From the NCBI RefSeq assembly GCF_001417815.1, contig NZ_BCFK01000054.1:1-64000 (forward strand): a stretch of DNA of 64,000 nt, read 5' to 3'. The position numbers and the translations under genes were made by a program. This DNA comes from Bifidobacterium aesculapii. Its GTDB lineage: Bacteria; Actinomycetota; Actinomycetes; Actinomycetales; Bifidobacteriaceae. The notes below the pieces were generated by a model, which saw only the letters and a program-made list of their open reading frames with translations, searched no databases and was not told the origin of the DNA. How positions within the stretch are numbered: the first letter of the stretch is position 1; each line of letters starts with the position of its first letter. Shown here piece by piece: positions 1 through 64,000 of the stretch.

Positions 1-34
1 CCTGGTTTTCCTTATGCCGGAAAGGAACATCATC

Positions 35-373
35 ATGGCCGACGAGAATCTTGAAGACCGGAACCCGGGCGCCGGCGACGCCGGCGAGAATACGCCTCCC
101 GACACGGACGGCGGGCAGAAACCGCCGTGGGAGCGCGACGGCGAGGAGTTCAGCCCGGAGAAGGCGTGGAAGCTCATCGAGAACCTGCGCGCCGACAACG
201 CCAAGCTCAAGACGTCCAACGAGTCCAGCAACGCCAAGCTGCGCGAGATCGAGGATGCGAAGCTCTCCGAGCAGGAGAAGCTGCAGCGTGACCTCAAGGA
301 GGCGCGGGAACAGCTGGCCGACGTCAACCGGACGAAGGCATGGGCGGAGGCCCATGCCGCCAAGACCGAATAA
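35..373 (+). CDS. phage capsid-scaffold-like protein, probably a prophage remnant
   Basis: This is a 112-residue acidic, charged protein. A proline/glycine-rich head is followed by a long predicted coiled coil (about residues 45-105) containing the KLSEQEKLQRDLKEA type of pattern seen in phage capsid scaffolding proteins. Such proteins are commonly 150-200 residues and continue after the coiled coil, so this copy looks shortened at its C-terminus. The ATG at 35 is chosen because GGAAAGG at 19-25 precedes it at good spacing; an ATG at 14 in the same frame would lie upstream of that site. No other phage gene follows, since housekeeping dnaJ comes next on the other strand. The family assignment rests on composition and pattern only; any short coiled-coil protein remains possible. 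Confidence 0.5.
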   Translation: MADENLEDRNPGAGDAGENTPPDTDGGQKPPWERDGEEFSPEKAWKLIENLRADNAKLKTSNESSNAKLREIEDAKLSEQEKLQRDLKEAREQLADVNRTKAWAEAHAAKTE

Positions 374-410
374 CGCGAGCGATTCCGAGTGAAAAACACT
401 GAAAACAAAA

Positions 411-446
411 AGCCGCTCTCCCCTACTGCCGTAAGGGAAAGCGGCT
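411..446 (-). terminator. intrinsic terminator of dnaJ
   Basis: The arms AGCCGCTCTCCC and GGGAAAGCGGCT form a 12-bp stem with one mismatch. The A-rich run at 399-410 becomes a U-rich tail on the minus strand, directly after the dnaJ stop. The stem may also serve the short plus-strand gene that ends at 373. Confidence 0.85.
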
Positions 447-461
447 TATCCTAAGGCGCGC

Positions 462-1622
462 TCAGCTCAATGCGTCCTTCAACTTGGAGAAGAAGCCCTT
501 CTTGCCGGACTGCCCTCCCGAAGCGGGGCGGGAGCTTTGCGTGACATGCGTCGCCTCGCCGTCATGGGAGGCTGCGAACCGCTCGATGAGCGCCCTCTCC
601 TCATCGTCGAGCTTGCTGGGGATCTCGACGGCGATGTGCGCGATCAGATCGCCACGCTCGCCTTGCTCGCGCATACGGGTCACGCCGAGCCCCTTGAGGG
701 TGACCGTGTCCTCCGGCTGGCATCCGGCCGGTACGGTCACGGACCGTTCGCCATCGAACGTGTCGATCTTCAGGTCGTGCCCGAGCACCGCCCAGCTCAT
801 GGGGACACGCACCCAGCAGTGCAGGTCGTCGCCGTCACGGGTGAACTGCTTGTTCGAGCGGATATGGATGTCCACGTACAGGTCGCCGGCGGGACCGCCG
901 CCTTCGCCCACCTCGCCTTGGTTAGCGAGTCTGATGCGCGAGTCGTCGCCGATGCCCGCAGGCACTTTGACGCCCACGTTGCGCGTCACCCGCACTCGTC
1001 CGTGACCCATGCAGGAACGGCAGGGCTTGTCGATGATGTCGCCGTGGCCTTCGCAGCGTTCGCAGGGAGCCGACGTCATCATCTGGCCGAGCATCGTACG
1101 CACGACCTTCTGGCGGTGGCCGCTGCCATGGCAGTCCGGGCACGGCGTCGGTTTCGCGCCGTCGGCGGAACCCGTTCCGGAGCAGTCGGGGCACAGGCCG
1201 AACGTGGTGATGCGCACCTGTTCCGTTCCGCCGAACACCGCCGTTTTCAGATCGATGGTCATGCCGGCGAGCGCGTCGCGGCCGGGCTGGATGCGCGGCG
1301 TGGGGCCTTGCGCGCCGCCGCCGAACGCGCCGCCGAAGAACGTGCTGAACACGTCGCCCATGTCCCCCATGCCCCCGAAACCGCCGGCGCCGAATCCTGC
1401 GGAGGCGTTGGGATCGTTCGGGTCGACGCCGGAATCGTACATGCGTCGTTTGTCCGGGTCGCTCAGTACTTCGTAGGCGTTGTTGACCTCTTTGAACTTG
1501 TCCTCGTATTCGGGGCCTGCGATGTCGGGATGGTATTTGCGGCTCATCCGCCGGTACGCCTTCTTGATCTCGTCATCGCTTGCGCTGCGGTCGATGCCCA
1601 ACACATCGTAGTAATCTGCCAC
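462..1622 (-). CDS. dnaJ: DnaJ co-chaperone
   Basis: This 386-residue type I Hsp40 stimulates the ATPase of DnaK and delivers unfolded clients to it in the cytoplasm. The J domain occupies residues 1-70 with the HPD motif in RKYHPDIAG. A Gly/Phe-rich linker with GGFGGMGD and FFGGAFGGG follows. The zinc domain has four CxxCxGxG repeats (CPDCSGTG, CPDCHGSG, CERCEGHG, CRSCMGHG), and a C-terminal substrate-binding region completes the protein. Translation probably starts at a GTG (1622), with AAAGGA 11 bases upstream. The gene lies 74 bp downstream of hrcA on the same strand, so both are probably read from the CIRCE-controlled promoter. This is the hrcA-dnaJ arrangement of actinobacteria, separate from any dnaK-grpE-dnaJ operon. 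Confidence 0.96.
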   Translation of the reverse strand: MADYYDVLGIDRSASDDEIKKAYRRMSRKYHPDIAGPEYEDKFKEVNNAYEVLSDPDKRRMYDSGVDPNDPNASAGFGAGGFGGMGDMGDVFSTFFGGAFGGGAQGPTPRIQPGRDALAGMTIDLKTAVFGGTEQVRITTFGLCPDCSGTGSADGAKPTPCPDCHGSGHRQKVVRTMLGQMMTSAPCERCEGHGDIIDKPCRSCMGHGRVRVTRNVGVKVPAGIGDDSRIRLANQGEVGEGGGPAGDLYVDIHIRSNKQFTRDGDDLHCWVRVPMSWAVLGHDLKIDTFDGERSVTVPAGCQPEDTVTLKGLGVTRMREQGERGDLIAHIAVEIPSKLDDEERALIERFAASHDGEATHVTQSSRPASGGQSGKKGFFSKLKDALS

Positions 1623-1696
1623 GGTTCGTTCAATCCTTTATGTTCGTGAGGCTGCTAGCGGGTTATTGTGCCATAAGGCGGGGTCAGCGCAGACCG

Positions 1697-2914
1697 TCAT
1701 CCGGCCTGCGGCGGGACGCCGTCGCCGTCTCTTCCGGGAGGATCCCTGCGGGATTCGTCCCCGTCGGAGAGGAACGCGGTGAGGTATCGGGCGACGGCCC
1801 GTACCGCGGCGATGGTGTTCGCATAATCCATATGCGTGGGGCCTATGGAGCCGATGAACGCGATGGGTTCGCCGCCGGGCCCGGGCACGGCGGCCGAGGG
1901 CCGCTTGGGAGCGTCGACGGCGTCGCGAACGGAATCATCGCCTCCCTGAGAGGGTGAGCCGTCAGTGGGGCGTGTACCGGTCTCCCGCGCATCGGCCGTC
2001 TCGGTCCGGCCGTAGCCGCTGGTCACGACCGCCGCGTGGAGCAGGCCCGGCGTGTGCGTCTCCGATCCGATGGCGACGCCGACGCCGTCGCCACGCGCCG
2101 TCTCCTCGCTCAACGCGCTCATGAGCCTCATCAGCACGACCTGTTCCTCCAGCGCGTCGAACAGTGGGACCAGATCCTCCACGGCGCGCTGGTGGGCGAG
2201 GCTTGATGCGCCGGACATGTACAGTTCGCTGCCGTGTTCGTCGTCGTGCATCGAAGCGAACGTCTGGGCGAGGCCGCTGGCGAGCTCGTCCGCGTCACGG
2301 AACCGGGGATCGGCGCCGAGGGCGCGGATTCTCTGGGATGCCTGCGCAAGCGACAGTCCTGTGCATTCGGCGTTGACGGTGTCGGTGAAACGTCCGAGCA
2401 GCTCGGACGAGGGCATCTCGGCGACACCGATCGTATGCTGCGCGACACGCCCGGTGTCGGTGATGACGACGGCGAGCAACGTAGTCATCGCGACGGGCAC
2501 CAGCTCCACGTGGCGCAACGTCGATTTCGCGAGGGACGGCGAGGCGACGACGGCCACCTGGCCGGTGATGCGGGCGAGGAGCCGCGCCGCGCGCTGGAGT
2601 GTGTCCTGCAGACTGGCCGATCCGGACAGGAAGCTGTCGATGCCGCGGCGTTGGGCCCCGGACAGGGGCACCACGGTGGCGAGCCTGTCCACGAAATACC
2701 GATACCCTTTTTCGGTCGGCACGCGCCCGGCCGACGTATGGGGCTGGATGAGATACCCTTCATCCTCGAGCGCGGCCATGTCGTTGCGCACGGTGGCCGA
2801 ACTGACCCCGAGATCATGTTGTTTGGTGAGCGCGGCCGAACCGACCGGTTCCTGCGAACGGATATAGTCCTCCACGACGGCGCGCAGCACCACCATCCGT
2901 CTCGTCTGCGGCAT
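1697..2914 (-). CDS. hrcA: heat-inducible transcription repressor HrcA
   Basis: HrcA represses class I heat-shock genes by binding the CIRCE operator and needs GroE for activity. The protein has 405 residues. Its N-terminal winged helix (about 1-75) contains SQEPVGSAAL, SSATVRNDMAALEDEGYL and TSAGRVPTEKGYR, all typical of the family. The C-terminal part holds the SIGPTHMDY motif near residue 360. About 50 low-complexity residues rich in Gly, Asp and Pro are inserted just before that motif, making this protein longer than the usual 340-370. The start at 2914 is preferred over the ATG at 2947 because AGGAGGT lies immediately upstream (2919-2925) and the family begins at this point; the spacer is short (4 nt). 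A CIRCE site stands about 190 bp upstream, implying autoregulation and a long leader. Confidence 0.95.
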   Translation of the reverse strand: MPQTRRMVVLRAVVEDYIRSQEPVGSAALTKQHDLGVSSATVRNDMAALEDEGYLIQPHTSAGRVPTEKGYRYFVDRLATVVPLSGAQRRGIDSFLSGSASLQDTLQRAARLLARITGQVAVVASPSLAKSTLRHVELVPVAMTTLLAVVITDTGRVAQHTIGVAEMPSSELLGRFTDTVNAECTGLSLAQASQRIRALGADPRFRDADELASGLAQTFASMHDDEHGSELYMSGASSLAHQRAVEDLVPLFDALEEQVVLMRLMSALSEETARGDGVGVAIGSETHTPGLLHAAVVTSGYGRTETADARETGTRPTDGSPSQGGDDSVRDAVDAPKRPSAAVPGPGGEPIAFIGSIGPTHMDYANTIAAVRAVARYLTAFLSDGDESRRDPPGRDGDGVPPQAG

Positions 2915-3103
2915 GCGCACCTCCTTCGTTACGTACCCGTGCGGCACATTTCACTTACGGTTCATGTCGGATTCCCGGGGGCGTCACGTCACGTCAACGC
3001 CCGGGGCGCGGCATGCGCCCGCAAGGGCGGAATCCGCGTCCGTGAAGCCCTTCCGGATGCCGAGAACCGTTCTCCGTACGGCTTTTTCATCACGGATATT
3101 GTA

Positions 3104-3130
3104 TTAGCACTCCTATATATCGAGTGCTAA
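3104..3130. promoter_or_regulatory. CIRCE operator (HrcA site)
   Basis: TTAGCACTC and GAGTGCTAA are separated by nine bases, a perfect match to the CIRCE consensus. It stands in the 398-bp gap between hrcA and tkt, about 190 bp from the hrcA start. The rest of the gap holds a LacI-like site nearer tkt. I found no convincing -35/-10 pair around the operator, and the stretch 2915-3100 shows nothing else recognisable. Confidence 0.96.
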
Positions 3131-3160
3131 TACGTTCGTCGCCAGCGTATCGAATCAATT

Positions 3161-3174
3161 TGTGAACGTTAACG
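3161..3174. promoter_or_regulatory. putative LacI-family operator upstream of tkt
   Basis: TGTGAACGTTAACG is a near-palindrome around a central CG, the layout of LacI-family operators. In bifidobacteria the LacI-type regulators AraQ and MalR1 are known to control central carbon genes including the shunt genes. The site lies about 140 bp before the tkt start. Assignment to a given regulator is inference. Confidence 0.45.
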
Positions 3175-3312
3175 GAACAGAACTTACCAAAACACGCCAA
3201 AATCACACCGCTACGTCGCGAAATGACGCTAGCATAGGAGACGCAATGTGAGGGCGTCAGCGCCCGGCACAAGCCGGACACGCGGCCCGACCAAGCGGAA
3301 GGAAATACATCC

Positions 3313-5421
3313 ATGACCGAATTCAAGGAGACCGAGCTGGACGAGCGCGCCATCAAGATGGCCAAGGTCCTGTCGGCCGACGCGGTTGAGAACGCCGGTT
3401 CCGGCCACCCCGGTTCCCCCGTTTCCCTGGCGCCCGTCGCCTACACCCTGTACCAGCACTTCATCAAGCATGATCCGAACGATCCCAACTGGGAGGGTCG
3501 CGATCGCTTCATCCTTTCGGGCGGGCACGCCTCCCTCACCCAGTACGTCCAGCTGTACTTCTCCGGCTACGGCGTGACCCTGGACGACCTCAAGCACTTC
3601 CGCGGCGGCGCTGACACCCGCACCCCGGGCCACCCGGAATACGGCCTGACCCCGGGCATCGAGATGACCACCGGACCGCTGGGCCAGGGCTTCGCCTCCG
3701 CCATCGGCTTCGCCTACGGCGAGCGTTTCCAGCGCGGCCTGCTCGACCCGAACACCCCGAAGGAAGAGTCCCCCTTCTACCACAAGATCTGGGCGATCTG
3801 CGGTGAGGGCGACATCGAGGAGGGCATCTCCGGCGAGGCCGCCGCGCTGGCCGCCAACCAGAAGCTCGGCAACCTGACCGTGATCTTCGACGCCAACCGC
3901 ATCCAGATCGAGGGCGACACCAACCTGGTGCTCGCCGAGGACGTGCTCAAGCGCTTCCAGTCCTACGGCTGGTACACCGACGAGTTCAGCTTCATCCAGC
4001 CCGACGGCTCCTACAAGGAGGACGTCGAGGGACTGGCCGAGGTCATCGCCAAGGCCGAGGCCGCCGCCCCGGACCAGCCGAAGCTCATCAAGGTCCACTC
4101 CCTGATCGCCTGGCCGACCCCGGGCAAGACCAACGATCCGTCCTCCCACGGCTCCAAGCTGGGCGCCGAAGCCGTCGCCGGCCTCAAGAAGCTGCTCGGC
4201 TACGACCCGGAGGAGAACTTCCACGTCGACGAGGAGGCCCTCGCCCACGCCCGCAAGGTCGCCGAGCGCGGCCTCGAGGCCCATAAGGAATGGGACGAGA
4301 AGTTCGACGCCTGGCGCAAGGCCAACCCGGACAAGGCCGCCCTGTACGACCGTCTGAAGGCCGGCGAGCTGCCGGAAGGCTTCGACAAGGCCATCGACGA
4401 TCTCGAGGCCACCTTCGAGGTCGGCAAGTCCGTCGCCACCCGCGGCGCCTCGGGCTCCGTCCTCAACGCCATCGCCGCCGTCATGCCGGAACTGTGGGGC
4501 GGCTCCGCCGACCTCGGCGGTTCCAACAAGACCGACCTCAAGGGCGCCGCCACCTTCGCGCCCGAGGAGTGCGCCACCAAGCAGTGGCCGGTCTGCAACG
4601 AGTTCGGCCGCCAGCTGCACTTCGGCGTGCGCGAGTTCGCCATGGGCTGCATCACCAACGGCATCCTGCTCGGCTCCCACACCCGCCCGTTCGGCGGCAC
4701 CTTCTTCATGTTCTCCGACTACGAGCGCTCCGCCGTCCGTCTGGCCGCCCTCATGGAGATCCCGAACCTGTACGTGTGGACGCACGACTCCGTCGCCGTC
4801 GGCGAGGATGGTCCGACCCACCAGCCGATCGAGCACCTGGCCGCCTTCCGCGCCATGCCGCAGCTCGAGGTCGTCCGCCCGGCCGACGCCTTCGAGACCG
4901 CCGAGGCTTACCGCTACTTCTTCGAGAAGAAGAACACGCTGCCGACCGCCATGGTCCTCTCCCGTCAGGGCCTGCCGGTTCTTGCCGAGACCGCCGACAA
5001 GGCCAAGGACGGCGTGAAGAAGGGCGCCTACGTGCTCGTCGACACCGAGGGCACCCCGGACGTCATCCTCCTCGCCACCGGCTCCGAGGTCCAGCTGGCC
5101 GTCTCCGCCGCCAAGACCCTGGCCGGCGAGGGCGTCAAGGCCCGCGTGGTCTCCGTCCCGTCGCTCGAGTGGTTCGAGGAGCAGGACGCCGAGTACAAGG
5201 AGGCCGTGCTTCCGGCCGCCGTCAAGGCCCGTGTCTCCGTCGAGGCCGGCGTTGCCATGCCGTGGTACAAGTACCTCGGCTCCTACGGCAAGCCCGTCTC
5301 CATCGAGCAGTTCGGCCTGCAGGGCAGCGGCGCGCAGAACCTCATCGACCTCGGCATCACCGCCGAGCACGTCGTCGAGGCCGCCAAGGCGTCCATCGCC
5401 GAGGTCGAAGCCGCCAAGTGA
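3313..5421 (+). CDS. tkt: transketolase
   Basis: Transketolase moves two-carbon units between ketose and aldose phosphates using thiamine diphosphate. With transaldolase it converts fructose 6-phosphate and glyceraldehyde 3-phosphate to pentose phosphates for the bifid shunt. The protein has 702 residues, a normal length. The N-terminal ThDP-binding domain carries GSGHPGSPVSLAP, the HPEY segment and GEGDIEEGISGEA; the Pyr domain carries THDSVAVGEDGPTHQP; a C-terminal domain has LLATGSEVQLA. The start has GGAAGGAAA close upstream (about 3298). Codon use is strongly biased to C/G-ending codons (GGC, GCC, AAG), as in highly expressed bifidobacterial genes. It is followed by tal on the same strand, separated by two hairpins. 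Confidence 0.98.
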   Translation: MTEFKETELDERAIKMAKVLSADAVENAGSGHPGSPVSLAPVAYTLYQHFIKHDPNDPNWEGRDRFILSGGHASLTQYVQLYFSGYGVTLDDLKHFRGGADTRTPGHPEYGLTPGIEMTTGPLGQGFASAIGFAYGERFQRGLLDPNTPKEESPFYHKIWAICGEGDIEEGISGEAAALAANQKLGNLTVIFDANRIQIEGDTNLVLAEDVLKRFQSYGWYTDEFSFIQPDGSYKEDVEGLAEVIAKAEAAAPDQPKLIKVHSLIAWPTPGKTNDPSSHGSKLGAEAVAGLKKLLGYDPEENFHVDEEALAHARKVAERGLEAHKEWDEKFDAWRKANPDKAALYDRLKAGELPEGFDKAIDDLEATFEVGKSVATRGASGSVLNAIAAVMPELWGGSADLGGSNKTDLKGAATFAPEECATKQWPVCNEFGRQLHFGVREFAMGCITNGILLGSHTRPFGGTFFMFSDYERSAVRLAALMEIPNLYVWTHDSVAVGEDGPTHQPIEHLAAFRAMPQLEVVRPADAFETAEAYRYFFEKKNTLPTAMVLSRQGLPVLAETADKAKDGVKKGAYVLVDTEGTPDVILLATGSEVQLAVSAAKTLAGEGVKARVVSVPSLEWFEEQDAEYKEAVLPAAVKARVSVEAGVAMPWYKYLGSYGKPVSIEQFGLQGSGAQNLIDLGITAEHVVEAAKASIAEVEAAK

Positions 5422-5426
5422 CCCAC

Positions 5427-5469
5427 GTCGGGGAGGGGCCGCACGCCGCCTGCGCGGCCCCTCCCCGAC
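5427..5469 (+). terminator. strong hairpin after tkt
   Basis: A perfect 16-bp stem (5427-5442 with 5454-5469, GTCGGGGAGG... and its complement) begins five bases after the tkt stop. No U-run follows at once, so it may be a leaky terminator or an mRNA 3'-end stabiliser ahead of tal. Confidence 0.7.
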
Positions 5470-5491
5470 CATCAACACAATCAAGGTTTTG

Positions 5492-5520
5492 TTCCGCACG
5501 GGATACGGAACCGTGCGGAA
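5492..5520 (+). promoter_or_regulatory. inverted repeat just upstream of the tal ribosome binding site
   Basis: TTCCGCACGG and CCGTGCGGAA form a perfect 10-bp repeat with a 9-base spacer, ending six bases before the AGGAAGGA ribosome site of tal. It could be a protein operator or an RNA hairpin that modulates tal translation; the sequence does not decide. Confidence 0.5.
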
Positions 5521-5538
5521 TGATTAGGAAGGAAAACA

Positions 5539-6642
5539 ATGACTGAAGCAACTCAGCGCACGTCCGACAACGGCGTCTCCATCTGGCTGGACGACCTGTC
5601 CCGCTCCCGCATCGAGTCCGGCTCCCTGCAGGAGCTCATCGCCGACAAGAACGTCGTCGGCGTGACCACCAACCCGTCCATCTTCCAGAAGGCCCTGAGC
5701 CAGGTCGGCCCGTACGACGCGCAGCTCAAGGAGCTGGGCAAGGTCGACGTCGAGACCGCCGTGCGCGAGCTCACCACCACCGATGTCCGCAACGCCACCG
5801 ACATCTTCCGCGAGATCGCCGAGAAGACCGACTTCGTCGACGGCCGTGTCTCCATCGAGGTCGACCCGCGTCTGGCCCACGAGACCGAAGCCACCGAGAA
5901 GCAGGCCGTGGAGCTGTGGGAGAAGGTCAACCGCCCGAACGCGATGATCAAGATCCCGGCGACCCTCGAGGGCCTGCCGGCCATCACCGCCACCCTGGCC
6001 AAGGGCATCTCCGTCAACGTCACCCTGATCTTCTCGCTCGAGCGCTACGAGCAGGTCATCGACGCCTACATCGAGGGCATCGCCCAGGCCGCGGCCAACG
6101 GCCACGACCTCAAGCACATCGGCTCCGTCGCCTCCTTCTTCGTCTCCCGCGTGGACACCGCGGTCGACAAGCTGCTGGAAGCCAATGGCTCCGATGAGGC
6201 CAAGGCCCTCGAGGGCAAGGCCGCCGTCGCCAACGCTCGCCTCGCCTACGAGCTGTTCGAGAAGAAGTTCGCGAACGATCCGCGCTGGGCCGAGCTGGCC
6301 GCCAAGGGCGCCAAGGTCCAGCGTCCGCTCTGGGCCTCCACCGGCACCAAGAACGCCGCCTACTCCGACTGCAAGTACGTGGACGAGCTGGTCGCCCCGC
6401 ACATCGTCAACACCATGCCGGAGAAGACCCTGAACGCCCTGGCCGACCACGGCAACGGCGCCCCGTCCATCGAAGGCACCTACGAGGAGTCCCACGCCAT
6501 CATCAACAAGCTGGCCGAGCTGGGCATCAACCTCAAGGACGTCACCGACAAGCTCGAGGCCGACGGTGTCGCCGCCTTCATCAAGTCCTGGGATTCCGTG
6601 CTCGCCGACGTGCAGTCCGGCATCGATCGCGTGAACGCCTGA
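5539..6642 (+). CDS. tal: transaldolase
   Basis: Transaldolase transfers a dihydroxyacetone unit from fructose 6-phosphate to erythrose 4-phosphate, giving sedoheptulose 7-phosphate in the bifid shunt. The protein has 367 residues and is of the longer actinobacterial TalB/Tal type. The family signature GVTTNPSIFQKAL lies at about 41-53, and the Schiff-base lysine is K138 in MIKIPATLEG. AGGAAGGA at 5526-5533 sets the start. The gene is 117 bp downstream of tkt on the same strand and shares its high-expression codon bias. A double hairpin follows the stop. Confidence 0.98.
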   Translation: MTEATQRTSDNGVSIWLDDLSRSRIESGSLQELIADKNVVGVTTNPSIFQKALSQVGPYDAQLKELGKVDVETAVRELTTTDVRNATDIFREIAEKTDFVDGRVSIEVDPRLAHETEATEKQAVELWEKVNRPNAMIKIPATLEGLPAITATLAKGISVNVTLIFSLERYEQVIDAYIEGIAQAAANGHDLKHIGSVASFFVSRVDTAVDKLLEANGSDEAKALEGKAAVANARLAYELFEKKFANDPRWAELAAKGAKVQRPLWASTGTKNAAYSDCKYVDELVAPHIVNTMPEKTLNALADHGNGAPSIEGTYEESHAIINKLAELGINLKDVTDKLEADGVAAFIKSWDSVLADVQSGIDRVNA

Positions 6643-6658
6643 GACGAAAGCGATGAAT

Positions 6659-6690
6659 CGATATGCGGACGTGCGAACGTCCACATATCG
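6659..6690 (+). repeat. inverted repeat downstream of tal
   Basis: CGATATGCGGACGT and ACGTCCACATATCG form a 14-bp stem with one mismatch and a 4-base loop, 16 bases after the tal stop. It precedes the main terminator and may protect the mRNA 3' end. Confidence 0.6.
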
Positions 6691-6707
6691 GCTCGATAAC
6701 TGAAACG

Positions 6708-6742
6708 CAAAGGCTCCCGACCGCCATGGCCGGGAGCCTTTG
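6708..6742 (+). terminator. terminator of tal
   Basis: CAAAGGCTCCCG and CGGGAGCCTTTG form a perfect 12-bp stem with an 11-base loop, and the 3' arm ends in a short T run. It closes the tkt-tal unit. Nothing further is recognised between here and brnQ. Confidence 0.85.
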
Positions 6743-6865
6743 CTATACGGTGGGGACGTCCGACGAATACGGCGGCCAATCGGCCGGCACCAGCAGGCCG
6801 ACACCGGCGCCGAGACGCATACCAAGACGACGCCGACCGCGCATATCCACAAGGAGAAGAGATCC

Positions 6866-8209
6866 ATGCGACTGTCCACCCGCCAACGTCTGCTGATGAC
6901 GTTCACGTTCTTCTCGATGTTCTTCGGCGCGGGCAACCTGATTTTCCCACCCTTCGTCGGAGCCCAGGCCGGGTCGGCCGACGTGCCGGCGACGATCGGA
7001 TTCATCGTCTCCGCGGTGGGACTGCCGATCATGGGCGTCATGGCGGTCACGTTCGCCGGGGGCTTCGACGCCCTCGCCGGCAGGGTCTCCCCCATGTTCT
7101 CGCTGGCGCTGGGCATCGCCATCATCCTCACCATCGGCCCATGCTTCGCCATCCCGCGCACGGCCACCACGTCGTTCGAGATGATGGTGGCGCCGTTCGC
7201 GCCGTCCGGCACCGTGCCCATGGCCCGTCTCGCCTACTCGTTCGTCTTCTTCGCGCTGGCGTTCCTGTTCGCCCAGCACCCCGAACGGCTTTCCAAGGTG
7301 CTCGGACGGTTCATGGGCCCACTGCTGCTCGCGCTCATCGCGGCGATCTTCGTCGCCTGCCTCATCCATGGCGTCGGCACGCCCGCCGAGCCTATGGGCG
7401 ACTACGCGTCCGGACAGATGGCACGCGGCTTCCTCGACGGCTACCAGACGATGGACCTCCTGGCCGCGTTGTACTTCGGCATCGTCATCTCCGCGAACAT
7501 CCGCACGCAAGGCGTCGACGACGAGCAGCAGGTACGCCGTGAGACGGCGTTCGCGGGTCTCGGTACCGGCGTGCTGCTCATCGTCATCTACGGCGCGTTG
7601 AGCTATGTGGGCGTGGTCTCGGGAGCCATCGCCTCGATCGACCCGGCGAACGACACGGGTGCCACCGTGCTCACCAACCTCACCTCGTCGGTGTTCGGCA
7701 CGGCGGGCACGGTGTTCCTCGGACTGGTGTTCGTCATCGCCTGTCTCAACGTGTGTACCGGCCTCATCTGCACCTGCGCCACGTATTTCCACACGAAATT
7801 CCCCACCGTCGCCGGCCGGGAGGTGGGATACCGTGCATGGCAGGTCACGTTCACCGTGTTCAGCTTCGTGGTGTCTAACGCGGGCCTCAGCCTCATCATC
7901 AAGGTCTCGGTACCGGTGTTGTCCGCCCTGTATCCGATGGCCATCATGCTGGTGCTGCTCGCGCTGACGCATCGGACGCTCGGCTCTCGCTTCCCACGCG
8001 TCTACCCGTGGTCCATGGCGTTGGTCGCAATTCCCTCGTTCGCCACCTGCGTCACGTCGTTGGCCGCGGTGTTCGGCGGCTCCATCCCCTGGCTCGACGA
8101 TCTGCTGCATCTGCTGCCACTGTACGGCATGCAACTGGGCTGGGTGGCTCCCGCCGTCCTCGGCGTGCTGATCGGCGTGACGCATTCCATGGCGGAAAAG
8201 CGCCGCTGA
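6866..8209 (+). CDS. brnQ: branched-chain amino acid transporter, BrnQ/LIVCS family
   Basis: BrnQ carriers take up leucine, isoleucine and valine with a cation across the cytoplasmic membrane. The protein has 447 residues with about 12 hydrophobic segments. The family hallmark SMFFGAGNLIFPPFVG stands in the first segment (about residues 15-32), and GPCFAIPRTATTSFEM around residue 91 is also typical. The start at 6866 is chosen because AAGGAGA sits nine bases upstream and the first membrane helix then begins at once; an in-frame ATG at 6740 lies inside the tal terminator. It appears to be a single gene, with pepP starting 124 bp downstream. Confidence 0.93.
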   Translation: MRLSTRQRLLMTFTFFSMFFGAGNLIFPPFVGAQAGSADVPATIGFIVSAVGLPIMGVMAVTFAGGFDALAGRVSPMFSLALGIAIILTIGPCFAIPRTATTSFEMMVAPFAPSGTVPMARLAYSFVFFALAFLFAQHPERLSKVLGRFMGPLLLALIAAIFVACLIHGVGTPAEPMGDYASGQMARGFLDGYQTMDLLAALYFGIVISANIRTQGVDDEQQVRRETAFAGLGTGVLLIVIYGALSYVGVVSGAIASIDPANDTGATVLTNLTSSVFGTAGTVFLGLVFVIACLNVCTGLICTCATYFHTKFPTVAGREVGYRAWQVTFTVFSFVVSNAGLSLIIKVSVPVLSALYPMAIMLVLLALTHRTLGSRFPRVYPWSMALVAIPSFATCVTSLAAVFGGSIPWLDDLLHLLPLYGMQLGWVAPAVLGVLIGVTHSMAEKRR

Positions 8210-8333
8210 CAACTCCCACGACCCCTCGTCCCATACGGAACAACGGCCGCCGATACGACCGGACCCCGCACGCGACGACTACTATGAGTCTCGTATGCAA
8301 CCAACGACCATCGGAAACGAACAGGAGCAAGGC

Positions 8334-9932
8334 ATGGATGAAGTCGTCACCGACAAGGACCGCGAATACGAGGCGGAGGAGCGCGCGGCGGCGCCGGGCC
8401 CGGATCAGGCGATGAGCGACCGGGTGAACAACCGTTCGCTGCGTCCCCGTTCCGAAGCGTTCAAGGAGTTCATGCGCTCCGGTTGGGCCGACGATGAACC
8501 GGACATCGAACCACTCGCATCCTCGGAGTTCACGCCGGCGCGACTCAAGGCCCTGGGCGCCGCGTTCCCGGGTGAACGTCTGGTTATCCCGGCCGGGCAG
8601 CCCAAGGTGCGTAACAACGACTGCGACTACATGTTCCGCCCGGACACGACCTTCGCCTACTACACCGGTCTCGGCGTCGACTACGAGGCGGGCGCCGTGC
8701 TCGTCCTCAACCCCGTCTCGCCGGACTCCCCCGAGGCGAAGGCCGGCGAGACGCATACGCCGGAACTGTTCGTCGCGCCGCGCGCCGACAACTCAACCAC
8801 CGACTTCTTCATGAACGCCCATTACGGCGAATACTGGGTGGGCCCGCGCGCCGGCCTCAAGGAGATGACCGCGATGACGGGCATCGAGACGCATGACATC
8901 GCGCAGCTGCCCGACGCGCTGTCCAAGGACGTGGGCGCCGAGGCCGGCGCCGTGCGCGTGCGCGTGGTGCGCGAGACCGACCCGCAGGTCACCGCGCTCG
9001 TCGAGTCCATCCGCGAGGCGAACGGCGCCGTCGATCCCGACCGCAACGCCGCCGACGATGACAAGCTGCACGAGTTCGCCGCCGAAGCGCGCATGGTCAA
9101 GGACGCCTATGAGATCGGCGAGATGCGCAAGGCCGTCGCGGCGACGAAGCAGGGCTTCGACCGCCTGCTCTCCGCGCTGCCGGACGCTCTCGACAAGCCG
9201 CGTTCGGAACGCATCCTCGAAGGCGCGTTCAACGCGGTCTCGCGCGAACTGGGCAACACGGTCGGCTACGATTCGATCGTCGCCTCCGGCCCGCACGCGC
9301 CGATCCTGCACTGGATGCGCAACACCGGCGTGGTGAGAAGCGGCGACATGCTGCTCGTCGATGCCGGCGTCGAAGTCGACTCGCTCTACACGGCGGACAT
9401 CACCCGCACCTTCCCGACCAACGGCAAGTTCACCGAGTTGCAGAAGCGCCTCTACCAGGCGGTGCTCGACTCCCAGCAGGCAGGCTTCGAGGCCGCGAAG
9501 CCGGGCGCCACGTATTCCGACATCCACCACGCGTGCATGCGGGTGATCGCCGAGCGTCTGCACGAATGGGGCCTGCTGCCCGTGGACGTGGAGACCTCCC
9601 TCTCCCCCGAAGGCCAGCAGCACCGCCGTTGGCTCGCCTGCGGCGTGGCGCATCACCTCGGCCTCGACGTGCACGACTGCGCGCAGGCCCGCTTCGAGGC
9701 CTATCAGGGCGCGCCGATCCGCCCCGGCATGATCTTCACCATCGAACCGGGTCTCTACTTCCGCGAGGACGACCTGCTCATCCCACCGGAATACCGCGGC
9801 ATCGGCATCCGCATCGAGGATGACGTGCTCATGACCGAGAACGGCCCCGAATGGATCTCCGCCGGCATCCCGAAGCGGATCGACGACGTCGAGGAGTGGA
9901 TGCACGAACGCGCCGGAAAGGAGAACGCATGA
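8334..9932 (+). CDS. pepP: Xaa-Pro aminopeptidase (M24B)
   Basis: This cytoplasmic metallopeptidase removes an N-terminal residue that precedes proline. The protein has 532 residues. An N-terminal creatinase-like domain (about 50-230) is followed by the pita-bread fold. The dinuclear metal ligands are visible in VDAGVEVDSLYTADITRTFP (two Asp), GVAHHLGLDVHD (His), FTIEPGLYF (Glu) and IRIEDDVL (Glu). The start at 8334 follows AGGAGCAAGG; an in-frame ATG at 8295 has no such site. The stop overlaps the start of the Nudix gene by four bases, so the two are translationally coupled. Confidence 0.93.
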   Translation: MDEVVTDKDREYEAEERAAAPGPDQAMSDRVNNRSLRPRSEAFKEFMRSGWADDEPDIEPLASSEFTPARLKALGAAFPGERLVIPAGQPKVRNNDCDYMFRPDTTFAYYTGLGVDYEAGAVLVLNPVSPDSPEAKAGETHTPELFVAPRADNSTTDFFMNAHYGEYWVGPRAGLKEMTAMTGIETHDIAQLPDALSKDVGAEAGAVRVRVVRETDPQVTALVESIREANGAVDPDRNAADDDKLHEFAAEARMVKDAYEIGEMRKAVAATKQGFDRLLSALPDALDKPRSERILEGAFNAVSRELGNTVGYDSIVASGPHAPILHWMRNTGVVRSGDMLLVDAGVEVDSLYTADITRTFPTNGKFTELQKRLYQAVLDSQQAGFEAAKPGATYSDIHHACMRVIAERLHEWGLLPVDVETSLSPEGQQHRRWLACGVAHHLGLDVHDCAQARFEAYQGAPIRPGMIFTIEPGLYFREDDLLIPPEYRGIGIRIEDDVLMTENGPEWISAGIPKRIDDVEEWMHERAGKENA

Positions 9933-10450
9933 CGACCCCGCAGTTCGTACTCGACCTGAGGAAGAAGATCGGCCACGACCTGCTGTGGATGATGGGCGTG
10001 ACCGGATGCGTACTCGACGACGAAGGGCGCGTGCTGCTCGGACGACGCTCCGACACGGGCGAATGGGCGATGGTGTATGGCATCAACGAGCCCGGCGAGC
10101 AACCCGCCGACACGGTGGTGCGCGAGATCAAGGAGGAGACGGGCGTGGACGCGGTCGTCACCGATCTGGTGGCCGTCACCTCCGACCCGAACCCGATGAC
10201 CTATGCGAACGGCGACATCGCGCAGTACATGGACCATTCGTTCCTGTGCGCGTTGAAACCGGGCGGCAACGCGGAGCCGTTCGTCGGCGACGACGAAAGC
10301 CTCAACGTGGGCTGGTTCGATCCGGACGATCTGCCCGAGCCGTTGGCGAAGAGCACCGTCGAACGTCTGGCGCTGTTCCGCCGGTACATGGCGAACAAGG
10401 CGCGGGGCGACGCCCACGCGCTGTACGTCTTCGACGGCGAACGGCGCTGA
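9929..10450 (+). CDS. Nudix hydrolase
   Basis: The 173-residue protein contains a complete Nudix box at residues 51-73 (G x5 E x7 RE x2 EE x GV, with REIKEETGV), which coordinates Mg2+ for hydrolysis of a nucleoside diphosphate linked to another group. The substrate cannot be read from sequence; close actinobacterial relatives are annotated as ADP-ribose pyrophosphatase-like or MutT-like. The ATG at 9929 overlaps the pepP stop (ATGA), giving translational coupling and showing that the longer upstream reading is not the start. A 19-bp inverted repeat follows the stop. Confidence 0.9.
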   Translation: MTTPQFVLDLRKKIGHDLLWMMGVTGCVLDDEGRVLLGRRSDTGEWAMVYGINEPGEQPADTVVREIKEETGVDAVVTDLVAVTSDPNPMTYANGDIAQYMDHSFLCALKPGGNAEPFVGDDESLNVGWFDPDDLPEPLAKSTVERLALFRRYMANKARGDAHALYVFDGERR

Positions 10451-10454
10451 CGGT

Positions 10455-10517
10455 TCATCATACCCGTCGCCGACGGCCCGGGCGGCGAGTTCCGCGCATC
10501 GGCGACGGGTATGATGA
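10455..10517 (+). terminator. long perfect inverted repeat after the pepP-Nudix unit
   Basis: The 19-base arms at 10455-10473 (beginning TCATCATACCCG) and 10499-10517 are perfect complements with a 25-base loop. The repeat begins five bases after the Nudix stop. It lacks a U-run, so it is either a GC-type terminator or an operator for the following ROK regulator gene, whose start is 92 bp away. Confidence 0.6.
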
Positions 10518-10608
10518 GTACCGTATCGATAATCACGTCCGGCAGTTGAGGGGACGATCGTCCACACGCCATTGACAGACGGGGACGACGACATAAGGAG
10601 AAGCCATC

Positions 10609-11763
10609 ATGGCCCCGCAGACCCATTTCCGCTCACTGCCACTCCGCGCCGCGGGCGTGCAGGCCACCAAAGCCAGTCCCTCCGACGTGCGCCGTATGAA
10701 CCGCTCCCTCATCTTCAATCTCCTGTTCCCCTCGACCTCGAGGTCAAGGGCGGAATTGAGCAGGATCACGGGCCTGTCGCGCGTGGCCGTATCCGACGTG
10801 GTCAACGGCATGATCGACGAGCGTCTCATACGCGAGAACGGCCATGAGACGAACGCGAACGGCAAAGGCAAACGCGCCACGCTGCTCGCCATCGACCCGA
10901 TGCATCTGCACGTCATCGCCATCGACCTGTCCCAGGAACATCTCGTGGAAGGTTGCGTCTGCGATCTCACCGGCACCCCGCAGACCCATCTGAGGGTCGC
11001 GCTCGACGAGGGCGAACATGTGGACACGCAAACCGTCGTCCATCTCATCGGCAGTCTGCGGGAGGGGCTGCCGCCCGAAGTCGAAGTCATCGGAATAGGC
11101 ATCGCGGTGCCCGGCGTGGTGAGCGACGGTCTGATACGGGAATCCACGATGCTCGGATGGCGCGACGTCGATCTGGGGAGCGCCGTCGCATCACGCTTCG
11201 GCATGCCGGTGACGGTGATGAACGACACGTTGGGCGAGACGTTCACCGAACGTTTCTTCGGGCAGGCGGGCCCGAACCTCATGTTCGTGAAGATCGACCG
11301 CGGCATCGCGGCGGCGACGCTCATCGACGACGTCCCCGCGCTGGGCGAGCATGACGCCGGCGGCGAGATCGGGCACGTCTCCATCGACCCCATGCACGGT
11401 CCGGAATGCCCCTGCGGCAAACGCGGATGCCTGGAGACGCTGATCTCCGCGCCGGCGATGCGCGCGCGCATGGAAGGTCTTGACGAGGACGGACGCCGGA
11501 GCGTCAAGGCATCCGCCGGAGCCACGTTCGCGACGGCGATGTCCATGCCCGTCGGACTTCTGGACGTGTCGGACATCTGCGTGTACGGCCCTCCGGACGT
11601 CATCGACGACGTGTTCGTGGAAGCGGCGCAAGCGACGCTCGACGCGGCCACGCTGTCGTCGTTCCATAGCCGTACCGTCATCCGCCGGTGCCGGTGCGGC
11701 GCCGACATCACGCTGCGGGGGACGGCAGTGGCCACGGTCCTGCGTCATCTGGAACGGGCGTAG
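10609..11763 (+). CDS. ROK-family transcriptional regulator
   Basis: The 384-residue protein has an N-terminal winged helix-turn-helix (about 20-80, with SRAELSRITGLSRVAVSDVV) and a ROK sugar-sensing domain. The ROK zinc motif CPCGKRGCLE and GGEIGHVSID are present around residues 255-275, and the Asn-Asp pair of the sugar site is in VMNDTLGE. ROK regulators such as NagC and the bifidobacterial NagR/NahR bind sugar or sugar phosphate and leave AT-rich operators. It converges on the lnp operon, overlapping the kinase gene by 19 bp. A role in controlling that operon is inference. AAGGAG at about 10595 supports the start. Confidence 0.88.
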   Translation: MAPQTHFRSLPLRAAGVQATKASPSDVRRMNRSLIFNLLFPSTSRSRAELSRITGLSRVAVSDVVNGMIDERLIRENGHETNANGKGKRATLLAIDPMHLHVIAIDLSQEHLVEGCVCDLTGTPQTHLRVALDEGEHVDTQTVVHLIGSLREGLPPEVEVIGIGIAVPGVVSDGLIRESTMLGWRDVDLGSAVASRFGMPVTVMNDTLGETFTERFFGQAGPNLMFVKIDRGIAAATLIDDVPALGEHDAGGEIGHVSIDPMHGPECPCGKRGCLETLISAPAMRARMEGLDEDGRRSVKASAGATFATAMSMPVGLLDVSDICVYGPPDVIDDVFVEAAQATLDAATLSSFHSRTVIRRCRCGADITLRGTAVATVLRHLERA

Positions 11764-12698
11764 ACGGCGAGCGCCGCACCCAACGCCCCGATCGGCTCAT
11801 TCGCGGGAGCCAGCCGCAGCCGGTCCGCGAAACGCAGGCCGGCGAGGAACGGGCAGACCGATTCTCGTGTCTCGAGTTCCTCCCTGATCACGCGCAGCAG
11901 CGGTTCGCCGGTCCGGGTCATGCCTCCGGTGAGGATGATGAGTCTCGGATCGAGCGTTTGGGCGATGATCTGGATCACGTCGCCTATCGCGTGTCTGACG
12001 ATGCCGAGCGCCCGGCAGGCGTCCGGTTCCCCCTGCGCGGCATGGATGATGAGATCGGTCATCGCGTCATGGCCGCCTGCAGGCCACAGCCGCGCCACTC
12101 CCGGCCCCGAGCATACGGTCTCCAGGCATCCACGCTGGCCGCATGGGCAGTCGAAGCGGTTCGGGTCGATGGGGATGTGCCCGATCTCCCCCGCCGCGCC
12201 GCTGGCGCCGTGCCGGATCACGCCGTCGATGATGATGCCGGAGGCGAGTCCGGTGCCGAAGTTCAGCAGCGCCACGGTGCCGTCCGATGCGTCCGCCGTG
12301 CCGTCCGTGCCGGTCAGAAGGTGTGCGGCGCCTACGGCCGCGGCGTTCACATCGTTCTCGACATGGACCGGAATGCCGAGTTCGTCGGCGACGAGACGGC
12401 CGAGTTCCAGCGTTTCGATGTCGAGGTTGACGAGGTTGGCGATGCGGCCGGTGCCGGGGTCGACCTGGCCGGGGATGCCGATGCCGACGGCGGCGACGTC
12501 ACGCGGCCGCCCGCCGGCCACGTCGCGCGCGATGGCGCACACGTCTTCGACGACGTGCGCCGCGCCGCGCCGCGTGGGAATCCGCACGGCGTGTTCGATG
12601 GTGCCGTCGCCGGTGACGAGTACGGCTTCGATCTTGGTGCCGCCCACGTCGATTCCTATGAGCGGCCGTGTGTTGTTGCGTTCGGATTGCGTCGTCAT
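11745..12698 (-). CDS. ROK-family sugar kinase
   Basis: The 317-residue protein lacks a DNA-binding head and has the features of a ROK kinase: ATP-binding DVGGTK at 17-22, sugar-site END at about 114-116, GEIGHIPID near 170 with the sugar-binding glutamate, and the zinc motif CPCGQRGCLE (Cys184, 186, 191). Such enzymes phosphorylate glucose, N-acetylglucosamine, N-acetylmannosamine or related hexoses at C6. It is the last gene of the lacto-N-biose operon, where other bifidobacteria carry NahK, a non-ROK N-acetylhexosamine 1-kinase. It may therefore act on the N-acetylhexosamine released by the phosphorylase, but a plain glucokinase cannot be excluded. GGAAAGGAA sets the start at 12698. Its 3' end overlaps the convergent ROK regulator. 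Confidence 0.85.
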   Translation of the reverse strand: MTTQSERNNTRPLIGIDVGGTKIEAVLVTGDGTIEHAVRIPTRRGAAHVVEDVCAIARDVAGGRPRDVAAVGIGIPGQVDPGTGRIANLVNLDIETLELGRLVADELGIPVHVENDVNAAAVGAAHLLTGTDGTADASDGTVALLNFGTGLASGIIIDGVIRHGASGAAGEIGHIPIDPNRFDCPCGQRGCLETVCSGPGVARLWPAGGHDAMTDLIIHAAQGEPDACRALGIVRHAIGDVIQIIAQTLDPRLIILTGGMTRTGEPLLRVIREELETRESVCPFLAGLRFADRLRLAPANEPIGALGAALAVYARSR

Positions 12699-12719
12699 TG
12701 ACGTTCCTTTCCTTGGGTG

Positions 12720-12751
12720 ATGCGGCGCATGCGTCGTCGCATGAGCCGCAT
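12720..12751 (-). promoter_or_regulatory. intercistronic hairpin between lnpA and the ROK kinase
   Basis: ATGCGGCGCATGCG and CGCATGAGCCGCAT form a 14-bp stem with one mismatch and a TCGT loop inside the 77-bp gap. It ends about 20 bases before the kinase start and could lower or process downstream message. Confidence 0.65.
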
Positions 12752-12775
12752 TGGCGACGATCCGGCGCGCGATGT

Positions 12776-15025
12776 CTAATCCGCGCGCCAGACGATGCCG
12801 TTCGCGTCGAGCGTGAAACGGATGGTCGCCCCGTCCGGCAGCGTCACGACGGTGGTCTGCGGACGGTCGGTGTTGTTGATGACGCAGTAGCGGCGTCTGT
12901 CCGGGAAATGCGCGACCTCGCATTCCGGGTTGGAAGAGCTGAACGCCGCATACCTCTCCTCGTTATGGGACGCCCAGAACAGCATACGTTCGAGGAGTCG
13001 CGCGTTGACGGCCGAATACGGCAGCCCGGAGACGTACACGCCGCGCCCGCGACCGTATTCGTTGGCGGCGAGCTGCACCTGGCCATGGTCGGCGCGCAGG
13101 AGCGTGACCCGTTCGTTGATCGGGAAGGTGTTGGCGATCTGATCGCCGAAGTCGATGCCGCCGAGCGGCGCGCGCCCTTGGCCTCCCCCGCATCCGGACA
13201 GCGGCGCGCGGCGACCGGCCTCCTCCCACGCACGACGCGTGCCGGAGTCGACGGGAACGTCGGCGGTGATGAAGTGGTCGATGGCGACGGGCGGGAAGTA
13301 CTTGTCGACCGAGAGGGTCTGGAAGCGTTCCTCGTCGACGCCGAATACGTCGGCCAACTGGAAGAAACGGCCCTGGAACCATTGCGCGCTCGGTTCGCCG
13401 ACGCCGACCAGCGCGCCGCCGGAACGCACCCAGGCGCGCAGCGTTTCGGCGAGGACGGGCGACTGCGTCCAGATGTCGCCGCCGGAATAGGAGGTGTCGA
13501 GGGGGCCTCCGGTGATCACGACGTCGATGTCGCCGTCGATGCCGTGGTCGATCACGTCGTCGAAGCTGATGAAACGCACGTCGACGCGCATGCCGGACAG
13601 CGCTTCGAGGATGCCGTAGTACGGGGCCGTCTGCTTGTTGGGCAGCGCGTGCGCGACCGTGTACGCCATCCACGATCGCATGCGGCCCCACGAGTTGAGG
13701 ATCGCCACATTGAGCATGCCCTCGGCGGGACGGCCACCGGTCTGTTCGTGGATGTCGCGGAATTCGTCGGCGATGTGCGTGACGGCGTCCACGAACTTCG
13801 GGAACTTCGCCGCGAGGGAAAGGTAGCCGCCATAGCCCATGCGTGCGATCGGGCTTCTCAGAACGGCACGCCGCGCCTTGCGCCAGTTGTCCCACGCCTC
13901 GATGCTCGGATCGTTGCCCTCATGGAACGTGTCGGGGAAGAAGTACGGCAGGAAACGTCCTTCGGTGTACCTCACGCCGGGGATGTCGGCGATCATGCGC
14001 GTGGTGGTGCCGTCGCCGATCGAGCCGACGACCGCGTCGAGACCCAGGTCGGCGAAGCCGTCCTTGTACGGTTCGGTGCCGATCCACTGGTCGCCGAGGA
14101 ACATCATGGCCTCCTTGCCGGCGGCATGGGTCATGTCGACGAGCCGCCTGACGTTGGCGCGCGTGAACGTGGACAGGAAATCGATCCAGTCGCGCTGCGC
14201 CCTGCCGGGCACGCGCCATGCGGAATCGTAGCAGCCTTCGTCCACGAAATCCTCGGGGCGCAGACGGTAGCCGTACGTGCGTTCGAAATCGTCGAGCGCG
14301 GCCGGCGACACGGTGCAGGAGCATCCGAACCAGTCGACGACCTTCTCGCGGCGCCGCGCGTCGAACAGGAGCGTGAACTGGTAGAAGAACGTGGTGAACC
14401 GCACCACGTCGACGGACGGATTGTCCTTGAGCCAGCGCGCGAACGTGTCGAACACGAACCTGCGCGTGGCCGGATGGTAGATGTCGAACGGGATCTCATG
14501 CTCCTTGTCGCCCCAATCGTTGGTCAGATGGTTGTACATCTCCACCGGGTCCCAGATGATATAGGCGAGGAACGAGACCGTGTACTCGTGCATCGGCGTC
14601 GCATTGATGACGGTCACGATGCCGGCCGAGGCGTCGACGCTCCAGTCGGAGGGCGGCACGACGGCGCCGGTGGTGCGGTCGACGACCTCCCAGTAGCGCG
14701 ACGGGTCGGCATCGTAGTTGGGCGCGAGTTGTTCGGCGAAGAACGTCTCCATCAGATTGACGGACACGGTGCCGGTCTCGGCGAGCACACGGTCGGTGAG
14801 CAGATACACCTGCGGGGTCTCGTCCATATGCAGGCTGATCCATTCGTTGTGCGCGCGGGTCGGGAAGTAGGCGCCGTATACCTTCCTGCCGAGCGCGAGC
14901 ACCTCCTCGTCGAGACGCGTGCCGTCGGAGTTGCGGATGGCGTCGGCGCCCCATAGTTCGGCGAGCTCGCGGGTCTTATCGGCGAAATTCTCCTCGCCGG
15001 GGATGGTGAATCGTCCTGTGGACAT
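12776..15025 (-). CDS. lnpA: lacto-N-biose/galacto-N-biose phosphorylase (GH112)
   Basis: This enzyme splits lacto-N-biose I or galacto-N-biose with phosphate to galactose 1-phosphate and GlcNAc or GalNAc, the core intracellular step for milk-oligosaccharide and mucin sugars in bifidobacteria. At 749 residues it matches the family along its whole length as I recall the B. longum protein, including AELWGADAIRNSDGT near the start, DPVEMYNHLTNDWGDKEH (about 159-176) and MMFLGDQWIGTEPYKDGF, where Asp312 corresponds to the general acid. GAAAGGAA at 15031-15038 supports ATG 15025. It lies downstream of the transporter genes on the same strand, separated by a 165-bp structured gap. LnpC (uridylyltransferase) and LnpD (epimerase), which normally follow, are not in the window. 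Confidence 0.96.
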   Translation of the reverse strand: MSTGRFTIPGEENFADKTRELAELWGADAIRNSDGTRLDEEVLALGRKVYGAYFPTRAHNEWISLHMDETPQVYLLTDRVLAETGTVSVNLMETFFAEQLAPNYDADPSRYWEVVDRTTGAVVPPSDWSVDASAGIVTVINATPMHEYTVSFLAYIIWDPVEMYNHLTNDWGDKEHEIPFDIYHPATRRFVFDTFARWLKDNPSVDVVRFTTFFYQFTLLFDARRREKVVDWFGCSCTVSPAALDDFERTYGYRLRPEDFVDEGCYDSAWRVPGRAQRDWIDFLSTFTRANVRRLVDMTHAAGKEAMMFLGDQWIGTEPYKDGFADLGLDAVVGSIGDGTTTRMIADIPGVRYTEGRFLPYFFPDTFHEGNDPSIEAWDNWRKARRAVLRSPIARMGYGGYLSLAAKFPKFVDAVTHIADEFRDIHEQTGGRPAEGMLNVAILNSWGRMRSWMAYTVAHALPNKQTAPYYGILEALSGMRVDVRFISFDDVIDHGIDGDIDVVITGGPLDTSYSGGDIWTQSPVLAETLRAWVRSGGALVGVGEPSAQWFQGRFFQLADVFGVDEERFQTLSVDKYFPPVAIDHFITADVPVDSGTRRAWEEAGRRAPLSGCGGGQGRAPLGGIDFGDQIANTFPINERVTLLRADHGQVQLAANEYGRGRGVYVSGLPYSAVNARLLERMLFWASHNEERYAAFSSSNPECEVAHFPDRRRYCVINNTDRPQTTVVTLPDGATIRFTLDANGIVWRAD

Positions 15026-15050
15026 GGATGTTCCTTTCATGATATGGGAC

Positions 15051-15181
15051 GGGCTGTCCGCTTAACGCGTCGCCTCCGGCCCTGCAACTTCGGACCGGCC
15101 TGCCGGCCGGACCCAGACCTGCCCTCGCTCGGCTACCGCCTCACTCGGGCCGAGCCTACGGACAGCCCACCGGGCTGTCCG
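15051..15181 (-). repeat. structured intercistronic region with repeated GGGCTGTCCG
   Basis: GGGCTGTCCG occurs directly at 15051-15060 and 15172-15181, both followed by CTTAACG, and inverted at 15159-15168. The enclosed part is rich in further short complementary arms such as CCGGCC/GGCCGG and CTCGG/CCGAG. The message between the permease and lnpA can thus fold in two mutually exclusive ways. No gene is seen here. Confidence 0.6.
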
Positions 15182-15190
15182 CTTAACGGC

Positions 15191-16138
15191 TCAGCCCTTG
15201 ACCGCGCCGGCGGCGAGGCCGGCCTGCCAGTAGCGTTGCAGGCCCAGGAAGAGGATGATGACGGGGAGGACGCCGAGCAGGGCGCCCATCATCAAGGCGC
15301 CACGGTCGGTGAACGTGGCGAGCGAGACCATGCCGTACAGGCCGAGGGTGACGGGTTTGAGCGAATCGGATGAGATCATCATCAGAGGCAGCAGGAAGTT
15401 GTTCCAGGTGGCGACGAACAGGAACAGGAAGATCGTCACCATGGCGGGCGCGAGAATGCGCAGCACGATGGTGAAGAAGATCCTCGCCTCGCCGGCCCCG
15501 TCGATGTGCGCCGCCTCGATGAGCTCGTCTGGCACCGAGGTCTGTGCGTACACGCGGCCCAGGAAGAACCCGAATGGCGAGACGCAGCATGGAATGATGA
15601 TCGAGAGCATCGTGTTGGTCAGATGCATGGCATGGAAGATGGAGTACTGCGGGATGGTCAGCAGGGCGGCGGGCATGAGCATGCAGCCCATGATCACGGC
15701 GATGGCCGCGTTCCTGCCGCGGAAGTCGAACTTCGCGGTGGCGTAGCCGGCCATCACCGCCACGAGCGTGCCGATCAGGGCCGAGATTCCGGAATAGAGC
15801 AGCGAGTTGAGCACCCAGCGCCAGAACTGGCCGCGCGTCCATCCAAGCAGTTTCGCATAGTTGGCGGCGACGGCGCCCGGCAGGTCCGCCAATCCGACGG
15901 AGAACCACATGCCGTTCCCGCTGGTCATCTGGCTGGGGGTCTTCGTCGAGGCGATGATGGCCCAGTAGATCGGAAACAGGAAGTAGATGAGCACGATCGT
16001 CAGCGCGGCCACGGTGACGACGCGCACGGCCATGGACGGCTGCAGGGAACGCGGCAGGTCGTCGGCATGACTCTCGCGGATCCTGTCGGCCTTCCGGCGC
16101 GCACGCGCGGCGGCGCGGGACTCGTCTGTGCGGCTCAT
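15191..16138 (-). CDS. ABC sugar transporter permease, MalG-type
   Basis: The 315-residue inner-membrane protein has six hydrophobic segments and the EAA loop ELIEAAHIDGAGEARIFFTIVLR, which docks the ATPase. It belongs to the carbohydrate-uptake-1 class. It corresponds in position to GltC of the bifidobacterial gltABC-lnpABCD cluster and probably imports lacto-N-biose/galacto-N-biose. Its ATG overlaps the stop of the preceding permease (ATGA, 16135-16138). No ATPase gene is present; in bifidobacteria such importers commonly use a shared MsmK-like ATPase encoded elsewhere. Confidence 0.92.
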   Translation of the reverse strand: MSRTDESRAAARARRKADRIRESHADDLPRSLQPSMAVRVVTVAALTIVLIYFLFPIYWAIIASTKTPSQMTSGNGMWFSVGLADLPGAVAANYAKLLGWTRGQFWRWVLNSLLYSGISALIGTLVAVMAGYATAKFDFRGRNAAIAVIMGCMLMPAALLTIPQYSIFHAMHLTNTMLSIIIPCCVSPFGFFLGRVYAQTSVPDELIEAAHIDGAGEARIFFTIVLRILAPAMVTIFLFLFVATWNNFLLPLMMISSDSLKPVTLGLYGMVSLATFTDRGALMMGALLGVLPVIILFLGLQRYWQAGLAAGAVKG

Positions 16139-17100
16139 CGGTCGTTCACCTTCCTTTCGACGAGGGCATAGACCGCGGCGAGCACGCCGGCGATCAACGC
16201 CATGACGATGGCGATGGCCGAGGCCGGGCCGTCGCCTCCTGGTGTCAGGGTGCCCTGCGAGGTGTTGAGGGCCATCATCATCGGCGTGTACGACTTGGAA
16301 ATGGACGGGTCGGAGATGGCCATGACCTGCGGCTCGTTGAACAGCTGGATCGTACCGACGATGGACAGCAGCATGGCGAGCAGCGCGGCGGCGCGTACGT
16401 TCGGCAGCTTGATGTGCCACGCGATCTGCAGGCCGGATGCGCCGTCGATGCGTGCGGCCTCATACAGGTCATGCGGTATCGCCTGCAGCGCGGCGAGGAA
16501 GATGAGCATGTTGTAGCCGGTGAACGTCCAGGTGGTGATGTTCGCCATCGAGGCGATGACGATGTTGTCGGCGAAGAAGTCGACGTTGACTCCCAGTGCG
16601 GACAGCCCCTTGACGATCGGCGAGATCTGGCCGTTGTAGAGGAACACCCAGATGATCGAGGCGACGACGCCGGGAATCGCGTAGGGCAGGAAGTAGCCGA
16701 GACGGAATCCGGTGACGCGCTTGACGATGAACGAGTCGAGCAGCATGGCCAGGACGAGCGCGGCGACGATCATGACCGGCACCTGGATGAGCGTATAGAG
16801 CAGCACCCTGCCGGTTCCCGCCCAGAACGCCTGCGAGGTGACGACGTACCGGAAGTTCTGCAGGCCCACGAACTTGTCGACCAGTTCGCCGCCGCCATAG
16901 GCGCCGCCGCCGACGGTGACCTGACGGAAGAAGCTGGAGTAGACGGCCCAGAGAATCGGGAGGATGAACACGAGTGCGAACAGCAGTCCGAAGGGAGCCA
17001 TGAACGCCCATCCGGTGCGGTTCGCGCGCTTGGCCGCCTGCGAGCGCCGGGACCCGGCCCCACGGCCGGTCCCCCTATTCGCCGTATGCATTGCTGACAT
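16135..17100 (-). CDS. ABC sugar transporter permease, MalF-type
   Basis: This 321-residue permease has a basic N-terminus, six membrane segments beginning at FMAPFGLLFALVFILPILW, and the EAA loop ATPase contact DLYEAARIDGASGLQIAWHIKLP. It pairs with the following MalG-type permease, with which it overlaps by four bases. The start is uncertain: an in-frame ATG at 17145 lies inside a strong hairpin and is unlikely, while ATG 17100 and ATG 17091 both lack a clear ribosome site. It is positioned as GltB of the lacto-N-biose importer. Confidence 0.9.
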   Translation of the reverse strand: MSAMHTANRGTGRGAGSRRSQAAKRANRTGWAFMAPFGLLFALVFILPILWAVYSSFFRQVTVGGGAYGGGELVDKFVGLQNFRYVVTSQAFWAGTGRVLLYTLIQVPVMIVAALVLAMLLDSFIVKRVTGFRLGYFLPYAIPGVVASIIWVFLYNGQISPIVKGLSALGVNVDFFADNIVIASMANITTWTFTGYNMLIFLAALQAIPHDLYEAARIDGASGLQIAWHIKLPNVRAAALLAMLLSIVGTIQLFNEPQVMAISDPSISKSYTPMMMALNTSQGTLTPGGDGPASAIAIVMALIAGVLAAVYALVERKVNDR

Positions 17101-17132
17101 GGGAAGCACCTGTCTTTCACAAGTCCGTGGAA

Positions 17133-17167
17133 CGGCTTCGGGCACGGACGGACCGTGCCCGAAGCCG
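17133..17167 (-). promoter_or_regulatory. intercistronic hairpin between binding protein and permease genes
   Basis: CGGCTTCGGGCACGG and CCGTGCCCGAAGCCG form a perfect 15-bp stem with a 5-base loop, 26 bases after the binding-protein stop. In sugar ABC operons such hairpins keep the binding-protein message in excess over the permease message. That role here is inferred. Confidence 0.8.
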
Positions 17168-17193
17168 CCCGCCGCCAGGCGGGAGCGGAACCG

Positions 17194-18507
17194 TCAGTCG
17201 GCCACGGACAGGCCGAGGTTCCTGAGCGTGTCGACGGAGGTTTTCTGCGCTTCGGAGAAGACGTCGGCGACCTTGCCGGACCCATCGGAGGCCTTGGCGG
17301 CGGTCTCGTTCATCGTCGCGACGACCGCGGAGAAGCCGGGCATGTAGGTGAAGCCCCCCATGTTGTTGTTGGCGTCCTTGAACTCCTTCATGATGTCCTG
17401 GTCTCCGAAGAACTCGGCCCATTCGGTCGGGGTCTCGGCGTCCTCGGTGACGGCGGCCGGCACGAGTCCCTGGGAGACGAGGTCGGGCACCTGGGTGTTG
17501 AACCAGTCGAGGAACTCCATGGCCTCCTTGGGGTGCTTCGAGTTCTTGAGCACCGCCACCGCGGAGCCGCCGTCGGGACCGGTCTTGCCGGCGTTGCCGA
17601 ACCAGTCGCCGAGCTGCGCCACCTGCCATTCGCCCGAACCCGTGCCGCCGGAGGAGGTCATGAACAGGGGCGCCTCCCAGGCCGCGGCCACAGTGCCGAT
17701 GAGCTTGCCGTCCTTGATGGAGGCGTCGAAGGACGGATCCCAACGCGGGTTGGTGGTCACGGCCTTGGCGTCGAGCAGCTGCTGGTAGAAGTCGGCCACG
17801 GCCGCGGAACCGTCGGTCTCGGTGTCGACGACCCACGAATCGCCCTTCACCCGGTACCACCCGCCGGAGGCGCCGGCCAGACCGGACAGCATGTTGCCGG
17901 CCTCATCGCTCTGGTAGGACATGATGTACTTGCCGGCCGCGGCGGCCTTGCCTGCCGCGTCGATGAACTCGGAGGCGGTCTTCGGCACCTCGGTGATGCC
18001 GAGCTTGGCGAATTCGGCCTTGTTGTAGAAGTAGACGAGCGGACCGGTGTCCTGCGGCAGGCCGTACGCCTTGCCGTCCACCTGCACGAGGCCGTACGGC
18101 CCGGAGGCGTAATGGTCCTTGTACTGCTCGGCGTACTCGCTCACATCCTGCAGCATGCCCTTGGTGAACACCTCGGGCAGTTCGGCGTAGCCCACCTGGG
18201 CCAGGTCCGGGGCTTCGCCGGATTTGACGTCGGTCTCGAGCTTCTTGATCATCTCGGCGGCCTTGCCGTCGAACTTGGTGGCCTTGATCTGGATGTCCGG
18301 ATGCTCCTTGTTCCATTTGGCGACGATGTCGTCGACCAGCGTCATGCCTTCGCTGTCGGGCAGACGATGCATGTAGGTGATGGTCACGACGCCGTCGGAC
18401 GAGCCTTCGGAGGCGTCGTTGGGCGACGAGCCGCAGCCCGCAAGTCCCATGGAAAGCGCGGATACGGCGGCCATGGCCGCGAGCAGACGCTTGTTGAATG
18501 ACATCAT
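17194..18507 (-). CDS. ABC transporter sugar-binding lipoprotein
   Basis: The 437-residue protein has a lipoprotein signal: Lys/Arg, a hydrophobic stretch (LLAAMAAVSALSMG) and the lipobox LAGC at about residues 22-25. The mature part is a family-1 extracellular solute-binding protein. It is the first gene of the minus-strand operon with two permeases and lacto-N-biose phosphorylase, so it probably corresponds to the galacto-N-biose/lacto-N-biose binding protein (GltA) of other bifidobacteria. Specificity is inferred from context, not from binding residues. AGGAG at 18515-18519 supports the start at 18507 (ATGATG; 18504 also possible). Confidence 0.92.
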   Translation of the reverse strand: MMSFNKRLLAAMAAVSALSMGLAGCGSSPNDASEGSSDGVVTITYMHRLPDSEGMTLVDDIVAKWNKEHPDIQIKATKFDGKAAEMIKKLETDVKSGEAPDLAQVGYAELPEVFTKGMLQDVSEYAEQYKDHYASGPYGLVQVDGKAYGLPQDTGPLVYFYNKAEFAKLGITEVPKTASEFIDAAGKAAAAGKYIMSYQSDEAGNMLSGLAGASGGWYRVKGDSWVVDTETDGSAAVADFYQQLLDAKAVTTNPRWDPSFDASIKDGKLIGTVAAAWEAPLFMTSSGGTGSGEWQVAQLGDWFGNAGKTGPDGGSAVAVLKNSKHPKEAMEFLDWFNTQVPDLVSQGLVPAAVTEDAETPTEWAEFFGDQDIMKEFKDANNNMGGFTYMPGFSAVVATMNETAAKASDGSGKVADVFSEAQKTSVDTLRNLGLSVAD

Positions 18508-18559
18508 GATGTAACTCCTCTTTGAGATGCCCGCCACCACCTTGTGGCGATTACCAAGA

Positions 18560-18588
18560 ACCTTAAGGGAACCGGTTTTATTTGTCAA
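18560..18588 (-). promoter_or_regulatory. putative promoter of the lnp transporter operon
   Basis: On the minus strand a perfect -35 TTGACA (18583-18588) stands 17 bases from a weak -10 TAAGGT (18560-18565). The -35 is embedded in an AT-rich imperfect inverted repeat (18576-18604, TTTATTTGTCAA and TTAACATTAAA) that could be a ROK operator. Confidence 0.5.
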
Positions 18589-18729
18589 CTATCTTAACAT
18601 TAAAGGCGTGTCCCCCTTCCGGCGGGGCATGACCACTCCCGAGCCCCATCGCACAGCATCACCTTCCCGAACCCCGCACGACGCCTCCGCCGCGTACAAC
18701 GGACGACACGCCGAAATATTATTAATTGC

Positions 18730-18760
18730 GTGAATGTATTAACGAGGTTAATATATTCAC
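18730..18760. promoter_or_regulatory. candidate ROK operator upstream of the plus-strand ROK gene
   Basis: GTGAATGTATTAA and TTAATATATTCAC form 13-base arms with one mismatch around a 5-base spacer. It lies in the 310-bp divergent gap between the binding-protein gene and the ROK regulator, 57 bases before the latter. The AT-rich palindromic form fits ROK-type (NagC/Mlc-like) sites. The rest of the gap holds the lnp promoter and nothing else recognised. Confidence 0.6.
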
Positions 18761-18817
18761 GAAGTTCAGATTCAACGACGAGCGGACGATGATTCAGACC
18801 GCGCAAGGAGGTGCCGA

Positions 18818-20035
18818 GTGAACAGCAGCCAAGCCAACACCACGGCGACCCAGGCGACGGTTGCGGAGTCCAATCGCTCACGGATCATGCAGCACCTGTA
18901 CCACAACGGCATCAGCTCCAGGGCGCAGATCGCCAAGGCACTGGGACTCACCCCCGCCGCCATATCCAAGATCACGGCGCAGCTCATCGAGGCCGGCGCG
19001 ATCGAGGAATCCGGCGACATGGAGGGGGCGAAGAACCGTCGTTCCATCGGGCTGCGGCTTGACACCGCACGATTCCACATCATCGGCGTCAAGTTCGCCC
19101 GTTCCCTCGTGCAGGTCGGCGTGTTCGACCTGTGCGGCAACACGTTGGCACTGGAGGACCTGCCTCCCGTCACCAACGAGACCATCGGCGACGCGGTACG
19201 TCTCATGCACCGCCGCATCGAATCGATGCTCGACGAGGATTCCTCCATCATCGCCGTCGCCATGGCCGTCCCTGGCCCCTATATGAGGGACGAAGGCCGA
19301 ACGGCGGTCGTCTCCTCCATGCTCGGATGGCGCGACGTCAACTTCATCGAGGAGTTCGGTCACGCCTTCCGCGTGCCGGTGTTCATCGAACAGGACGCAC
19401 GCGCCGGAGCCCTCGCCCACTATCTGTTCGACCCGGAATCGCACGGGGAGGACGAGCTCTCCTACTTCCTGGTCGGCGAAGGTGTGGGATTGGGCGTCAT
19501 CGAACGCGAGCGCATCGTCAACGGCGCGCTCGGCGCCGCCACCGAGATCGGCCACGTGTCCATCGACGTCAACGGCAGACCCTGCGACTGCGGCAACCGC
19601 GGATGCCTCGAACGGTACTGCTCCACACCGGCGATACACGAGATGCTCATCGACGAAGGCGGTCCGGTGCCGGGTGCCGAACACCTCAGCCACGCCGAGG
19701 CGGCGCGCGCGCTGTTCGCGCTCGCGCGCCAGGGCGTCGCCCAGGCCGTGGAGATGGTGCGTCTCATCGGCCGGTACATCGGGTTCGGATGCGTCAACAT
19801 CTTCAACACGTTCAATCCCAGGCTCATCATCATCGGCGACATCGTCTCCGAGGCGGGGACCCTGCTGCTCGACGAGGTCAAGGCCACGGTGCGCAGCCGT
19901 TCGATCCGGGAGATCTACGACTCCACCGAAATCAGACTGTCCGCCATGCCCACCGATGCCACCGTCTGCGGCACCGCCGCGGTGGCGGCCACCCAATTCC
20001 TGGATCATCCCTCCATGTTCTTTGAACTGGGATGA
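18818..20035 (+). CDS. ROK-family transcriptional regulator
   Basis: The 405-residue protein has an N-terminal winged helix (about 10-75, SRAQIAKALGLTPAAISKIT) followed by a ROK domain with ATEIGHVSID and the zinc motif CDCGNRGCLE. The start is a GTG at 18818 with AGGAGGT five bases upstream. It heads a plus-strand set with a PfkB kinase and an MFS permease, and stands divergent to the lnp transporter operon, so it may control either or both. The inducer is unknown; mannose, fructose or N-acetylglucosamine derivatives are plausible. Confidence 0.9.
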   Translation: MNSSQANTTATQATVAESNRSRIMQHLYHNGISSRAQIAKALGLTPAAISKITAQLIEAGAIEESGDMEGAKNRRSIGLRLDTARFHIIGVKFARSLVQVGVFDLCGNTLALEDLPPVTNETIGDAVRLMHRRIESMLDEDSSIIAVAMAVPGPYMRDEGRTAVVSSMLGWRDVNFIEEFGHAFRVPVFIEQDARAGALAHYLFDPESHGEDELSYFLVGEGVGLGVIERERIVNGALGAATEIGHVSIDVNGRPCDCGNRGCLERYCSTPAIHEMLIDEGGPVPGAEHLSHAEAARALFALARQGVAQAVEMVRLIGRYIGFGCVNIFNTFNPRLIIIGDIVSEAGTLLLDEVKATVRSRSIREIYDSTEIRLSAMPTDATVCGTAAVAATQFLDHPSMFFELG

Positions 20036-20088
20036 GCACAGGCCACAAGATTTCCATACGGAAAACCAACACAAGGAAAGGAACCACC

Positions 20089-20985
20089 ATGTCCAAGCCC
20101 ATCGTCCTGTCCCTCGGCGAGCTCCTGTGGGATATGCTGCCCTCCGGCAAGCGCGCCGGCGGCGCCCCCGTCAACTTCGCCTACCATTCGATGATGAACG
20201 GCGCCGACGGCTACTCCATCTCCGCCGTCGGCGAGGACGAGCTCGGCGACGAACTGCTCGCGGAGACCGCCAAGGCCGGCATCCACGCCGTCATCCAGCG
20301 CAACGCATGGCCGACCTCCACCGTCGAGGTCGAGCTGAAGAACGGCATCCCGGAGTACACCATCGTCAAGGGCGTCGCCTGGGACCACATCCTGTACACG
20401 CGTCAGCTCATCGACGTCGTCTCCCAGGCCGACGCAGTGTGCTACGGCACCCTGGCCCTGCGCTCCCCCGAATCGCACGCCACCATCACCGAGCTGCTCA
20501 AGCACACCAAGCCGGGCGCGATGCGCTTCTTCGACATCAACCTGCGCGGCGACCACTACTCGAAGGAACTCATCGAGGAGCTGCTCGGCTACGCCACCGT
20601 CTTCAAGATCAACGACGAGGAGCTGCTGCTCCTGCGCGACATGTTCGACATCCGCGGCACCTCCGGCGAGGACGCCTCCCGCTGGTTCCTCGAGCAGTAC
20701 GACCTCGACTACGTCATCCTGACCGCCGGCTCCGCGTACTCGACGATCATCTCCAAGAACGGCGAGATCTCCACCGTCGACACCCCGCGCGTCGAGGTCG
20801 TCGACACGGTCGGTGCGGGCGACTCCTTCTCCGGCACCTTCACCGCCCGCATCCTGCTGGGCGACACCCTGACCGAGGCGCACCGCAAGGCCGTGAACAC
20901 CGCGGCGTTCGTGTGCACCCAGAACGGCGCCTGGCCGCAGTACCCGGCCCAGATGACCGACTACCTCGCCGAAGCCGGCAAGTAG
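20089..20985 (+). CDS. PfkB-family fructokinase/mannokinase
   Basis: The 298-residue ribokinase-fold enzyme has the N-terminal GGAPVNFA (about 24-31) and the C-terminal DTVGAGDSFSGTF with catalytic base Asp245. Its length and the LGELLWDMLPSG opening match bifidobacterial fructokinase, which phosphorylates fructose and in some strains also mannose. AAGGAAAGGA at 20073-20082 fixes the start at 20089. It follows the ROK gene by 53 bp and precedes an MFS permease, giving a regulator-kinase-permease unit. With an alpha-mannosidase nearby, phosphorylation of free mannose is a reasonable inference. Confidence 0.88.
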   Translation: MSKPIVLSLGELLWDMLPSGKRAGGAPVNFAYHSMMNGADGYSISAVGEDELGDELLAETAKAGIHAVIQRNAWPTSTVEVELKNGIPEYTIVKGVAWDHILYTRQLIDVVSQADAVCYGTLALRSPESHATITELLKHTKPGAMRFFDINLRGDHYSKELIEELLGYATVFKINDEELLLLRDMFDIRGTSGEDASRWFLEQYDLDYVILTAGSAYSTIISKNGEISTVDTPRVEVVDTVGAGDSFSGTFTARILLGDTLTEAHRKAVNTAAFVCTQNGAWPQYPAQMTDYLAEAGK

Positions 20986-21157
20986 TCCGCATCCTCCGCC
21001 CCACCACCTTTCCTTGGCTGGAATCCGCGTCGGGCACCCGCCCGGCATCACTGGCTTTCGGCACCGTCCGACGCGGATTCCGGAACCGGCCAAGGTGACC
21101 ATAACCGAACATCGTTTTCATTTCGTCAGTCTCATTACAGGAAAAAGGGAAAATACA

Positions 21158-22390
21158 ATGAGCAACGAAACCACCAAGACCGGCAACGCCGGTTTCGCCA
21201 AGATCGCCCCGGTGATGCTGGCGTTCTTCGTCATGGGCTTCGTCGACCTCGTCGGCACCGCCACCAACTACGTCAAGGCCGAGTTCTCGCTCGCCGACGG
21301 AACCGCGAACCTGTTCACCACGATGGTGTTCTTCTGGTTCCTCATCTTCTCCGTGCCCACCGGCATCCTCATGAACAAGATCGGCCGCCGCAAGACCGTG
21401 CTGTGGTCCATCCTCGTCACGCTCGTCGCCATGGCCCTGCCGATCATCGGCTACGTCGCCTTCTCCGGCACCGCGCGCCTCGTGCTGATCGTCATCTCCT
21501 TCGCCTTCCTCGGCATCGGCAACACCCTCATGCAGGTGTCCCTCAACCCGCTGCTCACCGTGTTCGTCAAGGGCGACAAACTCGCCTCCACGCTCACCAC
21601 CGGACAGTTCGTCAAGGCGTTCGCGTCCCTGTTCGCCCCGTACATCGCCGCATGGGGCTTCAACCAGCTGAACATGTGGTGGGTCCTGTTCGTGATCTAC
21701 CTGGTCGTCGGCATCATCGGCTACATCTGGCTCGCCTTCGACAAAATCGACGAGCCCGCCCCGGACGCCGGCACCACCACGATCGGCCGCTGCTTCAAGC
21801 TCCTGTTCTCCGACGGCATCGTCTTCCTGTGCTTCCTGGGCATCGTCGCCCACGTGGGCGTGGACGTCGGCATCAACGCCCAGGCGCCGCGCATCCTCAT
21901 GGAGCACACCGACATCGCCCTGACGGTCGCCACCAACGCGACGATGGTCTACTTCATCGCCCGTATGATCGGCTGCTTCACCGGCGGCATCGTGCTTCAG
22001 AAGATCAGCAACAAGCTCGGCATGCGCATCTGCGGCGTCATCATGACCCTGTCCGCGGTCTGCTTCGCCGTGTTCACCCTCACTCCGAACGACCCGCCGC
22101 AGTGGCTGTTCTGGACCGCCGTCGCGCTCGTCGGCTTCGGCAACTCGAACGTGTTCTCCCTGTTCCTCTCCCACGCGCTCATGTACCGCCCAGACCGTCA
22201 GAACGAGATCTCCGGCCTCATGCTCATGGGCCTGATCGGCGGCGCCATCTTCCCGCCGATCATGGGCGTCGCGGCCGACGCGGCCGGCCAGTTCGGCGGC
22301 ATCCTCGTGATGGCCGTGGGATGCGTCTACGTGCTCGTCATCGGCTTCGCCTACAAGCTCATCGAGGGCGCGAAGAAGACCGAGGCCTGA
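21158..22390 (+). CDS. MFS sugar permease, FucP-like (FHS family)
   Basis: The 410-residue membrane protein has about 12 hydrophobic segments and resembles the fucose/glucose/galactose:H+ symporters (FucP, GluP). The first helix holds FFVMGFVDLVGTATNYVKAEF and the loop after helix 2 has the MFS motif NKIGRRKTV. Substrate is probably a monosaccharide phosphorylated by the kinase gene upstream, such as fructose or mannose; L-fucose is less likely since no fucose pathway gene is nearby. AAAGGGA sits nine bases before ATG 21158. Confidence 0.88.
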   Translation: MSNETTKTGNAGFAKIAPVMLAFFVMGFVDLVGTATNYVKAEFSLADGTANLFTTMVFFWFLIFSVPTGILMNKIGRRKTVLWSILVTLVAMALPIIGYVAFSGTARLVLIVISFAFLGIGNTLMQVSLNPLLTVFVKGDKLASTLTTGQFVKAFASLFAPYIAAWGFNQLNMWWVLFVIYLVVGIIGYIWLAFDKIDEPAPDAGTTTIGRCFKLLFSDGIVFLCFLGIVAHVGVDVGINAQAPRILMEHTDIALTVATNATMVYFIARMIGCFTGGIVLQKISNKLGMRICGVIMTLSAVCFAVFTLTPNDPPQWLFWTAVALVGFGNSNVFSLFLSHALMYRPDRQNEISGLMLMGLIGGAIFPPIMGVAADAAGQFGGILVMAVGCVYVLVIGFAYKLIEGAKKTEA

Positions 22391-22437
22391 TCCTTCCGCC
22401 ATGGCGCCCGGTGCGTGCCGGGCACCATCCGCACCCC

Positions 22438-22484
22438 AAGGGGGCGTGGCCATGTCGCATCGTCCGACATGGCCACGCCCCCTT
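22438..22484. terminator. bidirectional terminator between MFS and alpha-mannosidase genes
   Basis: A perfect 20-bp stem (22438-22457 with 22465-22484, outer bases AAGGGGGCG) encloses a 7-base loop between two convergent genes. Confidence 0.9.
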
Positions 22485-22510
22485 CCCGTATGGGCCGCGT
22501 CACACAGCCG

Positions 22511-25500
22511 TCATCGCCGCCGTACGCGCAGCGTCGCCAGTTGGAACGGGCCGAACGAGAGCGCGACGCCGTCACGGGTGACGGTGGCGGCATGCCCGAG
22601 CGCACGAGGCAGATCCGGCGCGAGCAGATCCTCTTCCATCAGATCCGTCTCCCGGACCGTGCAGCCATCGAGCACGGGATCGAGGCGCAGCAGGCATCGG
22701 CATCGTCCTCCGGCCGCCTCGAACAGCCGCAGGACGACGTCGCCGGAACCGTCATCGGCGGGCTTCACCCAGTCGAGCGTCACCGTGCCGCCACCGCCCA
22801 CCCGTTCGACGGAAGCGAGCGGCGGCACATCCGCAAGCCCTTCGATGACGGGTGTATTGAGACGTGACGCCTCGACGAGCGCGGCATCCGTGTCCGCGTC
22901 GGAGAGCACCGACCAGTCGAACGAATGCCGCCCCACGTCGGTGTCGGGGTCGGGATAGCGCGGTGCGGACAGCAGCGACAGGCGGATCATCGTGCCAGCC
23001 CCGCCCCGCCACGCACTCCCCCGCACTTCGGATACGTCGGCGCCATAGACGGATCCGTTCACCACCGCGACCGCGTACCCGGGTTCGGCGACGCGCACGA
23101 ACCGTTGCATGCAGCTTTCATAAGAGGGCTCAGTACCGGGCGCCCCGATCTCGACCGGCCGCTCCACGACGCCATACGGGCATTCGAACCAGGCCCGTGC
23201 CGCCTGCACGGCGACCGGCATGTCGACCTTGAGGAAGCGTTCCCGGACATGCCAGTCCACGTCGGCGTGGAAATCGAGCGCATGGGCGCCGGGTCGCAGC
23301 GAGATGCGCAGCCGCACATGCACGCCGCGCGACCCGCATTCGGATACTGCTTCGACGGCGCCGTCGTCCGCCCGTTCCACGCGGACGGACGACGTGGCGG
23401 GCAACGGCGCGGCCGTGGCCAACGCGTCGCGTTCCAACTCCCAGGCGTCCCACTGCGACGGCTCGTCGCGCAGCAGCTCGAACCGTCCCATCGTCGTGCC
23501 GGCGGGGACGAGTTCACGGTCGGCGCCCATATCGATCAGGGAGTCCACGACGCCGTCCGGCGTGACGTGCGCGCGCAACAGCCCGTTGTCCAACGTCACG
23601 CCGCCATCGTCGCCATGTGTGACGACCACCGGAGCGGCCGTTCCTCCGCATGCGGCCCGTGCGGCTCCGGCGGATGCCGCACGGGCCGGAACCGCGAGTG
23701 CCGTCTCTCGTGCGATGTCGCTCAGTCGCGCGATGTCGCGCATATACGTCGCGCGGGCCTCGCGGTGGACGCGCGCGATGCCGGTACCGGGCAGGATGTC
23801 GTGGAACTGGTTGACGAGCAAACGCTTCCATATGCCGTCGAGTTCGCCGAGGGGCGGCGCGTAGTCGGGCGCACGCACGGCGGCCGCCGCGCACAGGTGC
23901 TCGACGAGACGCAGCAACGCCTCCTCCCGACGGCACAGTCGCTTCATCTCCTGCTGGGAGGTCGTCGTGGCGCGATGCAGCTCAAGGTAGAGTTCGCCGC
24001 GATGCACCGGCGTCGCGCCGTCCGCGTCGTCGACGATGTCGCGCCGCAACGACGCGAAGAAACCGTCGGGTGTGCCGAAGTCGGCCCGCGGCGCCCCCTC
24101 GAGATCGCGTACGCGGCGGATGCGCGCGGTCATCTCCCGTGTGGGTCCGCCTCCCCCGTCGCCGTGGCCGTAGAGGATGATCGCGTGGCCGACGAGATCC
24201 TTGTCGTTGAGGTCGCGCTGCGAGCGCGTGAGCTCGTCCATGCCCATCGTGGAGCCGTAGGTGGCGGACGGCGGCATGTGGGCGAGGATGCGCGTGCCGT
24301 CGATGCCCTCCCAGAGGAAGGCGTGGTGCGCCGGGCGGGTGGTGTCGTTCCAGGAGAGTTTGTTCGTGAGGAACCATTCGAAGCCGGCACGGCGGGCGAT
24401 CTGCGGCAGCGTGGCGGGGAATCCGAAGGAGTCGGGCAGCCACACGCCGCGCGGTCGCGCGTCGAGATGGTCGCGGAACCAGGCGAGACCGATCGTGAAC
24501 TGCCGTACCAGCGATTCGCCGCACGGCATGACGGCGTCGGATTCGACCCACATGCCGCCCACGGGGATGAACCGACCTTCGTCCACGCGGCGGCGGAGCC
24601 GCGCGAACAGGTCGGGGTGGTCCTCTTCGAGCCATGCGTAGTGCTGCGCGGAGCTCATGGCGAACGTCATGTCCGGGTCCTCGTCCATCAGGGCGAGCAC
24701 GTTGGCGACGGTGCGGGCCACCTTGCGGCGGGTCTCGCGGATCGGCCACAGCCAGGCGGTGTCGATGTGCGCGTGACCGACGGCGGTATGGCGCACGGCG
24801 CTCGCCGCGGCGGGAGCGGCGAGCACGCCGGCGAGCGCGGCGCGGGCCTGCGGCACGGTCGCGGCGCGGTCGCGTTCATCGTAGGCGTCCAATGCGTGAC
24901 GAAGCGCTTTGGCGAGTCTGAACCGGCGCGGATCGTCGGCATGGAGCTCGCGGATCAGGCCGGCGACGGTTTCGAGGTCGAGGCGCAGGGAGAGCAGGGG
25001 ACGGTCGAAGGCCGCGACGTCCATACGCCGCAGCGTGTACCCGGGATCGTCCCTTCCGGTGGGGTCGCCGCCCAGTCTCGTGGGCATGAAACCGGTGGAT
25101 TCGCTCAGGTCGGGATTGCAGGCCGCCTCCAGATAGAGCGTGAACCGTCCTTCGCCGTCGAGGCCGACGGCGTCCGTGCCGTCGGCACGGACGAGCGGCA
25201 CCCAACGGTTGCGTGGATTGACGGCTTTGACGGCGGTGCCGTCCGGGCGGTAGACGAGTCCCTCCGCCTGGAATCCGGGCCAGTCCGACCGGTCCCAGCC
25301 GAGGTCGGTGATGAGTTCGACGGCATGCCCGCGCGCCGCCTCGAGGTCGACGCGGCCGCTCACCTCGAACCACGTGGTGCCCCAGGTCGTGCCCCATGTT
25401 CCGGGTACGGCGAACGGGCGGAGGCCGGCGGTGCCGGAGCGGGCGCGCGCAAGGAACGCGGAAACCCGCTCGGGCTCTCCGGGGTTGGCGGCGGCGCGCA

Positions 25501-25597
25501 CGTCGCAGGCGCTCAGCGTGGTGTGGATGTACGGCGCGATGCGTTGGGCGATGACGCGGTCGCATCGCATGAGTTCGTGTTCGATATCGGACGACAT
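22511..25597 (-). CDS. alpha-mannosidase (GH38)
   Basis: GH38 enzymes release mannose from N-glycans with retention. The 1028-residue protein has no signal peptide and is probably cytoplasmic. An N-terminal beta domain (1-265) precedes the catalytic domain with VGHAHIDTAWLWPIRET (zinc ligands His277 and Asp279), the nucleophile Asp389 in WLPDSFGFPATLPQ and a glycine-rich GHGDGGGGPT segment. NQFHDILPGTGI near 600 is also family-typical, and a long beta-rich C-terminal region follows. GGAGG just upstream supports ATG 25597. It lies downstream of a GPH symporter on the same strand. In B. longum GH38 genes cluster with N-glycan functions; here the pairing suggests uptake of mannosyl oligosaccharides and internal trimming. 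Confidence 0.93.
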   Translation of the reverse strand: MSSDIEHELMRCDRVIAQRIAPYIHTTLSACDVRAAANPGEPERVSAFLARARSGTAGLRPFAVPGTWGTTWGTTWFEVSGRVDLEAARGHAVELITDLGWDRSDWPGFQAEGLVYRPDGTAVKAVNPRNRWVPLVRADGTDAVGLDGEGRFTLYLEAACNPDLSESTGFMPTRLGGDPTGRDDPGYTLRRMDVAAFDRPLLSLRLDLETVAGLIRELHADDPRRFRLAKALRHALDAYDERDRAATVPQARAALAGVLAAPAAASAVRHTAVGHAHIDTAWLWPIRETRRKVARTVANVLALMDEDPDMTFAMSSAQHYAWLEEDHPDLFARLRRRVDEGRFIPVGGMWVESDAVMPCGESLVRQFTIGLAWFRDHLDARPRGVWLPDSFGFPATLPQIARRAGFEWFLTNKLSWNDTTRPAHHAFLWEGIDGTRILAHMPPSATYGSTMGMDELTRSQRDLNDKDLVGHAIILYGHGDGGGGPTREMTARIRRVRDLEGAPRADFGTPDGFFASLRRDIVDDADGATPVHRGELYLELHRATTTSQQEMKRLCRREEALLRLVEHLCAAAAVRAPDYAPPLGELDGIWKRLLVNQFHDILPGTGIARVHREARATYMRDIARLSDIARETALAVPARAASAGAARAACGGTAAPVVVTHGDDGGVTLDNGLLRAHVTPDGVVDSLIDMGADRELVPAGTTMGRFELLRDEPSQWDAWELERDALATAAPLPATSSVRVERADDGAVEAVSECGSRGVHVRLRISLRPGAHALDFHADVDWHVRERFLKVDMPVAVQAARAWFECPYGVVERPVEIGAPGTEPSYESCMQRFVRVAEPGYAVAVVNGSVYGADVSEVRGSAWRGGAGTMIRLSLLSAPRYPDPDTDVGRHSFDWSVLSDADTDAALVEASRLNTPVIEGLADVPPLASVERVGGGGTVTLDWVKPADDGSGDVVLRLFEAAGGRCRCLLRLDPVLDGCTVRETDLMEEDLLAPDLPRALGHAATVTRDGVALSFGPFQLATLRVRRR

Positions 25598-25617
25598 CGT
25601 CCTCCACGATACCAGCG

Positions 25618-25667
25618 CGGGTGCGTCGCGGCCCGGCCCGCTTCGGGCTCCGGCCCCGACGCACCCG
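25618..25667 (-). promoter_or_regulatory. hairpin in the GPH symporter-mannosidase gap
   Basis: CGGGTGCGTCG and CGACGCACCCG form a perfect 11-bp outer stem around further GC-rich complementary arms. It ends 20 bases before the mannosidase start, close to its ribosome site, and may limit read-through or translation. Confidence 0.65.
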
Positions 25668-25717
25668 ACGCATCAGGAGCATGAGAGGCGATACGGCGGC
25701 GACGCCGATGACGCGAC

Positions 25718-25749
25718 GGCCCGGCCCCTCGCGGTGAGGGAACCGGGCC
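25718..25749 (-). terminator. hairpin after the GPH symporter gene
   Basis: GGCCCGG and CCGGGCC enclose a second stem CCCTC/GAGGG with a GCGGT loop, 36 bases downstream of the symporter stop. It lacks a U-run, so it is probably a partial terminator. Confidence 0.6.
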
Positions 25750-25784
25750 CCGTGATGGCGTGGCGTGTGCCGTGCCGGGTGCGA

Positions 25785-27245
25785 TCAGGCCACGGCGGCG
25801 TCCGCCTTGGCGCGACGCTCGGCGAGCGCGGCGCGGATGGCCGGCTCGTTCTTCTCGAAGCGGCGGTAGAGCAGCATGATGGCGATGACGATCGCGTAGA
25901 CGATGACCGGCAGCCAGATGAAGCAGAACTGGATGGCGTTCAGCGCTTCGGCGCTCTGCTTGGCGTTGGCGACGTAGCCGGCGGCGGCCATGATCTTGGA
26001 GGGGATCAGGTTGCCGAGTCCGGAGCCGAACTGGATGCAGAAGGAGGCGCCCACGGCGGACAGCAGACCGGCGGCGCGGATGCCGTTCTTGTATTCGCCG
26101 TAGTCGACGGTGTCGGCGAGCATGGCGAACGGCATGGCGAGAGCCATGGCGGCCCCGAGGATGGAGATGGCCCAGAACACGACGAACAGGGCGAAGCTGT
26201 GGGACGCGGTGAGCAGCAGGAGCTGGCCGATGATGGCCATGACCATGCCGAGGATCATCGTGTCGGTCTTGCCGGCCTTGCCGAGACGCTTGGAGACGTT
26301 CGGGATGAGGAACGTGGTGATGAGGCCGAGGATCTGCATGCCGTTGAGGACGGTGGCGAGGTTCTCGTCGTTCAGGTTGTACTTGGCGTAGTACACGGCC
26401 ACGGACATGCGGTCCTCCTGGGCGATCCAGAAGATCACGAAGGCGACGATGAGGATGATCCACGGCCAGTTGCCCTTGATGGCGTGCAGGCTCTCCTTGA
26501 ACGGCAGCGGATTCTGGGTCTTCGGATCGTAGTTGTGCTCGCGGATGTTGCGGAAGGCGAACAGGAGCAGCGCGACGGCGATAACGCCGTAGACGGCGAA
26601 GGTGAACATGAAGCCGACCCTCTGGTTCGTCTCGCCGGTGATGGCCTTGCCGGCCCAGTTGACCAGCGGGATGGTGCACACGGCGGTGATGAACGTGCCG
26701 AGCAGGCCGCCCGACAGACGGAAGGTGTTGGCCTTGACGCGCTCGGCCGGGTCCGGGGTGAGGTTGGACAGGATCGCGGTGATCGGCGTCTGGATGCCGG
26801 TGTAGACGAGTCCGGCGGCGAGGATGTAGGTGACGGTGGCGTAGACGACCTTGCCCATCGGGGGCAGGTCGGGGGCGGTGAACGCGAGGAAGACGGTGAT
26901 GGCGAAGGGCACGCACATCCACAGGAAGAACGGGCGGGACTGGCCCCACTTGGTCTTGGTGTGGTCGACGATGGAGCCCCAGACCGGTGCGGAGATGCAG
27001 TCGCCGATGCGGGCGATGAGCAGGATCCAACCCGCGGCGGCGGCGGTGATGCCGAACACGTCGGTGTAGAAGAACATGATGTAGGTGCCGAGCGACGAGT
27101 ACAGCAGGTTGCCTGCCATATCGGTGCTCATGTACGAGACCTTCTCCTTCAGGGGCAGCACGCCGCTGAATCCGGTCTCCGTGCCTTCGATGCCCGCGGC
27201 GCCCTCCGCGGCGCAGGGCTCAGTCATGGTGGCGCTGATTGCCAT
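25785..27245 (-). CDS. GPH-family sugar:cation symporter
   Basis: The 486-residue protein has 12 hydrophobic segments and the glycoside-pentoside-hexuronide (MelB-like) signatures ARIGDCISAPVWGSIVDHTKTKWG and MLADTVDYGEYKNGIRAAGL. Such carriers import di- or oligosaccharides or glycosides with H+ or Na+. Position before a GH38 mannosidase suggests an alpha-mannoside substrate, by inference. GAGAGGA upstream fixes ATG 27245; a further in-frame ATG at 27227 is possible. A promoter with a perfect TATAAT lies about 165 bp upstream. Confidence 0.9.
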   Translation of the reverse strand: MAISATMTEPCAAEGAAGIEGTETGFSGVLPLKEKVSYMSTDMAGNLLYSSLGTYIMFFYTDVFGITAAAAGWILLIARIGDCISAPVWGSIVDHTKTKWGQSRPFFLWMCVPFAITVFLAFTAPDLPPMGKVVYATVTYILAAGLVYTGIQTPITAILSNLTPDPAERVKANTFRLSGGLLGTFITAVCTIPLVNWAGKAITGETNQRVGFMFTFAVYGVIAVALLLFAFRNIREHNYDPKTQNPLPFKESLHAIKGNWPWIILIVAFVIFWIAQEDRMSVAVYYAKYNLNDENLATVLNGMQILGLITTFLIPNVSKRLGKAGKTDTMILGMVMAIIGQLLLLTASHSFALFVVFWAISILGAAMALAMPFAMLADTVDYGEYKNGIRAAGLLSAVGASFCIQFGSGLGNLIPSKIMAAAGYVANAKQSAEALNAIQFCFIWLPVIVYAIVIAIMLLYRRFEKNEPAIRAALAERRAKADAAVA

Positions 27246-27406
27246 GATCCATCCTCTCTTGCAGATTTCACGTCCGTGGGACGTGTGGTGTTTCACCTCA
27301 TCGGCGTGAAGCATGTTCTCGCGCCGATCGCATGATTCCCGCAGAAAAATCCCTATCTTCACAGTTCCATCATGTTTGTTATGGAATATATACGCAGATT
27401 TGGCGG

Positions 27407-27435
27407 ATTATAACGCTTTCGCAACAGATTGATAA
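27407..27435 (-). promoter_or_regulatory. promoter of the GPH symporter gene
   Basis: On the minus strand TTATCA (27430-27435) and a perfect TATAAT (27407-27412) are 17 bases apart. The surrounding AT-rich sequence repeats GCGTTAT twice, which may be a regulator half-site. The 302-bp gap otherwise holds only the terminator of the upstream gene. Confidence 0.65.
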
Positions 27436-27462
27436 CGCAACCATAACGATGCAAGGGCATAA

Positions 27463-27523
27463 CAAAACGCCGTACATACCATTATGTGAGATAAAAATAA
27501 TCACATAGTGACATGTACGGCGT
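27463..27523 (-). terminator. terminator of the HTH-aminotransferase gene
   Basis: ACGCCGTACAT and ATGTACGGCGT make a perfect 11-bp outer stem, with an inner ATTATGTGA/TCACATAGT stem. On the minus strand the structure is followed by TTTTGTT. Confidence 0.85.
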
Positions 27524-27547
27524 GGTGGCCGACGGTGGGCCTTCCGA

Positions 27548-29095
27548 CTAGTTCTGCCAGTAGCGGCCGAAGAAGTCCGCGATCTTCGCGGTCGCGTCAC
27601 GGAGCACCTCGATGCGCGGCAGATAGACGATGCGGAAGTGGTCGGGCTTGTCCCAGTTGAACCCGCCGCCCCGCGTGATGAGGATGCGTTCGTCATGCAG
27701 CAGGTCGAGGGCGAACTGCTCGTCGTCATGGATGTTGAACCGCTTGACGTCGATCTTCGGGAAGATGTAGAACGCGGCCTTCGGCTTGACCGCGGTCAGT
27801 CCGGGGATCGCGTTGATCGCGTCGTAGATGTAGTCGCGTTGCTCGTGGATGCGGCCTCCGGGCACGATGTAGTCGTTGACGCTCTGGTGCCCGCCGAGCG
27901 CCGTCTGCACGATGGACTGCGCGGGCACGTTCGAGCAGATGCGCATGTTCGCGAGCATGTTGATGCCTTCGATGTAGTCCCTGGCGACGCGCTTGTCGCC
28001 CGACAGCACCATCCAGCCGACGCGGTAGCCGGCAATCATATGCGACTTCGACAGACCGGAGAACGTCACGCAGAACAGGTCCGGGGCGAGGGAGGCGATG
28101 GACGTGTGCGTGAGCCCGTCCATCACGAGCCGGTCGTAGATCTCGTCGGAGAAGATCATCAGATGGTGCTCGCGGGCCAGTTCGACGATCTGCTCGAGCA
28201 CCTCCTTCGGGTACAGCGCGCCGGTGGGGTTGTTCGGGTTGATGATGACGATCGCCACCGTGCGGTCGGTGATCTTCGCGCGCATGTCGTCGATGTCCGG
28301 ATACCATTCGGAGTCCTCGTCGCACACGTAATGCACGGCGGTGCCGCCGGCGAGGTTCACGCACGCCGTCCACAGCGGGTAATCGGGGCTCGGGATGAGC
28401 ACTTCGTCGCCGTCGTCCAGCAATGCGGACATGCACAGGTTGATGAGCTCGCTGACGCCGTTGCCGGTGTAGATGTCGTCGATGGTGACGTTGGGCAGGT
28501 TCTTCAATTGCGCGTACTGCATGATGGCCTTGCGCGCGGAGAACAGGCCCTTGGACGGCGAATACCCCTCGGTCTCGGTGAGCTGGTGGGCCATGTCGTA
28601 GACGACCTCGTCCGGCGTGCGGAATCCGAACGGCGCCGGGTTTCCGATGTTCAATTTGAGGATGTGCGTGCCGTCGGCCTCCATGCGCGCCGCCTCGTCG
28701 ACGACCGGGCCGCGCACGTCGTAGAGCACGTTGTCGAGCTTGTGGGACTTGCCGAACGCCCTGCGGCGCGGCGCGGCGGGCGCCGGCTCGGCGTCGGGAC
28801 CTTCCGGACCGGCGGGGACGGGACCGTCCGTCACGTCCGCCGTCGCCGACGGGAGGGGCGACGCGTCGTCCTGCGGCATGGATCCGCGCAGCCATTCCGG
28901 ATCCACCTTGAGCTGCGCGGCGAGGAAGTCGAGGATGTCCTCGCGGGGCATGGTCTTGCCGGCCACGTACTGGCTGATATGGCTCTTGCCCATGCGCACG
29001 CCCAGGGATTCGGCCGCACGCACCAGATCCACCTGCTTGACGCCCCTGTCGTTCATCGCCTCGTGCAGTCGCTCCGCGAACACCGCTGTGGACAT
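27548..29095 (-). CDS. aminotransferase fused to an N-terminal XRE-type HTH domain
   Basis: The 515-residue protein has three parts. Residues 1-70 form a Cro/C1-like helix-turn-helix (FAERLHEAMNDRGVKQVDL, SHISQYVAGKTMP). Residues 75-110 are a Pro/Ala linker. From about 115 on is a fold-type I PLP aminotransferase of the AlaA/AspC group with INPNNPTGALYP (about 285-296), FSDEIYDRL (315-323) and the PLP lysine K350 in SGLSKSH. It probably makes alanine or glutamate from pyruvate or 2-oxoglutarate. The DNA-binding head suggests an enzyme that also regulates, perhaps its own gene. GGAGGAA next to ATG 29095 sets the start. Five copies of a TTGAAC half-site lie just upstream. Confidence 0.9.
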   Translation of the reverse strand: MSTAVFAERLHEAMNDRGVKQVDLVRAAESLGVRMGKSHISQYVAGKTMPREDILDFLAAQLKVDPEWLRGSMPQDDASPLPSATADVTDGPVPAGPEGPDAEPAPAAPRRRAFGKSHKLDNVLYDVRGPVVDEAARMEADGTHILKLNIGNPAPFGFRTPDEVVYDMAHQLTETEGYSPSKGLFSARKAIMQYAQLKNLPNVTIDDIYTGNGVSELINLCMSALLDDGDEVLIPSPDYPLWTACVNLAGGTAVHYVCDEDSEWYPDIDDMRAKITDRTVAIVIINPNNPTGALYPKEVLEQIVELAREHHLMIFSDEIYDRLVMDGLTHTSIASLAPDLFCVTFSGLSKSHMIAGYRVGWMVLSGDKRVARDYIEGINMLANMRICSNVPAQSIVQTALGGHQSVNDYIVPGGRIHEQRDYIYDAINAIPGLTAVKPKAAFYIFPKIDVKRFNIHDDEQFALDLLHDERILITRGGGFNWDKPDHFRIVYLPRIEVLRDATAKIADFFGRYWQN

Positions 29096-29122
29096 GTCTT
29101 CCTCCAAACCATGCAGACCATG

Positions 29123-29231
29123 AAGTTCAATATTCATATTGAACATTGGTTCATAACCTAGGAGAAGTTCAAGACAAGTTCAATTACCTACGCCCGCCGA
29201 TGTCACATACCGGACATCTGAAATTGAACTT
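29123..29231. promoter_or_regulatory. cluster of AAGTTCAA half-sites upstream of the HTH-aminotransferase gene
   Basis: AAGTTCAA occurs at 29123-29130, 29165-29172 and 29176-29183, and its complement at 29139-29144 (TTGAAC) and 29224-29231. The first two make a perfect 20-bp palindrome, GTTCAATAT-TC-ATATTGAAC (29125-29144). The array lies 28-136 bases before the start codon, where the promoter must be. Confidence 0.7.
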
Positions 29232-29250
29232 CATTGCGGGAGTCACACGC

Positions 29251-30093
29251 CTACGGCCGCAGCAGGTGGGATTCGATCCATCGGGCCACGCCGTCGTCGT
29301 CGTTGGGCGGGCACACGTCGTCGGCGACCGCCAGCACCTTGGGATTCGCGTTGGCGACGGCCACGCCGATGCCGGAGGCCGTCATCATGTCGATGTCGAT
29401 GAGGTCGTCGCCGAAGCTCACGGTATCGGCGAGGGGCACGTCCATGCGCGCGCACAGGGTCTGAAGCGCATGGCGCTTGTTGGCGAGCGGGTTCATCAGC
29501 ATCCACATCGACCCTTCGGAGATGGCCACGTCGAAATCCGGGGGAACGAGTTCGCCGAGTCTCGTCCACTGTTCGGGCTCGGGGAAGACGATGAGCTTGT
29601 CGGCGATGCCGTCGGGCACGTCGGTGAAGTCAGTGAACCGCCAGGTCTGGGTCTTCCAGTAGACGCTCACGTCGAAGTTGGTGTAGCGCACGTCATCCAT
29701 GACGATGCCGAGTTTCAGCCCGGGCATCTCGCCAAGCAGGAACCGGCACACCTCGCACGCCCGGGCGGCGGGAAAGCCGATCTTGAGCAGATGCCCGTCG
29801 GCCGGCATGACGCCCGAAGTGAGCATCCCGTAGTCGGAGCGCGCGGGCTCGAAGTCGATGAGCGCGCCGTTGAGATAGATGACCGCATCCACCGGCAGCT
29901 TCTCGGCGTATTCGTAGCCGGTGCTCACCGGGCGCGCCGTGGCGATCGCGAACCGGTACCCGGCATCGTGCAGCCGTTCGACCGTGCGGACGGAACGATC
30001 GGTGATGTGGCGCCCCTCGAAGGTGGGGGCGCCATGAAGCAGCGTGCCGTCGAGGTCGGCGACGATGAGGCGAGAATGGACGTTCACGGTCAT
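29251..30093 (-). CDS. HAD-superfamily sugar-phosphatase-like hydrolase (Cof type)
   Basis: The 280-residue cytoplasmic protein carries the catalytic DLDGT at residues 13-17 with both aspartates, a motif II threonine in FAIATARP (about 50), and motif IV VSFGDDLIDIDMM followed by VAVANANPKVLAVAD, typical of class IIB HAD enzymes with a mobile C2 cap. Such proteins dephosphorylate sugar phosphates or flavin/pyridoxal phosphates; the substrate cannot be told. It follows ldh by 51 bp on the same strand and may be co-transcribed. The ribosome site is weak. Confidence 0.88.
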   Translation of the reverse strand: MTVNVHSRLIVADLDGTLLHGAPTFEGRHITDRSVRTVERLHDAGYRFAIATARPVSTGYEYAEKLPVDAVIYLNGALIDFEPARSDYGMLTSGVMPADGHLLKIGFPAARACEVCRFLLGEMPGLKLGIVMDDVRYTNFDVSVYWKTQTWRFTDFTDVPDGIADKLIVFPEPEQWTRLGELVPPDFDVAISEGSMWMLMNPLANKRHALQTLCARMDVPLADTVSFGDDLIDIDMMTASGIGVAVANANPKVLAVADDVCPPNDDDGVARWIESHLLRP

Positions 30094-30144
30094 GGGAATG
30101 CTTTCGTTTCGGGCTCACGGACGGTCACGGACGGGCGCGCCGGG

Positions 30145-31095
30145 TCAGACGAGACCGGCGCAGTAGGAGCGCACGATTCCGGCGGAACGGTGGAGCTTGG
30201 CGCGTTCCCCGTCGGTCAGGTCGAGTTCGACGATTTCGTTGGCGCCGTTGGCGCGCAGTTCGGTCGGCACGCCGAGGAAGACGTCATGTTCGCCGTATTC
30301 GCCGTCCAGCAGCGTGGATACGGGCACGATGCGGCGTTCGTCCCACAGGATCGTCTGCACGATGCCGGCGACGGTGGAGGCGATGCCGAAGTTGGTGCCG
30401 TGCTTGACGGCGACGATCTCGTCACCGCGCATACGCGTCCTGCGTTCGATCTCCTGTGTGGAGACGGAGGAGAAGCGGCTGCGGTTGTCGTCGAGGAATC
30501 GGGCGAACGGCTTGCCGCCCAGCGAGACGGTGGACCACGCCGTGAACTGCGAGTCGCCGTGCTCCCCCATGACGAACCCGCCGACGTTGCGCGGATCGAG
30601 CCCGGTCTCCTCGCCGATGATGGTCTTGAGGCGCGACGTGTCGAGCGCGGTGCCGGTGCCGAGCACCTGCGAACGCGGCAGCCCGGAACGCTTCCACGCG
30701 TACCAGGCCATGACGTCGACCGGGTTGGAGACCATGACGATCACGCCGTCGAAGCCGGAGGCCATGACATGGTCGACGACATCGCCGACGAGTCCGACGG
30801 TGAAGCCGAGTTCGGCCAGACGATTGGAATCGACGGGCGGTTTGCGCCCGACCGTGACGACGACGATGTCGGCGTCACGGCAGTCGGAGTAGTCGCCGGC
30901 ATGGACCCGGATGTGACGGTCCCAGAACTCGCTGCCGTCATCGAGGTCGTGGCTCTCCCCCGACGCCTTGTCCCGATTGTGGTCGATGAGCACGAGCTCG
31001 TTGCACAGCCCGTGGGTGACGATGGCGAAGGCCGCGGTGGCACCCACCTGTCCGGTTCCCACGATGACGACCTTGTTGCGGTTCATGGTGACCAT
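30145..31095 (-). CDS. ldh: L-lactate dehydrogenase
   Basis: The enzyme reduces pyruvate to L-lactate with NADH, the main redox outlet of the bifid shunt besides acetate and ethanol. It has 316 residues. The Rossmann motif GTGQVG is at 13-18, the substrate arginine lies in DSNRLAELG (about 92), and the active-site histidine is H179 in GEHGDSQ. The sequence follows the bifidobacterial type beginning MVTMNRNKVVIVGTG as I recall it. AAAGGAA seven bases before ATG 31095 fixes the start; ATG 31086 is the alternative. A GC-rich hairpin in the leader (31123-31148, TTGCGCC/GGCGCAA) precedes it. It may share a transcript with the HAD gene. Confidence 0.96.
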   Translation of the reverse strand: MVTMNRNKVVIVGTGQVGATAAFAIVTHGLCNELVLIDHNRDKASGESHDLDDGSEFWDRHIRVHAGDYSDCRDADIVVVTVGRKPPVDSNRLAELGFTVGLVGDVVDHVMASGFDGVIVMVSNPVDVMAWYAWKRSGLPRSQVLGTGTALDTSRLKTIIGEETGLDPRNVGGFVMGEHGDSQFTAWSTVSLGGKPFARFLDDNRSRFSSVSTQEIERRTRMRGDEIVAVKHGTNFGIASTVAGIVQTILWDERRIVPVSTLLDGEYGEHDVFLGVPTELRANGANEIVELDLTDGERAKLHRSAGIVRSYCAGLV

Positions 31096-31155
31096 GGCAC
31101 GGTTCCTTTCACTAGACGCACATTGCGCCCGGCACACGGCCGGCGCAACGAAACT

Positions 31156-31187
31156 GACCCATGGCACCGGTTCCGGGGCCATGGGTC
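31156..31187 (-). terminator. terminator after secG
   Basis: GACCCATGGC and GCCATGGGTC form a perfect 10-bp stem whose inner CCGG arms can extend it. It lies 29 bases downstream of the secG stop and closes the housekeeping block. Confidence 0.65.
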
Positions 31188-31216
31188 ATACGAGGGCGTG
31201 ATGCGCGCGACGCATC

Positions 31217-31465
31217 TCAGATGAGGTTGAACTTGGTCATCAGGCCGAGGGCGATGATGATCGCCACCCAGATCAGGGCGATGACGACGGTCCAACGGTT
31301 CAGGTTCTTCTCGGCCACGCCGGAGGTGCCCGCGTTCTGGGTCAGACCGCCGCCGAACATGTCGGACAGGCCGCCGCCCTTGCCCTTATGCATGAGAATG
31401 AGCAGCGTCAGCAGGCAGCTGAGCACGACGACGACGATTTCGAGCGCGATTTTCAGAGCGGTCAC
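31217..31465 (-). CDS. secG: preprotein translocase subunit SecG
   Basis: This 82-residue membrane protein has two hydrophobic segments (about 5-22 and 55-78) joined by a Gly-rich loop with HKGKGGGLSDMFGGG, the SecG hallmark. It assists SecYE in protein export. It starts with GTG (31465); GGAGGT lies nine bases upstream. Position after tpiA is the usual actinobacterial order. Confidence 0.94.
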   Translation of the reverse strand: MTALKIALEIVVVVLSCLLTLLILMHKGKGGGLSDMFGGGLTQNAGTSGVAEKNLNRWTVVIALIWVAIIIALGLMTKFNLI

Positions 31466-31538
31466 GGGTGGATACCTCCAACTTGGTACAAATCTTCACC
31501 AATCATAGCGCAATGCGCCGAACAATGCATCGTGCCCC

Positions 31539-32333
31539 TCAACGGGTCGCCTTGGCGGTCAGACGGCATATCCTGACCAGCTCGTCCACGTCGAGCGCCG
31601 CGCCGCCGATCAGGAAGCCGTCCACGTCCGGCTCGCCGATGAGTTCGACGGCGTTCCTGGACGAGACGGAGCCGCCGTACAGGATGCGCACGGTGTCGGC
31701 CACCGTGTCGTCGAACGTGGCGCGAAGGTCGTCCCTGATGGCCTGCGCCGCGTACTGCGCGGATTCGGGAGTGGCGACCATGCCCGTGCCGATGGCCCAC
31801 ACGGGTTCGTACGCGATGATGAGTTTCGAGGCCTCACGCTCGTCGAGGTCGCGGGTCACGTCATGCACCTGCCCCACGGCGAAGTCCAGTTCGATGCCCT
31901 GACGCCGCTCCTCGAAGCTTTCGCCGACGCACAGGATGGGCTGCATGCCCGCGGCGAGGACGGCCCGCACCTGGTCGACGATGTTCGCATCGTCCTCGGG
32001 ATGGTATTTGCGCCGCTCGGAGTGGCCGATGATCACATAGGAGCAGCCGAGCCGCGCGATCATGTCCGCGGAGATGTCTCCGGTGAACGCCCCCTGATCG
32101 GTGACGGACACGGACTGCGCGCCGTACCGTATCTTGAGTTTGTCGGCCTCGACGAGCACCTCCACGCTGCGCAGCGAGGTGAACGACGGGAACAGCGCCA
32201 CCTCCACCCTGCGGAAGTCGAAATGGGCGTCACGCAGCATCCACGCGAACTTCTGCACGAAATACGTCGCCTCGAGATGATCGAAGTTCATCTTCCAATT
32301 GCCCGCCACCAGCGGTATGCGTTCGGACGCCAT
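31539..32333 (-). CDS. tpiA: triosephosphate isomerase
   Basis: The enzyme interconverts dihydroxyacetone phosphate and glyceraldehyde 3-phosphate. The 264-residue protein has AGNWKMN with the substrate lysine (about 10-16), the electrophile histidine in VIIGHSERR and the catalytic glutamate in AYEPVWAIGTG; the phosphate loop LYGGSVS is near the end. GGGGGAG before the ATG supports the start. It lies between pgk and secG; a strong hairpin separates it from pgk. Confidence 0.97.
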   Translation of the reverse strand: MASERIPLVAGNWKMNFDHLEATYFVQKFAWMLRDAHFDFRRVEVALFPSFTSLRSVEVLVEADKLKIRYGAQSVSVTDQGAFTGDISADMIARLGCSYVIIGHSERRKYHPEDDANIVDQVRAVLAAGMQPILCVGESFEERRQGIELDFAVGQVHDVTRDLDEREASKLIIAYEPVWAIGTGMVATPESAQYAAQAIRDDLRATFDDTVADTVRILYGGSVSSRNAVELIGEPDVDGFLIGGAALDVDELVRICRLTAKATR

Positions 32334-32379
32334 GCGCGGTCTCCCCCTCAGTAGAAACGTATGTGCGGTACGGACGGCA

Positions 32380-32419
32380 ATGGCTCCCCGGCCCCCCTTG
32401 CGGGGTCCCGGGGAGCCAT
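32380..32419 (-). terminator. hairpin between pgk and tpiA
   Basis: ATGGCTCCCCGG and CCGGGGAGCCAT form a perfect 12-bp stem, extended inside by CCCC/GGGG, 12 bases after the pgk stop. The lack of a U-run suggests partial termination or mRNA protection. Confidence 0.7.
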
Positions 32420-32431
32420 GCGTTCGTCGGA

Positions 32432-33637
32432 TCAGTCGAGCACCTTCAGGCCCGGCAGCTCCTTGCCCTCGAGGAACTCGAGGGAGGCGCCGCCACCGGT
32501 GGAGATGTGCGAGAAGCCGTCCTCCGGGAAGCCGAGGTTACGCACCGCGGAGGCGGAATCGCCGCCGCCGACGATGGTGAACGCACCGGCTGCGGTGGCG
32601 TCGACGAGGCCCTGGGCCACGGCCTTGGTGCCGGCCGCGAACTCGGGGATCTCGAACACGCCCATCGGGCCGTTCCACACGACGGTCTTGGAGTCCACGA
32701 TCTTGTCGTGGAACAGCTTCTGGGAGTCGGGGCCGATGTCGAGGCCCATCTTGTCGGCCGGGATGGCGTCGGCGGCCACGACCTCCGGGGCGACCGGGGT
32801 GTCGCCGGCCGGGAAGCCGGGGTTCACGACGATGTCGGTGGGCAGCACGAGCTCGACGCCGTTCTTCTCGGCGGTGGCGATGTAGCCCTTGACCTTGTCG
32901 AGCTGGTCCTCTTCGAGCAGGGAGGTGCCGACCTCGTAGCCCTTGGCCTTGAGGAAGGTGAACACCATGCCGCCGCCGATGACCAGACGGTTGGCCTTGT
33001 CGAGCAGGTTCTCGATGACGCCGAGCTTGTCGGAGACCTTGGAACCGCCGAGCACGACGGTGAACGGACGCTCCGGGTTCTCGGTCGCCTTGGACAGCGC
33101 CTTGACCTCCTTCTCGACCAGCAGGCCGGCGGCGGCCGGCAGATCGGCGGCGACGTCGTAGTTGGAGCCCTGGGCGCGGTGGACGACGCCGAAGCCATCG
33201 GAGACGAAGGCCTCGCCGAGGGCTGCGATCTTCTTGGCGTACGCAGCACGCTCGGCGGCATCCTTGGAAGTCTCCTCCGGGTTGAAGCGCACGTTCTCAA
33301 GCAGGACGACGTCGCCGTCGGACATGGCGGCGACCTTGGCCTGGGCGTCCTCGCCGTAGGTGTCCTTCGCCAGCGGCACGTCGATGCCGAGCAGCTCGCC
33401 GAGGCGGGCGGCCACGGGGGCGAGGGACAGCTCCGGGACGACCTTGCCCTTCGGGCGGCCGAGGTGGGCCATCAGGATGACCTTCGCGCCCTGCTCGCGC
33501 AGGTTCTTGATCGTCGGCAGGGCGGCCTTGATGCGGCCGTCGTCGGTGATCGTGGTGCCGTCCAGCGGGACGTTGAAATCGGCGCGCACCAGAACGCGCT
33601 TGCCCTTGAGATCTCCGAGATCCTTGAGTGTCTTCAT
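32432..33637 (-). CDS. pgk: phosphoglycerate kinase
   Basis: The enzyme makes ATP from 1,3-bisphosphoglycerate in the lower part of the bifid shunt. The protein has 401 residues, a normal length. It shows [14 protein letters not shown] near the start, [18 protein letters not shown], the hinge and nucleotide segment [13 protein letters not shown], and [12 protein letters not shown] near the C-terminus. AAAGGA just upstream sets ATG 33637. Codon use shows the high-expression bias. A small hairpin (33668-33689, AAGTGGC/GCCACTT) lies in its leader. Confidence 0.97.
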
Positions 33638-33701
33638 GAATATCCTTTCATAACCGCATGCGCGGGAAAGTGGCGGTGTCTTGCCACTTCGCATAATACA
33701 A

Positions 33702-33726
33702 CAGGCCCGCCGTCCGGGCGGGCCTG
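33702..33726 (-). terminator. terminator of whiA
   Basis: CAGGCCCGCC and GGCGGGCCTG form a perfect 10-bp stem with a 5-base loop, followed on the minus strand by TTGTATTAT. It separates whiA from pgk. Confidence 0.8.
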
Positions 33727-33773
33727 ACACAGGATTTTTTGGAACTCGTGGCGTGCGACGCCATGCGGGCGGC

Positions 33774-34721
33774 TCAGGAACGGACCTTCTCGGTCTTCTC
33801 CGCGAGCTGAAGCAGACGGCGGATGCGTCCCGCGATGGCGTCCTTGGAGATGGGCGGCTCCGCCAGACGGCCGAGCTCCTCCAGGCTCGCATCGCCATGC
33901 TCCAGACGCAGCTGGCCCGCGGCACGCAGGTTCTCGGGCACGTCGACGCCGGCCTGGTCGAACAGTTCGAACGCCTTGCGCACCTTGTCGCACGCTTCGG
34001 CCGCCGCCTTGGCGGAACGGCGCATGTTGGCGTCGTCGAAGTTGGCGAGGCGGTTCGCCTTGGACCGGGTCTCGCCGTCGGAACGCTTGCCCGTCCAGTC
34101 ACGCGCCGAGCGCATGGCGCCCATCGAGTTGAGCATGCGTTCGATGGAATCGGGGTCGGTGAGCGTCACGCGGAAGGATTTGCTCAACTGCCTGGGCTTG
34201 GCGGTGATGCCGAGCCTGCGCGCAAGTCCCGCCAACGCCATCGCGGCCTCGTTGCTCGGGCAGATGATCTCCATATACGGGTTCTTGCCGAGGTCGGAGA
34301 GGATGCCCTTCGCCATGAAGGCGCCTCTCCACGCGGCCCTCACCTGCGCGATCTTACCCTGCACGATCTTCACCGGCAGGCCGCGCACGGCCTTGTTGCG
34401 GTCGATGAGGCCGGTGGCCACGGCGAGGTTCACGGCCCCGCGCTCCACCTTGACGATATGGTACTGGTGGGAGCCCTTGGGCGTCGTGCGCGTCGACGTG
34501 ATGAGCTTCGCTTCGAGGTTGTACAGGTCCCTGATGTTGTCGCGCAGCCATTCCGCGGCGACCAACGAATCGAAAGTGGCGAGCATGACGATCTGCTTCT
34601 GGGCGTTGTTCATGAAGCCGCCGGCGAAGCGGATCATGGCGGTGACCTGCGCCTTCCTGGCGTCCGCCTTCTCGTCCTCAAGCGCCGCGAGCTCGCTTTT
34701 CACATCATCCAGAAGAGCCAA
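33774..34721 (-). CDS. whiA: sporulation/cell-division regulator WhiA
   Basis: WhiA proteins combine a degenerate LAGLIDADG homing-endonuclease fold (here about 90-200, with [17 protein letters not shown]) and a C-terminal helix-turn-helix (about 245-300, [16 protein letters not shown]). They control division genes in actinobacteria. The 315-residue protein is of normal length. It starts with TTG at 34721 with AGGAGGT six bases before. It sits downstream of rapZ as in other Gram-positive bacteria, though the yvcK/glmR gene often found between rapZ and whiA is missing: the 185-bp gap holds no gene. Confidence 0.95.
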
Positions 34722-34906
34722 GAGCCAACCTCCTAAGTCTCGTCCCTCTCAATGGTTCCGGGGTTCGGGGCATGGAACGGGGTGCTATGTTCCCGCGCCT
34801 CCCGCCGAATTTCTGTGATACCGGCCATCTTGGACAACAGTCGCCCCGTTTTCGCTTTTCCATGGCCGCCGTCTCGACATGTGGTCAGGGCGAGCCGGCC
34901 GGAAAA

Positions 34907-35851
34907 TCAACGGCGACGACGCTGCTCGCGGGCGGAAACGGTGACATCGAGCCCATGTGAGCGCAAACGGGAGGCCAGCGCCTCGCTCATGGCCACCGAA
35001 CGATGCTGACCGCCCGTGCAGCCGACCGCGATGGTCACGAAATGCTTGTCCTCACGGGCGTACCCCTCGATGGCGATGAGCAGCGCCTTCTCGTAGGCGT
35101 CGAGGAACGCCTTCGCGCCGTCGCTGGACAGCACGTAGTCGGCCACGGGCTTGTCCCAGCCGGTGAGCTCGCGCAGACTGGGCACCCAGAACGGATTGGG
35201 CAGGAACCGCACGTCCGCCACGAAGTCGGCGTCGGTCGGTGTCCCGTATTTGAACCCGAAGCTGAAGATGTGCACGGACACCGTCTTGGGGCCGGACCCG
35301 ACCATAGCCTCGTACAGCTTGGTGGACAGCTGGTGGATGCTCAGCGAGGACGTGTCGATCACCTTGTCCGCGCGCTCCTTGAGGTTGGCGAGCAGCGCCC
35401 GCTCCTCCTCGATGCCGTCGATGAGACGGTTGCCGTGCTGGAGCGGATGCGGCCGACGGACCTTCTCGTAGCGGGTGACGAGCACGTCGTCGCTGGCGTC
35501 GAGGAACAGGATGCGCGTCCTGACGCCGAGGTCGTCGAGATGGCTGAGCACCTCGTTGAGGTCGTCGAAGTACTCGCGCGACCTCACGTCGATGACCGCG
35601 GCGAGCCGGTGCACGCCCCTGCCGTCGCCGGCGTTGGTCATCATGTCGACGAGCGGCACGAGCAGCTTGGGCGGCAGGTTGTCCACCACATACCAGCCCA
35701 TGTCCTCCACGCAGTCGGCGGCATGCGACCTGCCCGCCCCGGACATGCCGGTGATGAGCAGCACCTCGAAGCCGTCGGCCGGCGCCGGGCTGTCCGCAGA
35801 TCCGCCTTCCCCTTTCTTCGCGGCGATGGAGCCGCGGTCCATCGAATCCAT
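34907..35851 (-). CDS. rapZ: RapZ-family nucleotide-binding protein
   Basis: The 314-residue P-loop protein has the Walker-A-like LITGMSGAGRSHAADC (about 32-47; Arg in place of Lys is usual in actinobacteria), LFLDASDDVLVTRY and the C-terminal AVGCTGGQHRSVAMSE of the family. In E. coli RapZ controls GlmS through small RNAs; in Gram-positives its role is less clear, and it may bind nucleotides or sugar phosphate. The start at 35851 shares one base with the aroE stop (TGATG) and has GGAGGAG upstream, so it is coupled to aroE. Confidence 0.94.
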   Translation of the reverse strand: MDSMDRGSIAAKKGEGGSADSPAPADGFEVLLITGMSGAGRSHAADCVEDMGWYVVDNLPPKLLVPLVDMMTNAGDGRGVHRLAAVIDVRSREYFDDLNEVLSHLDDLGVRTRILFLDASDDVLVTRYEKVRRPHPLQHGNRLIDGIEEERALLANLKERADKVIDTSSLSIHQLSTKLYEAMVGSGPKTVSVHIFSFGFKYGTPTDADFVADVRFLPNPFWVPSLRELTGWDKPVADYVLSSDGAKAFLDAYEKALLIAIEGYAREDKHFVTIAVGCTGGQHRSVAMSEALASRLRSHGLDVTVSAREQRRRR

Positions 35852-36828
35852 CACAGCGCCTCCTCCAATGCACGTCTCATGGCGATCTCCAGGTGGTCGT
35901 CGTCGACGGTGACGTCCTGCAGACGGCGATCGGCGTCGGAGGGCGGGTCGTCGTCCCAGATCCCGGTCATGAGCAGCACCTGGATGAGGCCCTGGTACAG
36001 CAGCATCTCCTCGCCGCCGATCGCCTGCCCGCCGTGCTCGCGCCACACCTGCATGAGGCGCGTGGGGCGAGGATCGTAGACCACATCCAGCAGGGTGCCG
36101 GGGAACGTCGTCTCGACGGCCGAGAGCACGTCGGCGACGCCGTCCGCGGCATGCCCGGGAATCGTGTTGATGACGTACCCCGCCTCACGTGCGACGGCGG
36201 CCACCGCGTCCCCGTCCGCCAGGTCGATCTCGTCATAGGGATGCACGCCGTCGCCCCGGAACATCGCCGCGGCCGGCCCGATGCCGAGATCACGCCCGGG
36301 GTGCCGTGACGCGACGGTGATGCGTGACGCCCCCGGCATCATCAGGCATGCGGCGGCCGCGGAGGTGGCCGTGTTGCCGTTGCCGATGATGAGCGCGCGG
36401 CCGGCACGGCCAGCGTCGCGATGCACGCCGGACTCGCGGTCGGCATGGTCGAAGGCGAGCTGGATGCCGACGACGTCGGTGTTATACAGTCTGATGACCG
36501 GGCGCCCGTTCGGCCACAGCGGGTCGTCGTGATCGACGTGGGACCAGTCGAACACGACCGTGTTGGCGACCTTCAGCTCCCTCGCCCACACATTGCGCGG
36601 GGTGCCGTACGGCTGGATTGTCTTCTTGAGCGGCATGGTCAGGCTCAGCCCACGCCATGTGGGGTCCAGTCCCTTGAGGAACGCGTCGAGGTCCTCCTCG
36701 CCCACCTCGTGCCGGTCGTACCACCAATCGTCGAGTCCGAGCGCGCGGTACGCCGCGTTGTGCAGCACCGGCGACAGCGAATGCGCGATGGGCTTGCCGA
36801 GCACCGCGCACCTGTTGGCGATCGTCAT
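35851..36828 (-). CDS. aroE: shikimate dehydrogenase
   Basis: The enzyme reduces 3-dehydroshikimate with NADPH in aromatic amino acid synthesis. The 325-residue protein begins with CAVLGKPIAHSLSPVLHNAAY, the substrate site. The catalytic lysine is in LTMPLKKTIQ, the NADP motif is GNGNTATSAAAA, and DVVYDPRPTRLM and GEEMLLYQG are family hallmarks. AAGGAGG five bases upstream sets ATG 36828. It lies between uvrC and rapZ. Confidence 0.93.
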   Translation of the reverse strand: MTIANRCAVLGKPIAHSLSPVLHNAAYRALGLDDWWYDRHEVGEEDLDAFLKGLDPTWRGLSLTMPLKKTIQPYGTPRNVWARELKVANTVVFDWSHVDHDDPLWPNGRPVIRLYNTDVVGIQLAFDHADRESGVHRDAGRAGRALIIGNGNTATSAAAACLMMPGASRITVASRHPGRDLGIGPAAAMFRGDGVHPYDEIDLADGDAVAAVAREAGYVINTIPGHAADGVADVLSAVETTFPGTLLDVVYDPRPTRLMQVWREHGGQAIGGEEMLLYQGLIQVLLMTGIWDDDPPSDADRRLQDVTVDDDHLEIAMRRALEEAL

Positions 36829-36874
36829 GCCTGCCTCCTTCGTCTCCCTGCGTTCCCGCTCCATCCTACTCGTT

Positions 36875-39285
36875 TCACGCCGCGGCCGACGACTCCCCGT
36901 CGCCTTGGCCGCCGTCGGCGTGCAGGGCGGCGTGGATCGCCTGGGCCTTGGCATGCCCGACGCCTTTGACCGTCTCCAGCTGCTCGACGCTCGCCTCGCG
37001 CATCGCGCGCACGGAGCCGAATCGCGCCAGCAGACGCTTCTGATAGGTCTCGCCGATGCCGGGGATGTCGTCGAGCACGCTGCGCAGCGCGCCCTTGCGC
37101 CGCGTCTGACGATGGTAGGTGATGGCGAAGCGGTGCGATTCGTCGCGTACCCGCTGCAGCAGGTACATGCCCTCCGACTGCCGTTTGAGGATGACCGGGT
37201 AGTCGTCGTCGGGCACCCAGACCTCCTCGAGTCGTTTGGCGAGGCCGCAGACGGCCACATTATCGACGCCGCAGTCCGCAAGCGCCTTGGCGGCGGCCAT
37301 GACCTGCGGCCTGCCGCCGTCGACGACGACGAGGTTCGGCTTGTATGCGAACCGGTGGCGGTCGGTGTTCTGCTGGACGGGGGACGCGTCCGCCGCGCCC
37401 GCGCCGGCACCGTCCACCGCGCCCGTCGCGGCCACGGCGTCGTCCGTCGTCGCGGCGGAGGCGTGCGGAAGCGCCCCCTGCGCGCGTCTCTCCGCCTCGA
37501 TGCTTTCGCCGGAGTCGCCGGCGATGTTGCCATGGCGGAAGCGGCGCGTCAACGTCTCGTACAATGCGCTCAGATCGTCCACGGCGCCCGCGCCGTCGCG
37601 GCCGCGGATCGCGAAGCGGCGGTACTCCGATTTCTTCGCGACGGCGTCCTCGAAGACGACCATGGAGGCGACCTGGAACGCGCCGCCGACGGTATTGGAG
37701 ATGTCGTAGCATTCGATGCGCAACGGCGCCTCGGCCAGCCCGAGGGCTTCGGCGACCTCGTTCATGGCCCGGGTGCGCGCGCCCATGTCCGAGATGCGGC
37801 TCATCTTGGACCGCGCCAGCGCCTGCGCGGCGTTGTCGTTCGCGCGTTCCATGAGCTGTTTCTTGTCGCCGCGCCCGGCGACGCGTATCGTCACCGCTCC
37901 CCCGCGCAGTCCGGTCAGCCACGACTCCAGCTCGTCACGGCGCGACGGCTCGACGGGGGTGATGACCTCACGGGGCACGGGCGCGACTGGGGCGAGCAGG
38001 TCGGCACGTCCGGTGACCTCCCTGCGCGCGTTGCGTTCACGCGTGGCGCGGGCGCGCGCCTGCGCGTCGGTCGCGCTCATGCGCTGCGTCGCGCCGATGG
38101 CGTCGCGCGTCTCCTCGACGCGGGTCGATGTCCCGGTCGCGTCCGCCGACCCGTCGTGACCGACGACGGCCGCCGCGTCATGCGCCGCATCGTCCTCGGC
38201 GTCGGAGTAGACGCGCACGATGAGATCGGCCATGAGGTCGGCGTCGTCGATGTCCTCGACGCGTTCGACGCTCCAGTTGCGTTCGCCGCGGATCGCGCCG
38301 GCGCGCACGTGGAACGCGTGGACGGAGGCTTCGAGCTCGTCGGTCGCGAAGCCGAACACGTCGGCGTCAACCTGGTCGTCGAAGACGACGGCGTTCTGCT
38401 CGACGACGGTGGAGAGCATCGCGATCTCGTCGCGCAGCCGCGCCGCCTTCTCGAATTCGAGGTCGGCGCTGGCCGCCTTCATGTCCCTCGTCAGCTGGGC
38501 GATGTACGACCTGCCGAGACGACCGGTCATCACGCCGACGAGACGCTCGCACATGCGACGGTGCTCGTCCGGCGCGATGCGGCCGACGCAGGGCGCGGAA
38601 CATTTGCCGATGGAGGCGAGCAGACAGGGACGGCCCGTCAGCTCGGCCTTGTGGTAGACGCCGGGCGTGCAGGTGCGTACCGGGAAGGTGCGCAATAGCC
38701 GGTCGAGGCCATGGCGCAGATCCCATACCTTCGCGTAAGGTCCGAAGTACCGGGCGTCGCGCCGTTTGCGGCTGCGCGTGACCCACACGCGCGGCACACG
38801 CTCGCCGACGGACACCGCCAGATACGGGTACGTCTTGTCGTCGCGGAACTGCACGTTGAACCGGGGGTCGAACTCCTTGATCCACGTGTATTCGAGTGTG
38901 AGCGATTCGAGTTCGGTGCCGACGACGGTCCATTCGAGGCTCCGGGCGGTGAGCACCATCGTCTGCGTGCGCGGGTGGAGCTGGTACAGCGGCTGGAAGT
39001 AGTTGGTGAGACGGTTGCGCAGGTTCTTCGCCTTGCCGACGTAGATGACGCGCCCCTCGCCGTCGCGCCACTTGTAGACGCCGGGCGACGCGGGGATGTC
39101 GGAGGTCTTCGGGCGGAACAGGTCGCGCGAGTCGCCGAGCAGCGGCGCCCCGTTCGCGTTCACCTTCCGCGCGGGGCCGCCCGGAAGGTCCGGGGCATCC
39201 GTCCCGCCGTCCGGCATGCCCCGGTGCCGCAGCTCCTGCGCCGTGCGCCGCCACACCTGGGGCGAATGCCGTTCGATGTCGTTCG

Positions 39286-39289
<4 letters not shown>
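36875..39289 (-). CDS. uvrC: excinuclease ABC subunit C
   Basis: UvrC makes both incisions in nucleotide excision repair. The 804-residue protein is longer than the usual 600-690. A GIY-YIG domain (about 65-150, [20 protein letters not shown]), a UVR domain (about 270-305), an RNase H-like domain with catalytic aspartates in ECYDISN (about 530) and VVVDGGRPQ (about 655), and helix-hairpin-helix motifs (740-790) are all present. Two low-complexity insertions, about 362-425 and 597-645, account for the extra length. The start is GTG 39289, overlapping the uvrA stop by four bases (GTGA). Confidence 0.95.
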
Positions 39290-42219
<2,930 letters not shown>

Positions 42220-42421
42220 CACCTTCTCGACGATGACCTCGCCGTTCCTGCCGTTCGATCCCCTTCGCCCCGTGGCCACCGTTCCCGCCTTCCCCGCCGC
42301 ATGCGCGGCGCGCCCGCGTCCGTCGATTCCGCACCAAGGATACCCGACGACCCGACAGATATCGAACACACGTTCGATGGCGTGTCAATGCCGATGGGAG
42401 ACGCGGGGCGCCGGCCGGTCG

Positions 42422-45400
42422 TCACCGACCTTCGAGCACCGCCTCGCGCAACGAGCTCAGGCCCGTGTCCGGATCCCTGTAGGTGACGTACGCCTTGGTG
42501 CACACCGCAAGCATCTCGCCCGTTTTGCTTTCCGGCGCGGATACGATCACCTGGAACCCGAGTCGCGGCAGCACCATGAGCGCGCGCTGCGTGTACCGGC
42601 CGTCGGCCTTGATGAGCGCCTCATCGAGGAACAGCGTGGTGTAGCACGGCTCGCTGGTCATGCCTCCGCCGAGCAGATAGATGAGCGCGGCGCCGTAGAC
42701 GAACGAGGTGAGCTCCTGCAGCGCCCCGCCCGAGCGGCCTCCGGTGGAGGTGATGCGCTCGTCGGGCCCCTCGTCGTGCCGCACGACCGCATAGAAGGTG
42801 GAGCGGCAGCGCGGGTCGAGGTTGTGCGCGCCGATGCTGCGCACCCCGTTCGCGTCCTTGACCTTCCCCAGGTCGTCACGCAGCATGGCGATCATCGGCG
42901 CGCAGTCGTCGAACGTGCGCCGCGCCAGCTCGCCGTCGCCGCCGCCGTTTGCCGCGCAGGCGCGCCACGTCTTCAGCACGTCGATCACGTGGGCGAGCTT
43001 CGTACGGAATTCCGGATCGGCCCGGCGGATGTCGGCGTGGATCGACAGGCTGCCGCGGCGCGGACCGAACTCCTGGCCTTCCAGCATCGCGTTGATGCGG
43101 TCGAGCTGGTCGTGGATGTCCGCGGTGTCCGTGTCGATGGCGCGCTTGATGGTCATCATGCTCATGGCCAGCTGTTCGAGGCAACGCCTGTATTCATCGT
43201 CCGTCGTCTCGACGGCCACGAGCTTCGACAGGCCCTCGAGTTCGTCGAGATAATACCGGTGATCGTCCACGCTGGCGGCCAGCGAGCCGCCCTGCGACCC
43301 GTACACGTCGATGTACGTCGTCATCTTCGCCTCGACCGCGGCACGGGCCGCGCCGACGTCTCCCCTCAGCCCGGAGATGCGCGCGGCCATGTCCTTGGCC
43401 ATGCCGGCGATGATGCGGTCGGGGAACGATTCGCCCGACATCCCGGTCGACGCGAATCCGGCTCCGATGATCATGTGGGCGCGCAGCGCGGCGTCCCCGA
43501 TGCCGGCGAACCGGTTGTCATACGATTCGTCGAGCGCGGAGGCGATGTCGCCGGCGAGCGCGCCCGGGTCCTTTTCGCCGTGCGGCATCGCATCGCCATG
43601 GCGTTCCAGCCACCGGGCGGCCGCGGCCGCGGCCCGGGCCGCGGAGGACGCCGCCTGCTTGGCCTCAAGCCGACGCTCCTCGAGCGTCTCGAGCTCGCCG
43701 GCGAGCGCGTCGCGCCGTTCGGCGAGGCGTTTCATCTCCGGATCGTCTCCGGTCGCGCCGACCGCGGCCTCGAGATCGGCGACGGCGCGTCGCGCACCTT
43801 CCACGTCGACGTCCTCCCAGGTGGTGTAGGCGAGCAGGTCGGCGAGCTCATGCTCCCCGCGCAGCATATCGGACTGGCGTCGGGCCGCGTCGACGGCGTC
43901 CGTCGCATGTTCGAGGTCGCGGCCTGCCTCGCCGATCCGGCGCTCGAGGTCACCGAGATACGTCTCGTTGACGAATCCGATGATCTCGTCGCCGTCCTTG
44001 ACGCCGTGCTGTCCGCGTCCGCCGGATTTGATCTGCCCGTCGGCCTGCACCTGGCGGCGCTCCCGATCGGCGTCGTCGATGGCGTCCACGCACAACGCGT
44101 CGAGGTCCCGGTCGGAGGTGCGTTCGCGCAGCCAATCGGCGAAGGGCGAGTCCTCGCGGAAACGCAGTCTGTCGGACAGCCACGTCCCGTCATGCAGTCC
44201 TTCGCGCAACACGCTCGCCGAACCCCGATCCGCACGCGTCGTGTCCACGAACCGCCAGGTGCGTCGGGGCATCGTGCGCGGGTCGATGGCACTGACCTTG
44301 GCCGCGAACCCCTGTTCGTGGCGTTTGTCGACGAGGATGGTGCGGGCGATGGATCCGTAGACGGCGTTCATCGCCAGACGCCAATGCTCGTCCTCCTCGC
44401 GCACGTCCATGAGTTCCGCCACGTAGGGCAGTTCGGACGGCTCGAGGCCGGTGGCGTGGCAGAGCATGGCACGAGCCTCGTCCATGCGTCGGGTGATGCG
44501 GGTGCGCTGCGACCGCTGCCGTTCGTAGTCGGTCTTGAGACGGCGCAACCTGTCCGCCGCCTCGGCGCGTGCGGCGACGGCCTGGTCGCGGGAGTCGTCG
44601 AGCTCCTCCAGACGACGGTCGTAGCCGCGTTTGAAGTTCACCGCGGCGAGTCGGCGCCCGTTCCACGCCTGCTCCCCGTCCGGCGTCGTCTCGCCGAGCG
44701 CCTCGAAGCGACGCGCGATGCGGTCATGGGCGGCGGTGACGTCCTCGAGGCGACGGCGCGCCTGGTCGAGGCCGGCCTCGGCGCGGGCGAGGTCGCCGCC
44801 GTCCGCGCCCTGCATGCGACGGCTGATCGCGTCGAGGCGCGAGCGCAGCGCCTCGGCGCGCCGCTGCGAGTCGGCGGCGTCGTCTGCGCGGGCGCGCGCC
44901 TCCTGCTCGTCGACCGGCAGCTGCGCGGCGACCTCGGCCTTCATGCGGGCCAGCGCCCTGTCGCGGATGGCGGCGCTCCCCTCGTCGCTCGCAGGGTCGG
45001 CTGCGGCGAACGCGCGCATGCGCCCGCACGCCGCCTCGTATGCGGCGTAGCCGTCGCTGATGGCGCGAAGGGCCTTCATCCGTCGGATCTTGCTCTCCAT
45101 GGCGCGGAAGTTGCCGTCGTAGCGTTCGTAGTCCTCGACGGTGGCGCGCGCCAGACCGAGCGCCTCGGGCACGCCGAGCACGCCCTGTTTGAAGATGTCG
45201 TCCAGGCGGGAGGGGGCGTCGGCGGATTGGATCCTGTGCAGCAGACGGCACGCGGCCTCGCTCAGTCCCAAGACCGACCAGATGCGCGTATGGAACGCGT
45301 CGGCGCTTGGGAACGTCTCGCACCCCGGGTACGCGGCCTTGAGCTGGACCGCCGTGAACGGCGCCTGACGGTAGCGGTCCATCAGACGCGGGTCCATGGG

Positions 45401-45886
45401 CTCGTCCCAGGTCACGTAGCATCTGCGGACCTCGCCGCGGCCGTCGCCGGCCATGAGGTACAGGAACTTGCCGCAGGAGAGCACCTGCCCGGTGGTCCGG
45501 TTGTGGTACGTGTCGACGATGGCGCCCCATACCGGCTGCGGAGAGCCGTCCCCGTCGCGGCCGCGCAGGTAGAGCGGCTCGTCGCCGTCATCGGTGTTGC
45601 CGACGCCCGTCATGCCCCTCAGATAGGTGTAGTCGCTGCGTTCCGAACGGCCCGAGTTCGAGGCCTTGTTGAACGGCGTGCCCGTCGGGTATAGCAGCGA
45701 GGTCTGTGCGTCGACCAGTGTGGATTTGCCGGATTCGCTGGCGCCGGCGAGCAGGGTCACCGGCAGCGTCCCGTCGGTGGAGGGGCGGAATTCGTGGTAC
45801 CCCTCGTAGGTGCCCCAGTTGACGAGCCGGCGGGATTCCAGCATCCACCGGTCCGCTATCATCTGCACGTCCGCGGCAACCGTCAT
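42422..45886 (-). CDS. jetC: JetC/MksB: SMC-like ATPase of a Wadjet-type complex
   Basis: The 1154-residue protein has the MukB/SMC head-coil-head layout. The N-terminal head carries Walker [11 protein letters not shown] (about 47-56); long charged helical segments rich in Arg/Glu/Ala occupy about 290-880; the C-terminal head holds the ABC signature [15 protein letters not shown] (about 1048-1062) and Walker B TLFLDEA (about 1084-1090). In Wadjet (JetABCD) and actinobacterial MksBEFG complexes this subunit extrudes DNA loops so that the JetD/MksG nuclease can cut small circular DNA. The start overlaps the jetB stop (ATGA). No jetD follows: uvrA is the next gene. Confidence 0.88.
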
Positions 45887-46530
45887 CGTCCGTCCTTTCC
45901 GTCGTGCCCGTCCGTATCGTCGTCGCCTGCGGCGGCGAGCCACATGCCGGCGAGGTCCTGGTCGAGCACCACCGGCACCAGCGGCGTGATCAGGTACATG
46001 GATTCCTCGTCCATGCGCGCCAGATAGCCGTAGGTGACCATGGCGGAGACCGTCGCGCCCACCTGTCTGAGCACGCCCTCCTCGTCATTGCGCGAGGCGA
46101 GGTAGCCGGCGCCGGTGGCGAGCGCGGCGCGAATCTCCTCGAAGCCGACGATCCACTCGTCGGGCGCGGCGTGCACGTTCTCGTATTCGAGCACGCGTAT
46201 GCGCAGGAAGGCGAGCAGCGCCGCCTCTTCGCGCCGCAGGCTGACGCGCGTCTTGAGCGAGCGCAGCGCGACGTCCTCGCCGAGCACCGGCGTGGCGTAC
46301 ATGATGCGGTAGTGTTCGTCGACCACGAGGTCGAGCAGGTCGTTGTTCAGGGAGCGTACGACCGCGTCGCGGTGTTCGAGCACGGTGTCGTAGAGGTCCG
46401 AACCCACGTAGCGTTCGCGTTTGAGGGCGATGGCGGCCATGCGCGCTTCGGCGGGCATGTCGCCGAGGTCTCCTTCGAACAGTGCGTGCGGGTTCGTGGT
46501 CGCTTCGCGTTCCTCGTTCATGATGTCCAT
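45883..46530 (-). CDS. jetB: JetB/MksE: kleisin-partner subunit (DUF4194)
   Basis: The 215-residue acidic protein matches the DUF4194/MukE-like subunit in size, in position between the 516-residue jetA and the SMC-like jetC, and in pattern, with [21 protein letters not shown] and a winged-helix-like C-terminal half ([19 protein letters not shown]). In Wadjet it bridges the kleisin JetA and the JetC heads. It starts two bases after the jetA stop and overlaps jetC by four bases, so the three genes form one tightly coupled operon. Confidence 0.85.
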
Positions 46531-46532
46531 CC

Positions 46533-48083
46533 CTACATCTCCTCCATGACGGTGTCCAGTTCGTGCGGGTCGACCAGCATGGGCGCGGTGGTCCAGTCCC
46601 TGGGCTCGCCGTCGATCGACATGCAGTGCCAGAGCGAGGTCCGGGCGCCGGGCGCGTCGGCATCGCGTCTCTCGTCCCGCGGCGCCGCGTCCAGTCCTTC
46701 CAGGAAGCCGATGATCTCGCTTTCGCGCCGTTCGTGTTCGGGCAGCCGGTTGAAGCTCGCGGCGATGTCGACGAGACCGTCGCGGATCACCGGGGCGCGC
46801 AGGATGAGCCCCACCATGTGCTTCAGCCGTGGGCCTCCGTTGGCGACCAGCGCCAGCAGGTCGGCCGCCGGCATGCGCGCGGGGGCGCCGTCGGACATGT
46901 CGGCGAGGAGGGGCGGCGCCGTGCGGCGCATCGTCTTCGCCGGGCGGGTGGGCAGCGGCGCGTAGAGCGCTTCGGCGGTGTCGGTCGCGTATGGACGGGC
47001 GGAGTCGCCGGGATGCGCCTTCGCGTCGGCGTTGATCCGGGCGTACAGGCGGTTGAGGCGTGTGAGCATCGTGCGGTAGCGCACGTCCGTCTGCTGGCGC
47101 ATGAGGCGGCTGACGGCCTCGTCGGAGACGCGCATCTGGCGGCGCACGTCCTCGATGCCGTCGTAGATGCGGGCGAGTTCGTCGCGCACCTGGCCGAGCA
47201 ATGCGCCGGAGCCGCCGGTCAGGTACGGGGTCTTCGCGATGGCGCGCAGCGCCTCGTCGATCTGCTGCCTGCCCTCGTCGGTGATGATCACCTGGAAGGC
47301 GTCTTCGAAGCGCCGGCCGGCGTCCGATTCCCGGAACGAGCGACGGTACGCCTCATGGTAGCCGGCGAGGTTCTCGTCGACGCTCATGCCGCCGGCCTGC
47401 ATGCGCCGGCGCAGGGCGTCGCCGTTGTCGCGTTCGGCGAGCGCCAGTTCGCGCAGGTCGACGGGAACGCCGCGCAGCGTGTTGTGGATCACCGCGATGA
47501 TGTCCTGCACCTGCGCGTCGCTGAGATGGTCGTATTCGCGGCCGTGCCGGATGCGCGCGATCTCGCGCTTGCGCTCCTTGATTTCACGGTTGAGCAGGCG
47601 CACGCGTTCGCCGGGGTCGGCGGTCAGCCGCATGCGCGCATGCTCGATCTCCATGATGATGCTGTTGGCCTGCGCCCCGGACAGGGTGCGCGCGTCGTCC
47701 TCGAGACGCCCCAACGCCTCGATGGCCCGGTGGGCGCGGGCGGTGAGACGGTACAGGAACCGGTGCGAGGATTCGTCGTGCGAGTTGGCGAGCCACGCGT
47801 AGTCCCCCTCCCCTTCGCGGGTGAGTTCGACGAGTATGCCGTGGGCGGCGTCGGCGAATGTCTCGTCGGGCTGCGGCGCGTACTGTCCACCGTCCGCGAG
47901 CGCCGCGAGCCCCTGGGCGAACCGTTCCTCGACCGTTTCGCGGGGCAGTTCACCCGTCAGCGGGTCGAACGCGGCCCTGAGCAGCGCCACGTACAGGCGT
48001 GCGTTGCGCCGCAGCAGCAGGCGCAGCACGCCGGTCTCGTAGACCGGACGCAGCCGTTCCATCTCACGCCTCGCGTCGCCCAT
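46533..48083 (-). CDS. jetA: JetA/MksF: kleisin-like subunit (DUF3375)
   Basis: The 516-residue protein resembles DUF3375. The N-terminal helices [31 protein letters not shown] are followed by [13 protein letters not shown] and a long helical middle region. The C-terminal part holds PDW-like elements ([13 protein letters not shown]). JetA is the MukF-like kleisin that dimerises two motor units. GGGGAGG before ATG 48083 sets the start; an in-frame ATG at 48116 lacks it. It is the first gene of the operon, with a divergent gene 256 bp away. The gap between them holds the leader described at 48296-48343. Confidence 0.85.
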
Positions 48084-48295
48084 GCTCGCCTCCCCGCCGC
48101 AGATCCGATGCGGCATGGGCGCGATGCGCCGACGTCATGCCGACTCCGATACGCCATTACCATAGGTGAAGGTGGCAACCATCGTCCGGGACCGCGACGG
48201 AGGGCAGGGTTTTCCACCGGGTTATGCACCGTCATGCACATCGCTCCGACGTGATTTGCCTTTGCGTCGCCGTCGCGCCATGGTGGTTGCACCGT

Positions 48296-48315
48296 GCCGG
48301 CCAAAGGAGGCCGGC
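48296..48315 (+). promoter_or_regulatory. hairpin presenting a ribosome binding site in the leader of the divergent gene
   Basis: GCCGGCC (48296-48302) and GGCCGGC (48309-48315) pair with AAAGGA in the loop; the full Shine-Dalgarno-like AAAGGAGG spans loop and stem. It precedes a six-codon reading frame and the main start at 48340. Confidence 0.6.
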
Positions 48316-48322
48316 CCACATC

Positions 48323-48343
48323 ATGAAGGAAGTGTCATCATGA
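48323..48343 (+). CDS. possible leader peptide MKEVSS
   Basis: ATG at 48323 opens six codons (MKEVSS) and ends in TGA at 48341-48343, overlapping the ATG of the following gene (ATGA). AAAGGAGG stands 12 bases upstream, which is a long spacer. If translated, termination would deliver ribosomes to the next start. The downstream gene also has its own AAGGAAG inside this frame, so the peptide may be incidental. Confidence 0.35.
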   Translation: MKEVSS

Positions 48344-49371
48344 CGCAGGCAGTCATCACGCGGTCCACGGATGGAGCGCAGGGGCCTTCGGGCGAATCGT
48401 GGACGGAACGGTTCAGAAGGGACGTCGACCGACGCTACGTCTCCGACGACCAGGTGGACAGGGCGGCGCGGCTCATCGACGAGATCGCGCGTATGGCGGT
48501 GGCGCGCGGCATGTCCCTCGAGCCGCCTTCCGACCGGTTGTTCGAACGGGCGCAGGAGGCGAAGTGGCCGTGGCCGCACATCGTCGTCAAGGACGGCGAG
48601 GGATTCCTGCGCTCCTTCCATGTGGCGGAGCTGTCGAAGCCGGGCACCGCGCCGAAGCCCCGGAGACTGTCGGGCGAACCGCAGAACGGGATTCCGATGT
48701 GGATCGCCGGCAGGTCGCGGCAGTTCGAGCCGACGGGGGCGTTGTCGCTGCGGGTCGACGGCGACATGCCGCGCACAGGGCAGCGTTCCATGCGCGATAC
48801 GGTGCATTCGCGCATCGAGGAGCGGCTTGGCGTCCTGTTCGAGACGATGGCGGATGACACGCGGCTGGCGCGCGAGTACGCGGAGGCGGAGCGACGTCGC
48901 GAGGTCACCGTCGAACAGGCGCAGCGCGCGTGTCTCGTCGACCGGCTGTACACGGCATTGTGCGACGAGGTGCGCGCGCATGAGGAGCTGCGGCGACAGC
49001 GCTGCTATCTCGATGAGGTCGAGCAGCGTCTGCGCCGCACGGATCCGGACAGGCTGCTCGTCGTCGCCGACGACATCGAGATGATGCGGGAGCATATCGA
49101 CAAGCGCGACCCGCTGACCGGCGGCGGCGTCGCCTGGTGCACCCAGCCGGCGCCCACCGATGTGGACGTGTACGAGTACATGCGCCGCAACAGGCAGGCG
49201 ACCGCGGGCGGCCGGGACGGCGGGTGTGCGGGAGACCCATACCCGGGCGCCCCGTACCCGGACGGCATGTATTCGTCAGGCACGTATTCGGACGACGGGT
49301 TCCCGGCATACGGGAACCGGCCGCAGCCCCACATATCCCCGACGATCGACGACGACGGATTCTTCGACTGA
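48340..49371 (+). CDS. actinobacterial protein of unknown function, divergent from jetABC
   Basis: I do not assign a function. The 343-residue soluble protein has a globular N-terminal half, including WPWPHIVVKDGEGFLRSFHVAEL (about 80-102) and a PTGALSLRV strand. A charged helical segment follows (about 165-240, AREYAEAERRREVTVEQAQRA), and the tail is low-complexity with repeated PY/YPG-type residues and an acidic end DDDGFFD. This layout recalls a broad family of uncharacterised actinobacterial proteins (some mislabelled PE-PGRS). It has no TOPRIM or nuclease motif and is not JetD. It is transcribed away from jetA, so a shared divergent promoter region is possible. AAGGAAG eight bases before ATG 48340 supports the start. 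Confidence 0.75.
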   Translation: MTQAVITRSTDGAQGPSGESWTERFRRDVDRRYVSDDQVDRAARLIDEIARMAVARGMSLEPPSDRLFERAQEAKWPWPHIVVKDGEGFLRSFHVAELSKPGTAPKPRRLSGEPQNGIPMWIAGRSRQFEPTGALSLRVDGDMPRTGQRSMRDTVHSRIEERLGVLFETMADDTRLAREYAEAERRREVTVEQAQRACLVDRLYTALCDEVRAHEELRRQRCYLDEVEQRLRRTDPDRLLVVADDIEMMREHIDKRDPLTGGGVAWCTQPAPTDVDVYEYMRRNRQATAGGRDGGCAGDPYPGAPYPDGMYSSGTYSDDGFPAYGNRPQPHISPTIDDDGFFD

Positions 49372-49409
49372 GGCGGCGGCTCACACGCGGCCCGGCGTGG
49401 CGTGCGCCG

Positions 49410-50996
49410 TCATGGGGTCCGTCGGCGGGCGGCCACGCCGGCTGGCGCATCGCGTGCAGACGGGTCCGGTCCGTCCAGCATGACGATGCGGTCGCACCAT
49501 CCCGCCGCCAGCTCCTCATCATGCGTGACGACCAGCACCGCACGCCCGCCATCCGCCAGACGACGCAGCAGTCCACCCACCCGTTCCATATGCAGCCGGT
49601 CCAGACCGCTGGTCGGTTCGTCGAGAACGATGAGGTCCTTGCCGCACATCAGCGCCGCGCCGATCGCCACACGCTGCTTCTGCCCGCCGGACAGGCTCAT
49701 CGGATGCCGGTCGGCGAACGCCGTCAGGTCGAGCGCGTCGAGAATCGCGTCACATCGCGACCGCGCGTCGGAATCATCAGCACCGAAGCCGATCATGAGC
49801 TCCTCGCGCACCGAAGCGGAGAACAGCTGGTAGTTGACATCCTGCATGACCATGAACCCCGCCCGGGTCAACGCGTGGGGCCCGACCTCGCGCCCCTCCA
49901 GCTCGATGCTCCCCTCCAGTGGTTTCGCCAATCCCGTCAACGTACGCGCCAGCGTCGTCTTGCCGCAGCCGTTGCGCCCCATGAGCCCGACGATCAGACC
50001 GCGCCGCAACGTCAGATCGCCGACGACGCGACGGAACGATCGGCCCGCTCCACGGCCGGCGCCGCCGAACCCGAACCGCGGCCGTCTACGTCGACGATCA
50101 TGGCCGACGATCAGACCGCGCGTACGCAGCAACGGCGCACCGGAACCGTCCTCGTCACCGGCCGCGGCCAACGCGCGGACACGCCGCCGGCATGGTTCCA
50201 GATCGAGCGCGCGCAACCCCATGCCGGCGATCTCGTCGGGCGCAAGCGCGAGGAAGTCGCCAACCGCATACGATCGCACGATTCGTCCTCCGTCGAACAC
50301 CACGTAACGGTCGGCGATGCCATTGAGCCAGGCGAGACGATGCTCGGCGACCAGCACCGCCACGCCGGAATCCTTCATCCGGCGCACCAACACCCGCATG
50401 TCCTCGATCGCCGCCGCATCGAGATTGCCCGTCGGCTCGTCGAGCACCACCAGACGCGGGTCGAGCATGTTCGCCGCCGCCATCGCGATCCGCTGACGCT
50501 GCCCGCCGGACAGTCGCATCAGATCACGGTCAAGCAGCCCCTCCACGCCGAAACGCGCGGCCACCTGCGCCACACGCCGGTTGACCGCCTCCGTCCCCAT
50601 CCCCATGTTCTCGCACGGAAACGCCAGCTCATCGGTCGAATCCGCATTGAAATACTGCGTCTTCGGATTCTGGAACACGCTGCCCACCAACGGCGTCAGA
50701 CGGTCGATCGGCACCCGGGCCGCATCCAGTCCGCACGTCAGGCACGTACCGGCGAACCCGCCATGGAAGAACGAGGGGACCAGACCGTTCGCCACACGGG
50801 TGAGCGTCGTCTTGCCGCACCCGCTCGCCCCGCACAGCACCACGCACTCCCCCGGCGCGACACGCAGCGAGACGCCGTCCAACGCCGCCGGCGTCCCGTC
50901 CGCGCCGCCACGCACACCACCGTCGGCGTCGGCCAGATCGTAGCGGAACGACACGTCACGCACGTCGAGCGCCTCCACGGACCGCGAACCGTCCAT
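49410..50996 (-). CDS. ECF transporter ATPase, two ABC domains fused
   Basis: The 528-residue protein holds two complete ABC domains, each with Walker A (CGASGCGKTTL; MGRNGCGKTTL), Q-loop, signature (LSGGQRQRI; LSGGQKQRV) and Walker B (VVLDEPTGNLD; IVLDEPTSGLD). It therefore replaces separate EcfA1 and EcfA2 subunits. A basic, Gly/Arg-rich linker (about 285-330) joins the domains. The start is one base after the ecfT stop (TGA-G-ATG). With the T and S genes upstream it forms a complete dedicated ECF importer. Confidence 0.92.
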   Translation of the reverse strand: MDGSRSVEALDVRDVSFRYDLADADGGVRGGADGTPAALDGVSLRVAPGECVVLCGASGCGKTTLTRVANGLVPSFFHGGFAGTCLTCGLDAARVPIDRLTPLVGSVFQNPKTQYFNADSTDELAFPCENMGMGTEAVNRRVAQVAARFGVEGLLDRDLMRLSGGQRQRIAMAAANMLDPRLVVLDEPTGNLDAAAIEDMRVLVRRMKDSGVAVLVAEHRLAWLNGIADRYVVFDGGRIVRSYAVGDFLALAPDEIAGMGLRALDLEPCRRRVRALAAAGDEDGSGAPLLRTRGLIVGHDRRRRRPRFGFGGAGRGAGRSFRRVVGDLTLRRGLIVGLMGRNGCGKTTLARTLTGLAKPLEGSIELEGREVGPHALTRAGFMVMQDVNYQLFSASVREELMIGFGADDSDARSRCDAILDALDLTAFADRHPMSLSGGQKQRVAIGAALMCGKDLIVLDEPTSGLDRLHMERVGGLLRRLADGGRAVLVVTHDEELAAGWCDRIVMLDGPDPSARDAPAGVAARRRTP

Positions 50997-50997
50997 C

Positions 50998-51714
50998 TCA
51001 GACCACCCCCGCGATATCCGCAACGAGCGGCAGCGTCGCCGCCGCCATCATCCCCCAATCGCATGCGCGCATGCGGATCGCCGTACGCGACGTGTGCGCG
51101 CCCTCACGGCCGAGACCCTTCGTCAACGCGGCCACCGAGAGGTCCTGCGCCACCGTCGTCGCGTTCATCAGCAACGGCACCAGCACATACTCCAGCGAGC
51201 GCGCCGGATGACGCAGCCACGCCGCCGCGCCCGAGGCGATGCCGCGCAACGCCATCGCCTCGCGGATGCTCCGGTAGTCCCGCGCGACCGTGGGGAAGAA
51301 CCTGATGATCACCACGCACGGCACCACCACCGCCTCAGGCGCCCGCATGCGCCGCAACGCGTACACGAACGCGCTCGCCGAAGTGGTCGCGACCGCATAG
51401 GCGCCGGTCATGAAGCACGGCAGCATCATCGACACGCCCACGGCCAGAGCCGAGACGACATGCAGCTGCGGGACGCCCATCGCATCCGGATCGATCATGG
51501 AGAGCGCGGTGAGCGCCGCGACCGCCACGGCGAAACGCGACGCCATGCGTGTGCGCCCCTCCACCGCCATCGGCGTGAGGAACAGGGCGGCCATGACGAG
51601 CTGCGTGACGAGCACCACATGGAAGAACAGCATGAGGTTCGCGAACAGCAGCAGGACCAGCTTCGTACGCGGGTCGAGCGTGTGCGGACCGGTCCGGGAG
51701 GCGGACGATCCCAT
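50998..51714 (-). CDS. ECF transporter transmembrane subunit EcfT
   Basis: The 238-residue membrane protein belongs to the CbiQ/EcfT family. LDPRTKLVLLLFANLMLFF opens it, and the coupling segment with two Ala-Arg-Gly type motifs is seen as REAMALRGIASG and TKGLGREGAHTS. It couples ATP hydrolysis to the substrate-binding S subunit. The start shares one base with the S-subunit stop (TGATG). Confidence 0.9.
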   Translation of the reverse strand: MGSSASRTGPHTLDPRTKLVLLLFANLMLFFHVVLVTQLVMAALFLTPMAVEGRTRMASRFAVAVAALTALSMIDPDAMGVPQLHVVSALAVGVSMMLPCFMTGAYAVATTSASAFVYALRRMRAPEAVVVPCVVIIRFFPTVARDYRSIREAMALRGIASGAAAWLRHPARSLEYVLVPLLMNATTVAQDLSVAALTKGLGREGAHTSRTAIRMRACDWGMMAAATLPLVADIAGVV

Positions 51715-52397
51715 CAGGCGATGCCGGCCTTGGCGAAGTGCTTCCTCATGAGACGCTGGCCGAACCATCCGCCGAGCAGCGCGCAGACGAGGATCGCGGT
51801 CATCGCGAGAATGAATGTGCCGGTGTTGATGTTCGCGAACACACCTTCGATGTACGCCGCGTCCTTGCCACGCGCCTCAAGACTCGCCACATAGGCGTCC
51901 TTCATGAACCACAGCGGCAGGATCGGCCCGGTCAGGCCGTATGAGAACACGACGTAGGAGACGAGGAGCAGCGTCCTGTTTCGGTACGAGCCCGCACGCG
52001 CGATCAGGTCGGCGGCGAGGGGGAAGACGAGGCTCGCGATGAAGGAGAGCGCGAAATGGCCGGAGACGAACAGGAACAGGCCGATCACCAGTCCCATCAC
52101 GGTGATGCCGCCGAAGCGGCGCAGACGCGCGTCCAGCAGCATGAACACGGGGCCGGAGATGAGCGCCGCGATGGCGGGCAGGAAGATCGAGCCGAAGCCG
52201 CCGGTGAACAGCGTGCTGACCAATGTGGCGACGCACACCATCACGAAATACAGCGCGCTGAATACGCCGATTGTGATGAGGTCGGCGGTGGCGAGGCCCG
52301 TGCCGTTGCGGCGGCCCGTGCCGGCGTGCAGCGCGTCTGTCGACGATGCTGTTGTGGGGTCGGGGGTCTGCGGGGTCACGGTCGGCTCCATTTCCAT
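51714..52397 (-). CDS. ECF transporter S component, MptD/Trep_Strep type
   Basis: The 227-residue protein has five to six hydrophobic segments after a Thr/Pro-rich head. LITIGVFSALYFVMVCVATL opens the membrane part, and KHFAKAGIA closes it in the manner of the Trep_Strep family (MptD-like). The substrate of this S family is not established; a vitamin or small nutrient is likely. It is the first gene of the S-T-AA operon. Confidence 0.85.
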   Translation of the reverse strand: MEMEPTVTPQTPDPTTASSTDALHAGTGRRNGTGLATADLITIGVFSALYFVMVCVATLVSTLFTGGFGSIFLPAIAALISGPVFMLLDARLRRFGGITVMGLVIGLFLFVSGHFALSFIASLVFPLAADLIARAGSYRNRTLLLVSYVVFSYGLTGPILPLWFMKDAYVASLEARGKDAAYIEGVFANINTGTFILAMTAILVCALLGGWFGQRLMRKHFAKAGIA

Positions 52398-52523
52398 ACG
52401 GTCCTATGCGGCTGCCGGTGCCATACGCGGGCCGCCGGCCATCCCAATATATCGGTGGGCGCGCCGGGTGGCAATAGCGATGCACGAACGCACGTCGGCC
52501 GGAGAGACGCCGGCGACGCCGCG

Positions 52524-54125
<1,602 letters not shown>

Positions 54126-54272
54126 GTCGCCTCACCCGTCGCTTTCCGTGTCATGTTGCCGTGGATTTTGCCAACGAACACTATAACGGACGGGATGCCC
54201 GCTGCCGCAGCCGGACGACGGGCGCCGACGGAGGCGGCATCCGCGCCCGTGCCGGCAGTCCGACCGGTCGCG

Positions 54273-55031
54273 TCACTCGGCGGCGGCTGCGGCCTCCTTC
54301 ACGCACCTGAGCGCGTTGAGCGTGCGCGGGTATCCGATGTAGGGCATGCACTGCGAGACGACGGCGATGAGGAACGCCTTGTCGTTGCCGACGGCGATGT
54401 TGGCTTTCGCGTGGGCGGTCAGCTGCGGCTCGCATCCTCCCTGCGCGGCCAGATAGCACAGGGTGATCATTTCGCGGTGGCGGGTATCGAGCCCGGTGCG
54501 CGTGTAGTAGTCGCCGAAGCAGTTGTCGGCGAGCCATTTGTTGATATGCCGCGTGTCTTCGGGGCCGGAATGAGCGAACCCGCGCATCCCCTCGCCGAAG
54601 ATCTCGATCTGCTTGGCCTCACCGGCGGCGGCGCGCGTGTCGGCGGTGACGGTCGCCCGGCCTTCGAGCGGCAGGTCGACGCCTTGGTCGGAGAGCACGT
54701 CGTTGGTGATGTTGAGGAAGGGCAGCACGCGCCCGAAGCCGCAGTAGGCGACCGCCTGATAGACGATCTCCTTGGCCTGGGCGGGGGTCACGCCGCTTTT
54801 CAATGCGACGGGCAGCAGCATCCCGTAGGCGTCCGTGGCCTGGCTGCCGATGAGCGTGGCGAGGATCGCCATGGAACGCGTGGCGTCGTCGAGGTCCGGA
54901 TGGTTCGCGCCCGGCTCGTGCACGACCTCGTCGTAGGCGAAGGCCGAGAACAGGTCGATGAATTCGGGGTCGCACTGGGCGAGCGTGGGTTTGCCGTCGG
55001 CGAACAATCCGCCGTTCCTTCTGCCGAACAT
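54273..55031 (-). CDS. carboxymuconolactone decarboxylase family protein
   Basis: The 252-residue protein has two tandem CMD-like helical domains (about 40-120 and 165-245). The first holds SGVTPAQAKEIVYQAVAYCGFGRVLPFLN and the second CYLAAQGGCEPQLTAHAKANIAVG. The AhpD-type CxxC redox pair is absent, so peroxidase activity is doubtful and the true reaction is unknown. GGAAGGAA sets ATG 55031; an earlier in-frame ATG lacks a ribosome site. Confidence 0.85.
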   Translation of the reverse strand: MFGRRNGGLFADGKPTLAQCDPEFIDLFSAFAYDEVVHEPGANHPDLDDATRSMAILATLIGSQATDAYGMLLPVALKSGVTPAQAKEIVYQAVAYCGFGRVLPFLNITNDVLSDQGVDLPLEGRATVTADTRAAAGEAKQIEIFGEGMRGFAHSGPEDTRHINKWLADNCFGDYYTRTGLDTRHREMITLCYLAAQGGCEPQLTAHAKANIAVGNDKAFLIAVVSQCMPYIGYPRTLNALRCVKEAAAAAE

Positions 55032-55290
55032 GGTTCGTTCCTTCCCGCCCGGCCGCGACGGCCGGGCCCGTCTCATGCGCGCGGGTTCCGTCTGCATGTC
55101 GCCGGCGCCGTATCGCCATACAGGATAGGGGCCGGCGGTCTTCGCGGTCAAATGCCCGCAACCGCATGATGGGGCATACGGGGCGGGCATGGCGGCGCGA
55201 CTACACTGGTGGGTAGCCCGCGACCCGCCGTCGGCGCGCCTTGTTCCGTCGGCACGTACGGGCAGGACGGACGGAACCTAGGAGGTCGCC

Positions 55291-57090
55291 ATGAATACAC
55301 CGAACGATGAGGAACGCCGCGAGGTCCTGCTGCACAGCGCCTTCACGGCTTCGGATGTGCGCGCGATGGAGCGTCCGCTGCTCGACGACGGGGTGCCGCT
55401 GATGCGCATGGCGGCCAACGCGACGGCGCATACGGCCGCGAGGATGCTCGACGACGAGGGCGTCGATATCGAGGACGCGGTCGTGACGCTGCTCGCCGGC
55501 GCCGGCGACAACGGCGGCGATGGACTGTTCGCCGCGGCGATGCTCGCCGAGGAGGGCGCCCAGGTGAACGCCGTGGCGGTGGGCCGTTCCCTGCATGACG
55601 AGGGGTTCGCCGCGTTCGTGCGCGCAGGCGGCAAGGTGCTGGTGCTCGACCCCGACGCCGAGATTCCCGGTTGCACGTCCGGATTCTCGCCGGGCGAGGC
55701 CGGTGAGCGTCTGCAGGCGGCGGTGCGTGTGGCGGATCGTTCGCACCTGGTCATCGACGCGATGACCGGCATCGGGTTGAACGGGCCGTTGCGCGGGGTG
55801 CCCGCCGCGATCGCCTCGGCGCTCGGTCTGCCCGAGGCGGATGCGCGCGGAGGCGCCGGTCCGCTCCCCGACCGTCCGGCGTTGCCGGGTCGCGAATCGG
55901 ACGGGGAGCTGCCGCTGGTGCTCGCCGTGGATACGCCGTCCGGCGTGGGCGTGGACGATGGTTCGCTGGCGGGCGCCTACATTCCGGCGGATGAGACCGT
56001 CATGTTCGGCGCGATGAAGCCGTGTGCGATGCTGCCTCCGGCGACGTTCGCCTGCGGCCGCATCACGCTGGTGGACTTCGGCTTCGATCTGGACGGCGCG
56101 ACGCCGCTCGTCGAGGCGACTGATCGGGATTCGGCCTCCGAGGCGGTACGGCTTCCCCGTGTCGGCGACGCGAAATACTCGCGCGGTGTGGTGGGGCTGG
56201 TCACCGGCTCGTCGCGCTACCCCGGCGCCGCGGTACTGACCGCGAGGGCGGCGGCACGCACGAACGTGGGCATGGTGCGCTACCTCGGCCCGGAACGCCC
56301 GCAGGGCATGGTGCTCGCGGCATTGCCCGAGGCGGTGCTCGGCAAGGGGCACGTACAGTCGTGGGTGGTCGGTTCCGGTGTGCCGGCGGGCGACGGCGAC
56401 GACGCCGGCAACGACGTGCAGCGCGCCACGATCGCCGCATTGCTCGACCATTACGCCGCGGACGCGCAGGACGCGCCGTCGATGCCGCCCGTCGTCGTGG
56501 ACGCGGGTGCGCTCGACCTGCTGCCGGAACGCGTCGTGCCGCAGGTGGTGGTCACGCCCCATGCGGGCGAATTGGCGCGCATGTTGGGCGTCGATGCGGC
56601 GCAGGTCGAGGCCGAACCGCTGCGGTGCGCGCGCGAGGCGCATGATCGCACCGGCGCGACCGTGCTGCTCAAGGGGGCGGCGACGATCGTGGTGGGCGAA
56701 GGCGCGCGCGTGCTGGTCGCGGGTGCCGCGCCGGCGTGGCTGGGCACGGCCGGGGCCGGAGACGTGCTCGCCGGCATGACCGGTGCGCTGCTCGCCCAGA
56801 TGGATACGGACGACGTGGATGACGACGGGGACGACAACGGTCGGAGGGGCGACGAGTCCTCGCCGGCACCGTACGACCCGTTGGCCGTCGCGCGCACGGC
56901 TGCGGCCGCCGCGTATCTGCACGGTTCCGCGGCGGCGATCGCCTCGGAATCGGAGCAGTGCGGATGGGAACCGCCGGAGCTGTTCGGCATGAACGCGCGC
57001 CGTCAGCGCTTCGACACGTTGGGTCACCCGATCGTCGCCTCCGACGTGATCGACGCGATACCCGACGCGCTGGCGGACGCCATCGTCTGA
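55291..57090 (+). CDS. nnr: bifunctional NAD(P)H-hydrate repair enzyme (epimerase and dehydratase)
   Basis: The 599-residue protein repairs hydrated NADH and NADPH. The N-terminal YjeF_N epimerase domain (about 10-270) has LLAGAGDNGGDGLFAA and VIDAMTGIGLNGPL. The C-terminal ribokinase-like dehydratase (about 280-590) has VVVTPHAGELARML, VLLKGAATIV and GTAGAGDVLAGMTGAL with the catalytic aspartate. AGGAGG five bases before the ATG sets the start. It is a single-gene unit, and a hairpin separates it from convergent kdpE. Confidence 0.93.
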   Translation: MNTPNDEERREVLLHSAFTASDVRAMERPLLDDGVPLMRMAANATAHTAARMLDDEGVDIEDAVVTLLAGAGDNGGDGLFAAAMLAEEGAQVNAVAVGRSLHDEGFAAFVRAGGKVLVLDPDAEIPGCTSGFSPGEAGERLQAAVRVADRSHLVIDAMTGIGLNGPLRGVPAAIASALGLPEADARGGAGPLPDRPALPGRESDGELPLVLAVDTPSGVGVDDGSLAGAYIPADETVMFGAMKPCAMLPPATFACGRITLVDFGFDLDGATPLVEATDRDSASEAVRLPRVGDAKYSRGVVGLVTGSSRYPGAAVLTARAAARTNVGMVRYLGPERPQGMVLAALPEAVLGKGHVQSWVVGSGVPAGDGDDAGNDVQRATIAALLDHYAADAQDAPSMPPVVVDAGALDLLPERVVPQVVVTPHAGELARMLGVDAAQVEAEPLRCAREAHDRTGATVLLKGAATIVVGEGARVLVAGAAPAWLGTAGAGDVLAGMTGALLAQMDTDDVDDDGDDNGRRGDESSPAPYDPLAVARTAAAAAYLHGSAAAIASESEQCGWEPPELFGMNARRQRFDTLGHPIVASDVIDAIPDALADAIV

Positions 57091-57096
57091 CGACGT

Positions 57097-57128
57097 GGCC
57101 CCGCCATGGGAGCATTCCCGGCGGGGCC
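57097..57128. terminator. bidirectional terminator between nnr and kdpE
   Basis: GGCCCCGCC and GGCGGGGCC form a perfect 9-bp stem with an inner GGGA/TCCC stem, between two convergent genes. Confidence 0.85.
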
Positions 57129-57158
57129 CGTCCATATGGTGTATGGGGAAGGCTGCGG

Positions 57159-57872
57159 TCAGTCGGCGGCGCCGGTGACGTCGAGACGGTACCCCATGCC
57201 AGTCTCGGTCTTCAGATAGCGCGGATGCGCCGGGTCGGGCTCGATCTTGCGGCGCAGCTGGGAGACGTACAGACGCAGGTAGCCGGTGTCCTTGACATGA
57301 CTGGCGCCCCAGATCGTGGTGAGCATGTCCTGCCGGGTGACGAGCTTGCCCGCGTTGCGCACGAGCACTTCCAGCACCTTCCATTCGGTGGGCGTGAGCT
57401 TGACGCGCACCTGCCGACCCTGACGCCCGCGGAACACCGCGCGCGCGTTGAGGTCCACGGTCACGTCGCCGAACGCGACCGTCGGCGATTCGCTTTCCGC
57501 GGCGTTCTCCAACGTCACGCGCCGCAGCAGGGCGCGGATGCGGGCGAGCAGTTCGTCGATCGAGACCGGCTTGGTCACATAGTCGTCGGCGCCGGCGTCC
57601 AGCGCGGCCACCTTCTCGCGTGCGTCGGTACGGCCGGAGACGACGAGGATGGGGGCTTCGGTCCATCCGCGCACGCCATGGATCACGCCCATGCCGTCCA
57701 TACGTGGCATGCCGAGGTCGAGCACGAACAGGTCGGGGTGCTCGCGGACCGCCACGGTGATGCATTCGACGCCGTCACGGGCCGTCACGATGTCATAGCC
57801 CTGTGAATGCAGGGTGATCTTCAACGCCTTGAGGAACTGCGGATCGTCGTCCGCCACCAGAATCTTCATCAT
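57159..57872 (-). CDS. kdpE: KdpE response regulator
   Basis: The 237-residue OmpR/PhoB-type regulator activates kdpABC at low potassium. The receiver domain (1-120) has the acidic pocket ADDD at 7-10, phospho-Asp52 in FVLDLGMPRMDG and lysine in YVTKPVS; the winged helix (about 135-235) ends YLRLYVSQLRRKIEPDP. Its start overlaps the kdpD stop by four bases. The pair is downstream of kdpABC. Confidence 0.95.
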   Translation of the reverse strand: MMKILVADDDPQFLKALKITLHSQGYDIVTARDGVECITVAVREHPDLFVLDLGMPRMDGMGVIHGVRGWTEAPILVVSGRTDAREKVAALDAGADDYVTKPVSIDELLARIRALLRRVTLENAAESESPTVAFGDVTVDLNARAVFRGRQGRQVRVKLTPTEWKVLEVLVRNAGKLVTRQDMLTTIWGASHVKDTGYLRLYVSQLRRKIEPDPAHPRYLKTETGMGYRLDVTGAAD

Positions 57873-60703
57873 GCATTCGCCTCCTTCGTATCCGTATGGT
57901 TCTCGGCCGCCGCATCGGCCGGCCGGGGGCCGCCGTCCGCCTTCGTGTCCGCCGTCACGCCGTCATGGTCCGCGGCGCCGTCCGAACCGCCGCGCATCAC
58001 ACCGTAGGTGATGAACCTGTCGAGTCCGCGCTCGTCGGAACGTCCGCGGCCCGGCAGCGGCAGGATGACGTCCGAAACGGCGTCCGATACCTTCAACGTG
58101 TCCTGTTCGAGGATATCCGCCGGGTTCGGCAGCTCGTCCTTCGGTATCGGCTGCCCAGCCTCCAGCGAAGCACTGGCGGCGCGCAGGGTGATGACGATGG
58201 TGAGTCCGCCGCCCGGCGTGTCCTCGGGCGATATCGAGCCGCCCATCGATTCGACGAACCCCTTCGACAACGCCATGCCCAGACCGAGCCCCGTGGTGTT
58301 GTCGGTGTCTCCGAGCCGGTGGAACGGCAGGAAGATGTCGTCCTTGCGATCGTCCGGCACGCCGGGTCCCTGATCGGCGACGCGGATCTCCACCACACCG
58401 TTGAACGCCGAGGCGGCGATGCGCACGCGCCGGTTCTTCGGCGTGAAGCGAAGGGCGTTGACCACCACGTTCGACAACGCGCGGCGCAATAGCGGCGGAT
58501 CGGCGACGACCAGCGGGAGATCCGGGGCGATGTCGAGGTCGACGCTCCACGGACCGATGCCGAGTTCGTCGAACAGGGGGATGATGGCCTCGCCCACGTC
58601 GGTGGCGACGAGCGACAACGGCAGGGCCCCCTCGCGGATGCGCGACACGTCCAGCAGGTCGGTGACGAGCTTCGTGAGCTGCTTGAGTCCGTTGGACGCG
58701 ACCGACAGCAGATCCTCACGGTCGCGTTCGCTCATCGTGGAACCCATGCGCTCGAGTCCCGAGACCGCCGCGGTCGCGGAGGCGAGCGGACGACGCAGAT
58801 CGTGGCTCACTGCGTTGAGCAGGCCGGTGCGGACGCGCTCGGCCTGTGCGAGCGGACCGATTTCGCTGGCCTTGCGTTCCAGATCGTTGTGTTCGAGCAC
58901 GGTCTCGATCTGGGAGAGGATCGCCATGAGCATACGCTGGTCGGAGGCTTCGATGGATCTGCCGTAGAGCTTGAGCGCGGGACCGTGCTCGTCATGGGCG
59001 ATGGTCTCGGGCTCTTCGACGGACGCGCCGGCCGTCTGGTTGCCGTCGGGGTCCTTCGCGGGCGAGGGCTCCCCGTCGGAGATGACGATGCGGCCGTCCT
59101 GCACGACACGCACGCAGTCGAATCCGAACGCCTCGCGCGTGCGGTGCACGATCGCCTCCAACGGATCGTCGCTGCGCAGCACCGAACCGGCCACGGAGGC
59201 GAGGATCTCCGATTCCGCGCTGGCGCGCTGCGCCTGCCGCGTGTGGGAGTCGGCCCTGTCGACGACGGCGGAGACGATGAGCCCCACGACGATGTACAGG
59301 ATGATGGTGGCCACATCCGACGCGTGCATCACATGGAACGTGCCCACCGGCTGCGTATACAGGAAATCGAGCACAAGGCCGCTGAGCAGGGCGGACAAGG
59401 TGGCGGGGACGAATCCGCCGATGACCGCCGCGATGACGACCAGCAATTGGAGAATGAGCGCGTCGCGCTGGACGAACGCCATGGAGCTGTACATCGACAG
59501 CACCCACGCGGCGACCGGGACGGAGACCGCGGCGAACAGCAGTCCACCGACCGTACGTCCCAGCGCCATGGGCGCGTGACGTCTCGACGGCATGCGGATG
59601 CCGGCCAGGCCCTTGTTGGCGAAGGTGTGCGTGACGATATGCACGTCGATGTCGCCGGATTTCTCGATGATGCCGTTGGGCGTCGACGGTCTGCCGAGCC
59701 AACGCGACAGCAGGCCTCGTCTGGAGACGCCGACAATCACCTGGGTGGCGTTGTTGGCGCGCGCGAAATCGAGCAGGGCGTCGGCGATGTCCTCGCCGAC
59801 GATCTGATGGAACGTTCCTCCGAGCTTCTCCACCAGATCGCGCTGTTTGATGAGCAGCGCGGGGTTGGATCCGGCGAGGCCGTCCTCGGGTGTGACGTGC
59901 ACGGCGATCAGGTCGCCGCCTCCGGACGCCCTGGCGACGCGTGCGCCGCGCCGCAGCAGCTGCTCGCCTTCGGGGCCGCCCGACAATGCGACGATGACGC
60001 GTTCGCGCGTCTCCCACTTGGCTTTGATGTGATGCTCGTCGCGGTATTGCTTGAGCGTCTCGTCGACGCGGCCGGCGAGCCACAGCAGTGCGAGCTCGCG
60101 CAGCGCCGTAAGGTTGCCGACGCGAAAATAGTTGCTCAGCGCAGCGTCGACGCGGTCGGGCTTATACACGAGGCCTGCGGAGAGTCTTTCGCGCAGTCCT
60201 TCCGGCGGAAGGTCGACGAGCTCGACGCGCGTGGCGGACCGGAGGACCTTGTCCGGCACGGTCTCCTTCTGCGTGCTGCCCGTGATGTCGCGGACCACAT
60301 CGTTGAGCGATTCGATGTGCTGCACGTTGATGGTGGTGATGACGTCGATGCCCGCATCGAGCAGGTCCATGACGTCCTGCCAGCGTTTCTCGTGCACCGA
60401 TCCGGGCACGTTCGTGTGGGCCAGCTCGTCGACGAGCGCGACCTGCGGATGCCGTTCGATGACCTTGAACAGGTCCATCTCCTCGAGCCACATGCCACGG
60501 TAGCGGATGCGCCTGCGCGGCACGCTCTCGAGCCCTTCGGCCGCGTGCTGCGTGGCCTTGCGGCCGTGTGTCTCCAACAGGGCGATGACGACGTCCTGCC
60601 CCTCCTCGGCGAGACGATGCCCCTCCTTGAGCATCGCGCATGTCTTGCCTACGCCAGGAGCGGCGCCGAGCAACACCCTGAACGATCCACGAGCCTCAGC
60701 CAT
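57869..60703 (-). CDS. kdpD: KdpD potassium sensor kinase
   Basis: The 944-residue membrane histidine kinase responds to potassium limitation and osmotic stress. The order is: KdpD domain with Walker A GAAPGVGKT (13-21), a Usp domain (about 215-340), four transmembrane helices (about 365-470), a GAF-like region, then dimerisation with VSHDLRRPLASAT and the ATPase domain with VVNALRFTPKNR and GLGLGMALSKGFVES. ATG 60703 is chosen because the family begins here and GGAAG precedes it; the ATG at 60796 lies in the terminator of kdpC. Confidence 0.95.
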   Translation of the reverse strand: MAEARGSFRVLLGAAPGVGKTCAMLKEGHRLAEEGQDVVIALLETHGRKATQHAAEGLESVPRRRIRYRGMWLEEMDLFKVIERHPQVALVDELAHTNVPGSVHEKRWQDVMDLLDAGIDVITTINVQHIESLNDVVRDITGSTQKETVPDKVLRSATRVELVDLPPEGLRERLSAGLVYKPDRVDAALSNYFRVGNLTALRELALLWLAGRVDETLKQYRDEHHIKAKWETRERVIVALSGGPEGEQLLRRGARVARASGGGDLIAVHVTPEDGLAGSNPALLIKQRDLVEKLGGTFHQIVGEDIADALLDFARANNATQVIVGVSRRGLLSRWLGRPSTPNGIIEKSGDIDVHIVTHTFANKGLAGIRMPSRRHAPMALGRTVGGLLFAAVSVPVAAWVLSMYSSMAFVQRDALILQLLVVIAAVIGGFVPATLSALLSGLVLDFLYTQPVGTFHVMHASDVATIILYIVVGLIVSAVVDRADSHTRQAQRASAESEILASVAGSVLRSDDPLEAIVHRTREAFGFDCVRVVQDGRIVISDGEPSPAKDPDGNQTAGASVEEPETIAHDEHGPALKLYGRSIEASDQRMLMAILSQIETVLEHNDLERKASEIGPLAQAERVRTGLLNAVSHDLRRPLASATAAVSGLERMGSTMSERDREDLLSVASNGLKQLTKLVTDLLDVSRIREGALPLSLVATDVGEAIIPLFDELGIGPWSVDLDIAPDLPLVVADPPLLRRALSNVVVNALRFTPKNRRVRIAASAFNGVVEIRVADQGPGVPDDRKDDIFLPFHRLGDTDNTTGLGLGMALSKGFVESMGGSISPEDTPGGGLTIVITLRAASASLEAGQPIPKDELPNPADILEQDTLKVSDAVSDVILPLPGRGRSDERGLDRFITYGVMRGGSDGAADHDGVTADTKADGGPRPADAAAENHTDTKEANA

Positions 60704-60776
60704 ATGCTTCCATTCCCCCGATCCCGTGCCTGTATCGCGTACTTCCCGATACCGACTGTATACGATGAACGCACCG

Positions 60777-60814
60777 AAGGGGTGACGGCGCAGCACTTCG
60801 CACCGTCACCCCTT
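60777..60814 (-). terminator. hairpin between kdpC and kdpD
   Basis: AAGGGGTGACGG and CCGTCACCCCTT form a perfect 12-bp stem, 20 bases after the kdpC stop. A TATACA just downstream on the minus strand may start a separate kdpDE transcript. Confidence 0.75.
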
Positions 60815-60834
60815 ATCGGTCATGCGGCCGGACG

Positions 60835-61467
60835 TCAGTCGAGCTCGTCCAGCGCCAGATTCAGTGTGACCACGTTGACCGTGTCCTCGCCGACGAAGCC
60901 GAGACCACGACCGGTGGTGTTCTCACGCACCAGCTCCTCGACTTTCTCCTGGCTCAGGCCACGCTCCTTGGCGACGCGCTTGACCTGGATGGCAGCGTAC
61001 GCGGGGCTGATGGCCGGATCGAGGCCGGAAGAGGATGCGGAGACCGCATCGGCGGGCACGTCCTTGACGCTCACGCCCTCGCGCTTGGCGATGGCCTTGC
61101 GAAGCTCGGTCGTGCTCTTGATGAGGTCCTCGTCGGCGTGGCCCTTGTTGGTGCCGGACGACGCGGCGGCGTAGTAGCCCTGGTTGTCCTCGTCCTTGTT
61201 CGGATCGGACGCGGCGGACGGACGCGACTGGAAGTACTGCGGCAGCGCGTCGCCGTTCTCGTCGGTGAAGGACTGGCCGATCAGCGAGGATCCGACGACC
61301 TCGCCCTGCGAGTTGGTGACCATCGAGCCGTTGGCCTTGTCGGGCATGCCGAGCTGGCCGATGCCGGTCATCACGAACGTGTACACGATCACGATGACGG
61401 TGAAGACCAGAACGGCCTTGAACCCGGCCCAGTAGCTGCGCAGATTCAATGACATTGAGGATTTCAT
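60835..61467 (-). CDS. kdpC: potassium-transporting ATPase subunit KdpC
   Basis: The 210-residue subunit has one N-terminal membrane helix (about 17-36) and a soluble domain with SLIGQSF, YFQSRPSA, DAVSASSSGLDPAISP and VNVVTLNLALD. It stabilises the KdpFABC pump and may raise ATP affinity. AAGGAG before the ATG sets the start; it follows kdpB by 28 bp. Confidence 0.95.
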   Translation of the reverse strand: MKSSMSLNLRSYWAGFKAVLVFTVIVIVYTFVMTGIGQLGMPDKANGSMVTNSQGEVVGSSLIGQSFTDENGDALPQYFQSRPSAASDPNKDEDNQGYYAAASSGTNKGHADEDLIKSTTELRKAIAKREGVSVKDVPADAVSASSSGLDPAISPAYAAIQVKRVAKERGLSQEKVEELVRENTTGRGLGFVGEDTVNVVTLNLALDELD

Positions 61468-61495
61468 TGTTGCTCCTTATATGCCTTGCATCCGG

Positions 61496-63670
<2,175 letters not shown>

Positions 63671-63671
63671 A

Positions 63672-64000
63672 TCACGCCACCAAACCTTCTGCCAACGGTC
63701 CCAGAGCAAGCGTCGGGAAGAACGTCAGCGCGGAAATCAGTACAATGACGAACACCAGCAGGACGACGAACAGGCCGTTGTCGGTCTTCATCGTGCCGGA
63801 GGTCTCCGGCACCTTGTCCTGCTTGGCGAGGGAGCCGGCCAGCGCGATCACGAGGGCGATCGGCAGGAAGCGTCCGAGCAGCACGGCCAGGCCGAGCATG
63901 GTGTCGAGCCACGGGGTGTCGGCGGTGATGCCGGCGAAGGCGGAACCGTTGTTGTTGGCCGCGGAGGTGAACGCATAGACGACCTCGGAGAAGCCGTGGC
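63672..64000 (-). CDS. kdpA: potassium-transporting ATPase subunit KdpA (C-terminal part)
   Basis: Only the last 108 codons are in the window. They include [22 protein letters not shown], the last selectivity-filter repeat of KdpA, and two hydrophobic segments followed by [16 protein letters not shown]. The gene runs off the right edge. KdpA forms the potassium channel part of the pump. Confidence 0.95.

Follow-up and report, generated by a model that had tools for sequence, protein, structure and literature searches.

The closest described relatives of the locus analysed here include the type I Wadjet systems (MksBEFG, EptABCD). In B. subtilis all four genes are required for plasmid suppression, according to the account in PMC10586767. 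The same account holds that MksBEF of P. aeruginosa likely arose by JetD loss and contributes to chromosome organisation, and PMC7617805 reports several members of the Wadjet group without MksG/JetD. In C. glutamicum, where MksG is present, deletion of mksB reportedly left growth and morphology unaffected, and its authors concluded that non-chromosomal DNA is the sole target of the complex (PMC7083940). Among actinobacteria, Table 6 of PMC11719660 enters a JetABC-only locus of Paenarthrobacter lasiusi under 'Wadjet'; the same genome also has a JetA1-B1-C1-D1 type I locus.

JetD-less members of the Wadjet group are hence already published and the operon that we describe is a further one; the informative part is the repeated loss of JetD within a single genus. 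The operon lies in a 64,000-nucleotide stretch of Bifidobacterium aesculapii (the window), with the following features:

46533..48083, minus strand: jetA (mksF), kleisin-type subunit, DUF3375; the open frame extends to 48116
45883..46530, minus strand: jetB (mksE), KITE-type subunit, DUF4194
42422..45886, minus strand: jetC (mksB), SMC/Muk-like ATPase; the stop ends at 42422
42378..42421, minus strand: 44 nt separating the jetC stop from the SOS-like box of uvrA; the position of jetD in JetD-bearing relatives
42362..42377, plus strand: perfect palindrome TCGAAC-N4-GTTCGA (0 mismatches), upstream of uvrA
39286..42369, minus strand: uvrA, open frame; the next gene after jetC, outside the jet system
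48340..49371, plus strand: divergent neighbour of jetA, with no assigned family in Pfam, PADLOC and NCBIfam searches

The three jet genes are consecutive minus-strand frames (42422-48083), tightly coupled and intact: jetA and jetB are 2 nt apart, and jetC begins with an ATG at 45886 that shares bases with the jetB stop (ATGA), the mechanical ORF list placing the jetC start at GTG 45943. The likely start of jetA is the ATG at 48083, preceded by GGGGAGG. The preliminary description had read these genes as JetA, JetB and JetC, and models from Pfam and PADLOC confirmed all three families. JetA scored 294 bits against DUF3375 (cut-off 28.6) and 842 bits against JetA1; JetB scored 107 bits against DUF4194 (cut-off 32.7) and 359 bits against JetB1; JetC exceeded the Pfam cut-offs of AAA_29 and SbcC_Walker_B and scored 1756 bits against JetC1. 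The ATPase motifs of JetC, described as intact, were all located (Walker A GASESGKS, signature SGGALQELT, and Walker B). JetA and JetB matched no NCBIfam family at E<=0.01, and the best match of JetB among PDB sequences reached only E=0.22. As had been noted, uvrA is the next gene after jetC; its true start probably lies downstream of the palindrome, which we take to be LexA-box-like.

Gene order, families and best PADLOC models (JetA1, JetB1, JetC1) are those of type I Wadjet, but the JetD/MksG TOPRIM nuclease was not found in the window genome. Consecutive, co-directional MksF, MksE and MksB with no adjacent MksG mark this as a probable nuclease-free Wadjet/Mks locus, and across the genus the ATPase motifs, omega values and conserved columns (see below) speak for intact ATPases under purifying selection. 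Pfam holds family models for MukB, MukE and MukF, and no Muk family appeared among the Pfam matches of the three proteins at E<=0.01 with these sequence models. With P. aeruginosa MksBEF and E. coli MukBEF the locus shares a kleisin-KITE-SMC operon without MksG/JetD; it differs in that the loss is scattered within one genus, beside JetD-bearing sisters, and in the DUF3375, DUF4194 and SbcC/AAA matches of its three proteins. It resembles the P. lasiusi locus as an actinobacterial JetA-JetB-JetC set without JetD, but the window genome has JetA only once and JetD was not found in it. SMC-ScpAB likewise joins an SMC-class ATPase to partner subunits; JetC, however, is far below the SMC cut-off (31.9 bits against TIGR02168, cut-off 567), and the genome encodes its own SMC and ScpB separately.

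The absence of jetD from the operon, as first noted, extends to the whole genome (2.69 Mb, 99.85% complete). JetD was not found with PF09983 or PF11795, both of which recover the control in C. glutamicum, nor with a five-sequence Bifidobacterium JetD profile, which gave nothing at E<=10 in the window genome and recovered JetD in 7/16 further Bifidobacterium genomes; five of these seven had not contributed to the profile. No JetD-like piece was found in the 44-nt gap behind jetC.

Across 112 Bifidobacterium genomes, JetA occurs in 60 and JetD in 36, always with JetA, leaving 24 genomes with JetABC and without JetD, B. reuteri G067 among them. Two of the 24 (G010 and G027) are single contigs, so assembly gaps cannot account for the absence there. 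In all 24, the frames of JetA, JetB and JetC are uninterrupted and the ATPase motifs intact. In JetD-bearing relatives the gene stands directly behind jetC; an exception is G004, in which it lies on another contig amid seemingly unrelated genes. The JetD states require 14 changes on the JetABC tree, or 21 losses if regain is disallowed. The close relative G071 keeps a nine-codon jetD stub immediately after jetC (read by eye), which identifies its JetD-less state as a loss and shows that some losses are recent. One JetD-less junction, where the end of jetC lies within the uvrA box, is common to G027 and B. moukalabense G051; a second is common to G020, B. colobi G023 and G070, so that JetABC seems to have outlasted the loss of jetD in these lineages. 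A scan of the 24 JetD-less loci with a 33-protein JetD profile, in six-frame pieces of at least 25 aa (longer than the G071 stub), gave a single match with E<1, in G036 (E=0.15) and well away from the jetD site on its upstream side. Open frames behind jetC, listed at 18 of these loci and read by eye, include no common replacement gene; at the remaining six, uvrA stands behind jetC. In a class-wide sample, 67 genomes have a strong DUF3375 match, of which 30 have any JetD_C match and 37 have none. The intact JetABC and the missing JetD of the preliminary description stand, but its statement that JetD normally belongs to these actinobacterial operons was too strong.

Strong purifying selection on JetABC continues without JetD, on a par with JetD-bearing branches. 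In ten pairings, omega was 0.061-0.125 on JetD-less and 0.049-0.111 on JetD-bearing branches; one pairing differed at p<0.05, and there the more constrained branch was the JetD-less one. The window's own JetABC branch has an omega of 0.087. It is a long branch (0.39), its JetABC sharing 75% DNA identity with that of B. stellenboschense G097, whereas uvrA shares 90%. None of the 329 columns conserved in JetD-bearing rows is degraded in JetD-less rows. The window's jetB also has the N-terminal motif common to the genus, kept in 24/24 JetD-less genomes (by eye). We took this motif as the counterpart of an IFDR motif for which PMC10586767 describes contact with JetD in a characterised system. As a sign of dependence on JetD the motif proved uninformative: within the genus it persists whether or not JetD is there, and in the class the picture is mixed. 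Its retention would also fit a recent loss or a JetD partner.

From these data we consider it probable (roughly 0.6) that the operon is a complete JetABC (MksFEB) derived from a four-gene Wadjet by loss of jetD, and selected for a function that does not involve cleavage. Dimers of JetC, with JetA as kleisin and JetB as KITE subunit, would keep their ATPase activity and continue to entrap DNA and extrude it as loops, and without JetD the state of a fully extruded small circle would not be converted into a cut. That many relatives preserve JetABC without JetD suggests that the machine is useful without DNA cutting, and selection would retain it for such a role. If P. aeruginosa MksBEF is a guide, the most likely role is organisation of DNA or the chromosome beside the canonical SMC; alternatively, the complex may handle extrachromosomal DNA without cutting it. 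The lack of a phenotype of the mksB deletion in C. glutamicum, where MksG is present, weighs against this reading. Among the options first proposed for this locus, work without cleavage or in DNA or chromosome organisation would fit best.

A different possibility, which we regard as doubtful though worth weighing, is that JetABC is a Wadjet core awaiting its effector, doing little in a JetD-less strain and being kept across species as JetD returns often enough; jetD would be an interchangeable final gene, which recombination at the 3' end of jetC removes and restores. The frequent changes of JetD state on the JetABC tree are consistent with it, as is the retained JetB motif, and the JetD proteins of G097 and G050 group apart from the expectation based on JetABC. 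As an example, B. scaligerum G073 carries jetD and a MntA/HepT-like pair (named by eye) at 93% DNA identity in the jet region to JetD-less G023, and lacks the JetD-less junction common to its relatives, which points to a regain. Yet omega stays low within the lineages with a shared junction (0.06-0.11 for G027 and G051, and for G023 and G070; G020 is outside those trios), no frame is broken in any JetD-less operon, and some clades of the class JetC tree are JetD-less throughout, in a set of rows picked partly for lacking JetD. The low omega and the shared junctions of the two groups also weigh against a leftover, in which JetD was lost recently and a functionless JetABC has yet to decay. The G071 stub favours such a course, and most terminal branches carry no date for the loss, including that of the window genome, where neither a remnant nor a shared junction was found; but omega is not raised on JetD-less branches and all 24 operons are uninterrupted, and we hold this reading to be very unlikely.

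That JetABC still restricts plasmids through a nuclease encoded elsewhere, or through a general host nuclease, is improbable too. The jetD of G004, away from jetABC, suggests that the genus may include cases of JetD in trans. However, no JetD-type gene was found in the window genome, which speaks against the distant nuclease that had been proposed, the surroundings of jetABC at the 24 JetD-less loci yielded no JetD-like frame, and the neighbour gene is not linked to JetD absence. This divergent neighbour, suggested earlier as a partner of JetABC, found no support as such. At E<=0.01, searches of Pfam, PADLOC and NCBIfam returned nothing for it. In G097, which has JetD, the gene is adjacent to jetA; in G058 and G071, which lack JetD, it is a few kb away from jetA. 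A short match to it (66% identity) lies in the syntenic block of G072, a genome where DUF3375 gave no match. Its occurrence with JetD and, as the short match, without JetA led us to reject it as a JetD substitute. An AlphaFold model from four sequences was poor (mean pLDDT 65), with one very long helix, and Foldseek returned 0 PDB matches at E<=0.001, the model being too weak to exclude any fold.

We also rejected a cleavage-free JetABC as a substitute for SMC. JetD-less JetABC occurs in 5/25 species without SMC and ScpB vs 19/35 with SMC; it is commoner with SMC (Fisher p=0.009, uncorrected for relatedness), and among 14 independent pairs a difference in SMC is seen in just 0-3, giving no phylogeny-aware signal. 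JetD-less JetABC is thus not enriched where SMC and ScpB are missing, and a role as replacement condensin seems unlikely. In five JetD-less, JetABC-bearing genomes (G027, G051, G059, G017, and G025) neither SMC nor ScpB was found, and JetABC is the only SMC/Muk-type complex found; here it might organise the chromosome alone. This belongs to a speculative and less likely reading, in which selection would maintain JetABC as a stable unit in Bifidobacterium and JetD would be an optional effector open to exchange; the genus would then show, repeatedly, the step from anti-plasmid machine to condensin. As a measure of plasmid load, PF01051 (Rep3_N) was uninformative, occurring in 1/112 genomes.

With 24/60 JetA-bearing genomes of the genus and 37/67 of the class sample lacking a JetD match, detection of jetABC alone is no evidence of plasmid restriction. 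Close relatives that differ in jetD at 90-93% DNA identity in the jet region (G073/G023, G045/G059, and G015/G047) are ready natural experiments.

The operon occupies one stretch of the window:

42422-48083, minus strand: jetABC, three coupled reading frames

jetA and jetB are spaced by 2 nt, jetB and jetC overlap in ATGA, and the jetA ATG at 48083 has a Shine-Dalgarno-like GGGGAGG upstream. The preliminary description had assigned the products to the JetA, JetB and JetC families, and profile searches bear this out: matches to the Pfam families DUF3375, DUF4194 and AAA_29 plus SbcC_Walker_B all exceed the curated cut-offs, and PADLOC gives 842 bits for JetA1, 359 bits for JetB1 and 1756 bits for JetC1. 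The closest PDB sequence to the window JetC is the JetC of 8dk2, an entry titled as P. aeruginosa PA14 JetABC. A perfect palindrome, TCGAAC-N4-GTTCGA, lies 44 nt past the jetC stop, upstream of uvrA.

The JetD nuclease, noted earlier as missing from the operon, was not found in the rest of the genome either: neither JetD_C nor DUF3322 matched anywhere in the 2,693,486 bases (99.85% completeness), and a profile of five Bifidobacterium JetD sequences gave no match at E<=10. As controls, both Pfam families match in C. glutamicum, and the genus profile was positive in 7 of 16 other Bifidobacterium genomes, the same seven as with Pfam. Judged from its sequence, the operon appears to be an intact, nuclease-free SMC operon of the Wadjet group, derived by jetD loss, and was probably retained for a cleavage-independent function. 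It belongs to a known kind, since JetD-less members of the group are in print: MksG/JetD is missing from several Wadjet-group members (PMC7617805), and a table row for Paenarthrobacter has a JetA-JetB-JetC 'Wadjet' without JetD (PMC11719660). A third paper states that P. aeruginosa MksBEF likely originated through JetD loss, that B. subtilis Wadjet requires all four Jet subunits, and that JetD contacts an IFDR motif of JetB (PMC10586767). In a partial literature search, without most subscription journals, no account of Bifidobacterium losing JetD came to light.

Comparison of the locus across the genus, proposed earlier as a check, showed that the window genome is not alone. DUF3375 is found in 60 of 112 Bifidobacterium genomes and JetD_C in 36, all of them among those 60, leaving 24 with JetABC and no JetD, window genome included; two of these (G010 and G027) are single-contig assemblies. 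We fetched 60 stretches from the other 59 JetA genomes (two contigs were needed for G046) and used the window itself for its own genome. JetA, JetB and JetC are each one uninterrupted frame in all 24 JetD-less genomes. Among the 36 JetD-bearing ones, the G046 locus is cut by contig ends and G062 has a truncated JetD. JetC of G040 (stretch L065) is split over two frames and JetD of G019 (L042) has an internal TAG stop; very close relatives of both have unbroken genes, and this is either ongoing decay or sequencing error. The JetA-bearing set also includes B. platyrrhinorum (G058) and B. reuteri (G067). Two relatives without JetA (G014 and G016) have no DNA match above 150 bases to window ~42.3-49.5 kb (jetABC plus the divergent gene beside jetA), and their flanking blocks do match.

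On a JetABC tree of 60 rows (quick IQ-TREE, LG+G4, support by SH-aLRT only), at least 14 changes are required to explain where JetD is present, and the starred branches alone force 14; the count is approximate because long branches were flagged, including G065, G022 and the window genome (G000). If JetD were ancestral and never regained, the tree would need 21 losses. Direct evidence of loss is found in B. saguinibicoloris (G071), where jetC is followed by nine codons (ATG AGC CGT ATG AAA AGC GTG AGG GAA TGA) that start like the jetD of its neighbour B. stellenboschense (G097; ATG AGC CGT ATG AAG AGC GTG GAG) and then continue into the uvrA promoter. In 14 pairs compared, homology breaks at most ~160 nt from the jetC stop, and it resumes beyond the jetD position in 12; in the other two (G054 and G066) no resumption past jetC was seen. 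By eye, in alignment, G027 and B. moukalabense (G051) have a common junction, with the jetC end inside the uvrA box, while B. colobi (G023), G020 and G070 have another, part of which is found in G031. B. scaligerum (G073), 93% identical to G023 in DNA, carries jetD with a nucleotidyltransferase/HEPN-like pair (named by eye) and lacks the junction of G023, which points to jetD regain. The JetD grouping of G097 and G050 departs from the JetABC-based expectation. The nucleotidyltransferase/HEPN-like pair (MntA/HepT-like by eye) stands directly behind jetD at ~10900-11760 of L081 (G097) and ~10920-11640 of L045 (G073); in G043 a different gene does, which gives the position after jetC the look of an exchange site. 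Window 42500-48083 has 75% DNA identity to G097, and the uvrA side (39300-42300) 90%; the low jetABC value may reflect fast evolution or allele replacement.

Selection on concatenated JetA, JetB and JetC (1785-1880 codons) was estimated in 20 trios with a codon model allowing one omega per branch (own script). In 10 mixed trios, partly non-independent as three have G097 in common, omega was 0.061-0.125 on the JetD-less branch and 0.049-0.111 on the JetD-bearing one. Equality was rejected (p<0.05) in one, G071 vs G097, where the JetD-less branch was more constrained; one of seven JetD-bearing control trios also differed (G101/G007, p<0.05). JetD-less pairs gave 0.111/0.095 (G027/G051), 0.073/0.114 (G031/G054) and 0.092/0.070 (G070/G031). 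Omega=1 was rejected on all 13 JetD-less first branches (statistic >=14.5), a statistic that is weak with a far outgroup, as the control trio G021/G038/G006, with its distant outgroup, gave 0.4 (not rejected). The common junctions of G027/G051 and G023/G070 place the loss before the measured branch; a late loss is possible on the other branches. In 33 JetD-bearing rows (G032, G068 and G046 removed beforehand), 329 columns are conserved (>=97%), and at none of them does conservation drop under 85% among the 24 JetD-less rows; the reverse comparison gave 13/455. This is a weak test, because the JetD-less rows branch from within the JetD-bearing ones. All 24 JetD-less rows have Walker A, signature and Walker B. 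Recurrent jetD loss under comparable constraint within a single genus offers a way to test an open question.

The divergent neighbour (48340-49371, plus strand) had been suggested as a partner. This is not supported: the same gene adjoins jetA in JetD-bearing G097, and in G072, a genome without any DUF3375 match, a 281-bp match to it at 66% identity lies within the syntenic block. Its predicted structure is a poor model, with no PDB match at E<=0.001. As for nucleases encoded elsewhere, B. amazonense (G004) has jetD (L174 9651-10958) on another contig than jetABC, the only such separation seen. In G022 a second JetD-like gene, diverged in sequence, lies at L175 9170-10303, with no JetA, JetB or JetC match inside that 19-kb stretch. 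Against a role on the chromosome stands the statement that C. glutamicum MksBEFG acts on non-chromosomal DNA only (PMC7083940). Replacement of SMC is not the general explanation, since JetD is missing from 5 of 25 JetABC genomes without SMC vs 19 of 35 with it. The window genome has a canonical SMC (855.6 bits; cut-off 567) and also ScpB, which lies past the window end on its contig, at 76673-77146. ScpB had no match in 40 of 112 genomes (20 of these absences inferred by subtraction; the condensin search comprised SMC and ScpB), 39 of which have no convincing SMC and one (G013) only broken pieces. The 25 JetABC genomes without SMC belong to these 40; the other fifteen also have no DUF3375 match, and some species thus appear to carry neither of the condensin types looked for.

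Within the Actinomycetes, JetD-less JetABC is common. DUF3375 matches 71 of 393 class genomes, 67 at E below 1e-50 (G173 and G423 counted as split matches; four weak or fragmentary matches left out), and by hand count 30 of the 67 have any JetD_C match and 37, window genome included, have none. We fetched 40 loci: 26 from JetD-less genomes, four second loci of genomes with JetD elsewhere, and 10 JetD-bearing controls. At E<=1e-3 the JetD profile matched none of the 30 loci without JetD and all 10 controls. JetC was found at 29 of the 30 (exception G320; in G299 it is cut by a masked stretch). Our profiles missed JetA in G402 and G465 and JetB in G198 and G316, for example, so completeness is not established for every class operon. 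A 58-row JetC tree (20 genus and 38 class rows, selected partly for JetD absence) has several clades in which rows with and without JetD alternate. Genes behind jetC, read by eye at 29 loci, include no shared gene; at one JetD-less locus (L193, genome G190) SbcD- and SbcC-like genes follow jetC (by eye).
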